38,486 nt of DNA. Origin: a virus. The notes beneath the pieces are model-generated. The model did not search any database and was not told the origin of the DNA. It saw only the letters and a list, made by a program, of their open reading frames with translations. Position numbers and translations under genes: made by a program. The stretch's first letter is position 1, and every line of letters starts with the position of its first letter. The stretch lies in IMG/VR virus record IMGVR_UViG_3300017776_000048, positions 1 through 38,486 of that record; one strand, given 5' to 3'. This document shows, one piece after another, positions 1 to 38,486 of this stretch.

Positions 1-33
1 GTGATTAAATAGCATATGTAAATGTTACAAAGA

Positions 34-283
34 TTGTATGGACCTGGGGGCGGTACCCAGCGGCTCCACCACAACTACACTATGTCCGTGACTCCTTGGC
101 GGATCTGATCAATGACAGGAGTAGGTTGCAACCGTAGTGTAGTTTTGATGGGGCCGATATAGGATTCGACATGCTGTCCAGTTTACAAAACTTAAATGCA
201 AACGATAACTTTGCTCCTTCTGGATTTGCCTTAGCGGCATAATCAAAGGGGGTTGGCCACTTACCTAGCAACAGAAAAGTGGT
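34..283 (+). ncRNA. ssrA: Circularly permuted two-piece tmRNA
   Basis: The acceptor piece (about 34-71) comes first and ends CGGCTCC-ACCA at 61-71. Its T-arm is CTGGG (44-48)/CCCAG (56-60) around a 7-nt loop. The coding piece starts at 150 with GGGGCCG, which pairs fully (one G.U) with CGGCTCC to form the acceptor stem, and carries the diagnostic GGATTCGAC at 162-170. Helix 2 forms between TTGTA-TGGAC (34-43) and GTCCA (176-180) plus TACAA (184-188). The intervening segment 72-149 is closed by AACTACACTA (73-82)/TAGTGTAGTT (135-144), as expected for a spacer that is removed to leave two RNAs. CTCCTT (214-219) pairs with AAGGGG (246-251) around the end of the tag, and CCACTT (257-262) pairs with AAGTGG (277-282). 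Permuted tmRNAs are known from alphaproteobacteria, some cyanobacteria and some betaproteobacteria. Both outer ends are approximate. Confidence 0.93.
198..242 (+). other. tmRNA tag reading frame (ANDNFAPSGFALAA)
   Basis: The resume codon is GCA at 198-200 and the frame closes with TAA at 240-242, giving the tag ANDNFAPSGFALAA. With the alanine carried by the tmRNA, the appended peptide would be A-ANDNFAPSGFALAA. The ANDN start and the ALAA end match alphaproteobacterial tags; the ALAA end is the type recognised by ClpXP. Cyanobacterial permuted tmRNAs have a different tag style (AN-IV-FSRQ...), so this points to an alphaproteobacterial host or ancestor. Confidence 0.93.
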
Positions 284-320
284 ACTTAAATTATGCAATT
301 TCCAAATAGAAAGAAAACAA

Positions 321-662
321 ATGAAATCTGCTCTAATCGCGGGTGCAGTTGCACTCACAGCCACAGGCGCATTTGCTGAAGATGCTGCTCAAAAACCACT
401 TTCAATTGACGGCGAAGTCGAATATTCTGTTGAAAGCAAACTGTTCACTACAGAAGTTGGACCTACATTAGGCATCATGGGACTTACTATTGCTCCACGT
501 GCTCACATGACATTGGACACAGGTATGGATTATAACTTTACTGGTGTTTCTACAAAGGCTACTTATGGCCTTTCCTCTAATTTAGATGTATTCAGCAAAA
601 TCAGTGCTGACAAAAATTTCAAATACCAAGATATTACAATTGGTGTTGCCTTTAGTTTTTAA
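321..662 (+). CDS. Small exported beta-barrel-like protein
   Basis: 113 residues. The N-terminus MKSALIAGAVALTATGAFA-EDAA is a clean Sec signal peptide with an AFA cleavage site, which is why I start here and not at an in-frame ATG at 279 that lies inside the tmRNA. The mature part has alternating beta-strand patterns and ends in ...VAFSF, and a terminal Phe is typical of outer-membrane beta-barrels. At about 94 mature residues it could form only a few strands, so it is either a partial porin-like domain or an oligomeric barrel. No convincing Shine-Dalgarno is present (AAGAAAAC). It sits 38 bases after the tmRNA and is followed at once by a terminator, so tmRNA and gene may share a transcript. 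Function unknown. Confidence 0.75.
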   Translation: MKSALIAGAVALTATGAFAEDAAQKPLSIDGEVEYSVESKLFTTEVGPTLGIMGLTIAPRAHMTLDTGMDYNFTGVSTKATYGLSSNLDVFSKISADKNFKYQDITIGVAFSF

Positions 663-684
663 TAAACAAAACATTTTTGTTGTG

Positions 685-713
685 AAAAAAGAGCATTTCG
701 GTGCTCTTTTTTT
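685..713 (+). terminator. Rho-independent terminator
   Basis: GAGCA (691-695)/TGCTC (702-706) around the loop TTTCGG, extended by an A-run on the left and a T-run on the right (up to 11 bp), ending in seven or more Ts. It closes the tmRNA-OMP unit and its T-tract runs straight into the late promoter at 715. Confidence 0.85.
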
Positions 714-714
714 A

Positions 715-723
715 TATAAATAG
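715..723 (+). promoter_or_regulatory. T4-type late promoter TATAAATAG
   Basis: TATAAATAG agrees with the T4 late promoter core TATAAATA, which is used by gp55-type sigma factors without a -35 element. It lies in an intergenic gap immediately after a terminator and 36 bases before the next start codon. The same word follows a T-tract at 16805 and also occurs at 26762; a one-base variant is at 5506. Confidence 0.75.
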
Positions 724-758
724 ACAAGAATGATATTAACTAAACAATGAGACTTACT

Positions 759-1361
759 ATGAAATTAATCAATACTATAATACTCTGCACAATTCTTGCA
801 TTCTTAGCAGGCGCTGTAGGGAACATAGCGTGGGCAGAAGGTCAGGAAGAACCTACATGTCCAACCGGGTACATTTGTACAAAGGGGGAAAGTTCTGGCA
901 CTCAAACAATTACGAGTGATACCAAACTTACATCCCCTCCACCTTCCGCCATCTCACCTACAATCAACTCAACAAATTCTGACAGTTGTACGGTAGGAGT
1001 TTCGGGTGCAGTACAAACACAAATCCTGGGTATCAGTGCTGGTAAGACTGTCCGGGATTTTAACTGTGAGGGCTTAAAGAACGCTAAGACCTTGTACGAT
1101 ATGGGGATGAAGGTGGCTGCGGTTTCGGTGATGTGCCAAGACGAACGAATTTTTGCGGCGATGATGGATGCGGGGAGTCCGTGCCCGTATGATGGGATGA
1201 TCGGAGATATGGCTAAAGACGCTTGGAAAGCTGATCCAAAGCGACAAACAGATAACCACGAACGAGATAAAAAATTGTTCCAAAGTTGGGATCCTGAAGA
1301 TGCAGACACTGCTAAAGGCGCTATTGGCGTTGGTGCTCTCCTCCTCTTATTGTTACTCTGA
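759..1361 (+). CDS. Exported protein of unknown function
   Basis: 200 residues from ATG 759 (MKLINTII...); ATG 747 is an alternative four codons upstream, and both have only weak RBSs. A signal peptide ends at IAWA-EG. The mature protein starts with a short Cys pair region (CPTGYIC), then a Ser/Thr/Pro-rich linker, then a conserved-looking domain with spaced cysteines (SCTVGV, DFNCEG, VMCQDE, SPCPYDG), suggesting disulfides in the periplasm. The last 15 residues (GAIGVGALLLLLLL) are very hydrophobic and could be a C-terminal anchor. Its 3' end overlaps the next gene by 62 bases in another frame. First gene after the late promoter at 715. I do not recognise a characterised family. Confidence 0.8.
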   Translation: MKLINTIILCTILAFLAGAVGNIAWAEGQEEPTCPTGYICTKGESSGTQTITSDTKLTSPPPSAISPTINSTNSDSCTVGVSGAVQTQILGISAGKTVRDFNCEGLKNAKTLYDMGMKVAAVSVMCQDERIFAAMMDAGSPCPYDGMIGDMAKDAWKADPKRQTDNHERDKKLFQSWDPEDADTAKGAIGVGALLLLLLL

Positions 1362-2166
1362 GATAATATACGGGACCGGTTCGGTCAATACGTATCAATG
1401 GGTAATGAGTCAAGTTATACCTGATGCTCTTGGGCTAAAGGTAAATGGTATATATCACAAATATACTATTACAAAAGAAGTAGGGGCAGATGCAGAGGTT
1501 ACAATTTGTAATGCAAACGTAAATATTGCAGGTTGTGCATATGAGCATAAAGATGTATGGGATGGATTGCCTGGTGGAACTAAAATATATTATGATCCGG
1601 TTAACATAGTTGGTGCAACTCTTGGCGATGGTTCAATGACATTATCAGGACAGGGAGAACTATCAGATCCATTAGTTTACTATGATTACGTATATGACAC
1701 TTGTGCCGATCCTATTACGGATCCACGATGTCCAGGATATGAAAGTGCTTTGCTAAAATACTTACAGGATAACGGTTTACTTGATACACCTGATTTTGAT
1801 GATCCTTTTTATAATGAATATATTCAAGATCAATTAGAACAAGAAGCCAAAATAGAAGAAGAACAAAGACAAGAAGAAGAAATGGCCGAGGAAGAGGCTC
1901 AAGACGAAGAGACACTCGAACAAATGCTTTCTGTTGAAGCTGGGAATATGGAAAAAATCATATCTTCTTCTGAACAGAATTTGATGTTGGTTGCATTATC
2001 AAATACACCTGCATTAAATCAATATTATGCCCTTGAATTGGATGGTGGAGAATTAAAGGAAACTTTGGTAATCCCACAGAATGAAATTGTAGATAATAAA
2101 AGAGCCCTTAGAAGTTTGCAAACAGATACTGTCCATCGTAAGATGGTTAGAAATCAATACGAATAA
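1300..2166 (+). CDS. Exported protein with acidic coiled-coil segment
   Basis: 288 residues. The signal peptide MQTLLKALLALVLSSSYCYS-EI supports the start even though it overlaps the preceding gene by 62 bases. The N-terminal half (about 20-140) is beta-rich with cysteines (TICNANV, AGCAYEH). A short DPRCPGYESALL motif near 143-153 follows, then a Glu/Gln-rich helix (about 175-210, EQEAKIEEEQRQEEEM) that should form a charged coiled coil, then a mixed C-terminus. Placed second of five exported genes behind a late promoter, so probably made late and sent to the periplasm or envelope. No enzyme motif is visible; function unknown. Confidence 0.82.
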   Translation: MQTLLKALLALVLSSSYCYSEIIYGTGSVNTYQWVMSQVIPDALGLKVNGIYHKYTITKEVGADAEVTICNANVNIAGCAYEHKDVWDGLPGGTKIYYDPVNIVGATLGDGSMTLSGQGELSDPLVYYDYVYDTCADPITDPRCPGYESALLKYLQDNGLLDTPDFDDPFYNEYIQDQLEQEAKIEEEQRQEEEMAEEEAQDEETLEQMLSVEAGNMEKIISSSEQNLMLVALSNTPALNQYYALELDGGELKETLVIPQNEIVDNKRALRSLQTDTVHRKMVRNQYE

Positions 2167-2196
2167 ATAAGAGCATAAACGGTTAGGAGACCAACT

Positions 2197-2694
2197 ATGA
2201 AAAAAATACTAGCAGCGAGTGCTCTGGCATTATTGGCTATTCCAGCGCTTGCTAACAACACACCGGTTACAGGTACAGTAGAATCACGTTGTTTGATTGT
2301 TACAGAAGTCAATGGGGTCTATGGAAACCCTGCTGCGCATAAACTGTCTACTAAGACTTCAGATGGTGGTGTGTATCCTAAGATTCGAACTGATGTTTCG
2401 CAGGCTGATGCCTATAAGGTGAAATTCAGCTGGCCTATTGCATTCTCATCAGCGCCACCGCTAACTGACTCACTTGCGTTTGATGGTGAAATTACAGTTG
2501 CAGCTGTTGGTGTTTCCGGCATGAGTGCATATGAAGGTGCGAAAGTAGAATATAATAACCACACAGAATACACTATGACATTGGCCGGGAGTACCTGGTT
2601 TATTGTTGAGTCAACTGTTGAGTATGGATCTACAAAGTCTTTACCTGGTGGTGACTATTCTGCAGTAGTTGTAGTAACGTGTATACCTAAATAA
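2197..2694 (+). CDS. Exported beta-sandwich-like protein
   Basis: 165 residues with a textbook signal peptide (MKKILAASALALLAIPALA-NN) and a good Shine-Dalgarno (TTAGGAGACC, ATG 2197). The mature sequence is beta-rich with two cysteines only, one near the start (ESRCLIV) and one at the end (VVVTCIPK), in the arrangement of pilin/spore-coat-U-like Ig folds held by one disulfide; that comparison is a guess from pattern only. An AT-rich AATAAATAA at 2162-2170 resembles a weak late promoter. The stop overlaps the next start (TAATG). Confidence 0.8.
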   Translation: MKKILAASALALLAIPALANNTPVTGTVESRCLIVTEVNGVYGNPAAHKLSTKTSDGGVYPKIRTDVSQADAYKVKFSWPIAFSSAPPLTDSLAFDGEITVAAVGVSGMSAYEGAKVEYNNHTEYTMTLAGSTWFIVESTVEYGSTKSLPGGDYSAVVVVTCIPK

Positions 2695-3071
2695 TGTTAC
2701 GTTTACTTTGGATTTTAATGTTGGTATCAGGAATGGCGTCTGCTCATGATCTGGTACCAACTTATCCTGAAGTAAAGGAATCACACATTGATAACATATT
2801 TGTGGTAAAACTTGAAACATGGAATCGCAGAGAAGGAATTGAATATTTCGAAATAGGAGTGTTTGACAAAGATTTTAATAAAGTACGATTTGCTTCAACT
2901 GAAAAAATATTTCAGTTAAGGTATCTTGCCAAAAAGAAGTTTAAGGTTTATATCAAAGAATCGGATCTTAAAACTGCAATGTATATTTGTACAACATCTA
3001 AAAACAAAAAGAAACTAGGAGTAACTCGTACTGTAGTATCATCAAAGGTGTGTTCAAAAATAGGAAAGTAA
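2694..3071 (+). CDS. Small exported protein
   Basis: 125 residues starting on the last base of the previous stop. The signal peptide MLRLLWILMLVSGMASA-HD is clear. The mature protein is basic, beta-rich and ends with two cysteines (MYICTTSK, KVCSKIGK). The placement after a pilin-like protein and the FVVKLETWNRREG-type strand pattern recall a truncated periplasmic fimbrial chaperone N-domain, but no diagnostic motif is present. Function unknown; likely co-translated with 2197-2694. Confidence 0.75.
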   Translation: MLRLLWILMLVSGMASAHDLVPTYPEVKESHIDNIFVVKLETWNRREGIEYFEIGVFDKDFNKVRFASTEKIFQLRYLAKKKFKVYIKESDLKTAMYICTTSKNKKKLGVTRTVVSSKVCSKIGK

Positions 3072-3077
3072 TTTAAT

Positions 3078-3488
3078 ATGAAGTTTATTTATGGAATTGT
3101 GTTGATTGTTATACTCAATTGGATATGGATTATAACTGCCAATGCGGATAGTGGCTCTATAAGTTTAGCGCTGCCATCGGTACCAGGCAATTATCAATCA
3201 GACAAATTTCGAGATGGGGATTTAGATTGTATGAATGCAATCGGATCTGCTACTAATCTTGAGTTCGGAGTTACCGGACTTATTGACAGAAACAATGGAG
3301 TTATTGATACGAATCGAGAGGTTGATGTGGGTGTATATGCACGGATCATTATTCCACTTGGTAAAAGAGTTAAGAATCGAATCAATTGTAATAGATTATT
3401 TGAATTAGCGATTCGTGAAAAAATGTTAGAGGTACAACGCTTAGAGACCGAATTGAAAAGATTACAAACGTTACAATTTGAAGACTAA
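3078..3488 (+). CDS. Exported protein with C-terminal coiled coil
   Basis: 136 residues; the RBS AGGAAAG lies 10 bases upstream. Signal peptide/anchor MKFIYGIVLIVILNWIWIITANA-DS. The middle contains one Cys pair (LDCMNAIG, RINCNRLF) flanking a beta-rich core (VGVYARIIIPLGK). The last 35 residues (LAIREKMLEVQRLETELKR) form a heptad-like helix. Last of the exported cassette (759-3488). Function unknown. Confidence 0.77.
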   Translation: MKFIYGIVLIVILNWIWIITANADSGSISLALPSVPGNYQSDKFRDGDLDCMNAIGSATNLEFGVTGLIDRNNGVIDTNREVDVGVYARIIIPLGKRVKNRINCNRLFELAIREKMLEVQRLETELKRLQTLQFED

Positions 3489-3492
3489 TTAT

Positions 3493-3550
3493 GCTAACCC
3501 CTTCTGGGGCATGAACGATTATCATGACAACCAAAGAAGGGTTAGCTATG
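3493..3550 (+). promoter_or_regulatory. Hairpin sequestering the lipase ribosome binding site
   Basis: GCTAACCCCTTCT (3493-3505) is the reverse complement, with one bulged C, of AGAAGGGTTAGC (3535-3546). The right arm contains the lipase Shine-Dalgarno (AGAAGGG) and ends one base before the ATG. A competing small hairpin CCCC-TTCT-GGGG (3498-3509) uses part of the left arm. A 7-codon frame (ATG 3491, MLTPSGA, stop 3512-3514) spans the left arm, so ribosomes reading it could open the structure. The pairing is seen in the sequence; regulation is inferred. Confidence 0.6.
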
Positions 3551-4276
3551 GCTATAGAACTATGCCATCATATGGCGCAGATGGCAGAGACTGCTTATCT
3601 GAACGAACAAAACGGTAAACGCAAATACCGATTAGAATTAGGCTATGACTGGCATCGATTTATCGACGTCAGAGGAGCACAGTGTCACATTTTACGAGAC
3701 GGCAAAAACATAGTCGTTGCATTTCGTGGTACTGAACCAAAAGAATTATCGGACTTAACCGCAGACTTAAACGCGTTTCCTGATAGAGCGCAAGTCGGAG
3801 GTTTTGTTCATAATGGATTTCAAAATGAATTAGAAAAAGTATGGGACCCATTAGTAGCCATACTTAACCAATTCCAAGAACACCGCAGTTTATATATTTG
3901 TGGTCATTCTCTTGGCGGTGCAATGGCAACAATCTGCGCAAGCCGATTAGATCCTGCCGCACTTTATACTTATGGATCACCTCGTGCCGGCACACGTAAG
4001 TTTATTAAAAGCATTACTTGCCCGCACTATCGTCACGTAAACAATAATGACATAGTACCTAAAGTACCATTTGCATTCATGGGCTATAAGCACCAGGGAT
4101 CACTTCGTTATATCAACTTCTATGGCAACATTCGAAAGATGAGTAAATGGCAACGCTTCAAAGATGGATGGCGTGGCCGAGTTGCTGCATGGAAAAACAA
4201 AGCACCATTTGATGGGGCTCGAGACCACGGTATGGCGAACTATGTAAAATACTTAGGAAAAACAAATGCAAACTAA
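3548..4276 (+). CDS. Class 3 lipase
   Basis: 242 residues, alpha/beta-hydrolase of the lipase class 3 family. The nucleophile elbow is GHSLGGAMA (Ser121). The likely triad is completed by Asp168 (NNNDIVPKVP) and His227 (RDHGMANYV). VAFRGTEP (57-64) is the usual oxyanion strand of this family. I start at 3548 because AGAAGGG precedes it; ATG 3524 is in frame but has no RBS. There is no signal peptide, so it should act in the cytoplasm, on host phospholipid or acylglycerol, perhaps at lysis or in lipid remodelling; substrate unknown. It overlaps the nuclease gene downstream by 11 bases. Confidence 0.9.
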   Translation: MAIELCHHMAQMAETAYLNEQNGKRKYRLELGYDWHRFIDVRGAQCHILRDGKNIVVAFRGTEPKELSDLTADLNAFPDRAQVGGFVHNGFQNELEKVWDPLVAILNQFQEHRSLYICGHSLGGAMATICASRLDPAALYTYGSPRAGTRKFIKSITCPHYRHVNNNDIVPKVPFAFMGYKHQGSLRYINFYGNIRKMSKWQRFKDGWRGRVAAWKNKAPFDGARDHGMANYVKYLGKTNAN

Positions 4277-4730
4277 TTTATACGACGCCAAGCTAGTAAA
4301 AGTTGTGGACGGTGATACTGTAGACGTAGATATAGATCTCGGCTTTGGTATCAAATTAACAAACGAACGTGTCCGCATTATGGGCATTGATACACCAGAA
4401 TCAAGAACATCAAACAAGGTTGAAAAGGTATTCGGCCTTGCTGCTAAAAATAGACTAGCAGCATTACTTGCAGAAGACTGTATTCTTATCACTACTGAAA
4501 ACAAAAAGGGTGAAGATGAAGTCGGTAAGTTTGGTCGAGTGCTTGGTGATTTCCAGATAGGAGATAAGAGTGTAACTCAGATCATGATCGAAGAAGGTCA
4601 TGCAGCTGATTACTATGGTGGATCAAAAGAAGAATTACTTGAGCAACATATGATTAACCGGGCAAGATTAATTGCTGAAGGTGTTGTTGCACAAGCTGAC
4701 GTGGACAAAGCAGAAGAGCTAATGAAATGA
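4266..4730 (+). CDS. Staphylococcal nuclease-like (SNase) protein
   Basis: 154 residues, the size of a single SNase domain. VVDGDTVDVDID (13-24) supplies the Ca-binding aspartates. ERVRIMGIDTPES (34-46) holds the catalytic Arg region and the family signature G(I/V)DTPE. GKFGRVLGDF (near 87-96) gives the second Arg. Expected to cut DNA or RNA phosphodiester bonds with Ca2+. No signal peptide, so intracellular; a role in host DNA degradation is plausible but inferred. The start overlaps the lipase gene. Confidence 0.88.
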   Translation: MQTNLYDAKLVKVVDGDTVDVDIDLGFGIKLTNERVRIMGIDTPESRTSNKVEKVFGLAAKNRLAALLAEDCILITTENKKGEDEVGKFGRVLGDFQIGDKSVTQIMIEEGHAADYYGGSKEELLEQHMINRARLIAEGVVAQADVDKAEELMK

Positions 4731-5005
4731 TGGAAATGTTAGATAGAATGTTCGGTGATACGCTGTGGATTTGGACGGCTATTGCAGGCGCTTTACTCGG
4801 TGCGGCTTTTCTCGCATGGTTTAAAGAAACACGAGCTGGCATTTGGGGTTATTCCAAGTTCGACCAGTTACTAGATCATCTTGTTAACAAGTGGGGGTGG
4901 ACTTGGTTACAAGAACCACCTGATGCTTGGCGGAAAAAATATCCAAAAATAACCAGAAAAATAGATGAACTGGAGGACAGAATCAATGAACTGGCTAAAA
5001 AGTAG
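4727..5005 (+). CDS. Small membrane protein
   Basis: 92 residues (ATG 4727; ATG 4730 is equally possible). One transmembrane helix near 10-32 (WIWTAIAGALLGAAFLAWF), then an amphipathic Trp-rich stretch (VNKWGWTWLQEPPDAW) and a charged C-terminal helix (ITRKIDELEDRINELAKK). First of three consecutive small membrane proteins. It could be a holin-like or envelope protein, but nothing decides this. Confidence 0.7.
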   Translation: MMEMLDRMFGDTLWIWTAIAGALLGAAFLAWFKETRAGIWGYSKFDQLLDHLVNKWGWTWLQEPPDAWRKKYPKITRKIDELEDRINELAKK

Positions 5006-5144
5006 AGCAGGGGAAAGAACTTCCCTAGACGGCGCGGCATTAATTGCGTGCGGTCTTGTAGTATTATTTCTAGGACCATTCGCTAGTTGGGCAGCTTATG
5101 CTGCTGTGGCTTACGGCGCATGGACAATGTGGAAATCTGAATAA
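4986..5144 (+). CDS. Very small membrane protein
   Basis: 52 residues (MNWLKSRAGERTSLDGAA...). A strong Shine-Dalgarno GGAGG (4972-4976) precedes ATG 4986, the gene overlaps the upstream CDS by 20 bases, and its stop overlaps the next start (TAATG), so coupling on both sides supports it. Two short hydrophobic segments (ALIACGLVVLFLGPF and ASWAAYAAVAYGAW) suggest a helical hairpin, as in small holins. Function unknown. Confidence 0.72.
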   Translation: MNWLKSRAGERTSLDGAALIACGLVVLFLGPFASWAAYAAVAYGAWTMWKSE

Positions 5145-5506
5145 TGGCAGCTGCGGATAGCGAGCTAGCTAAAACTCAACCCGCTGTAACAGTCGACGAG
5201 AAGGTTGCAGCCTCAATGGACCTGAATGGTGATGGTCACATCACTGCTGAAGAGTATGAAATGAATATGGAATTCAAGCGCAAGGAGCTTGAAGACGCAG
5301 ATGCAATGCGAGATGCCCAACGTAATATGGCATGGTTCGCATTGTTTGGTATGCTACTATACCCGTTTGCGGTTGTGATATCCGTATGGATTGGACTGGA
5401 TCAAGCCAGTAAAGTCCTCGGTAGCATGGCACCGACATACTTTGTCTCAGTTGCTGCGATAGTTGCAGCATTCTTTGGCGGTCAGGCTTACGCGAAAAAG
5501 AAGTAG
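5144..5506 (+). CDS. EF-hand membrane protein
   Basis: 120 residues. A canonical EF-hand loop lies at 26-37 (DLNGDGHITAEE: Asp26, Asn28, Asp30, His32, Glu37), followed by a charged helix and two transmembrane helices (about 63-86 and 93-114). The C-terminus is basic (YAKKK). The N-terminal Ca-binding loop is probably cytoplasmic or periplasmic depending on topology; by the positive-inside rule the KKK tail stays in the cytoplasm, which for two helices puts the EF-hand there too. Similar EF-hand/two-TM proteins occur in marine myophages (recollection, not checked). Holin-like or structural roles are possible. Confidence 0.78.
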   Translation: MAAADSELAKTQPAVTVDEKVAASMDLNGDGHITAEEYEMNMEFKRKELEDADAMRDAQRNMAWFALFGMLLYPFAVVISVWIGLDQASKVLGSMAPTYFVSVAAIVAAFFGGQAYAKKK

Positions 5507-5514
5507 ATAAATAG
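5506..5514 (+). promoter_or_regulatory. Probable late promoter GATAAATAG
   Basis: GATAAATAG differs from the local late consensus by one base and begins within the stop codon of the EF-hand gene, 49 bases before the next ATG. A GC-rich hairpin (CGGTGGGG at 5517-5524 with CTCCGCCG at 5531-5538, wobbles included) falls at the expected 5' end of the transcript and could stabilise it. Confidence 0.5.
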
Positions 5515-5562
5515 CTCGGTGGGGCACATGCTCCGCCGGGTTTAACAATAGGGATTTAAAAG

Positions 5563-6153
5563 ATGGCAGAGATTGAATATGAAGGAATCAAAGTAGGCGG
5601 TTCGAAACTACTTCTTCTTATTCCATTACTTGGTACTCTAGGTGGCGGACTATGGGGTGGCTTTGAATTTTATAAAGACTATATGGATATGAAAGAAATT
5701 ATAGCCAATATAGACACTCAGGCAATTGCGGCACGTAATGACGTAATTGAAACTAAGCTCGGCGAGGCAATCGACTACACAAGAGATATCAAGAACGATC
5801 TTCGTACTGATGTAATGGCAATGGAAGACCTAGTAGATCGTATTGAATTAAAAACAGAAGAGGCTGTAACTCGTGTTGAAGTAAGAATGGACACAGCCGA
5901 AGATCGAATTAAAAATGCAAATGCTGCTATTGAGGAAACACTCGAAGGTGTGCGCAACGAGATGAATACGTTACAAAAAGATGTAACTGCATCTATACGA
6001 GAAATTGAAGCTAGCGGTAGAGCGAACGAGAAAGATGTTCGTGATACTATGAGAGCAACTGAAACTCGTCTCGATGAAAAAATGAGATTGCTTGAAAGAG
6101 ATCTTAAAGAAATTTTACAAGAAGCATTGGATAATCCTTTAGCTAATAACTAA
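5563..6153 (+). CDS. Membrane-anchored long coiled-coil protein
   Basis: 196 residues; RBS region AATAGGGATTT. One transmembrane helix near 16-36 (LLLLIPLLGTLGGGLWGG) follows a short N-terminus. The rest (about 40-190) is almost all helical heptads rich in Glu, Arg and Asp (LVDRIELKTEEAVTRVEVRM), ending in LANN. Topology suggests a trimeric or dimeric rod anchored in the inner membrane. It has its own probable late promoter and ends just before an early-type promoter. It may act in lysis (spanin-like rod) or superinfection functions; not determined. Confidence 0.78.
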   Translation: MAEIEYEGIKVGGSKLLLLIPLLGTLGGGLWGGFEFYKDYMDMKEIIANIDTQAIAARNDVIETKLGEAIDYTRDIKNDLRTDVMAMEDLVDRIELKTEEAVTRVEVRMDTAEDRIKNANAAIEETLEGVRNEMNTLQKDVTASIREIEASGRANEKDVRDTMRATETRLDEKMRLLERDLKEILQEALDNPLANN

Positions 6154-6156
6154 CTG

Positions 6157-6185
6157 TTTACAATTACTATATAATGTGTTATAAT
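6157..6185 (+). promoter_or_regulatory. Sigma70-type promoter
   Basis: TTTACA (6157-6162), 17-nt spacer, TATAAT (6180-6185) with extended -10 TGT. It opens the metabolic island. It matches six other promoters in this window at nearly every conserved position (GTTTACAA and TATAAT). Confidence 0.88.
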
Positions 6186-6206
6186 ATTTTCAAAGGATGT
6201 GAATGA

Positions 6207-7355
6207 ATGTCGGATTTAATTGAGATGGAAAACGTTGATTCCAAACATAAGTGGATTGATGATCCTTTGTTTGGCCCCATCGAATTAAAACAGTATGATA
6301 TAGCTGATACTTGTAAATTTGATAAAACCAAATTTATTTGTAACCTACCCTTTACAAACGTAGAAATTAAGAAATCAGGAGAAGTATTTGTATGCTGTCC
6401 TGAATGGAATCCTTTTCCTATCGGTAATTTACTAGAAGATAATCTTCGAACTATTTGGAACGGAGATAAAATAAATGCATTACGAGATTCAATGCATGAT
6501 ACATCTTTTCGATATTGTAATCACAAAGCATGTCCAAGTATGTTAACTGACAATCCTCTTAACTACATTGTACCGCGAACAAAATTCATAGATCCTAAAC
6601 TTAACTATCCAAATCGAATGTCATTTTCGATTGATGATACCTGTAACCTGGAATGTCCATCGTGTCGGTTAGTTGCTATTAAACGTAATTCACCTGAATG
6701 GGATCGCAAGGCACATCAAGTAATGAATAATGTATTTGATACGGTCTTTGAAGAACCACATGATAATGAAGTTATTTTTACAATGGACGGATCAGGTGAA
6801 ATATTTCATAGTCAAGTGTATCGCAAAGTGTTTGAAGATCCTCGCCTACAAGACTTTGATAAGTGGCCGAATATTCAATTCTGTCTTTGTACAAACGGTA
6901 CAATGATGACGCCTAAAATTCAAAATAAATACGATCATATAATGAAGCGGGCTGAATCATTCCGGTTTTCAATTGATGCAGGCGATCGAAAAACATATGA
7001 GAAAGTTCGTAAAGGTGGTGACTGGAATATGCTCTGGGACAATATTGAATACTGCTATGAGAAATATATTATGAAAATGGATACAACCTGGAATTCTCGA
7101 TGGGCATTTAATCTTATATTACAAGATGATAACTTTGAATCATTACTTAACCTTGTAGCAATTGCAGAAACCTTTGTTAAGCCACCTGAAATTTATGTAA
7201 CTAATATGTTACACTGGTCTGAAGATATTATGTCAAATGAAACCTTTGAAAAGATGGCAGTATGGCAAGAATCTCATCCGAGGCACGAAGCTATGAAAGC
7301 AGCTTTGAGTCACCCAAAAATTAAAAACTATGTAAATATATCGGCACCATTCTAA
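6207..7355 (+). CDS. Radical SAM protein with N-terminal SPASM-like cluster
   Basis: 382 residues; SD AAAGGA. The radical SAM CxxxCxxC is CNLECPSC (Cys146, 150, 153), followed by a GSGE-like motif (MDGSGEIFH). Upstream, about 41-110, lies a SPASM-type segment: ICNLPFTNVEIKKSGEVFVCC, then PIGNLLEDNLRTIWNG, then CNHKAC (Cys45, 63, 64, 104, 109), which should bind an auxiliary [4Fe-4S] cluster. In most families SPASM is C-terminal to the radical SAM core, so the order is unusual. The substrate is unknown; SPASM proteins often modify peptides or sugars. First gene of the island, with a TAATG junction to the carbamoyltransferase. Confidence 0.85.
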   Translation: MSDLIEMENVDSKHKWIDDPLFGPIELKQYDIADTCKFDKTKFICNLPFTNVEIKKSGEVFVCCPEWNPFPIGNLLEDNLRTIWNGDKINALRDSMHDTSFRYCNHKACPSMLTDNPLNYIVPRTKFIDPKLNYPNRMSFSIDDTCNLECPSCRLVAIKRNSPEWDRKAHQVMNNVFDTVFEEPHDNEVIFTMDGSGEIFHSQVYRKVFEDPRLQDFDKWPNIQFCLCTNGTMMTPKIQNKYDHIMKRAESFRFSIDAGDRKTYEKVRKGGDWNMLWDNIEYCYEKYIMKMDTTWNSRWAFNLILQDDNFESLLNLVAIAETFVKPPEIYVTNMLHWSEDIMSNETFEKMAVWQESHPRHEAMKAALSHPKIKNYVNISAPF

Positions 7356-8662
7356 TGAAAATACTAGGTACTAGTCACGGCTTCCATGATGCCGCTGTTT
7401 GTTTAATTGAAGATGGCAATATACTTTATGCATCTCATAGCGAACGATATTCTGGATTAAAAAACGATAAGCATCTTCATTCTAAACAAATAGTAAAGCA
7501 TGACGTAAGAGTAAGTCATGAAAAAGTTTGGTTAAAGAATACTCGCAGATTATTACACGGTCAATCGTGGATACCAACTGAGAAGGGCAAAAGCTTTTAT
7601 CATCATCAGTCTCATGCTGCAGCCGGCTATTATACTGCTCCATTTGATGATTGTAATATATTAGTAGTCGATGCTATTGGTGAATGGGATACCGTATCAG
7701 TCTGGGATAATATGAAAAAGATTAAGAGTTGGAAGTATCCATACTCGCTTGGCCTTTTGTATTCAGCAGTCACTCAACGTTGTGGTTTGAAACCAAATGA
7801 AGATGAATACATTCTTATGGGCATGGCAGCCTATGGTGAACCAAGATACGATATGTCTGAATTACTATATCGCAATAATCACAAAGGTATTGGTAACTAT
7901 TTGCCTGGCGCTCGAGAAGAAGACCTGGCTGCAAGTGTTCAGGCATTGTATGAAAAAGAACTACTTAAACTTGTAGATAAATATTGCAAGAAACCAAATC
8001 TAATACTCATGGGTGGATGTGCACTTAACTGTACTGCAAATAGTAAAATAAAAAATAAAAACATATGGATTATGCCAAATCCTGGTGACGCTGGTTCAGC
8101 ACTTGGTGCCGCAGCATTAGCTTACGGTAAAAAACTGAATTGGAAGGAACCTTACCTTGGATACGAAATCAAGAAAAAAGTTAATCCGAAAAGTATTGCT
8201 CAGTATATTATTGATTTTCATATTTGCGGCATTGCTAATGGCCGTAGTGAGTATGGGCCTCGCGCTTTTGGTAATCGAAGCTTATTGGCAGATCCTCGTA
8301 TAGATATTAAAGATACAGTCAATACTATTAAGCGCAGACAAAAGTTTAGACCATTCGCACCAGCTATACTTGAAGAATTTGCAGATGAATATTTTGAAGG
8401 GCCAATGAATGAATACATGCAGTTTGTTGCTCAAGCAAAGCATGATTATACGTCAGTCACACATGTTGATGGATCAGCTCGAGTGCAAATAGTAAAGAAG
8501 AATTGTAGCTCAATCCTAAGACCAGTCTTAGAAGAGTTTTATGAATTAACTGGTGTACCAATGCTATTGAATACAAGTCTCAATATTAAAGGTAAGCCAA
8601 TGGTAAATGACGAGTTTGACGTAAGTGAATTCCAAAACAAATATAAAGTGAAAGTGTTTTAA
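7355..8662 (+). CDS. Carbamoyltransferase, NodU/CmcH/TobZ family
   Basis: 435 residues. Nearly all family motifs are in order: GTSHGFHDAAVCLIEDG (N-terminus), SERYSGLKND, HHQSHAAAGYY (His pair), VVDAIGEWDT, MGMAAYGEP, LMGGCALNCTANS, PGDAGSALGAA (ASKHA ATPase core), then GRSEYGPRAFGNRSLLADPR and KFRPFAPAIL of the C-terminal YrdC-like domain, and VPMLLNTSLNIKGKP. The family makes carbamoyl adenylate from carbamoyl phosphate and ATP and transfers it to a hydroxyl of a sugar or antibiotic. This copy is shorter than bacterial members (about 570). The acceptor is unknown: a glycan, lipid or modified nucleotide. Junctions on both sides are TAATG. Confidence 0.93.
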   Translation: MKILGTSHGFHDAAVCLIEDGNILYASHSERYSGLKNDKHLHSKQIVKHDVRVSHEKVWLKNTRRLLHGQSWIPTEKGKSFYHHQSHAAAGYYTAPFDDCNILVVDAIGEWDTVSVWDNMKKIKSWKYPYSLGLLYSAVTQRCGLKPNEDEYILMGMAAYGEPRYDMSELLYRNNHKGIGNYLPGAREEDLAASVQALYEKELLKLVDKYCKKPNLILMGGCALNCTANSKIKNKNIWIMPNPGDAGSALGAAALAYGKKLNWKEPYLGYEIKKKVNPKSIAQYIIDFHICGIANGRSEYGPRAFGNRSLLADPRIDIKDTVNTIKRRQKFRPFAPAILEEFADEYFEGPMNEYMQFVAQAKHDYTSVTHVDGSARVQIVKKNCSSILRPVLEEFYELTGVPMLLNTSLNIKGKPMVNDEFDVSEFQNKYKVKVF

Positions 8663-9534
8663 TGGTTGCTAAGAAGATTATGATTGCTGGCGGTTGTTCA
8701 TATACAGATCCAGATTACATAACATCAAATAAAGACAAAGATCAAACTCCAGGGGCTTGGCCTATGTGGCCCGAACATCTTGGCAAGAAACTTGACCTTG
8801 AGGTAATTAATACTGGAAAATGCGGTGCAGGTAATGAAGAAATTGTTCATCGTACAATGGAAAATATACTTATTTACGGTGATCGAGTTGATACTGTTGT
8901 AGTTCTTTTTAGTGAGTTCGATCGATTACGATGGCATGGTATTACTAATATTGCAATGATGGCTGAAGTGTTGATTTCAGAAGGTCATAATCCTGTATTT
9001 CAAAGTAAAAAATCTATGGACTGGCGAGCAGACATGGGTCTTGGAGATTTAGCACATAACTTTTTTACAAGTAAACAATTTCCTACATTGCGTTACACTT
9101 ATATTAAATACTGTCTTGAAGATAATATGCGAAGGATTATGATGCTTGCAGAATATTGTAAAGCAAAAAATATTAAGTTCATTTGTGGACAGGGTTGTAC
9201 TCATTTTCAATTTCAATTCTTAAATCGATTAAGTGAGGCAGGATTCTTCAAAGCAAAATCTCATACTCAACACGCTGAATATGTAAAACTATGGACACAA
9301 AATCCATGGTTTGGTAAACTTGAATCAGAGTGGAAAGATAATATTATTGGTTGGCCATTTGAATCATTATTAAGTGGATATACATTTGATGCTCTTCGTT
9401 ATATGGGAAAGAAACCATTTCATTGGCGTGATGATAAATGGAATGTAGATGAAATTGATTTACATCCAAATGCCGAAGCACAAACTATATTTGGTAATAT
9501 ATTTTATGAACGATATCAAAAGGTGTACGGATGA
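8662..9534 (+). CDS. SGNH-hydrolase-like protein
   Basis: 290 residues. Block I appears as MIAGGCSYTDPDY with Ser13 in the GxSxTD position of SGNH/GDSL hydrolases. A downstream GKCGAGNEEI gives the Gly/Asn block (oxyanion). VVVLFSEFDRLRW is the third strand, and DLHPNAEAQ near 267-275 provides Asp and His. The catalytic residues are thus all present. Members of this superfamily include esterases and O-acyl transferases for sugars. Followed by a paralogue at 9531 (ATGA overlap). Act on acyl groups of a glycan is the natural guess. Confidence 0.8.
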   Translation: MVAKKIMIAGGCSYTDPDYITSNKDKDQTPGAWPMWPEHLGKKLDLEVINTGKCGAGNEEIVHRTMENILIYGDRVDTVVVLFSEFDRLRWHGITNIAMMAEVLISEGHNPVFQSKKSMDWRADMGLGDLAHNFFTSKQFPTLRYTYIKYCLEDNMRRIMMLAEYCKAKNIKFICGQGCTHFQFQFLNRLSEAGFFKAKSHTQHAEYVKLWTQNPWFGKLESEWKDNIIGWPFESLLSGYTFDALRYMGKKPFHWRDDKWNVDEIDLHPNAEAQTIFGNIFYERYQKVYG

Positions 9535-10343
9535 TACTAGCAGCAGGTTGCTCATGGACTGATTCAAACTTTATTAGTTCTGATAAAACGGTAAAGCAAG
9601 AATCATGGCCTATGTGGCCCGAAATCATGGGTAAAGAACTTAACTTAAAAGTAAAGAATGTTGGTTTATCCGGTTGTGATAATAAATACATATTTGATGC
9701 ATGCATAGATGAAGTTTGGAAACACACAAAAATTGATTTATGTGTAGTTATGTGGACAGGATGGGATAGGTTTCGATATCTTAATATTCAAAAATATCCT
9801 ATGGCAACTTATCAAACAGCGAATACTAAAACCTACGCTGACCAGCTTATTGCTGATGGAAAGAAAACTGAAGAAGAAGTTAATGAATTTCTTAGTCAAT
9901 ATTTTTTAGAAAAAGATTTAGATGAATTTAATTCTTTTTACAATCAGCCAAATGATGTTCTTAAACGATATTCTGAAGATGTTATTGATACGACATTTAG
10001 ATATATGCACTTATTAGCAATTACATTAGAGAATAATAACATTCCTTATATTTTTGTTCAGGCTCCACCTGCTTTCCCTCTTGGTTGGATGTGTAGTAAT
10101 TATTCAGACGAGGAAGTATTAAAAGATATAATGCGTTGTGTTTATATGCCATATCTTAAAAAGAATAAGAATATTATAGGTTTTCCGTTTCAACGCTCTT
10201 TTGGTGGTACAACTATGTTCAATGTAGTAAATGCTGCTGGGCCAAACTATGAAGTATCTGAATTAGACCGCCATCCAAATGGCAAAGGGCAAAACTTAAT
10301 GGCAGAAAAATTAATGAGGCATTATGACTTACTTTATCGTTAG
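9531..10343 (+). CDS. SGNH-hydrolase-like protein (paralogue)
   Basis: 270 residues, clearly related to the preceding protein: ILAAGCSWTDSNF (Ser8), WPMWPEIMGKEL (shared WPMWPE block), VGLSGCDNKYI (Gly/Asn block), VVMWTGWDRFRY and a C-terminal ELDRHPNGKGQ with the Asp/His pair. The shared WPMWPE and DxHPN blocks show a tandem duplication. The start overlaps the previous stop (ATGA) and the 3' end overlaps the desaturase gene by 20 bases. Confidence 0.8.
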   Translation: MILAAGCSWTDSNFISSDKTVKQESWPMWPEIMGKELNLKVKNVGLSGCDNKYIFDACIDEVWKHTKIDLCVVMWTGWDRFRYLNIQKYPMATYQTANTKTYADQLIADGKKTEEEVNEFLSQYFLEKDLDEFNSFYNQPNDVLKRYSEDVIDTTFRYMHLLAITLENNNIPYIFVQAPPAFPLGWMCSNYSDEEVLKDIMRCVYMPYLKKNKNIIGFPFQRSFGGTTMFNVVNAAGPNYEVSELDRHPNGKGQNLMAEKLMRHYDLLYR

Positions 10344-10956
10344 CTTAATATGGTGGTTCTTTCTATCCTCCTGTATTATATCAGCAGGATATCACCGTTA
10401 CTTTGCACACAATACTTTTAAAGCACCAGTCTGGTATGAATACCTTGTACTAATATTAGGACCACTTTCTGGTGCTGGTAATATTTTGGGTTGGGCAGGC
10501 GTGCATCGTTTGCATCATAACTATTCAGACACAAGGCATGATCCGCATTCACCACACTTTACTCCGGTCTGGCAAGTAATTACATCTACATTCAAAGTGC
10601 CGCCAATTAAACGAATGCACTTAAAAGATTTAATGCGTAATAAAAGAATTATGTGGTTCTATAAGAATCATCATTACGTTTGGTACACTTATTTCTTTAT
10701 GCTTGCATTCATACCATTTACCTGGTGGGTTGTATTCTTTATTACTCCAATGATATATGGTTATATAGGATATGGCTTTTTGAATTGGTGGTGTCATTCA
10801 GGTGAAGAAGTAAAGAATAGTGCGCTTGCTAATATACTTACTGGTGGTGAAGGTTGGCATATGAATCACCACAAGAGACCACATAGTTGGCGTATCGGTT
10901 TAGAATGGTGGCAATGGGATCCAGCAGCATGGTTTATAGTATTAATCAAAAAGTAA
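10324..10956 (+). CDS. Fatty-acid desaturase-like membrane protein
   Basis: 210 residues with the three histidine boxes of integral-membrane diiron desaturases: HRYFAH (24-29), HRLHH (61-65) and HMNHH (179-183), plus NWWCH (154-158). Hydrophobic segments lie at about 3-21, 41-59, 118-137 and 135-152. It is shorter than typical acyl-CoA/acyl-lipid delta-9 desaturases (about 300) but complete in motifs. It would introduce a double bond into a lipid acyl chain using O2 and ferredoxin or cytochrome b5-type electrons from the host. Could remodel the host membrane or act on the island's own product. Confidence 0.9.
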   Translation: MTYFIVSLIWWFFLSSCIISAGYHRYFAHNTFKAPVWYEYLVLILGPLSGAGNILGWAGVHRLHHNYSDTRHDPHSPHFTPVWQVITSTFKVPPIKRMHLKDLMRNKRIMWFYKNHHYVWYTYFFMLAFIPFTWWVVFFITPMIYGYIGYGFLNWWCHSGEEVKNSALANILTGGEGWHMNHHKRPHSWRIGLEWWQWDPAAWFIVLIKK

Positions 10957-11522
10957 TTACTCTTGAAGAATATGGCTTTGTAAAGTTTCAAGAAGAATTA
11001 CGACGATTAGGTGAAAGCACAAACCCAGGAGATAAACGTAATCTTGACTGGTTTGAAGAATTACCTTTTACCTTTATGTTTTACGAAGAATGGTTCTTTC
11101 TCTTTGACGGAGATAAGCCTGTGGCATTCGCTGCCGTTCAGGACTTCGGTGATAATCAATATAGGTTACTTACAAGAACATACATCTACAGAGACTACCG
11201 TCGCATATTCAATCCAAAGAAAGATCACTTTGAAAGTCCTACAATGCGGATATTACCTTATCAGCTAGAGCATGTTGGTAATTATAAATCCGCATTTGTA
11301 TCAATGCAATCGCTTTCTCGCAGACCAGCTATTGAAAGGTTTGCTTATAAAATGAAATACAGAACCGGCAAAGACTGGACTCTTGCACCAAATATGATGC
11401 TAACAACTGAACAAGACTGGGGTAAGGATTGTTGGCAGAGTATTATATATAATGGTGAGCGCCCTAATTTACCAGAAATGACTATTGAAGAATGGAAAGC
11501 CAAATGGCAGAAAAGTGTTTAA
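10929..11522 (+). CDS. GNAT-like acyltransferase (tentative)
   Basis: 197 residues from ATG 10929; an upstream in-frame ATG at 10887 exists, but it would deepen the overlap with the desaturase gene. The segment WFFLFDGDKPVAFAAVQDFG followed by YRLLTRTYIYRDYRRI resembles strands 2-4 of the GNAT fold, where the last strand precedes the acetyl-CoA loop; the loop itself is not canonical. The C-terminal half is rich in aromatic residues. No other family suggests itself. It ends inside the next gene (19-base overlap). Confidence 0.7.
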   Translation: MVYSINQKVITLEEYGFVKFQEELRRLGESTNPGDKRNLDWFEELPFTFMFYEEWFFLFDGDKPVAFAAVQDFGDNQYRLLTRTYIYRDYRRIFNPKKDHFESPTMRILPYQLEHVGNYKSAFVSMQSLSRRPAIERFAYKMKYRTGKDWTLAPNMMLTTEQDWGKDCWQSIIYNGERPNLPEMTIEEWKAKWQKSV

Positions 11523-12154
11523 TTGAACAGACTAAACGTACTCGAGTAAAGGGTACTGGGCCTCGTCGTAATAAACTTAAGACTTTTTATAAGATTGGAA
11601 CTGCATCTAAAAATGTAGTAAGTGAACTGAATTATATACTTGACACTCATCAACGCAATGATATTGGCGGAGACAATTATGGTATTTCTAAAAATTGTAA
11701 CTACGAAGAAGTATTCAATGTAGGCAATAGCTATCGACAAGTTTTAATGCAAACTAAACCAGAAGGAAATGAATCTCAGGTAGATGAATATGCCTATACC
11801 GAATGGGATAGAGAACATTTGCTTCGTTATACAGAGCCAACTCTTTCCTCATTGTTTCATAAAACATATCGATTTCGATTGAGTGAAATGACAGGTGGGC
11901 ATGAACTAAATTGGCACATTGATGCAGACACATCTGTCATTTGTCGTGCACAAATATGTTTAAATGAAAATGATTCAAGCTTTGAATTTAAAGATAAAGA
12001 AGGAATTAAATCACTCGATATGAAACCTGGTGATGTTTACTTTATAAACACAGGTTGGAACCATCGAGTAGTAAGTGGCGATATAACAAGACGCACTGCT
12101 ATTATTGGATTTCATTTTGATGATCTTAAAAATAATGGTGTACTTTACCTATAG
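11504..12154 (+). CDS. 2OG-Fe(II)-type oxygenase, Asp/Asn hydroxylase-like
   Basis: 216 residues from ATG 11504 (GGAAAG upstream); ATG 11492 is an alternative. Iron ligands are NWHID (His138, Asp140) and NHRVV (His187), with Arg197 in TRRTAI positioned to bind 2-oxoglutarate. The pattern RFRLSEMTGGHELNWHID ... GDVYFINTGWNHRVVSGD resembles the aspartyl/asparaginyl beta-hydroxylase branch. Likely hydroxylates a product of the island. One of four HxD...H oxygenases in this window. Confidence 0.82.
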   Translation: MAEKCLIEQTKRTRVKGTGPRRNKLKTFYKIGTASKNVVSELNYILDTHQRNDIGGDNYGISKNCNYEEVFNVGNSYRQVLMQTKPEGNESQVDEYAYTEWDREHLLRYTEPTLSSLFHKTYRFRLSEMTGGHELNWHIDADTSVICRAQICLNENDSSFEFKDKEGIKSLDMKPGDVYFINTGWNHRVVSGDITRRTAIIGFHFDDLKNNGVLYL

Positions 12155-12167
12155 ATTGCGTTATAAT
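12139..12167 (+). promoter_or_regulatory. Possible weak sigma70-type promoter
   Basis: A perfect TATAAT (12162-12167) lies in the 35-base gap before the dehydrogenase gene, but the -35 at 17-nt spacing is only TGTACT and there is no extended -10. It lacks the TTTACAA of the other promoters, so it may be an internal booster. Confidence 0.4.
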
Positions 12168-12189
12168 AAAAGAAATATGGGAGAAGTGA

Positions 12190-13008
12190 ATGTCTAAAAT
12201 TGCTATTGTCGGTTATGGATTTGTTGGTAAAGCTGTTGAGTTTGGCTTTCGCAATGTTCAAAATGAAATACTAATTATTGATCCGGCACTTGGATATGAT
12301 AATATCGATAAGATTGAGGAATTTTATCCCGACTTTACATTTGTTTGTGTGCCAACACCGATGGGTAATGATGGTTCAATTAATGCATCAATCTTGAAAG
12401 ATGTTATACAAGATTTAAATGATAAGCCATCAGGTGTAGTTGTAATTAAATCAACAGTAACTCCTGATATTATTACAAAGATGTGTCGATGGGGTCGGTT
12501 TATATACAATCCTGAATTCTTAACAGAACGAAATGCATTTGACGAATTTATTAATCCTAAGTTTCATGTGATTGGTGGAGATGAAGAATTCACATCACGA
12601 CTAAAAACGCTATATGAATATCAATCAAATTGTAATCCTGCTCCAATTTACTTTATGACAATACAAGAAGCAAGCCTCGTTAAATATGGCATTAACTCTT
12701 TTCTTGCTATGAAAGTAGTATGGTTTAATCAATGGAAAGATATGTGTGAGAAAACTGGTGCACGTTATAATGTGGTTTCAAATGCAATTGGCAATGATAA
12801 TCGTATTGGTCATTCACATATGACAGTTCCTGGATTTGATGGCAAGAAAGGTTTTGGCGGTAGCTGTTTTCCGAAAGACACATCCGCAATTTATAACTAT
12901 GATATAAATCTTACAGTTTTAAAAGCAGTAATTGATGCGAATAATATCTATCGCAGTGAATACCCACTTGGTATTCGAGAAATAGCGCAAGGGATTAGAT
13001 ACGAATGA
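12190..13008 (+). CDS. Nucleotide-sugar dehydrogenase-like, C-terminal domain absent
   Basis: 272 residues; SD GGGAGAAG. UDP-glucose/GDP-mannose 6-dehydrogenase family: Rossmann GYGFVG (8-13), FVCVPTP (strand 4), VVIKSTVTP, YNPEFLTERNA and the catalytic Cys226 in GFGGSCFPKD. The N-terminal NAD-binding and central domains are complete, but the protein stops about 45 residues after the catalytic Cys, where family members continue with a third domain of about 100 residues that binds the UDP-sugar. There is no frameshifted remnant downstream; the next gene follows with ATGA. Either the substrate differs or the C-terminal role is filled by another protein. Confidence 0.87.
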   Translation: MSKIAIVGYGFVGKAVEFGFRNVQNEILIIDPALGYDNIDKIEEFYPDFTFVCVPTPMGNDGSINASILKDVIQDLNDKPSGVVVIKSTVTPDIITKMCRWGRFIYNPEFLTERNAFDEFINPKFHVIGGDEEFTSRLKTLYEYQSNCNPAPIYFMTIQEASLVKYGINSFLAMKVVWFNQWKDMCEKTGARYNVVSNAIGNDNRIGHSHMTVPGFDGKKGFGGSCFPKDTSAIYNYDINLTVLKAVIDANNIYRSEYPLGIREIAQGIRYE

Positions 13009-14405
13009 AAGCACTTATCTTTACAGATATGGCTGGCTACTATGGATGGGGTCGGGCTGCTGGTGCTTATCGTATTGCCAGTGAATTTCGTACACGTGGT
13101 GACGAAGTAAAAGTAGTTGATTGCTTTTGCTCATATACACTTGATCAGATTAAACAAATTATCTTAGACAATCGAACATCTCAAACTGAATGGATTGGGT
13201 TTAGTACAACCTTTTTAGTTAATCTTGAAAAGAATTATGTTCTTGATTATGACAATAATGAAATGGGTCATCGTCTTCATGCAGCAGAGAAAAAAGATGA
13301 AGCAACTGCGACCTCACTAAGTCAAATGGATCAATGGGATCTATTTGCTTGGCTGAAAAGCATAGGCTTACGTGTTGTACTTGGTGGCTATCGAATCAAT
13401 GGTGAAGGTGCTGCCAATGCTATTGATGACGATAACGTAACAAGTATGTGGGGAATTGCAGAGCCTCGTTTCTTTGGTGAGGATTTTAACTTCACTAAAT
13501 CGCAAATTCACTTTACTGATGATGATCATATTCAAGAGAATGAAGATCTACCAATAGAAATTGCTCGTGGATGCATATTTAAATGTAAGTTTTGTTTTTA
13601 TCCATTGAACGGCAAAAAGCTTTGGGAGTTTGTTAAATCACCTGAAACAATTCGTGAAGAAATGATGCGAAACTATATTAATTATGGTACTACCGGATAT
13701 ATGGTTTCAGATGATACTTATAATGATTCACCTGAAAAGATATCTGAGCTATTAAAGATGTATCGTACATTACCATTTGAAAATAGGTTTTCAACTTATG
13801 CTCGATTAGATCTTATGATAGCAAAACCAGAAACACAAGATATGCTATATGAATCTGGTATGCGATCAGTATTCTTTGGTGTTGAAACATTTAAGCATTC
13901 AGCTGGTAAGATCATTGGCAAAGGTATGGACCCTGAAAAAGTAAAGCATGGATTACTTGAGTTTCGTAAAAAGTATCCTGATGTATTAGTTTATATTAGT
14001 ATGATTGGTGGTTTACCAAGTGAATCTCTTGCAGAAATGGAAGAGTCATTTCAGTTTCTTACAAAAGAAGCAAAGGTTCATAATGTTACATGGAGTCCAT
14101 TGTTTATTAATAGCGGTTCTGATATGTCACTTCATGCTGATAAGTATGGATATAAAAAGAGTGATAATGATAAAAGAACTTGGACAAGAGCTGATGGATT
14201 AAGCTCTATTGATGTACGTGATTGGTGTATAGCAAAGAAGAAAGAATTCCAGGGACATCCTGGTGGTTGGACTTTCTATAATAGATTACGCAACATTGGT
14301 TATGATGGACAAGAGCTAATGAATCTTAATTTTGCAGAACATACAAAACATATTGTACACAAAACAGATGCAGCTCGTTCAGAGTATATTGCTAACTGGG
14401 TGTAA
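13005..14405 (+). CDS. B12-binding-type radical SAM protein
   Basis: 466 residues. The N-terminal 160 residues have the layout of a cobalamin-binding-like Rossmann domain (MKALIFTDMAGYYGWGRAAG ... EWIGFSTTFL ... VVLGGYR), without an obvious DxHxxG cobalamin-ligand motif. The radical SAM cluster motif is ARGCIFKCKFCFYP (Cys190, 194, 197). Later strands GYMVSDDTYNDS, STYARLD, GMRSVFFGVET and VYISMIGGLPSES match the TIM-barrel elements of this class. These enzymes often methylate or rearrange unactivated carbons. Overlaps the dehydrogenase (ATGA) and is the last gene of the island. Confidence 0.87.
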   Translation: MKALIFTDMAGYYGWGRAAGAYRIASEFRTRGDEVKVVDCFCSYTLDQIKQIILDNRTSQTEWIGFSTTFLVNLEKNYVLDYDNNEMGHRLHAAEKKDEATATSLSQMDQWDLFAWLKSIGLRVVLGGYRINGEGAANAIDDDNVTSMWGIAEPRFFGEDFNFTKSQIHFTDDDHIQENEDLPIEIARGCIFKCKFCFYPLNGKKLWEFVKSPETIREEMMRNYINYGTTGYMVSDDTYNDSPEKISELLKMYRTLPFENRFSTYARLDLMIAKPETQDMLYESGMRSVFFGVETFKHSAGKIIGKGMDPEKVKHGLLEFRKKYPDVLVYISMIGGLPSESLAEMEESFQFLTKEAKVHNVTWSPLFINSGSDMSLHADKYGYKKSDNDKRTWTRADGLSSIDVRDWCIAKKKEFQGHPGGWTFYNRLRNIGYDGQELMNLNFAEHTKHIVHKTDAARSEYIANWV

Positions 14406-14420
14406 CATATACATCACAAT

Positions 14421-14454
14421 TCAAATTAAATGAAAATAACTGTTTACAACTGTT
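14421..14454 (+). repeat. Promoter repeat, copy 1
   Basis: A 34-base segment including an A/T-rich upstream element and the -35 box (TCAAATTAAATGAAAATAA then cTGTTTACAACTGTT) recurs at 34599-34632 with one mismatch (C/G at 14440). The two copies are 20 kb apart and both are promoters. Confidence 0.85.
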
Positions 14455-14471
14455 TGAACACATGCTATAAT
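14443..14471 (+). promoter_or_regulatory. Sigma70-type promoter with UP-like element
   Basis: TTTACA (14443-14448), 17-nt spacer, TATAAT (14466-14471) with extended -10 TGC. The A/T-rich upstream region is duplicated at the promoter of 34680. Drives the DUF932 gene. Confidence 0.9.
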
Positions 14472-14502
14472 TAATGCATGAAACAAACTAAGGAGAGAAT
14501 AT

Positions 14503-15453
14503 ATGTCTCATGAAGTTGAAACAATGGCTTACGCGGATGCGCTTCCGTGGCATGGTCTTGGTGTAAAAGTACACAACGATTTGTCACCGCAGCAAATGAT
14601 GCAAAAAGCTGGTGTGGACTGGAAAGTTCACGAGGTTGAATCATTCGTTGAATTCAACGGCACTAAAATGCCAACAGGTCAGAAATCACTTATTCGTGAA
14701 ACTGACGGTAAAATCCTTACAAACGTTGGTGAGAACTGGCATCCTTGTCAGAACGAAACCGCATTTGAATTCTTTCAAGACTATGTAGCAGCAGGTGACA
14801 TGGAAATGCACACAGCTGGTTCATTGAAAGGTGGACAATACGTATGGGCTTTGGCCAAAGTTAAAGAGTCATTTGACCTCTTTGGTGGCGATCAAGTTGA
14901 TTCGTATATGTTGTTTTCAAATCCACATGTGTATGGCAAATCAATTGATGTGCGTTTTACACCAATTCGTGTTGTTTGTAACAATACACTTACTTTTGCA
15001 TTAAACGGTGAAGTTAACCGTGCTGTAAAAATCAATCACAAATCAGAGTTCAATACTGATATGGTGAAAGATCAACTTGGCATTGCACACGAAAAGTTTG
15101 CAAAGTACAAAGAAATGGCTGAATTTCTTGGTAGCCGACCATTCTCTGTTGAGAATATGTTGAACTACTATAACGAAGTATTTCCTCTTACTTCTGGTTC
15201 AAACGAAGATGAAGTTGTTTATGAAACTTTGTCAGGTCAAGCAAAAAACTGTGTTGACAATCTTCAAACCCAGCCTGGTGCAGAATATGCCGAAGGTTCT
15301 TGGTGGCAAGTATTCAATGCGGCTACTTATGTGACTGATCACATTCATGGTCGTAATGCTGACAACCGTTTGCATAGCCAATGGTATGGTCAAAACCAGC
15401 TTCGCAAAATTAAAGCAGCTGAAAAAGCGGTTGAATACGCTAACGCTGCTTAA
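14503..15453 (+). CDS. DUF932 protein (TIGR03299-type)
   Basis: 316 residues; strong RBS AAGGAGAG. Matches the phage/plasmid DUF932 family by its opening (MSHEVETMAYADALPWHGLG), by QKSLIRETDGKILTNVGENW, and by FTPIRVVCNNTLTFAL. Members are widespread in phages and plasmids, about 300-400 residues, without a settled function. The gene is expressed alone from a strong promoter with its own leader, as expected for an abundant early protein. The tail (KIKAAEKAVEYANAA) is helical. No enzyme motif is visible. Confidence 0.9.
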   Translation: MSHEVETMAYADALPWHGLGVKVHNDLSPQQMMQKAGVDWKVHEVESFVEFNGTKMPTGQKSLIRETDGKILTNVGENWHPCQNETAFEFFQDYVAAGDMEMHTAGSLKGGQYVWALAKVKESFDLFGGDQVDSYMLFSNPHVYGKSIDVRFTPIRVVCNNTLTFALNGEVNRAVKINHKSEFNTDMVKDQLGIAHEKFAKYKEMAEFLGSRPFSVENMLNYYNEVFPLTSGSNEDEVVYETLSGQAKNCVDNLQTQPGAEYAEGSWWQVFNAATYVTDHIHGRNADNRLHSQWYGQNQLRKIKAAEKAVEYANAA

Positions 15454-15471
15454 TATCGTAATGGCATAAAT

Positions 15472-15500
15472 AAGGTTTATCACAGCTAAGGATAAACCTT
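15472..15500 (+). promoter_or_regulatory. Hairpin overlapping an RBS
   Basis: AAGGTTTATC (15472-15481) pairs perfectly with GATAAACCTT (15491-15500), with a 9-nt loop ACAGCTAAG. The loop and stem base contain the only Shine-Dalgarno candidate (AAGGA, 15488-15492) for ATG 15501, which directly abuts the stem. There is no T-tract, so a translational switch or RNA-processing site is more likely than a terminator. CATAAATAAG (15465-15474) is a weak late-promoter look-alike. Confidence 0.55.
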
Positions 15501-15662
15501 ATGGAGCCTGGGGCTAAGCTAGCACTTTTCTTTTTACTTTGTTACACTCCGTGGATATGGTATGTTATTACCTTACTTGTTAAGCGTATTCGTATCAAAC
15601 GCGGCTGGCTCCGCAAGTTTAGAAGATCAAAACCTATACAATGGGAGGATCCCGAATCGTGA
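15501..15662 (+). CDS. Small membrane protein
   Basis: 53 residues (MEPGAKLALFFLLCYTPW...). One transmembrane helix (about 5-27, LALFFLLCYTPWIWYVITLL) followed by a highly basic tail (KRIRIKRGWLRKFRRSK), so N-out/C-in topology. The start is at the foot of a hairpin, and the stop overlaps the GTG of the next gene (GTGA). Function unknown. Confidence 0.6.
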   Translation: MEPGAKLALFFLLCYTPWIWYVITLLVKRIRIKRGWLRKFRRSKPIQWEDPES

Positions 15663-15847
15663 TATACGTTCATCAAAATCATAAGCACATTTATAAAGTA
15701 AACAATACTATGTATTGTCATGAGGCTCAAGTATTTCATGGGCCTGAGCAATCACCTGGTTCAAAGCTTGAAATGACTCGTGATCAATATTCAAACTTTT
15801 TAACAATCATGCACAATAACGGTTGGACTGAACAACCCGATTTCTAG
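15659..15847 (+). CDS. Small hypothetical protein
   Basis: 62 residues from GTG 15659 (MIYVHQNHKHIYKVNNTMYC...). I prefer this GTG because GGAGG (15644-15648) lies 10 bases upstream and it makes a GTGA junction with the preceding stop; the in-frame ATG at 15641 lacks an RBS. Polar, with several His and two Tyr/Trp-rich segments (SKLEMTRDQYSNFLTIMHNN). No family recognised. Confidence 0.6.
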   Translation: MIYVHQNHKHIYKVNNTMYCHEAQVFHGPEQSPGSKLEMTRDQYSNFLTIMHNNGWTEQPDF

Positions 15848-15857
15848 GAGATATATT

Positions 15858-16085
15858 ATGAGTAATCAACGTCGTGGCAATTGGACTACAGCATCTGCAA
15901 GTAGTGCAACAACTGATATGCAAGCAATGAAGTTACGAAACTTCTTTCGAGATGCAAAAGAGTTATTGGAAAATAATGGCAACGAAGATGCTGCATATTA
16001 CTTTGAACAAGTAATGGAAGAGCTAAATAATGGTGGTACTTTACCTGTAGACAAGTCTAATGTTTCAAAATTGTTAGGATTATAA
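15858..16085 (+). CDS. Small hypothetical protein
   Basis: 75 residues; RBS TAGGAGAT. A Ser/Thr/Ala-rich N-terminus leads into a helical part (LRNFFRDAKELLENNGNEDAAYYFEQVMEEL) and a short C-terminus that could be a two-helix hairpin. No family recognised. It follows 15659-15847 by 10 bases. Confidence 0.7.
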   Translation: MSNQRRGNWTTASASSATTDMQAMKLRNFFRDAKELLENNGNEDAAYYFEQVMEELNNGGTLPVDKSNVSKLLGL

Positions 16086-16086
16086 C

Positions 16087-16179
16087 ATGGATAAGATCCA
16101 GAAGTTTCTTTTAAAGTTATTCAAGATAAAGCAAAAAGAAGAAATAAAATACCTTTCTGGTGCAAAAAAAGTAAAATAG
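16087..16179 (+). CDS. Candidate 30-residue basic peptide
   Basis: MDKIQKFLLKLFKIKQKEE... is a lysine-rich amphipathic helix of 30 residues. ATG 16087 follows an AGGAT (16076-16080) at usable distance and starts one base after the preceding stop. Its stop TAG shares its last base with the first base of the terminator stem at 16179, so the gene fits exactly into the unit. A peptide of this composition could bind membrane or nucleic acid. Low-complexity sequence makes a chance frame possible. Confidence 0.45.
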   Translation: MDKIQKFLLKLFKIKQKEEIKYLSGAKKVK

Positions 16180-16202
16180 GGGGTTTACAACCTCCTTTTT
16201 TT
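16179..16202 (+). terminator. Terminator nested in a promoter
   Basis: GGGGGTT (16179-16185), loop TAC, AACCTCC (16189-16195; one G.U), then seven Ts. It ends the small-gene unit. The TTTACA -35 box of the following promoter occupies the loop and its flanks. Confidence 0.7.
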
Positions 16203-16212
16203 ATGTTATAAT
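16184..16212 (+). promoter_or_regulatory. Sigma70-type promoter overlapping a terminator
   Basis: TTTACA (16184-16189), 17-nt spacer made largely of the terminator's right arm and T-run, TATAAT (16207-16212) with extended -10 TGT. Drives 16237 onwards, including tRNA-Pro. Confidence 0.87.
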
Positions 16213-16236
16213 ACATGTATAAAATAAGGAAATCAT

Positions 16237-16419
16237 ATGGAACTATCCAATTTAACTGAAGAGATGATTCAACAAATGTATGATTCTCTCAGAACTAATC
16301 CTACTATTGAAGCTTGGGATAAAGAAGAAACACTTGTATGGGTTAACCTGCAATTGAAAGAACAAAAAACCGGTGGCGCATGGAAGCGTCGCATTCGTGA
16401 ACAAGGACATGTAATATGA
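16237..16419 (+). CDS. Small hypothetical protein
   Basis: 60 residues; RBS AAGGAAAT. Acidic helical N-terminal half (LTEEMIQQMYDSLRTNPTIEAW) and basic C-terminus (GGAWKRRIREQGHVI), possibly nucleic-acid binding. ATGA overlap with the next gene. No family recognised. Confidence 0.7.
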   Translation: MELSNLTEEMIQQMYDSLRTNPTIEAWDKEETLVWVNLQLKEQKTGGAWKRRIREQGHVI

Positions 16420-16673
16420 TTATTAATGCCAACCGCTCAGAAACTTATGTAGGTACTGTTAACCTTAACGATCCCGAAGATCAAGCATGGATTCAAACAA
16501 TCCGCACTTTTGTAAGTGAAGCAAATGCACAATTTCCAAAACAACGATATGTAAAACTTCAAGGACGTGGCCCTCGTGCACATAACGGCCGTCGTTATCA
16601 TCAAGGCCTTCCCCTTAAGTATGCCAAAATGGCAGACGTATATGTTTACCCACGTGACCCTTACGCCACGTGA
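16416..16673 (+). CDS. Small basic hypothetical protein
   Basis: 85 residues. Alpha/beta pattern with a conserved-looking basic loop (KLQGRGPRAHNGRRYHQGLPL) and C-terminal strand ADVYVYP. Its stop codon (16671-16673) abuts the first base of tRNA-Pro, so tRNA and mRNA must be separated by RNase P cleavage right after the stop. No family recognised; a nucleic-acid-binding role would suit the basic loop. Confidence 0.72.
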   Translation: MIINANRSETYVGTVNLNDPEDQAWIQTIRTFVSEANAQFPKQRYVKLQGRGPRAHNGRRYHQGLPLKYAKMADVYVYPRDPYAT

Positions 16674-16750
16674 CTTAGTGTAGCTTAGTCTGGTAAAGCG
16701 CCTGGTTTGGGACCAGGAGACCGTAGGTTCGAATCCTTCCACTAAGACCA
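16674..16750 (+). tRNA. tRNA-Pro (anticodon TGG)
   Basis: 77 bases with encoded CCA. Acceptor stem CTTAGTG/CACTAAG (7 of 7), D-arm GCTTAGTCTGGTAAAGC, anticodon stem CCTGG/CCAGG with loop TTTGGGA (anticodon TGG, reads CCA and, by wobble, CCN), T-arm GTAGG-TTCGAAT-CCTTC with one mismatched pair (A.C or weak) as written, discriminator A. It is co-transcribed with 16237 and 16416 and lies just before a terminator. Confidence 0.96.
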
Positions 16751-16773
16751 ATAATTTCTGTTGTCTCCAACTC

Positions 16774-16803
16774 GGCTGAGCGTAAAACCTCAGCCATTTT
16801 TTT
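16774..16803 (+). terminator. Rho-independent terminator
   Basis: GGCTGAG (16774-16780) pairs with CTCAGCC (16789-16795), 8-nt loop, then A and seven or more Ts. It ends the tRNA transcript; its T-run continues into TATATAAATAG. Confidence 0.88.
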
Positions 16804-16804
16804 A

Positions 16805-16813
16805 TATAAATAG
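16805..16813 (+). promoter_or_regulatory. T4-type late promoter TATAAATAG
   Basis: Same TTTTTTTATATAAATAG string as at 707-723, again straight after a terminator. It is 29 bases upstream of the first gene of the large virion-type operon 16842-25083. Confidence 0.78.
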
Positions 16814-16841
16814 TAGCGTATCTATACTCAGGGATCAATAC

Positions 16842-17855
16842 ATGTTACGATTTATTACATATTTGCGGGAGGCGAAACAAATGAAGAACCCGTTTAATCC
16901 ATTAAAAATCTCAGACTTGCGCAAAGACGAAAATCGAGTGCTTACTTTTATTAAGAAAGTAGAACAGGGTGAACCATTTATAACTGTTAAAAGAGGGGAT
17001 TTTATTATTCCTAGAAAGTTTGCTGACGAAGTTAAATCGTTTATGACTGCAGGTGAAAAAGGTAGGTTTCCTGTTAAAGGTTCATCTATGATGGTTGCAG
17101 GATTAAAGATTCCAGGTGACTTTCTTAAGACCGGCGAATTTGGTGGACGAGGACAAGGGTCTGGCACTAATGCCGAAGTTCAGGCAATGAATTACTTTAA
17201 TGATAATTTGAATAAGATTTTAAAACGAGAAAAAGTACCGTATATTACATTAAAGATTAATGGTCGTAAAGTAGAATGCATGACAATGGTGCAAAGTACA
17301 GGCAAATATAAAGGTGCCGAACCTAAATCAGATTTTTCAATCCTTGATCATAAAATGAATCCGGTTGCGTTTATATCACATAAAGCTGGCACATCAGCTA
17401 AAAGCTATCAACAATATGGTGGTGTATCAAAGCAAGCATTGCCAAGCAAATATGAAAACCATCGTGAGATTAAAAAATTTATGCAAGATGTTAAAAAGCT
17501 ACAACCAAAAGGTCTTGAACCTGGACAAAGCTTTTATAGAAGTATAAAAGATAACAACTTAATTGGCCTAATGAAGTACGGTCCGGAATATGGATCAGGG
17601 ACCAGTATACATAATGTTGATGAATTTCATTTAGGCAATATGAATTTAATTGGTCGAGGACAAGGACCTTACACAATTAAAGCAGTTGAAAGTGGCACAA
17701 ACGGCAAAATGCCAAAGGGTCAATCAGAAGCAGTGTTATTCATTCGATATCAAGCACGGCGAGGAGATGCAAGAGCAGCAGGTGAAGTTGTTCCAAATGC
17801 ACGAGTCGGTGTTTTCCCCTTGGCTAAAACCTCACGAACTTCAAAGAGAGTATAA
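16842..17855 (+). CDS. Virion-type protein, possible PD-(D/E)XK nuclease
   Basis: 337 residues from ATG 16842; a longer in-frame start at 16761 would overlap the terminator and promoter and is rejected. The N-terminus MLRFITYLREAKQ has the pattern of a T4 capsid-targeting sequence (MKTYQEFIAEA in IPIII), including an (L/I)XE-A site for the prohead protease. The central region has a Glu (NAEVQAM, Glu112), PKSDFSIL (Asp164) and VAFISHKAG (Lys181) separated as in PD-(D/E)XK nucleases, with Ser in place of the acidic residue before xK. GGRGQGS and later GRGQGP are glycine-rich loops. First gene of a late operon; TAATG junction to the next gene. Confidence 0.78.
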   Translation: MLRFITYLREAKQMKNPFNPLKISDLRKDENRVLTFIKKVEQGEPFITVKRGDFIIPRKFADEVKSFMTAGEKGRFPVKGSSMMVAGLKIPGDFLKTGEFGGRGQGSGTNAEVQAMNYFNDNLNKILKREKVPYITLKINGRKVECMTMVQSTGKYKGAEPKSDFSILDHKMNPVAFISHKAGTSAKSYQQYGGVSKQALPSKYENHREIKKFMQDVKKLQPKGLEPGQSFYRSIKDNNLIGLMKYGPEYGSGTSIHNVDEFHLGNMNLIGRGQGPYTIKAVESGTNGKMPKGQSEAVLFIRYQARRGDARAAGEVVPNARVGVFPLAKTSRTSKRV

Positions 17856-18139
17856 TGATATTACAAGTAACTGATAATGCAAAAGAGTATCTTAAAAAAG
17901 TAGGTAAGCCAAATGTATCACTTGCGGTAAAAGGCGGCGGCTGTTCCGGGTTTCAATACGAATGGGGAACAACAGATAAAAAAGCTACGATTGAAAACTT
18001 ATGGTTAGATCCCATGGCAGAGATGTTTGTTTTTGGTTGTACAGTTGATTATGTCGAAGAGCTTGGGGGATCATACCTTAAAGTGTTAAATCCAAACGCA
18101 GTCGCACAATGCGGATGCGGAGAAAGTTTCGGAGTTTAG
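17855..18139 (+). CDS. IscA/HesB-type Fe-S carrier protein
   Basis: 94 residues. A-type carrier signature: GGGCSGFQYEW (Cys30) and QCGCGESF (Cys86, Cys88), the three conserved metal/cluster-binding cysteines. Length is slightly short of the bacterial 105-110. It would receive and pass on [2Fe-2S]/[4Fe-4S] clusters. Possible clients nearby are the two radical SAM proteins and the Cys-rich proteins at 19370 and 21443. Odd place: it sits in a late, virion-type operon and has no capsid-targeting-like N-terminus. Confidence 0.93.
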   Translation: MILQVTDNAKEYLKKVGKPNVSLAVKGGGCSGFQYEWGTTDKKATIENLWLDPMAEMFVFGCTVDYVEELGGSYLKVLNPNAVAQCGCGESFGV

Positions 18140-18140
18140 A

Positions 18141-19370
18141 ATGGAACAATTTAATTCATTTATAACAGAACAAAAGAATTTACATATGACACACATCGAA
18201 GATAAAGTTATCTACGGTGGAGTAAATGGCACACGCCAAGCAATTAATGCATTACGTGAGTTAAGAAATATGTTAAAAGGAGAACACGATGGATCTGTAT
18301 CTGTTAAATGGGATGGTGCTCCTGCTATTTTTGCTGGCATCGACCCTAGTGACGGAAAGTTTTTTGTTGCCAAAAAAGGTATCTTTAACAAGAACCCGAA
18401 GGTTTATAAGACTGACGCAGATGTTGATGCTGACACTAGCGGCGATTTGGCTACTAAGTTAAAGCAAGCATTGCAATATCTTCCTGCGCTTGGCATTAAG
18501 AATGTAATTCAGGGTGACTTTTTATATGGCCCTGGAGATCTAAAAACGAAAAAGATTAAAGGAGAAAGATATCTTACATTTCATCCGAATACTATTATGT
18601 ACGCTGTCCCCGCAGGCACGCCAGCTGCGAAAGATATCGCATCAGCGAAATTGGGGATTGTCTGGCACACATCCTACTCAGGATCCACCTTCGAATCAAT
18701 GAAGGGCACATTTGGTGTAGATGTATCAAAGCTTAAGAAATCAAAAGCAGTATGGTCACAAGACGCGATGCTTCGTGACTTAACTAAATATACAATGACA
18801 GGAAAAGAAACCGATGAAGTTAACAGATATCTTTCGGATGCGGGGAAAATATTCAATAAAATCTCAGGATCCACATTGCGACAGTTGGAATCAAATCAAC
18901 AGCTGGCCCAGCATATCGAAACTTACAATAACACATACGTACGAGCAGGAACAGTTATTACAAATACAAAACGACATGTATCCGGTCTTATTAAATGGAT
19001 TGCAACAAAGTATAAAAAAGAAATAGACAAGCGCAAAACCGATAAAGGTAAAGCTGCTCAACAGAAAAAGCTCGATGATTTATTAGCCTTTTTCTCACAA
19101 AAGAATCAAAATAGTTTAAAATTAATGTTCGATTTGCAGAAATATATCGTTTTAGCCAAATTAAAACTTATAAATATATTAAATAAATTAAGTAATATTA
19201 ATACCTTTGTAAAGACTCGTACAGGTTATAAGACTACTGGTCCAGAAGGTTATGTAGCAATTGACAAACTTGGTGGTGACGCGGTGAAGATCGTTGATCG
19301 TATGGAATTTTCATACAACAACTTCTCGCCAGATATATTAAAGGGATGGGATAAACCGGGAAAGAACTAA
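18141..19370 (+). CDS. Virion-type protein with nucleotidyltransferase/ligase motifs
   Basis: 409 residues; begins MEQFNSFITEQKN (capsid-targeting-like, ITE site). The sequence has the order of covalent nucleotidyltransferase motifs: SVKWDGAPAIFAG (K56-x-D-G, motif I), FFVAKKG (74-80, motif III-like), NVIQGDFLYG (121-130, IIIa-like), then after a helical insertion of about 190 residues GPEGYVAI (367-374, motif IV EGxV) and AVKIVDR (381-387, motif V-like). This suggests an RNA/DNA-ligase or capping-like fold, with a large helical insert (KKEIDKRKTDKGKAAQQKK). I believe it belongs to a conserved T4-type marine family (possibly DUF6267) without known activity; unverified. Activity is inferred from motifs only. 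Confidence 0.8.
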   Translation: MEQFNSFITEQKNLHMTHIEDKVIYGGVNGTRQAINALRELRNMLKGEHDGSVSVKWDGAPAIFAGIDPSDGKFFVAKKGIFNKNPKVYKTDADVDADTSGDLATKLKQALQYLPALGIKNVIQGDFLYGPGDLKTKKIKGERYLTFHPNTIMYAVPAGTPAAKDIASAKLGIVWHTSYSGSTFESMKGTFGVDVSKLKKSKAVWSQDAMLRDLTKYTMTGKETDEVNRYLSDAGKIFNKISGSTLRQLESNQQLAQHIETYNNTYVRAGTVITNTKRHVSGLIKWIATKYKKEIDKRKTDKGKAAQQKKLDDLLAFFSQKNQNSLKLMFDLQKYIVLAKLKLINILNKLSNINTFVKTRTGYKTTGPEGYVAIDKLGGDAVKIVDRMEFSYNNFSPDILKGWDKPGKN

Positions 19371-19921
19371 TGGCAGAACAACTTAGCTTTAAGCATTTTT
19401 ATACAGTTGAATATCGTCCAGGTGAGGACGAACAGATTAATTACAGAGCATACAAGCGACGTAGGCACATGTACGAGGGCGAAAGCGCTGAGTGTGAATG
19501 TGTTGATTGCAATTGCGATCCATGTGAGTGTAGCGATTGGCGTGCGGACATGGGTCCAGCCGGCGGTGGTTATTCTACAAGTGATGCAGAATCTCTTGGT
19601 GAAAAGCTTTCAATTTCATCAAGACTAAAACTTTCCAGATCAATTCGAAGAAACAAAGCAAAGATTGCAATGGGCCGCAAACGTGCTGCTCGACGCTTTG
19701 CAAGTAAAGACGTTTTAGATAGGCGTGCTCGTAAGGCCGCTTATAAAATGTTCTATAATAAAATTACAAAAGGTATTCCAAAAGATAAACTCAGCCCACA
19801 GCGTAAACAATCCATTGAAGATCGTTTGAAGAAGCCCGCATTCCAGGGCCGCATAAATAAAATTAGCCGCAAATTGGTGAAAGACGTTCGTAAAAAAGAA
19901 ATGGCAAGAAAGCGCGCATAA
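19370..19921 (+). CDS. Virion-type basic protein with Cys-rich segment
   Basis: 183 residues. N-terminus MAEQLSFKHFYTVEY is a weaker version of the capsid-targeting pattern. Residues 42-54 hold six Cys as CECVDCNCDPCEC, a possible Zn or Fe-S site. From about 80 on the protein is extremely basic and helical (LKLSRSIRRNKAKIAMGRKRAARR ... RRARKAAYKMFYNK), as expected for a DNA-binding internal virion protein. TAATG junction at the start and 1-base abutment at the end. Function unknown. Confidence 0.78.
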   Translation: MAEQLSFKHFYTVEYRPGEDEQINYRAYKRRRHMYEGESAECECVDCNCDPCECSDWRADMGPAGGGYSTSDAESLGEKLSISSRLKLSRSIRRNKAKIAMGRKRAARRFASKDVLDRRARKAAYKMFYNKITKGIPKDKLSPQRKQSIEDRLKKPAFQGRINKISRKLVKDVRKKEMARKRA

Positions 19922-21222
19922 TGAGTATATCGTTTAAGCAATATTTAGTTGAAGAAGAGAAGACTGTATTCTTTTCGTTTGGGCGTATGAATCCGCCTAC
20001 TATTGGTCATGGCAAATTGCTTGATGCAATGGCAAAGGCAGCAGGTAGAAATCCTTATCGTATGTACCTGTCTCAATCAGCCGAACCAAAAAAGAATCCT
20101 CTTTCATATAAAGAAAAGATTAAAACTGTTCGTAAGATGTTTCCACGTCATGCTCGTAACGTTTTAATGGCCGCAAAGATAAAAAATGTATTTCAAGTAG
20201 TTCAACAACTATATGACGATGGCTTCCGTAAGATTATTATGGTTGTAGGCTCAGATCGTATTCGTGAATTTAATGCATTGATTAAAAAATACAATGGTAA
20301 AAAAGGAACACATGGTTTTTATAATTTTAGCGATATTAAAGTAATATCAGCAGGAGATCGTGATCCAGATGCTGAAGGAGCTAGTGGCATGTCTGCATCT
20401 AAAATGCGTGCAGCAGCTTCAAGCAATGACTTTACAGCATTCTCACAAGGATTGCCAAAACAATTCTCAAATGCAGAAGCAAAGAAACTATTTAATAATG
20501 TACGCAAAGGCATGGGCCTAAAAGAAGCAATTGAGTTTCATAAGCACATACAGCTTGCTCCTGTATCTGAAACTCGTGAAGCATTTATTGATGGCAACCT
20601 TTTCAATGTTGGTGATGAAGTTGCTATTAAAGAATCAGGTCAGCTTGGTATTGTGACTCGATTAGGATCTAACTATGTTATTATTGAATCAGACAATAAA
20701 CAATATCGTAAATGGCTAGAGGCTGTTGAAAAGATTGAAGAAGCCTGTTGGGATTCACATAAACAAGTTGGCACTAAAAAAGGCAAAGACGGTAAGCAAG
20801 TACCAAACTGTGTACCAAAAGAAGAATATAAAGATCCTGCAGTTCTTGGTGATTACGGAACTCCTAAATCTGTTAAAAAAATGAAAGCAATAACTCCAGG
20901 TCAATCAGAAAACAAAAACTATTTTAAAGGTTTGAAAAAAGGTACAGCTGATAAACGTGCCGCACACTTTAATAAAAATGCTAAGAAGTCAGATAACGAT
21001 GCATCTGCTTATAAACCAGCTCCTGGTGATGCAACCGGGAAAACTAAACCCTCGAAGTATACAAAATCATTTAAAGCAATGTTTGATGAAAATGATGCTG
21101 TTGATATGGCTAAAGCCAGAATCGATAGAGAGAAAACCCGAGATGATAGAAAGCACGATCGCATGTTAGATCGGGCAAGATTAAGAGACACATTTAAAAA
21201 GAATCGGACAACGAAAAGATGA
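19921..21222 (+). CDS. Virion-type cytidylyltransferase-like protein
   Basis: 433 residues. N-terminus MSISFKQYLVEEEK fits the capsid-targeting pattern with an LVE site. Residues 15-200 form a nucleotidylyltransferase domain: GRMNPPTIGH (21-30, (H/T)xGH), IIMVVGSDR (105-113) and SGMSASKMRAA (155-165, in place of ISSTxIR). Such domains adenylylate or cytidylylate small substrates (NMN, pantetheine phosphate, glycerol phosphate). The remaining 230 residues are a low-complexity, lysine-rich tail, with an SH3-like patch (GNLFNVGDEVAIKESGQLGIV) and a CWDSHKQVGTKKGKDGKQVPNC Cys pair region. Substrate unknown. Confidence 0.85.
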   Translation: MSISFKQYLVEEEKTVFFSFGRMNPPTIGHGKLLDAMAKAAGRNPYRMYLSQSAEPKKNPLSYKEKIKTVRKMFPRHARNVLMAAKIKNVFQVVQQLYDDGFRKIIMVVGSDRIREFNALIKKYNGKKGTHGFYNFSDIKVISAGDRDPDAEGASGMSASKMRAAASSNDFTAFSQGLPKQFSNAEAKKLFNNVRKGMGLKEAIEFHKHIQLAPVSETREAFIDGNLFNVGDEVAIKESGQLGIVTRLGSNYVIIESDNKQYRKWLEAVEKIEEACWDSHKQVGTKKGKDGKQVPNCVPKEEYKDPAVLGDYGTPKSVKKMKAITPGQSENKNYFKGLKKGTADKRAAHFNKNAKKSDNDASAYKPAPGDATGKTKPSKYTKSFKAMFDENDAVDMAKARIDREKTRDDRKHDRMLDRARLRDTFKKNRTTKR

Positions 21223-21446
21223 TTAAGTTTTCAACATATATTAATGAAGGGGCATTGGCTGATAAGGCTAAAAAATCCGGTATATCTGTTGGCACACTTC
21301 GAAAAGTTTATAATCGAGGTATGGCCGCATGGAAGACTGGTCACCGTCCTGGAACAACACCGCAGCAATGGGGTTATGCAAGAGTTAATGCATTTATAGT
21401 AAAAAAGAAAAAAGGTGGGTTGAACCACGATAAGGATCTAGCATGA
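21219..21446 (+). CDS. Small virion-type protein with capsid-targeting-like start
   Basis: 75 residues. MIKFSTYINEGALADKA fits the capsid-targeting pattern (INE-G site). The body SGISVGTLRKVYNRGMAAWK plus HRPGTTPQQWGYARVNAF is a compact conserved-looking domain that I recall from other phage proteins (possibly DUF5824), function unknown. Overlaps both neighbours by ATGA. Confidence 0.75.
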   Translation: MIKFSTYINEGALADKAKKSGISVGTLRKVYNRGMAAWKTGHRPGTTPQQWGYARVNAFIVKKKKGGLNHDKDLA

Positions 21447-23320
21447 AGAATTTTAAAACCCTCCGCGAAGGAAAAGCCCCAGTAACAGAAATGCATTGCA
21501 AAGATTGCGGTTGTGAACGAGGCAATATTAATCCAGATTGCGATTGTCCTAATGATGGAAGCGCTCCAATAACAGCAAGTCATTGGAAAGAGCAAGCAAA
21601 TGAAAGCATTAATAAAATGAGGCTAATCAATATAATGAAGAAAGCCTCTCCTGCTGCAAAGAAAGCTTTAGAAGCACCATCACGTGTTGATAATAAAGAT
21701 GATAAAAAAGTTAATGAGCTAACTATTGCTGATGTAAACAAAGCAACCGAAAAAGCAAAGAAGCGCCAAGCAAAAGAAAGAGAAACTACTGGAAAGAGTA
21801 GTGTATCTAGTACAGATCTTGCGGCTCGGATGCCTCGTAAAGAAAACGTTCGGTCTGCTGATAAGAAAGCCGAAACATATAGAAAACCAGATGGTAAAAT
21901 GGGTACTCGAATGGTACCAATGGATAAAACTGTTATGACATCTGAGCTTAACAAATCAACTCTTGGTTCATATGTAAAGAAAGCTACGGATCAGCTTGAA
22001 AAAGGTAAAGTAAAGAACGTAAACAAAATAGGTAACAGAGCTGTTGGTATTGATACAGCTACTGATAAAATGCGTAAACGTAAACAATTACCAAAAGTTA
22101 CTAACACTATTAAAGCAGGTAAAGACCAAGAGGTTGAAACTCAAACACAAGAATCAAACCTTAATGAGCTTTCGCCAAAAACAATGGGAAGATATGTTGG
22201 AGCAGCATCTACTTCTTTAAAAACTGCTGCACAGAAAAGCGGTTCTGGAAGCTATGCAACACAAGCAGCAAGGAAAGATCGATATAAAGATCTTAAGACT
22301 GCTACTAAAAGAAAACAAGGCATTGACATGGCTGCTAAGAAATTGAGTAAAGAGTCTGTGAACGAAGCAAGTAAAGAAGGCGCTATTAAAATTATCAAAA
22401 ATAAAGATAATATGGCTCAAGTGCAACGTATGACTAAAGGAAAGTTTGTAAACCACGGTAAACCCTACAAGTCAGCAAAAGATGCAGAAAAGGTTAGAAG
22501 CAGTGGACAACATTCTATGCAGTTTTCACATACCGAAGGTGCTATGAAACGTATGGCTTCTGGCGATGGTATGGCTACATTCAAGAAGAAACCACCAGAG
22601 AAAGAAGAAGCATTCGACGCTAGAGCAATTATGAAAAAAGCAAAAGCGCAAGGCGCCAAACCCGATCAAACAAGCGGAATATTAAGGAGAAATAGTCCTG
22701 CACATAAAGCTGCTGTCAAAAAACACATTGCCAGAATGAAGAGCAATAGACCAGCAAGTAGACCAACAACAGAAGAAACAAAACTAAATGAACTTGCACC
22801 ATTAGTTGCTCTAGGCGCAAGAATGGCTGCAAGTGCCGCTGTGAAAAAAGCAGTCTCCCCACCGCCTCCACCACCTCAGCAAAAAGAAGTGGCAATGGGT
22901 AGAGTAAAAAAGAAACCGTTAGCACCTATTCCTGCTTTAAAAAAAGCAAATATAAAACACACTCATAATCAATCATCGTTTAAAAAGAATAAAACAATGG
23001 TTGGAGTGTCAGATAAAGATTATAATAAAGCAAAAAAAATAGTAGGTAATATGCCTAATGTTATGCTCCATACAGAAATGTCTGATATGGAAAAAACACG
23101 TGCTATGGCAACAAGCGCTGGTCTTAAAACTAAAACAGCTGATCAAAAGAAAAGAGAACGCGACCAGCAAAAGAAGAATGCTGCTAATAGACCAAATCCT
23201 GAAATGTTAGGTGCCGGTAAAACCTTTGATGCAATACGTAATACCGCTAAGAAAGCTGGTAAAGCAGCAGTAGTAGGTGCAGTTGCTGGTGCAGCAGCTT
23301 CTAAAGTAGCAGGGTTCTAA
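21443..23320 (+). CDS. Large basic virion-type protein with repeated modules
   Basis: 625 residues. MKNFKTLREGKAPVTEM fits the capsid-targeting pattern (LRE-G). Residues 19-35 have five Cys (MHCKDCGCERGN ... DCDCP), a likely metal site. Most of the rest is lysine-rich low complexity. Two copies of an LSxKTxGxYV module occur (LNKSTLGSYVKKA near 169 and LSPKTMGRYVGAA near 243) with a downstream basic partner (GIDTATDKM, GIDMAAKKLS). A PPPPPP linker lies near 475. The C-terminus is Ala/Gly-rich and helical (KAAVVGAVAGAAASKVAGF), perhaps membrane-active. It looks like an internal head protein that binds DNA. The longest gene of the operon. Confidence 0.78.
   Translation: MKNFKTLREGKAPVTEMHCKDCGCERGNINPDCDCPNDGSAPITASHWKEQANESINKMRLINIMKKASPAAKKALEAPSRVDNKDDKKVNELTIADVNKATEKAKKRQAKERETTGKSSVSSTDLAARMPRKENVRSADKKAETYRKPDGKMGTRMVPMDKTVMTSELNKSTLGSYVKKATDQLEKGKVKNVNKIGNRAVGIDTATDKMRKRKQLPKVTNTIKAGKDQEVETQTQESNLNELSPKTMGRYVGAASTSLKTAAQKSGSGSYATQAARKDRYKDLKTATKRKQGIDMAAKKLSKESVNEASKEGAIKIIKNKDNMAQVQRMTKGKFVNHGKPYKSAKDAEKVRSSGQHSMQFSHTEGAMKRMASGDGMATFKKKPPEKEEAFDARAIMKKAKAQGAKPDQTSGILRRNSPAHKAAVKKHIARMKSNRPASRPTTEETKLNELAPLVALGARMAASAAVKKAVSPPPPPPQQKEVAMGRVKKKPLAPIPALKKANIKHTHNQSSFKKNKTMVGVSDKDYNKAKKIVGNMPNVMLHTEMSDMEKTRAMATSAGLKTKTADQKKRERDQQKKNAANRPNPEMLGAGKTFDAIRNTAKKAGKAAVVGAVAGAAASKVAGF
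21947..22073 (+). repeat. LSKKTxGSYxKKA module, copy 1
   Basis: Encodes LNKSTLGSYVKKATDQLEKG followed by GNRAVGIDTATDKM. A protein-level repeat, one of three in the late operon. Confidence 0.7.
22169..22349 (+). repeat. LSKKTxGSYxKKA module, copy 2
   Basis: Encodes LSPKTMGRYVGAASTSLKTA and, after a basic stretch, RKQGIDMAAKKLS. Same protein as copy 1. Confidence 0.72.
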
Positions 23321-23321
23321 A

Positions 23322-23555
23322 ATGCAATCATTTAGAATATTCAGCGAAAAGAAAAGCGAAACCTGGGAACAGGGTTACGAGCGCAGGGTTGTAAAAACAA
23401 CTGATCCAGAACATAAAGATGATGGATACAACTGGCGTATTAAAGGTAAAGAGCGAGATAATATTTCTATTAAATTATATAAAGAAAAACCATCAAAGAA
23501 AGAATTTGACAACCAGATGCGTAGAGTTGCTGGTCACGAGTTCGGGAGTCAATAA
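23322..23555 (+). CDS. Small virion-type basic protein
   Basis: 77 residues. MQSFRIFSEKKSE resembles the capsid-targeting start (FSE, not a perfect (L/I)XE). The rest is charged, with YNWRIKGKERDNISIKLYKEK and a C-terminal FDNQMRRVAGHEFG. ATG lies directly after the previous stop. No family recognised. Confidence 0.68.
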   Translation: MQSFRIFSEKKSETWEQGYERRVVKTTDPEHKDDGYNWRIKGKERDNISIKLYKEKPSKKEFDNQMRRVAGHEFGSQ

Positions 23556-24010
23556 TGGAATCGTTTAAAGAATATAAAGACCTCAATGCCATGACGCTAA
23601 GTAAAGCGATGGTAAGCAAGTCAGGTATTAATCCTGTAATTAAAAAAGACATGCCTAAGCTAAAAACTGATTTGGCTGCTTTACGTGCTCGCTTAGATGG
23701 AAAAAAACCAGATGAGAAAGTACAAAAAGAAGAGAAGGATTCCCGTCTTGCGAAAGCAGGTGTATCAGGGTTTAATAAAGCAAAGAAGACACCAGGCCAT
23801 AAAACTAAGTCGCATATTGTTGTGGCTAAGCAAGGTGATAAGGTTAAAACTATTCGCTTTGGTCAGCAAGGTGTTAAGGGTGCAGGAAGTGCACCTAAAT
23901 CAGATAAAGATAAAGCGCGTAAGAAAAGTTATTACGCACGTCATAACGCACAAGACTCCTCGCCGGATAAAATGTCTGCTCGTTACTGGTCACACAAAGT
24001 TAAGTGGTAA
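23555..24010 (+). CDS. Virion-type basic protein, DUF5872-like C-terminus
   Basis: 151 residues. MESFKEYKDLNAM resembles the capsid-targeting start but lacks the (L/I)XE cleavage site. The last 85 residues contain KVKTIRFGQQGVKGAG, KARKKSYYARHN and MSARYWSHKVKW, which I recall as a conserved phage domain (possibly DUF5872). Strongly basic. The motif RKSYYARH...YWSHKVKW has the look of a nucleic-acid-binding element. Function unknown. Confidence 0.75.
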   Translation: MESFKEYKDLNAMTLSKAMVSKSGINPVIKKDMPKLKTDLAALRARLDGKKPDEKVQKEEKDSRLAKAGVSGFNKAKKTPGHKTKSHIVVAKQGDKVKTIRFGQQGVKGAGSAPKSDKDKARKKSYYARHNAQDSSPDKMSARYWSHKVKW

Positions 24011-24020
24011 GGACATAAAT

Positions 24021-24293
24021 ATGCCTGATACCGCTCGCCTAAATAGAATTGAAGAGAAGATTGACAAAATGTCAGAAGCCATTATTCAAATGGCGCGCAT
24101 GGAGGCAAAGATCGATAATTATGAAAAATACAGAGATGAATCATGGAAACGTATGAATCGTTTCTCAGAGAAACTCGATCAGATTGAAAAGAAAGTAGAT
24201 GATAACCATAGAACAGTATCGACCATAAATCGATTGTTCTGGGTAGTATTAATAGCATCGGCCGGTGCTATCGCAACAAACTTATGGATGTAA
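24021..24293 (+). CDS. Coiled-coil protein with C-terminal membrane anchor
   Basis: 90 residues; RBS AAGGA 7 bases before ATG 24021. Residues 1-68 are a helical coiled coil (RIEEKIDKMSEAIIQMARME), then one transmembrane helix (LFWVVLIASAGAIATNLW) at the very C-terminus. This design is common among small phage membrane proteins (holin-like or spanin-related), but no family can be assigned. No capsid-targeting-like start, unlike its neighbours. Confidence 0.73.
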   Translation: MPDTARLNRIEEKIDKMSEAIIQMARMEAKIDNYEKYRDESWKRMNRFSEKLDQIEKKVDDNHRTVSTINRLFWVVLIASAGAIATNLWM

Positions 24294-24303
24294 GGAACAC
24301 CAA

Positions 24304-25083
24304 ATGAAAACCGAAGACATAAAAAATATGGCACTGGCTTGGGCGAAAGTACAAGAGGGTGCTGCAGAAGAAGCTGCTAAACCAGTAGAAGAAGGCAAAA
24401 TACCGCCTGCACTTCAAGCCTATATGGACAAAAAGAATGGCAAGAAATCCGATGATAAAGAGGATGACGGCGAAAAGAAAAAAGGTAAAATGGATGCTGT
24501 TGGTAAAGAAGACGGCGACATTGATAACGATGGCGACAAAGATGATACAGATTCATATTTGGCAAATCGTCGGAAAGCTATCAAAAAGAATATGAAGAAA
24601 GAATCAGTTGAAGTTGATGAAGCTGCAACCGCAACTCAGAAACCAAACAACGGTCAAGCAATGGACCAAGGTCTTTCTCCAAATGCTAAAAAAGAAATGG
24701 CTAACAAAACACCAATGCCTGACATGGTTGATGCACCTTCTGTTAATAAGAAATCCTTTGATGCAATGCGTAACTCTGGAAAGACTGCTCCAAAGCGTAG
24801 CGCAGACAATGCTGCCGGTGATAAAGCAATTAAACCATCTGCTACTCCAGTTAAAATGGAAGTTAAAACTGAAGAGACAGAAGTCAAAGAGCTTTCAAAA
24901 AAAACTATGGGTTCATATATAAAGAGAGCTACAAGTGATAACGCTGTTAATAATATGGCAAAAGGTATGGCCATCACAACTAATGATAAAAAAATGGGTG
25001 ACCAGGCGACAAAATTAGCTAGAAAAAGAAAAGCTGGAATTGCAACAGCGGCAGATAAACTATCAGCTAGCTACAAATACTAA
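24304..25083 (+). CDS. Virion-type acidic/basic protein with Ca-binding motif and repeat module
   Basis: 259 residues; RBS AAGGA. The N-terminus MKTEDIKNMALAWAKVQEGA may be a variant targeting sequence (VQE-G). KIPPALQAYMDKKNGKK is followed by EDGDIDNDGDKDDTDSYL, a calcium-binding loop of the DxDNDGDxD type, and a basic RRKAIKKNMKK. The C-terminus carries the third LSKKTMGSYIKRA module with RKRKAGIATAADKLS. Last gene of the late virion-type operon. Function unknown; a head-internal or scaffold-type protein is plausible. Confidence 0.75.
   Translation: MKTEDIKNMALAWAKVQEGAAEEAAKPVEEGKIPPALQAYMDKKNGKKSDDKEDDGEKKKGKMDAVGKEDGDIDNDGDKDDTDSYLANRRKAIKKNMKKESVEVDEAATATQKPNNGQAMDQGLSPNAKKEMANKTPMPDMVDAPSVNKKSFDAMRNSGKTAPKRSADNAAGDKAIKPSATPVKMEVKTEETEVKELSKKTMGSYIKRATSDNAVNNMAKGMAITTNDKKMGDQATKLARKRKAGIATAADKLSASYKY
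24892..25070 (+). repeat. LSKKTxGSYxKKA module, copy 3
   Basis: Encodes LSKKTMGSYIKRATSDNAVN and RKRKAGIATAADKLS, in a different protein from copies 1 and 2 but with the same order and spacing as copy 2. Confidence 0.72.
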
Positions 25084-25102
25084 CTGGAAAGTTATTACTT
25101 GA

Positions 25103-25468
25103 ATGGATAATGATTTACTAGAAGAAGATCTAGTAAAGTTTGCAGCGAAACATTACTACTCTCCAAAGGGTAGAATAGATCCTGAAGAATTTTATGATGA
25201 TTTGAAACGGTTTAGATATATTAAGCGTTTGGTTAATCGATACCTGGAAACAGGAAATCTATCTGAACGCTTAATTCTTAATCACCTCATTGTTATATTT
25301 AATGTATTAGGAAATTATGCTGCTCTTAGAATTATGGGTATGAAGCTTGAAGACGAACACTGGAAGGTAATCAAACCTTTCTTAAAATACTTATCGTATA
25401 TAAGGTCTGATCAATTGAAAGATGTTAAACCAGATCCAGAAGTTACAAAAAGATTAAAGAGGATATAA
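25103..25468 (+). CDS. Conserved T4-type hypothetical protein
   Basis: 121 residues, all-helical by pattern. The text LLEEDLVKFAAKHYYSP, DLKRFRYIKRLVNRY and LSERLILNHLIVIFNVLG I recall as a small protein conserved among T4-type marine phages, function unknown. Abuts 25468 (TAATG). The next gene is also of that group, so these two are part of a conserved core and not cargo. Confidence 0.75.
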   Translation: MDNDLLEEDLVKFAAKHYYSPKGRIDPEEFYDDLKRFRYIKRLVNRYLETGNLSERLILNHLIVIFNVLGNYAALRIMGMKLEDEHWKVIKPFLKYLSYIRSDQLKDVKPDPEVTKRLKRI

Positions 25469-26052
25469 TGGGAATTCTTAAAAGAGCAGGTGATCTACTT
25501 TATACGTTCAGATTTCTGACGCTATTAGTAACACCTTTTGATAAAACAAAAGCTTTTGAAGAAGGCATCATTGATGCAGACGGTAAGCGTATTAAGACAT
25601 ACAAAAAAGGTACTGAAGCGTATAAAGAATATTATACACCCTTCCACCGGCTGGTGTTTAATGTAAAACGACTTATGTCAAAGGTTCCTGGTGGCGGCAG
25701 TCGTCTTGCTTCATATGCAGCAGCACTTTATCTTATTAAAGAAAACTATTCAATTTCCGAAAAGAAACTATTAAAAGACTTACAAGAAGCAGGTATTGAT
25801 TCAACTGATTTACTTGCCGAAGAAAACAATTGGTTTGTACATGAGAATAATGATTTAGCTAAAGGTTTGTATAAACTAAAGTTTGAAAAAATTGCACATC
25901 CATTTGATATGCCGGTTATGCCTGGTGATAAAGTAAGAGTTGAAGAAGATATACAACCTTGCGGTGAAATGTTTGGTATCAATATATACGAAGCAAAACA
26001 CGTAAGATCAAATACAAAAGTATATGTAACATCAATGGAACTCCTGAGGTGA
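25468..26052 (+). CDS. Conserved T4-type hypothetical protein
   Basis: 194 residues. RFLTLLVTPFDKTKAFEEGI then FHRLVFNVKRLMSKVPGG form the conserved-looking N-terminal half. The C-terminal part has MPVMPGDKVRVEEDIQPCGEM and ends in a beta-rich TKVYVTSMELL. I recall homologues next to the preceding gene in other T4-type marine phages (not checked). The GTG start of the next gene overlaps its TGA stop. Function unknown. Confidence 0.75.
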   Translation: MGILKRAGDLLYTFRFLTLLVTPFDKTKAFEEGIIDADGKRIKTYKKGTEAYKEYYTPFHRLVFNVKRLMSKVPGGGSRLASYAAALYLIKENYSISEKKLLKDLQEAGIDSTDLLAEENNWFVHENNDLAKGLYKLKFEKIAHPFDMPVMPGDKVRVEEDIQPCGEMFGINIYEAKHVRSNTKVYVTSMELLR

Positions 26053-26801
26053 GACTTTATTTTAATGGGTGCTCGCATACTGTAGGAGTATGTTCTGGCA
26101 TGTATGATATAGAACAAACTTATCCTTCCAAACTATCACGCAAATTTAACGCTGCTTTTATTAATTCAGCTTCTCCTCGATCATCTAATGACAGAATACT
26201 TCGAACTACAGTAGAAGATATATGCTCTTTAGGTTATTCGCCAGACGTTGCAATTATTCAATGGAGTTATTACGATCGATTTGAAACTCCTTTAATGCTA
26301 AATGAATATGCTGAAAACGTTAAAGGCTGGAAAAATAATAGATTACGAGAACTTGAATGGAAACAGTATGGGCCGTGGATACAACTTTACCGTGGAGAAG
26401 AAAACGAAATATTCCACGAGTTTGTTGATAAGAACAAAACAAACGCAATTAACTCTTTCTTATCTAAAGTTATATTGCTCGACACATTTCTATTGTCTCA
26501 CAATATAAGACCGGTACATATGTTCTTTCCTGCAACAAAGATAATGAAGAACAACCCGATCATTCAATCTTTGCTAGCACAGTGTGATACTGATAACTTT
26601 TTTAATAGTCCGTTTTTAGGCGTAGAAAGTTGTTTAGATGAAAACGAATTTGCCCGAGGTGAGGATAATCATTTCTTAGAAGAAGCACATACATTTTTAG
26701 CGGATTCTCTTGAAAACTTTATATTAAATAACATTCCTTTACAGTTTAATAAACAAAATAATATAAATAGAGAAGAGCGCATGTATGTGTATCCGGGATG
26801 A
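26049..26801 (+). CDS. SGNH-hydrolase-like protein
   Basis: 250 residues from GTG 26049, which overlaps the previous stop as GTGA. Block I is LYFNGCSHTVG (Ser9), the Gly/Asn block is SASPRSSNDRI, the third strand VAIIQWSYYDRFE and the C-terminal DNHFLEEAH supplies Asp/His. Related in layout to the two proteins at 8662 and 9531, though divergent and in a late context. The late promoter for the next gene lies inside its 3' end. Substrate unknown. Confidence 0.77.
   Translation: MRLYFNGCSHTVGVCSGMYDIEQTYPSKLSRKFNAAFINSASPRSSNDRILRTTVEDICSLGYSPDVAIIQWSYYDRFETPLMLNEYAENVKGWKNNRLRELEWKQYGPWIQLYRGEENEIFHEFVDKNKTNAINSFLSKVILLDTFLLSHNIRPVHMFFPATKIMKNNPIIQSLLAQCDTDNFFNSPFLGVESCLDENEFARGEDNHFLEEAHTFLADSLENFILNNIPLQFNKQNNINREERMYVYPG
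26762..26770 (+). promoter_or_regulatory. T4-type late promoter TATAAATAG (intragenic)
   Basis: Perfect TATAAATAG inside the 3' end of the SGNH gene, 46 bases before ATG 26817. Would drive the P-loop kinase and the spanins. Confidence 0.65.
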
Positions 26802-26816
26802 ATAGGAGCTACTCAA

Positions 26817-27650
26817 ATGATTAACGAAGGCCGGAATGATCCGTCAATATTCAAAGCAGTCTTCTTGGCTGGTGGACCTGGCTCCGGTAAATCATTTATC
26901 GTAGGTAAAACATCACTCATTCCACTTGGATTTAAACTTGTAAACTCTGATCCTTTTTTTGAACGTGGTTTAAAGAAGGCTGGATTAACAATGGATCCGA
27001 AAGCAATTTATTCACCAAAAGGACAAGAGGTACGCACTAAAGCGAAAGTTGCTACAAAGAAACAACTATCAGGCTATATTGATGGTCGTCTTGGTTTAGT
27101 TATCGATGGTACAGGCAAAGACTTCAAAAAGATTAAAGCGCAGGCAGATCAATTGCTGCGACTTGGATATGATGTTGCTATGATCTTTGTTAATACAAAT
27201 GAAACTACTGCACTGAAAAGAAATCAAGACCGAGACCGCTCGCTTCCTGATAAGCAAGTATCAGCTATGTGGAAAGAAGTACAGAACAATTTAGGTATGT
27301 TCCAGGGGTATTTCCAGCCACAGTTTTTTGTTATAGATAATTCAGTAGGAAGTAATTACCAAAAACAATCTATGACTACATATAAAAGAATAATGACATG
27401 GGCAAAGAAACTACCAACAAATCAAAAAGTAAAAACATGGATGGCATCAACAGCACCAAGTGCTAAATTAAAAGAAGATGCACCAGCGGTAAATACTGGC
27501 TCTATTCCGAATCCTGCTGTTACTGCAATGGGACCGAGAAAGAAAAAGAAGAAAAATGGGTACGAAGCAATTCAAGTATCCGACCGAAGATATAAAGCTG
27601 GTAAGACTGTTTTATTGTCTCGGTTTAAAAGATATATGGCGGACAACTAA
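26817..27650 (+). CDS. P-loop kinase-like protein (zeta-toxin/PNK-like)
   Basis: 277 residues; RBS AGGAGCT. Begins MINEGRND, a minimal INE-G site like that of 21219. Walker A GGPGSGKSF (19-27), then LVNSDPFFERGL, a lid/substrate-type region with LVIDGTGKDF, DVAMIFVNTNETTALKRNQDRDRS (Arg-rich), as in zeta-toxin and polynucleotide-kinase-type P-loop proteins. The C-terminus is basic (KKKKKNGYEAIQVSDRRYK). Substrate could be a nucleotide, RNA end or UDP-sugar. Late promoter and position before lysis genes suggest a virion or lysis-time role. Confidence 0.82.
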   Translation: MINEGRNDPSIFKAVFLAGGPGSGKSFIVGKTSLIPLGFKLVNSDPFFERGLKKAGLTMDPKAIYSPKGQEVRTKAKVATKKQLSGYIDGRLGLVIDGTGKDFKKIKAQADQLLRLGYDVAMIFVNTNETTALKRNQDRDRSLPDKQVSAMWKEVQNNLGMFQGYFQPQFFVIDNSVGSNYQKQSMTTYKRIMTWAKKLPTNQKVKTWMASTAPSAKLKEDAPAVNTGSIPNPAVTAMGPRKKKKKNGYEAIQVSDRRYKAGKTVLLSRFKRYMADN

Positions 27651-28162
27651 TGGCTAAACTATATTTAATGTTCATCGTCCTGGGATTACTTGGCGGTGTG
27701 GGTTACGGCGCATATTCGTATTATATAACAACTCAGGCAACAATTGCTACATTAAGAACTAATAATGCAAAACTTGAAGTTGCACTTGAAACTGCTACAG
27801 AGAGCCTTGAAACTATGCAAGCAACTGTAGAGAAAACAAACAAACTAAATAAAGAACTCCAGAGTGATCTGCAAGCAGCGGAGGCTTATAGTGATGAACT
27901 ACGATCTAAATTTTCAAGATTGAATCTGGTTCAAGAAGCACTCAGAGACAGTGAGATATTGGAAGGAAAGATGAATGGAGCAACAGCAAATCTATGGCGT
28001 GAAATCATGGGGGAAAGCGGTAGTAGTGATGGTGCTAGCCGGCCTCTTCCTGGGTGGCTGCAGTCTAAGGGGGACGCCGGAAGCGGAGATCAAAGTAGTA
28101 ACGAAGATAGTTCCGACGACGATACCGACAGTAGCGCAGCCAAAACCGATACAGCTGAATGA
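27650..28162 (+). CDS. Inner-membrane spanin (Rz-like)
   Basis: 170 residues. N-terminal transmembrane helix (4-26, LYLMFIVLGLLGGVGYGAYSYY), then a coiled coil (about 35-110, LRTNNAKLEVALETATESLE ... LQSDLQAAEAYSDELR). The C-terminal third is low-complexity Ser/Asp/Gly-rich, as expected where another gene is overprinted. The overlapping downstream lipoprotein is the matching outer spanin, which makes the assignment. No endolysin or holin is seen next to it. Confidence 0.8.
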   Translation: MAKLYLMFIVLGLLGGVGYGAYSYYITTQATIATLRTNNAKLEVALETATESLETMQATVEKTNKLNKELQSDLQAAEAYSDELRSKFSRLNLVQEALRDSEILEGKMNGATANLWREIMGESGSSDGASRPLPGWLQSKGDAGSGDQSSNEDSSDDDTDSSAAKTDTAE

Positions 28163-28382
28163 CACCCGCGTATGGGTAGTTACTGCTGAAAAGTTAGATC
28201 AGTTCATTGCTGACTTTAAAGAGCAGTATGGCGAGGTAGCATTCGTTGCTCTGTCTATGCGTGACTATGAAAACCTAGCATTAAATATAGGTGATCTGAA
28301 ACGCTACATCAATCAACAAAAAGAAATCATAGTGTACTATGAAAAAGCTGTAACTGATGATAAAGTCACACCTGAAAAATAA
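27975..28382 (+). CDS. Outer-membrane spanin lipoprotein (Rz1-like)
   Basis: 135 residues in another frame of 27650-28162 (188-base overlap). The signal VVVMVLAGLFLGGC has a lipobox (LGGC, Cys29), so the mature protein starts CSLRGTPEAE and is lipid-anchored in the outer membrane. The periplasmic part is beta/helix mixed with a Pro-rich linker (VPTTIPTVAQPKPIQ). GGAAGGAAAG upstream of ATG 27975 can serve as RBS; GTG 27999 is a shorter alternative. It is larger than classical Rz1 (about 60). Together with the inner spanin it would fuse the membranes at lysis. Confidence 0.8.
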   Translation: MEQQQIYGVKSWGKAVVVMVLAGLFLGGCSLRGTPEAEIKVVTKIVPTTIPTVAQPKPIQLNDTRVWVVTAEKLDQFIADFKEQYGEVAFVALSMRDYENLALNIGDLKRYINQQKEIIVYYEKAVTDDKVTPEK

Positions 28383-28428
28383 ACACCAAATACAGTAAAA
28401 AAAACTTCAATAATATCGAAATAAGCTG

Positions 28429-28457
28429 TTTACAAGGTTTCCGTTTTGATATATAAT
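28429..28457 (+). promoter_or_regulatory. Sigma70-type promoter of nrdBA
   Basis: TTTACA (28429-28434), 17-nt spacer, TATAAT (28452-28457). No TGn extension (the preceding bases are ATA). Placed 87 bases before nrdB, leaving a long leader. Confidence 0.88.
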
Positions 28458-28463
28458 ATTAAT

Positions 28464-28543
28464 AATCAAAATACACAGAAGCCTACAGTTTAGCCTGAAT
28501 AGCCTTATCCAGGTGGCACTGTTTTATACGCCGGAGAACCCAT
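28464..28543 (+). other. Long nrdB leader, possibly structured
   Basis: About 80 bases of untranslated leader, much longer than others here. AGCCT recurs three times (28480, 28492 and 28501 regions), and ACAGT (about 28485-28489) can pair with ACTGT (about 28518-28522), with GCC/GGC inside. The RBS GGAGAA (28533-28538) follows. I do not recognise a known riboswitch or an NrdR box; regulation is a guess. Confidence 0.35.
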
Positions 28544-29512
28544 ATGCTATTTGAAGAACAAATTTCACGCAAGCCAGACCTTTACCCTTGGACAAAGAAT
28601 TTCATAGATACAATATGGAGCGGGTTTTGGACACCTGACGAGTTTAATTTTACTTCAGATTATAGCCAGTTTAAAACAGATATGACAGACCAAGAGCGCG
28701 AAGTTCTTGTACGTGCACTCTCTGCAATCGGTCAGATAGAAGTAGCTGTTAAAACATTTTGGGCAAACCTCGGTGATAACCTTCCGCACCCATCTTTACG
28801 TGATCTTGGCTATGCTATGGGTAATTCAGAAGTTATTCACAATATGGCATATGAAAAGCTATTAGATGTATTAGGTCTTACAGATATCTTTGAACGTAAT
28901 CTTGAAAATCCTATTATTGCCGGTCGTGTTGATTATCTGCGTAAGTACAGTAAGAAAGCATTCAAAGATGAGCGTAAGCAATACATCTATGCTATAACTC
29001 TATTTACGTTGTTTGTAGAAAACGTATCATTGTTTAGTCAGTTCTATATTATTTTGCATATGAATAAGAACAAAGCTATTCTGAAAGACACTGCACAGCA
29101 AGTTAAATATACACGTAATGAAGAAATGTTGCATGCACAGTGCGGCATTAAAATCATTAATACAATGCGCGAAGAATACCCTGAACTATTTGATGCAGAG
29201 TTAGAAGAACGCATTGCAGAAGAAATAGAAATGGCAATCGGTTATGAGTCTAATGTTATTCGTTGGATCATGGGTGATTACGAAGAGCTCGGACTATCAA
29301 GCGATATTCTTATTGAATTCATTAAGAAGCGTATGGTAGATAGCCTGCAGCAGATTGGTTTTAGTCATAGTATTACGTATGATGCTGAAACAATTAAATT
29401 AACTAAGTGGTTCGATGAAGGACTTTATGGCGCTAACATGGTAGATTTCTTCCATGGCAGACCTGTTGATTATGCTCGAGGTCAGGGTGTATCAGCAGAC
29501 GATTTATTTTAA
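28544..29512 (+). CDS. nrdB: Class I ribonucleotide reductase beta subunit
   Basis: 322 residues. Diiron ligands in order: Glu66 (GQIEVAV), Glu96 and His99 (SEVIHNMAY), Glu159 (LFVENVS), Glu194 and His197 (NEEMLHAQ). Tyr103, four residues after the first His, fits the radical tyrosine. The first ligand is Glu where E. coli NrdB has Asp84, as in some divergent subclasses. It supplies the radical for deoxynucleotide synthesis by the alpha subunit downstream (12-base gap). C-terminus GVSADDLF is the usual acidic/aromatic docking tail. Confidence 0.95.
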   Translation: MLFEEQISRKPDLYPWTKNFIDTIWSGFWTPDEFNFTSDYSQFKTDMTDQEREVLVRALSAIGQIEVAVKTFWANLGDNLPHPSLRDLGYAMGNSEVIHNMAYEKLLDVLGLTDIFERNLENPIIAGRVDYLRKYSKKAFKDERKQYIYAITLFTLFVENVSLFSQFYIILHMNKNKAILKDTAQQVKYTRNEEMLHAQCGIKIINTMREEYPELFDAELEERIAEEIEMAIGYESNVIRWIMGDYEELGLSSDILIEFIKKRMVDSLQQIGFSHSITYDAETIKLTKWFDEGLYGANMVDFFHGRPVDYARGQGVSADDLF

Positions 29513-29524
29513 GGAGTTTATATT

Positions 29525-31168
29525 ATGGCATTTGATTGGCTCAATGAAGATTCACGCACATTTTTGTCTCGTGGTTATCTTGAAGAAGGCGTATCCGCAG
29601 AGGAACGCATAGAAGAAATAGCAGAAGCAGCAGAGAAAATTCTCAATAAACCTGGCTTCGCACGTAAATTCGAAAAGTATATGCTTGCAGGTTATTATAG
29701 CCTGTCTTCACCGGTATGGTCAAACTTTGGAGCAGACCGAGGTTTACCTATTTCCTGTAATGGTGTGAAGGTAGAAGACTCAATTGAAGAGATTCTACAA
29801 AAAATGTCAGAGGTTGGTGTACAGACTAAAATGGGCGCTGGTACATCTGGTTACTTTGGAGATCTACGACCACGAGGAAGTAAAATTAAAGGCGGAGGAA
29901 AAGCCGATGGCCCTGTTCATTATATGCGTTTGTTCGATACTAGCACCGATGTTATTTCTCAAGGCTCCGTACGACGTGGTGCTTTCGCTGCTTATCTTAA
30001 CATCGATCATCCTGACATTAGCGAGTTTCTTGACATAAGAGAACCAGGTGCACCAATACAAAACATATCAATTGGTGTAACAATACCTGATGAATGGATG
30101 AAAGACATGATTACCGGTGACGGCGATAAACGTATTATATGGGCAAAGGTACTACGCAAACGTAAAGAGACTGGTTATCCATACCTGTTCTTCTCTGATA
30201 CAGTAAACAATAATAAACCTCAAGCATTAAAAGATCATAACTTTCCAATACATGCATCTAATCTGTGCTCAGAGATTGCATTACCATCGAGTAAAGACTG
30301 GACGTTTGTTTGTAACCTATCATCTATGAATCTTGTTACATGGGATGAATGGAAAGAAACAGATGCAGTAGAAACTATGACATACTTCCTTGACGCTGTT
30401 ATGGAAGAATATATTAAGAAGACCAAAGGTGTACGGTTTATGGAAACTGCACATAACTTTGCAAAGCACTGGCGTGCACTTGGCATCGGCCAACTTGGCT
30501 GGCATTCATTATTACATTCAAAAATGACGCCATTCGAGTCGTTTGAGGCTCTTGAATTGGGTGAAGAAATTAGTCAATTTATCGACGAGCGATCACTCGC
30601 AGCCTCTGAAGAAATGGCGGAAATCTATGGAACTCCTGAAGGCCTTAACGGTTATAACTGTCGCAATCTCACTCGCTGTGCTATTGCACCCACTACTTCA
30701 TCATCGTTCATACTTGGTCAAGTCAGCCCAAGCATCGAACCACTTGCCTCCAACTATTTCGTTAAAGATTTAGCTAAAGGTGTATTTACATATAGGAACC
30801 CGTGGCTTGTAGAAGTATTAGATTCACATGATAAAAATGATGATGAAACATGGGAATCAATTCTTATTCATAAAGGTTCAGTACAACATCTTGATTTTTT
30901 AACTGAAAATGAAAAGAATGTATTCAAAACCTTCTCTGAAATCTCACCATTAAATGTTGTTCAGCAAGCAGCTGCACGGCAGGCATATATAGATCAAAGC
31001 CAGAGTTTGAATCTTATGATTCCACACGATGCTCCGGTCAAAGATATTAATGCTCTGATTATTGAAGGGTGGAGGCTAGGAGTAAAAACATTTTATTATC
31101 AACGTTCATCCAATCCAGCACAGGAGTTAGTTCGCGATATTATGACTTGCGTATCCTGCGAGGCATAA
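29525..31168 (+). CDS. nrdA: Class I ribonucleotide reductase alpha subunit
   Basis: 547 residues; strong RBS AAGGAGT. Active site: NLCSE (Asn246, Cys248, Glu250), redox Cys78 (PISCNG), radical-transfer Tyr524-Tyr525 (TFYYQRS) and a C-terminal CVSC pair (Cys542, Cys545) for thioredoxin/glutaredoxin reduction. An N-terminal ATP cone is absent (E. coli NrdA 761 residues), so dATP overall-activity inhibition should be missing, which is common in phage enzymes and lets dNTP pools rise. Works with nrdB upstream. Confidence 0.95.
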   Translation: MAFDWLNEDSRTFLSRGYLEEGVSAEERIEEIAEAAEKILNKPGFARKFEKYMLAGYYSLSSPVWSNFGADRGLPISCNGVKVEDSIEEILQKMSEVGVQTKMGAGTSGYFGDLRPRGSKIKGGGKADGPVHYMRLFDTSTDVISQGSVRRGAFAAYLNIDHPDISEFLDIREPGAPIQNISIGVTIPDEWMKDMITGDGDKRIIWAKVLRKRKETGYPYLFFSDTVNNNKPQALKDHNFPIHASNLCSEIALPSSKDWTFVCNLSSMNLVTWDEWKETDAVETMTYFLDAVMEEYIKKTKGVRFMETAHNFAKHWRALGIGQLGWHSLLHSKMTPFESFEALELGEEISQFIDERSLAASEEMAEIYGTPEGLNGYNCRNLTRCAIAPTTSSSFILGQVSPSIEPLASNYFVKDLAKGVFTYRNPWLVEVLDSHDKNDDETWESILIHKGSVQHLDFLTENEKNVFKTFSEISPLNVVQQAAARQAYIDQSQSLNLMIPHDAPVKDINALIIEGWRLGVKTFYYQRSSNPAQELVRDIMTCVSCEA

Positions 31169-31172
31169 GTAT

Positions 31173-31331
31173 TTGAGACATTCAGAGTACGAGTTTAATT
31201 GTGATCATTGTAGTGCACACATATATATTACAGTAGTTGATGAACAAGATGAACCAGAGTATTGCCCAATGTGTGGAGAAGTAGGCAATCCTATTTTTAT
31301 TGATGCAGAATTGGATAGTGATGACGTTTAA
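31173..31331 (+). CDS. Small zinc-ribbon protein (TTG start)
   Basis: 52 residues, MRHSEYEFNCDHCSAHIYIT ... YCPMCGEVG. Two CxxC pairs (CDHC and CPMC) form a zinc ribbon. The only reasonable start is TTG 31173, 9 bases after GAGG (31160-31163) inside the end of nrdA. The frame is open with good composition and overlaps the next gene by 11 bases. Zinc ribbons this small often bind nucleic acid or act as transcription factors. Confidence 0.65.
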   Translation: MRHSEYEFNCDHCSAHIYITVVDEQDEPEYCPMCGEVGNPIFIDAELDSDDV

Positions 31332-31902
31332 AATATTAGAAAACTTCCCAGATAAACTATTAAAAGATATACAAAAACAATGGTACGGATTCCCACAACA
31401 TCCATCAGGTGATGCTTATCACAAGCGTTATGCTGCTGATGAATACCAAGATTATATCTTTATAAACAAACCCCACCCATTATATGACATATTGTTTGAA
31501 TACTTTAATTGTGATATGTATTTAACCTATTTGCGTAATAGACCTCGTTCTGGTAATGGTCCAGTTCATACTGATTCAAAACGAGAAGCATGTATTAATA
31601 TTCCTATTGAAGTAGATTTATTGAATAGCAGTTTTTATATGGCAAGAATGCATTATAAAGAACCGACCGTACGAAAGCCAAATAAAGATGAACCGGTTAA
31701 CGAAGGTGCATTGCGGTTTGAATGGGAACCAGAAAAATACCTCTTTTATAATTTAAGAAAACCAATCTTATTTTCAACAAAGCAGGCACATGGTGCTTAT
31801 AACTATTCTGATAATGAAAGAGTATTGTTAAGTGTTACATTTAAAAATGAAGTACGCGACTTTCAATCTGTAATGAATATAATACCGAAAGACTGGTTTT
31901 AA
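31321..31902 (+). CDS. 2OG-Fe(II)-type oxygenase-like protein
   Basis: 193 residues from ATG 31321, where GGAT lies upstream; upstream in-frame starts at 31300-31303 would overlap the zinc-ribbon gene more. HTDSKREACINIPIE (His83, Asp85) and AHGAYNYSDNERVLLSVTF (distal His and Arg) fit the double-stranded beta-helix iron site, with LYDILFEYF as an N-terminal helix. Substrate unknown. Second of four such proteins here. TAATG junction to the next gene. Confidence 0.73.
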   Translation: MTFKILENFPDKLLKDIQKQWYGFPQHPSGDAYHKRYAADEYQDYIFINKPHPLYDILFEYFNCDMYLTYLRNRPRSGNGPVHTDSKREACINIPIEVDLLNSSFYMARMHYKEPTVRKPNKDEPVNEGALRFEWEPEKYLFYNLRKPILFSTKQAHGAYNYSDNERVLLSVTFKNEVRDFQSVMNIIPKDWF

Positions 31903-32312
31903 TGTGGTATTATCAGAATGAACTTTTCAATGCTGAACTCATATCAGAATACCAAGGTTTTGTGTACGTCATTACAGATCTTACCCATAGTAAAAAGTAC
32001 GTCGGCAAAAAAGGATTCTGGTCAAAGAAAACATTACCGCCGCTTAAAGGCAAAACCCGCAAAAGAAGAAGCATTGTTGAATCCAACTGGCAAGTGTATT
32101 ACGGCTCATCTGAAACAGTACAACAGCTACTCGAAGAACATGGACCACCCGGCTTTGATCGTAAGATATTACACCTCTGTAAAACAAAGGGTGAAATGTC
32201 ATACCTTGAAGCAAAAGAACAATTTGATAGACGTGTGCTGTTAGACGATTCATATTACAATGGTATTATCAATTGTAAAATACACAGAACACATGTAAAG
32301 AATTTAAAATAA
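31902..32312 (+). CDS. GIY-YIG-like nuclease (tentative)
   Basis: 136 residues. GFVYVITDLTHSKKYVGKKGF corresponds to GIY...YVG of the GIY-YIG fold; a basic loop (KGKTRKRRS), then YYGSS, SYLEAKEQF (candidate metal-binding Glu) and YYNGIINCK. The order is right for a GIY-YIG domain, though the first motif is VYV and not GIY. T4 endonuclease II (DenA) is also a GIY-YIG enzyme of similar size, which cuts host DNA, but sequence similarity is not evident by eye. Acts on DNA by inference. Confidence 0.72.
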   Translation: MWYYQNELFNAELISEYQGFVYVITDLTHSKKYVGKKGFWSKKTLPPLKGKTRKRRSIVESNWQVYYGSSETVQQLLEEHGPPGFDRKILHLCKTKGEMSYLEAKEQFDRRVLLDDSYYNGIINCKIHRTHVKNLK

Positions 32313-32317
32313 AAGAG

Positions 32318-32346
32318 TTTACAAACGATTGAAAACGTGTTATAAT
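32318..32346 (+). promoter_or_regulatory. Sigma70-type promoter
   Basis: TTTACA (32318-32323), 17-nt spacer, TATAAT (32341-32346) with extended -10 TGT. Drives RNase H and downstream gene; RBS AAGGAG follows. Confidence 0.9.
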
Positions 32347-32368
32347 TGATTTAACATAAGGAGTTATT

Positions 32369-33223
32369 ATGATAATAGTTGATTATAGCGGTATTGCTAT
32401 TGCACCTGTAGCAATGGGTAAAGTGAATGCGGCAGATGAAAATCTATTGCGGCATTTAATCTTAAACTCATTACGCATGTATAAACAAAAGTTTAAAAGC
32501 TATGGCGAGATGGTCGTTGTAGCAGACGCGGGTGGTAACTGGCGTAAAGACGTTTATCCTGAATATAAGGGTAAGCGTAAGAAAACGCGTGATGAATCAA
32601 AAGTTGATTGGGATGCAGCGTTTAAAACAATTAATCTTGTACTCGAAGAAATCAAAGAAAACCTACCTTGGAAAGTTATTCATCAGTGGGGTTGTGAAGC
32701 TGATGATTCGATTGCAGAGATTGTTAAGTGGACACAAGACTTTGGCAACTATGAAGATGTTATGATCGTATCAAGTGATCATGATTTCATTCAGTTACAA
32801 AAGTATAAAAACGTTTCACAGTTTTCACCTACAACAAAAAAGCCTGTAAAAGATGATAATCCTTATTTATTTCAAGCTGATCATATCTTACGTGGTTGTA
32901 CTGGTGATGGAGTACCTAATGTATTATCAGATGATGATACCTTTATTACTGATGGTAAACGTCAGAATGTGCTTTCAAAGAAGAAGAAAGAAACACTTAT
33001 GGCTGATCCTAAAGCATTAGGTGAACAGGTTTATCGTAACTATTTACGCAATAAAAAGATGATTATTTTGACAGAAGAGTCAGAATGTCCTGATGTTGTG
33101 AAGAAAGATATTATAAATAAATTTGAAGAACAAGATCCCTGGTCAAAACGAGGTAAGGTTTTTCCTTATCTTGTGAGTAAACAATGTAGGCTCTTGCTTG
33201 ATGTGGTAGAGGAATTTTTATAG
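32369..33223 (+). CDS. rnh: T4-type RNase H (5'-3' exonuclease)
   Basis: 284 residues (T4 Rnh 305). FEN-family acidic clusters: VDYSG (Asp5), VVADAGGNWRKDVYPEYKGKRKK (Asp then the basic helix), GCEADDSIAE (two Asp) and VSSDHDFIQLQ (two Asp). The CTGDGVPNVLSDDDTF segment is the helix-hairpin-helix-type DNA-binding region. Removes RNA primers and 5' flaps during phage DNA replication. Followed immediately by 33224, the usual T4-like small neighbour. Confidence 0.92.
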   Translation: MIIVDYSGIAIAPVAMGKVNAADENLLRHLILNSLRMYKQKFKSYGEMVVVADAGGNWRKDVYPEYKGKRKKTRDESKVDWDAAFKTINLVLEEIKENLPWKVIHQWGCEADDSIAEIVKWTQDFGNYEDVMIVSSDHDFIQLQKYKNVSQFSPTTKKPVKDDNPYLFQADHILRGCTGDGVPNVLSDDDTFITDGKRQNVLSKKKKETLMADPKALGEQVYRNYLRNKKMIILTEESECPDVVKKDIINKFEEQDPWSKRGKVFPYLVSKQCRLLLDVVEEFL

Positions 33224-33637
33224 ATGGTTAAACAAGTACATGAAGTTTTTGCTTTATTTGAAGAAGCAAAGACACGAGAAGAAAAAATTCAAGTTCTCAA
33301 GAACAATGAAACTTGGGCACTCAAAGATATAATCAAAGGTTCGATGGATGATAAGATCCAATGGCTATTGCCAAAAGGAGAGGTTCCATACACGAAATGT
33401 GAAGAATGGAATCATCCAACAACCTTACTTAAAAAAAATAAAGATTTCAAATACGTTGTTAAAGGTGGGCCTGGCATGTCTATGCCTACCTATAAACGTG
33501 AAAAAATATTCTTAGGGATTCTAGAGTCAATACATCCCTCTGATGCGGATCTGGTTTGTAAAATGATTAATAAGGAAAAGCCAGTGAAGGGCATAACAGC
33601 GAAACTAGTAGAGGAGGCATTCCCCGGACTATTATGA
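33224..33637 (+). CDS. Conserved T4-type hypothetical protein (DUF6433-like)
   Basis: 137 residues starting right after the rnh stop. TREEKIQVLKNNETWALKDIIKGS and WLLPKGEVPYTKCEEWNHPTTLL belong to a small protein I recall as widespread in T4-type phages (possibly DUF6433), function unknown. ERLFLGILESIHPSDA-type helix follows (here EKIFLGILESIHPSDADL). Close linkage to rnh suggests a replication or repair role, by context only. Confidence 0.8.
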   Translation: MVKQVHEVFALFEEAKTREEKIQVLKNNETWALKDIIKGSMDDKIQWLLPKGEVPYTKCEEWNHPTTLLKKNKDFKYVVKGGPGMSMPTYKREKIFLGILESIHPSDADLVCKMINKEKPVKGITAKLVEEAFPGLL

Positions 33638-33678
33638 TTAACCAACCCCCCGAACTTAACCAAACAATTAAAAACTTT

Positions 33679-33712
33679 AAGGTGCACGTTTTTTAGCGAT
33701 GCACCTTTTTCT
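33679..33712 (+). terminator. Rho-independent terminator
   Basis: AAGGTGCA (33679-33686) pairs with TGCACCTT (33700-33707), 13-nt loop including a T-run, then Ts. It ends the rnh unit. Transcription past it continues to the small gene 33730. Confidence 0.75.
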
Positions 33713-33729
33713 TTAGGAGAGAGAACTAT

Positions 33730-33903
33730 ATGGTTTCAGTTACTATCGAACGGCTAAAAAAAGATTCAAGACAATTGGGCTGGTTTGCCGACAGGTATAG
33801 GAAACAAGGAAAAACAGATCGTCTAAGAAAGGTATTAATAAAGAAACAGTATTTAGACGATAACATCACTGAAATCGAAGAGACATTAGGAAAGGTAGCA
33901 TAA
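33730..33903 (+). CDS. Small hypothetical protein
   Basis: 57 residues (MVSVTIERLKKDSRQLGWF...); strong RBS AGGAGAGAG. Highly basic helix (FADRYRKQGKTDRLRKVLIKK) followed by an acidic helix (YLDDNITEIEETLGKVA), a likely helical hairpin. Lies between two terminators 17 and 2 bases away, so it is an isolated unit. No family recognised. Confidence 0.7.
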   Translation: MVSVTIERLKKDSRQLGWFADRYRKQGKTDRLRKVLIKKQYLDDNITEIEETLGKVA

Positions 33904-33905
33904 AC

Positions 33906-33935
33906 GGTGGGGGTGAAAGCCCCCATCTTTTTTTT
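33906..33935 (+). terminator. Rho-independent terminator
   Basis: TGGGGG (33908-33913) pairs with CCCCCA (33920-33925), 6-nt loop TGAAAG, then TC and eight Ts. It begins two bases after the stop of 33730-33903. Confidence 0.9.
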
Positions 33936-33955
33936 AATAAAATGCATTTTAGGGG

Positions 33956-33984
33956 TTTACAAATGCAAAGAATCGGTGTATAAT
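33956..33984 (+). promoter_or_regulatory. Sigma70-type promoter
   Basis: TTTACA (33956-33961), 17-nt spacer, TATAAT (33979-33984). Located 20 bases after the terminator, so again a terminator followed at once by a promoter. Drives 34021. Confidence 0.88.
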
Positions 33985-34020
33985 AAAGAATAAGTTATTT
34001 GATGAGGGGGTAATATACCC

Positions 34021-34587
34021 ATGAATATATTTGTTCTTGATACTGATCCAGTAGAAGCTGCACAGCTCCAATGTGATAAACACGTTGTAAAGATGGTACT
34101 TGAGTCTGCACAAATGCTATCAACTGCACATCGTCTAATCGATGGCACTATGTATAAAGCACCATCTAAATCAGGTAAAACTATGGTTAAACACTGGAAG
34201 CATGACGATCCAGGTATGGAAAAGCTTTTATATAAAGCTGTACATATGGGTCATCCTTGTACCTTATGGTCTATGGAATCAGATGCTAACTACAATTGGC
34301 ATTACAAACACTTCATTGCATTATGTGATGAATACACGTATCGCTATGGTAAAACACATCTTACTGATACTAAGCTACGTGAAGCTCTTGAACTTACACC
34401 ATACAATATACACAAGGGCCCACAAACACCATTTCGTTTAGCTATGTCTGAATTCCCTGAATGCCACTTTCAAGATCCTGTTGTATCTTATCGTGCATTC
34501 TACCAAACAAAGCAAAAACGTTTCTCTATGGTATGGTCTAAACGTGATATTCCTTCATGGTTTAATAGTGATTTAAATGTCGCATAA
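34021..34587 (+). CDS. Conserved phage hypothetical protein
   Basis: 188 residues. CDKHVVKMVLESAQMLSTAHR, HMGHPCTLWSMESDANYNW and CDEYTYRYGKTHL are motifs I recall from a large family of phage proteins of unknown function. Conserved His, Lys and Trp residues in these blocks suggest an enzyme or nucleic-acid-binding fold. The GAGGGGGT stretch 11 bases upstream is the RBS. Stands alone behind its own promoter. Confidence 0.8.
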   Translation: MNIFVLDTDPVEAAQLQCDKHVVKMVLESAQMLSTAHRLIDGTMYKAPSKSGKTMVKHWKHDDPGMEKLLYKAVHMGHPCTLWSMESDANYNWHYKHFIALCDEYTYRYGKTHLTDTKLREALELTPYNIHKGPQTPFRLAMSEFPECHFQDPVVSYRAFYQTKQKRFSMVWSKRDIPSWFNSDLNVA

Positions 34588-34598
34588 GCAAACTATTT

Positions 34599-34632
34599 TC
34601 AAATTAAATGAAAATAAGTGTTTACAACTGTT
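34599..34632 (+). repeat. Promoter repeat, copy 2
   Basis: 34 bases with one mismatch to 14421-14454 (TCAAATTAAATGAAAATAA then gTGTTTACAACTGTT). Confidence 0.85.
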
Positions 34633-34649
34633 AGAAAACAGTGCATAGT
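34621..34649 (+). promoter_or_regulatory. Sigma70-type promoter, weak -10
   Basis: TTTACA (34621-34626) with a conserved upstream element. At 17-nt spacing the -10 is CATAGT, two bases from TATAAT, unlike copy 1. Drives the small-gene operon 34680-38371. Confidence 0.7.
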
Positions 34650-34679
34650 AATAATATAAAGTGAATAAAGGAGACAAAT

Positions 34680-34925
34680 ATGAGTTTTATATTAGAATTT
34701 TCTGGCGATAAAAACGTAGCCATTGAATGCTATGACGTTATGAACGTTGCTGAAGAAGGCCTTGAGGTCGGAATCGAAAAAGCTTTTGATGACACTTGGT
34801 ATTGGTGTGAGTGGACTAAAGAAAAAGGCTCTACAATACATGAGGGTTTTAAAACTTTAGATGCTGCTGTTCGTGATGCAGAAACAAAAATAGTACACAA
34901 AATGTACTTAGGAGAGACAGTATGA
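34680..34925 (+). CDS. Small hypothetical protein
   Basis: 81 residues; strong RBS AAGGAGAC. Acidic alpha/beta sequence with WYWCEW and KTLDAAVRDAETKIV. ATGA overlap with the next gene, which has a similar end (helix with DSLEQAMIECHAM). The two may be distant tandem paralogues. Function unknown. Confidence 0.72.
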   Translation: MSFILEFSGDKNVAIECYDVMNVAEEGLEVGIEKAFDDTWYWCEWTKEKGSTIHEGFKTLDAAVRDAETKIVHKMYLGETV

Positions 34926-35164
34926 GTATGACAAATAATTTTTATCATTCAGCTTCAACTGAATGGCAACTCGAAGATGATTCTTGGATTTCAAAAGTAT
35001 GTGAAAAGTTTTCTATTCAAGTTCATTCTGCAACACAATATCTTCTTTGGGAAGATACATTTGATGTTGATGGTTGTTATGTAAACCACAAAACATGTGA
35101 TAGTTTAGAACAAGCAATGATTGAATGCCATGCAATGGCTGAGGAGGAAGTATATAATGGATAG
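34922..35164 (+). CDS. Small hypothetical protein
   Basis: 80 residues overlapping 34680-34925 by ATGA. Acidic, with three Cys (VCEKFS, GCYVNH, KTCDSL, IECHAM). Ends overlapping the next start. Function unknown. Confidence 0.7.
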   Translation: MSMTNNFYHSASTEWQLEDDSWISKVCEKFSIQVHSATQYLLWEDTFDVDGCYVNHKTCDSLEQAMIECHAMAEEEVYNG

Positions 35165-35411
35165 ATCACTATTAAACTCATTTGATAAAATGCACGTACC
35201 TGATGCTCGTGCACTTGCAATTTCAATGTTAAATACACCTAATCCACGTGCAACTTTACGACAAAAAATGGTTGTAGGTCGTTTGATAAGAGATATTGAA
35301 AACACACGTACAAGTGCAGAAGTTACACGTATTATGTGGAATGTTTATATGTCAAAATCAGGATATGGAATACCTAATTCTGCTTGGAAGACTCACTACC
35401 GCTCAGCATAA
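35157..35411 (+). CDS. Small hypothetical protein
   Basis: 84 residues from ATG 35157, 7 bases after GAGGAGGAAG, an excellent RBS; an upstream in-frame ATG at 35121 is rejected. Basic and helical (RATLRQKMVVGRLIRDIENTR) with YMSKSGYGIPNSAWKTHYRSA at the C-terminus. No family recognised. Confidence 0.75.
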   Translation: MDRSLLNSFDKMHVPDARALAISMLNTPNPRATLRQKMVVGRLIRDIENTRTSAEVTRIMWNVYMSKSGYGIPNSAWKTHYRSA

Positions 35412-35420
35412 GGAAATGTA

Positions 35421-35936
35421 ATGCACCTCACATTTGTAGGGCATCGGCTTACCCCGAAACAAAAACACTTAATCTCAGAGGCAGCTTCGGCTGCCTTAGA
35501 CATATTAGTAAGTCATCGAATGAAGAATTCGCTTGATATTACGATTGAAATTACAAAGAATATGTATAAGCAAACTGGTTCACTCGGCAATTGTGGCCTT
35601 GAAGATGAATCACAATCTCCAAAATTCTTTACTGTTGAGTTGAATTATTCCGGTGTAGAATCTTTTGGAATGCTTATAACCGCACTCATTCATGAGCTCG
35701 TACATGTGGCTCAATACGCACAAAGACGCCTCCGTGATCTTACAGGTTTATCTCGTATGGCATGGAAAAATAAACATTATAATACAAACGTTACAAGTTA
35801 CTACGATCGTCCGTGGGAGATCGAAGCACATGAGTTAGAAGAAGACATATATAACAAAGTAAGCGAAGAAAAAAACCTTCGTAGATATTTAAATATGCAC
35901 AATTGTGACGAGTATCGTGTGCTCGTTGTTAATTAA
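35421..35936 (+). CDS. SprT-like zinc metalloprotease
   Basis: 171 residues. Zinc-binding HELVHVAQ (His91, Glu92, His95) and a third-ligand region DRPWEIEAHELE (129-140), where SprT-type proteins and other gluzincins have the Glu/His helix. The upstream strand KFFTVELNYSG is the edge strand typical of zincins. Predicted intracellular peptidase; SprT/Spartan relatives act on DNA-protein crosslinks, but this cannot be fixed from sequence. Located between small genes and phoH. Confidence 0.85.
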   Translation: MHLTFVGHRLTPKQKHLISEAASAALDILVSHRMKNSLDITIEITKNMYKQTGSLGNCGLEDESQSPKFFTVELNYSGVESFGMLITALIHELVHVAQYAQRRLRDLTGLSRMAWKNKHYNTNVTSYYDRPWEIEAHELEEDIYNKVSEEKNLRRYLNMHNCDEYRVLVVN

Positions 35937-35947
35937 ATGGAAATCAA

Positions 35948-36172
35948 ATGCCACAATATACCTTAATTAATAAAAAAACCGAAGAGCAATGGGATGTCAC
36001 CTGTTCTTGGGATGAGTTACAAACTCACCTTAATGACGATGTAAAACAAGCGCTGTCAGTACCTAAGATTATTTCAGGTCGTTCAGGGTCCATGAAAGTG
36101 CCTGATGGATTCACTGATTTAAAGAAAAGAATCAAAAAAGGTTCAGGTGCAGGTAATACAGTAAATGTCTAG
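35948..36172 (+). CDS. Small protein, FmdB-like fold without zinc cysteines
   Basis: 74 residues. PQYTLINKKTEEQWDVTCSWDEL with SGRSGSMKVPDGFTDLKKRIKK. Resembles a phage family related to the FmdB regulatory fold, but only one Cys remains, so no zinc ribbon is possible. RBS is weak (AAATGGAAATC). Overlaps phoH by 8 bases. Function unknown. Confidence 0.7.
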   Translation: MPQYTLINKKTEEQWDVTCSWDELQTHLNDDVKQALSVPKIISGRSGSMKVPDGFTDLKKRIKKGSGAGNTVNV

Positions 36173-36854
36173 GTCTTATACATCAAACAGTATAAAGCTT
36201 GAAAACATCCAATCATTCGAACCAAAAACACAAAATCAAAAGAATGCAGTTGATGCTTGGAAGTCTGGATATAATCTTGTTATGTCTGGTTCAGCTGGTA
36301 CAGGTAAAACCTTTGTAGGATTAAACCTTGCACTCGAACAAGTGTTAGATAAAGAAACTGATTATGAGCAACTTATAATTGTACGTTCTATTGTACCAAC
36401 ACGAGATATTGGTTTTTTGCCTGGCGATGAAGAAGAAAAGAAACAAGCCTATGCTGCACCATACATTGGTCTGCTAAAAGAAATCCTTGGTGATAACGAA
36501 GCATGGACAAAGCTCGTTACAGCAAAGAAACTACGATTTGAATCCACATCTTTTATTCGTGGTACTACGTTTAATCACGCAATTGTACTCGTAGATGAGA
36601 TGCAAAACTTAAACTTCCATGAGCTTGATTCTGTTATAACGAGACTTGGCAGTGAATGCAGATTTATTATGTCTGGTGATTATTATCAATCTGATTTTCA
36701 GAAAGATAATGATAAGAAAGGTATTCTTAATTTTATGAATATTGTAGAGCAATTGAATCAATTTGAAGTTGTTGAGTTTACATGGAAAGACATTGTACGA
36801 TCTGACTTTGTACGAGACTATATAATGACGAAAGAAATGTTAGGAATAAAATGA
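36165..36854 (+). CDS. phoH: PhoH-like P-loop ATPase
   Basis: 229 residues. Walker A GSAGTGKT (42-49), IIVRSIVPTRDIGFLPGD (strand and loop typical of PhoH), Walker B IVLVDEMQN and MSGDYYQSDF. PhoH is among the most common marine-phage genes; it is an RNA/nucleotide ATPase of unclear role and no longer thought phosphate-specific. Overlaps the next gene (ATGA). Confidence 0.95.
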   Translation: MSRSYTSNSIKLENIQSFEPKTQNQKNAVDAWKSGYNLVMSGSAGTGKTFVGLNLALEQVLDKETDYEQLIIVRSIVPTRDIGFLPGDEEEKKQAYAAPYIGLLKEILGDNEAWTKLVTAKKLRFESTSFIRGTTFNHAIVLVDEMQNLNFHELDSVITRLGSECRFIMSGDYYQSDFQKDNDKKGILNFMNIVEQLNQFEVVEFTWKDIVRSDFVRDYIMTKEMLGIK

Positions 36855-37597
36855 CAGATATAAAATATGATCCAGTGCGAGTGCATGATCCTTCGGCTAA
36901 TAAAGGAATTAAAGGACAAAACTTTTTAAAATTTGATATTGATTGTGATTTAGAACGGCTCGATGATGAAATATGTATGGCAATGGCTAAAGATGATTCA
37001 GCAAAAGTACCAAGTGGCAGACATCCTACATACGGAACACCAGTGAGTCCAACTGGAATGTATCCTGGTAGACCTGGCATGGATCAAGTCTTTAGTCCAG
37101 AACTTGATAAAGCTATACAAGATAAACGAGATGAATTTGATCACCCTGAACGATTTAGAAAATATCTTATGTATAGAGGCTTTCAGAACGCACCCTGGAG
37201 TTTAATTGTTAATGTAAAACCAAATATATCACGCAAACCTGAAGGTGATCCTTACGCAGACATTATCAATATTATGCCGTATACAAAGCAAGTCTTGGAA
37301 TCTTTGCCAATGAAACATCTTGGTAGAGTTGTAATACTTGGATCAAATGCTGATACGATTGTTCCTTGTCATCGTGATGAACCACCATCAAATCATGCAA
37401 AAAATCATATTAACTTTACACCAAGTGGTGCAAGACCAATTTACCTTTATGATTGTCCAACAGAAACAAAACATTATTTGCCTGAGGATCATATATTCCA
37501 TGCGTACAATATCAGCGATTATCATGGGGTTGATGCAATGCCTCGATTCAGTTATACTGTACGTGTTGATGGCACATATGAAGATGGCGTCTTATGA
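36851..37597 (+). CDS. Fe(II)/2OG-type oxygenase-like protein
   Basis: 248 residues. VPCHRDEP (His174, Asp176) and YHGVDAMPRFSYTVRVD (His225, Arg232 or Arg238) give the HxD...H triad with the Arg for 2-oxoglutarate; INFTPSGARPIYLYD is the beta-helix strand pair. An N-terminal extension of about 100 residues (GRHPTYGTPVSPTGMYPG) is unusual. Substrate unknown. Paired with the next gene (ATGA). Confidence 0.77.
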   Translation: MTDIKYDPVRVHDPSANKGIKGQNFLKFDIDCDLERLDDEICMAMAKDDSAKVPSGRHPTYGTPVSPTGMYPGRPGMDQVFSPELDKAIQDKRDEFDHPERFRKYLMYRGFQNAPWSLIVNVKPNISRKPEGDPYADIINIMPYTKQVLESLPMKHLGRVVILGSNADTIVPCHRDEPPSNHAKNHINFTPSGARPIYLYDCPTETKHYLPEDHIFHAYNISDYHGVDAMPRFSYTVRVDGTYEDGVL

Positions 37598-38223
37598 TTA
37601 TAGGTCGATATAAAACTCTTGATATGCAAAAGCTGCAACCACTTGTTGAGTTTGTGAAAAGCGGTAAAGGCGAGGGAAAAAAATATCATGGCTCCGGTAC
37701 TCATCAGCAGATTTCTCTTGGCAATTTAGAAGACTGGAGTCAGAATAACTTTTGGCAAGATCATCAAGAATTATATCAATATATTAAAGAAAATACTTAT
37801 CCTGAACATGCGCCTATAGAAAATACATGGTTTAAGTTATATACTACAGAAACAAAATTAGGTCCTACAAATCAGGGTCAATTTATTGGTTTGCACCAGG
37901 ATCGAGAATATCATACTCCACCAGACGATACAATGCTTATACATACAACGTCAATATTGATTGAAAGAAGCGAAGATGCATTAGGCGGATATTCAGTATT
38001 AGCTGGTGATCATCAATTGCAAAAACCGAAGGAAAATAGATTTAAAGACACAAGAGATATAATGAGCAGACTAGTAGTCGAAAATTTAACCGAACCAGGT
38101 GAAAGCATAACCTGGAATGGTTGGACAATGCACGGCGTATCAGAGATGCAGCAAGGTTCTCGCCTCTCTTTCGTTGTGTTTAAGAAAACACCCTTCAATG
38201 AGGACTATTTTAAAAGTGGCTAA
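37594..38223 (+). CDS. Fe(II)/2OG-type oxygenase-like protein
   Basis: 209 residues. FIGLHQDREY (His101, Asp103) and TMHGVSEMQQGSRLSF (His180, Arg190) form the iron and 2-oxoglutarate site; TTSILIERSEDALGGYSVLAGD and GESITWNGWTMH are the usual strands. Very similar architecture to 36851-37597, so the two may be a tandem duplication or a heteromeric pair. Substrate unknown; hydroxylation of a nucleotide, protein or small molecule all possible. Confidence 0.82.
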   Translation: MIIGRYKTLDMQKLQPLVEFVKSGKGEGKKYHGSGTHQQISLGNLEDWSQNNFWQDHQELYQYIKENTYPEHAPIENTWFKLYTTETKLGPTNQGQFIGLHQDREYHTPPDDTMLIHTTSILIERSEDALGGYSVLAGDHQLQKPKENRFKDTRDIMSRLVVENLTEPGESITWNGWTMHGVSEMQQGSRLSFVVFKKTPFNEDYFKSG

Positions 38224-38371
38224 ATATACACGATACGATAACCGTAATGAGAAAAAAGGTCGTAATAAACAAAACTCACTAGAACGTGATACTAAAATCA
38301 AACCACCGGAAACTAAAAAAGTTAAAATAAATGTAAAAACAATGAAAGAAAATGTTTACAATCCTAGCTAA
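38216..38371 (+). CDS. Small basic protein (GTG start)
   Basis: 51 residues, MAKYTRYDNRNEKKGRNKQN... from GTG 38216, with GAGGA (38200-38204) upstream; it overlaps the oxygenase stop by 8 bases. The highly basic YDNRNEKKGRNK pattern recalls small T4-type phage proteins of the YxPRNKKKNR kind (recollection). ATG 38198 is an alternative start. Its 3' end contains the -35 box of the next promoter. Confidence 0.65.
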   Translation: MAKYTRYDNRNEKKGRNKQNSLERDTKIKPPETKKVKINVKTMKENVYNPS

Positions 38372-38383
38372 TTATGTTATAAT
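38355..38383 (+). promoter_or_regulatory. Sigma70-type promoter
   Basis: TTTACA (38355-38360), 17-nt spacer, TATAAT (38378-38383) with extended -10 TGT. The -35 lies inside the end of the preceding gene. Reads out of the window. Confidence 0.9.
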
Positions 38384-38486
38384 GTTAGCATGAAAAGGAA
38401 TATATTATGAGAATGGCGAGCTAGCGCAATAAGGCGTATTTTTTAAGGAGAAAATAGAGGATTTACCAAAAGGAAATTAGTAAGAA
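38384..38486 (+). other. Leader region with mini-frames, no gene seen
   Basis: Two very short frames: MKRNIL (ATG 38390, leaderless distance to the -10) and MRMAS (ATG 38407, preceded by AAGGA, stop TAG 38422-38424), joined by an ATGA-like overlap. A small GCGC...GCGT structure followed by TTTTTT (38424-38444) lies after them, then a strong SD-like TTAAGGAG (38444-38451) with no start codon in reach before the window ends. Could be a leader or attenuator for the next gene. Confidence 0.35.

Follow-up and report, generated by a model that had tools for sequence, protein, structure and literature searches.

In bacteriophage T4, IPII, IPIII, Alt and gp24 are substrates of the gp21 prohead protease at their N-termini. 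The T4 internal proteins have been described as basic, and mutations in IPIII have assigned targeting to residues 4 and 7 and processing to residues 8 and 10, with substitution at position 10 permitting targeting without processing; IPIII also affects head assembly (PMC9026906). The loading of varied proteins by capsid-targeting sequence in T4-like phages has already been suggested in a review.

A separate body of work concerns enzymes in cyanophage particles. A cytidylyltransferase was detected by mass spectrometry in purified virions of S-SM1 (PMC3037559), S-SZBM1 (PMC9146016) and S-CREM2 (PMC10665884), and a further report places an NMNAT in S-SCSM1 virions and cites S-CBWM1 likewise (PMC9602691). 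An S-CRM01 kinase is also reported in virions, as cited in PMC10665884, whose authors note that virion proteomics alone cannot separate internal cargo from co-purified protein. A search of the open-access literature (subscription journals being outside its scope) returned no paper on a capsid-targeting sequence in cyanophages or other marine phages.

Here we describe an operon in which several unrelated, enzyme-like proteins share a leader of the T4 type. The locus is best read as a capsid-targeting system of the T4 type with enzymes as its payload, a reading to which we assign a probability of roughly 0.82. The T4 capsid-targeting sequence itself is already known; what is new is that a single locus applies it to a battery of enzymes, together with its link to virion proteomics, the cut sites found where domains are fused, and the connection to T4 gp61.1.

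Results

The window is the whole of a 38,486-nt virus record, IMGVR_UViG_3300017776_000048. Judged from gene matches, its phage is a predicted Kyanoviridae-like member of the T4 superfamily, with phage C48C1, Stenotrophomonas phage DLP6, Methylophilales phage Melnitz and Pelagibacter phage HTVC008M as nearest named relatives (the DUF6267 proteins of C48C1 and the window are 67% identical); a near-identity DNA search of phage records with the window gave no match. The interval that holds this gene group in the relatives is bounded by the gp41 helicase or UvsX region on one side and by gp61 primase/nrdAB on the other. The features of the window operon are as follows, a slash marking the predicted cut.

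16774..16795 (+): intrinsic terminator-like hairpin, GGCTGAG-CGTAAAAC-CTCAGCC then T run ATTTTTTT; closes tRNA-Pro unit
16805..16812 (+): T4-type late promoter octamer TATAAATA, 29 nt 5' of first gene
16842..17855 (+): nuclease-like protein (phrog_13937), 337 aa, pI 10; invariant E112, D164, K181; no Pfam or fold match
16842..16871 (+): its capsid-targeting-like leader, MLRFITYLRE/A; motif kept in 8/8 homologues
17855..18139 (+): A-type Fe-S carrier (IscA-like; PF01521, TIGR00049), acidic, pI 4.8, without motif; internal control
18141..19370 (+): DUF6267 protein (PF19782, E=2.8e-103), 409 aa, with KWDG motif
18141..18170 (+): its capsid-targeting-like leader, MEQFNSFITE/Q; 75/83 homologues
19370..19921 (+): g183, basic protein, 183 aa; start misfits motif, 0/46 homologues
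19921..21222 (+): cytidylyltransferase (CTrans)/NMNAT-like protein, 433 aa; PF01467, phrog_395/3041
19921..19953 (+): its capsid-targeting-like leader, MSISFKQYLVE/E; 60/67 homologues; virion-found cyanophage orthologues carry such leaders, e.g. MKKFSAFLNE/A
21219..21446 (+): DUF5824 protein (PF19141), 75 aa, leader MIKFSTYINE/G; motif in 42/72 homologues
21443..23320 (+): g625, Lys/Arg-rich, 625 aa, short-variant leader MKNFKTLRE/G; similar protein in C48C1
23322..23555 (+): g77, 77 aa, leader MQSFRIFSE/K; full motif in some homologues
23555..24010 (+): g151, basic, 151 aa (phrog_7595), motif weak
24304..25083 (+): basic 259-aa protein (phrog_38880), without motif
25103..25468 (+): g121, conserved small protein (T4-GC198-like), without motif (0/35), control; orthologues in S-SM1, S-CREM2, S-SZBM1
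25468..26052 (+): g194, conserved protein, without motif (0/31), control
26049..26801 (+): acidic 250-aa protein, pI 5.3, without motif
26762..26769 (+): second TATAAATA copy, 5' of kinase gene
26817..27650 (+): P-loop kinase (Zeta_toxin/AAA_33-like; PF06414, PF13671), start MINE/G; hydrophobic-x-E-G before domain in 17/17 homologues

The T4-type late promoter that the first-pass annotation assigned to the operon has its octamer directly before the first gene and just 3' of the terminator hairpin, but the five TATAAATA copies in the window equal the chance expectation. Among 56 octamers of the same composition, it nevertheless shows the strongest enrichment 5' of genes in T4 and six relatives.

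Of the enzyme labels given earlier, two are supported by profile matches, namely the predicted cytidylyltransferase (PF01467) and kinase (Zeta_toxin/AAA_33). 'Ligase-like' had as its sole basis the KWDG motif of the DUF6267 protein. That protein matched nothing in a profile search of PDB; its AlphaFold model (pLDDT 64) matched no PDB fold, a result that says little at such low model confidence, the alignment having held close relatives only. 'Nuclease-like' has only the three invariant residues of the first gene product as its basis. That protein had no Pfam or NCBIfam match as a PD-(D/E)XK-type nuclease, and its AlphaFold model (pLDDT 80) matched no PDB fold. Since neither protein has a fold match, the ligase and nuclease names are unproven.

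Translation of the window placed every gene and N-terminus where the first-pass annotation had put it. The leader that it had seen on nine starts, expressed as the strict N-terminal pattern M-x(1-3)-F-x-x-[FYH]-[IL]-x-E, is complete in four of them (nuclease-like, DUF6267, CTrans and DUF5824) and partial in three. In g625 (MKNFKTLREG) the motif is one residue short, and a protein with a similar start, MRTFKELRE/A, adjoins the gp21 gene of C48C1; g77 (MQSFRIFSEK) has the full form in some homologues, such as MIKFKQFISEK; and the kinase start, MINEG, holds a cleavage-type site (I-N-E/G) alone, without the targeting half. Two starts were rejected: that of g183 (MAEQLSFKHFYTVEY), for which 0/46 homologues match, and that of g151 (MESFKEYKDL), a weak fit with no usable homologues. 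The motif-bearing proteins of the window are all basic (pI 9.4-10.4), and the IscA-like (4.8) and 250-aa (5.3) proteins are without the motif.

Homologous starts were collected from about 150 related IMG/VR loci and compared position by position, the check that had been proposed with the original claim. Among distinct N-termini, the motif is matched by 8/8 for the nuclease-like protein, 75/83 for DUF6267, 60/67 for CTrans and 42/72 for DUF5824, and by none in the control families of the same operon (0/35 for g121, 0/31 for g194 and 0/2 for the IscA-like protein). With the glutamate as the anchor of the alignment, homologues are near invariant at positions 4, 8 and 10 (entropy near 0) and have F, Y or H at position 7, while positions 5, 6 and usually 9 vary. 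Each conserved residue is encoded by a mix of synonymous codons, which indicates that selection acts on the protein. These conserved positions (4, 7, 8 and 10) coincide with the targeting and processing residues of T4 IPIII.

Shuffling residues 2-16 of every gene yields about 0.2 strict matches per genome, whereas the real starts of five relatives yield 3-7 and those of a sixth, HTVC008M, yield none genome-wide. In these six genomes, strict starts occur in 18/139 genes inside the locus versus 3/1,230 elsewhere (Fisher p about 5e-16, for genomes that are related and hence non-independent), so that 18 of the 21 matches fall within 14-15 kb around the locus. In Melnitz, the motif moves with the kinase to a different place in the genome (65855, MKTFAELQEG).

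A looser form of the pattern, applied to T4 in all six reading frames as a positive control, recovered IPII, IPIII, Alt and gp24. It also matched the uncharacterised gp61.1 (MKTFKEFIKED), which lies between genes 61 and 41, the interval that holds the cargo locus in marine phages, and a further sequence, MILIIILLNELL, that is not an annotated start. IPI was missed by the pattern used, which is thus not fully sensitive.

Published virion proteomics of relatives can be set against the motif. Of the five virion cytidylyltransferases, three were checked and all three have leader-type starts, MKKFSAFLNEA in S-SM1, MRFRQFIIEA in S-SZBM1 and MKNFSSFLTEA in S-CREM2, and environmental loci of the S-SM1 type begin MK[KNS]F[SN]AFLxEA in 80/80 cases. 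The virion-reported kinase of S-CRM01 starts MISFDQFLSEK, and its gene sits in the cargo locus. For S-CREM2, 217 translated annotated proteins were compared with the 52 virion proteins: all four strict-motif proteins (SAM hydrolase gp6, APH-like kinase gp14, gp136 and cytidylyltransferase gp154) are virion proteins (Fisher p=0.003), as are five of the six that match a slightly wider pattern. Several S-CREM2 virion proteins have no motif, and the Cas9-annotated virion protein gp12 has LRFASFMAEA from residue 17. The DUF6267 leader is absent in the cyanophages checked (S-PM2, S-SZBM1, S-SM1 and S-CRM01), and the leaderless DUF6267 of S-SZBM1 is also missing from the virion list of that phage, a small natural control; S-SZBM1_191 and _192 have perfect motifs, yet are absent from the same list of 30 proteins. 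The proposal that enzyme-like proteins of the window bear a T4-like capsid-targeting sequence is therefore strongly backed by the comparative data and the relatives' virion proteomics, save that g183 and g151 drop out and that the kinase has the protease site only.

The protease that would recognise these leaders can be followed in the relatives. An S77 (gp21) prohead protease is present in the records of 9/11 relatives, among them every one longer than 100 kb, and gp23 is also present where records are long enough; in the 38-kb record, which is a fragment, the Pfam S77 search predictably found nothing. The T4 gp23 cut site, SFLTE/A, aligns with GFLTE/T in C48C1, AFLSE/A in Melnitz, AFLGE/I in HTVC008M, GLLTE/A in S-CREM2 and ILTE/A in S-SZBM1, suggesting that protease specificity is kept and that T or I after the cut is tolerated.

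Similar sites occur at domain boundaries. In 17/17 distinct kinase homologues, hydrophobic-x-E-G stands directly N-terminal to the kinase domain, whatever comes before it: a full leader-like start (MYSFKEFKEQPQLDEG), a minimal start, or a stretch of 147-233 residues belonging to a different protein. In the fusions it is found at the junction in 5/5 versus a background of 0.01. A protease site that frees the domain would be expected to look this way. A corresponding [ILVM]xE[AGS] precedes fused DUF5824 in 5/18 (background 0.04), which is suggestive, and a similar, weaker site precedes fused g77 in 2/10.

The residue after the cut bears on whether the leaders are removed. In the window, it is A in the nuclease-like protein, G in DUF5824 and the kinase, Q in DUF6267 and E in CTrans; among homologues, Q, E, D or N frequently take the place of A/G at P1' (mostly Q for DUF6267 and mostly E for CTrans), although it is A in 80/80 S-SM1-type CTrans loci. 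Trimming is thus plausible and unproven in this clade. Such P1' residues, and the T4 IPIII position 10 substitution that uncouples targeting from processing, would fit packaged proteins whose leader serves targeting only and stays uncut. We regard this alternative as unlikely, though the strongest of those considered, given that E10 is invariant in motif-matching homologues, where targeting alone would not need it, that the relatives' gp23 sites have T and I at P1', and that hydrophobic-x-E-G stands at the kinase-domain junction in 17/17 homologues.

A second alternative, which we consider improbable, is that these are structural or scaffold-accessory head proteins that join the prohead core and have no role in the new host, their enzyme folds being relics or structural. 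The effect of T4 IPIII on head assembly is in keeping with such a role, as is the occurrence at the locus of motif-free virion proteins and of mimics of the gp23 arm. The mimicry is significant in T4 and S-CREM2, and high scores against cyanophage gp23 were also obtained with proteins of S-CRM01 and S-SM1; it is not significant in Melnitz, HTVC008M, C48C1, G001, G002 or S-SZBM1. Against a purely structural role, the cargo draws on a diverse and exchangeable range of catalytic families (SAM hydrolase, APH-like kinase, cytidylyltransferase, P-loop kinase), and the leader resembles a removable tag, with hydrophobic-x-E sites at a domain boundary. Finally, it is highly improbable that the proteins are not packaged at all, the N-terminus being a translation or expression signal, or a leader copied between neighbours, and the mass spectrometric detections contamination by abundant late proteins: recombination could spread leaders among adjacent genes, and contamination was raised by the S-CREM2 authors (PMC10665884), but conservation is at the amino-acid level with synonymous codons, variable positions diverge as 4, 7, 8 and 10 stay, the motif accompanies the kinase elsewhere in the Melnitz genome, and it associates with virion presence in S-CREM2.

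Discussion

Under the capsid-targeting reading, the operon would be a late-expressed cargo module of a Kyanoviridae-like phage of the T4 superfamily, in which several unrelated basic enzymes bear a T4 IPIII-type capsid-targeting sequence 10-11 residues long. F4 and F/Y7 would dock each protein onto the prohead scaffold core, and the gp21-type (S77) protease would cut at I/L8-x-E10, freeing the enzyme inside the head. DNA would then be packaged around the cargo, and both would enter the next host cell, where the enzymes may act in the first minutes on host nucleotides, RNA or defences, an early role suggested by analogy with IPI, IPIII, Alt and the SAM hydrolase cargo of S-CREM2. Packaging of the motif-bearing proteins into the head is very probable, injection into the host, given packaging, is probable, and trimming of the leader by the protease is somewhat favoured. 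For the window phage itself, packaging, leader cutting and injection are inferred.

More broadly, the balance tips slightly towards marine T4-like phages sharing a cargo code that can be read from sequence, whereby a portable leader (F4, F/Y7, I/L8, E10) and internal (I/L)xE/G cut sites place interchangeable enzymes (NMNAT-like transferases, SAM hydrolases, kinases, nucleases) in the head, most of them encoded at one locus and some as prohead-cut precursors, for immediate action at infection, with T4 gp61.1 as a surviving trace of the locus. The capsid-targeting reading offers a rule that can be tested for a puzzle of the cyanophage literature, whether metabolic enzymes in purified virions are contaminants or cargo, and a means of predicting the injected proteins of very abundant marine phages from sequence. 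It also suggests that the phage cytidylyltransferase, which is commonly classed among auxiliary metabolic genes, is delivered with the DNA and not only synthesised after infection.

The closest described counterparts are T4 IPI, IPII and IPIII (Mullaney and Black), which share the 10-residue leader (MKTYQEFIAE/A in IPII and IPIII) with the same four key positions, a basic cargo and an S77 protease in the genome. They differ in being small and not known as enzymes, whereas the cargo here is large, enzyme-like and of many families, and the marine genes form one operon in the gp41-gp61 interval. The T4 ADP-ribosyltransferase Alt is likewise a head-packaged, injected enzyme with an N-terminal gp21-type site (MELITELFDE), but it is a single enzyme rather than a battery, and no sequence relation to the present proteins was noted. 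The ejection proteins of phiKZ and SPN3US are also protease-trimmed cargo injected with DNA, in another phage group and with another motif (S/A-X-E). Also comparable are the cyanophages S-SM1, S-SZBM1, S-CREM2 and S-CRM01, with their virion-associated cytidylyltransferase/NMNAT, kinase and SAM hydrolase: the cytidylyltransferase is homologous, the genome position matches and the leader is the same, but in the accessible text of those papers virion presence is reported and a targeting sequence goes unmentioned.

Capsid-protein mimicry in the gp41-gp61 interval

The cleavage-site region of the major capsid protein, gp23, is mimicked by small proteins encoded between the helicase (gp41) and primase (gp61) genes in T4, S-CREM2, S-CRM01 and S-SM1:

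L170 (T4) 18966-19130, gp61.1, gp23 mimic
L203 (S-CREM2) 10343-11236, gp160, gp23 mimic directly before gp61
L346 (S-CRM01) 3133-3327, 121c, gp23 mimic
L204 (S-SM1) 27806-28354, S-SM1_197, gp23 mimic

Alignment to gp23 gave a score of 82 for T4 gp61.1 (shuffled maximum 48) and 95 for S-CREM2 gp160 (shuffled maximum 55), the latter being among the virion proteins, and 121c scored 89 against the gp23 of S-CREM2. Such mimicry may be why S-SM1_197 is labelled 'major head protein'. In the related genome G002, the major capsid gene itself (110764-112079) appears split into several frames with internal stops, possibly reflecting an intron or sequence errors.

Other genes of the proposed cargo operon

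Within the window's cargo operon, positions 17855-18139 encode an A-type iron-sulphur carrier that has no capsid-targeting-like leader and is uncommon among relatives (3 matches). Two Lys-rich proteins (21443-23320 and 24304-25083) share a repeated segment recognized by eye (NELSPKTMGRYV... / KELSKKTMGSYI..., followed by RKRKxGI...).

Leader-like starts and core genes elsewhere

Apart from the main locus, the related genome G001 carries a second cluster of three neighbouring genes (16992-18005) with the leader-like starts MKTFSEIREN, MKDFFKLREE and MGAFKNFLKEA. The small proteins S-SZBM1_191 and _192 (L230 34311-35125), absent from the published S-SZBM1 virion list, have perfect leaders (MKSFKSFLSES and MKTFKQYITEA); their genes lie between the terminase genes, adjoining virion protein 190. 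The prohead-core cluster of C48C1 includes a 65-aa protein, MRTFKELREAKD (L195 14434-14631), encoded directly 5' of the gp21-type prohead protease gene (S77), the position of gp67/gp68 in T4.
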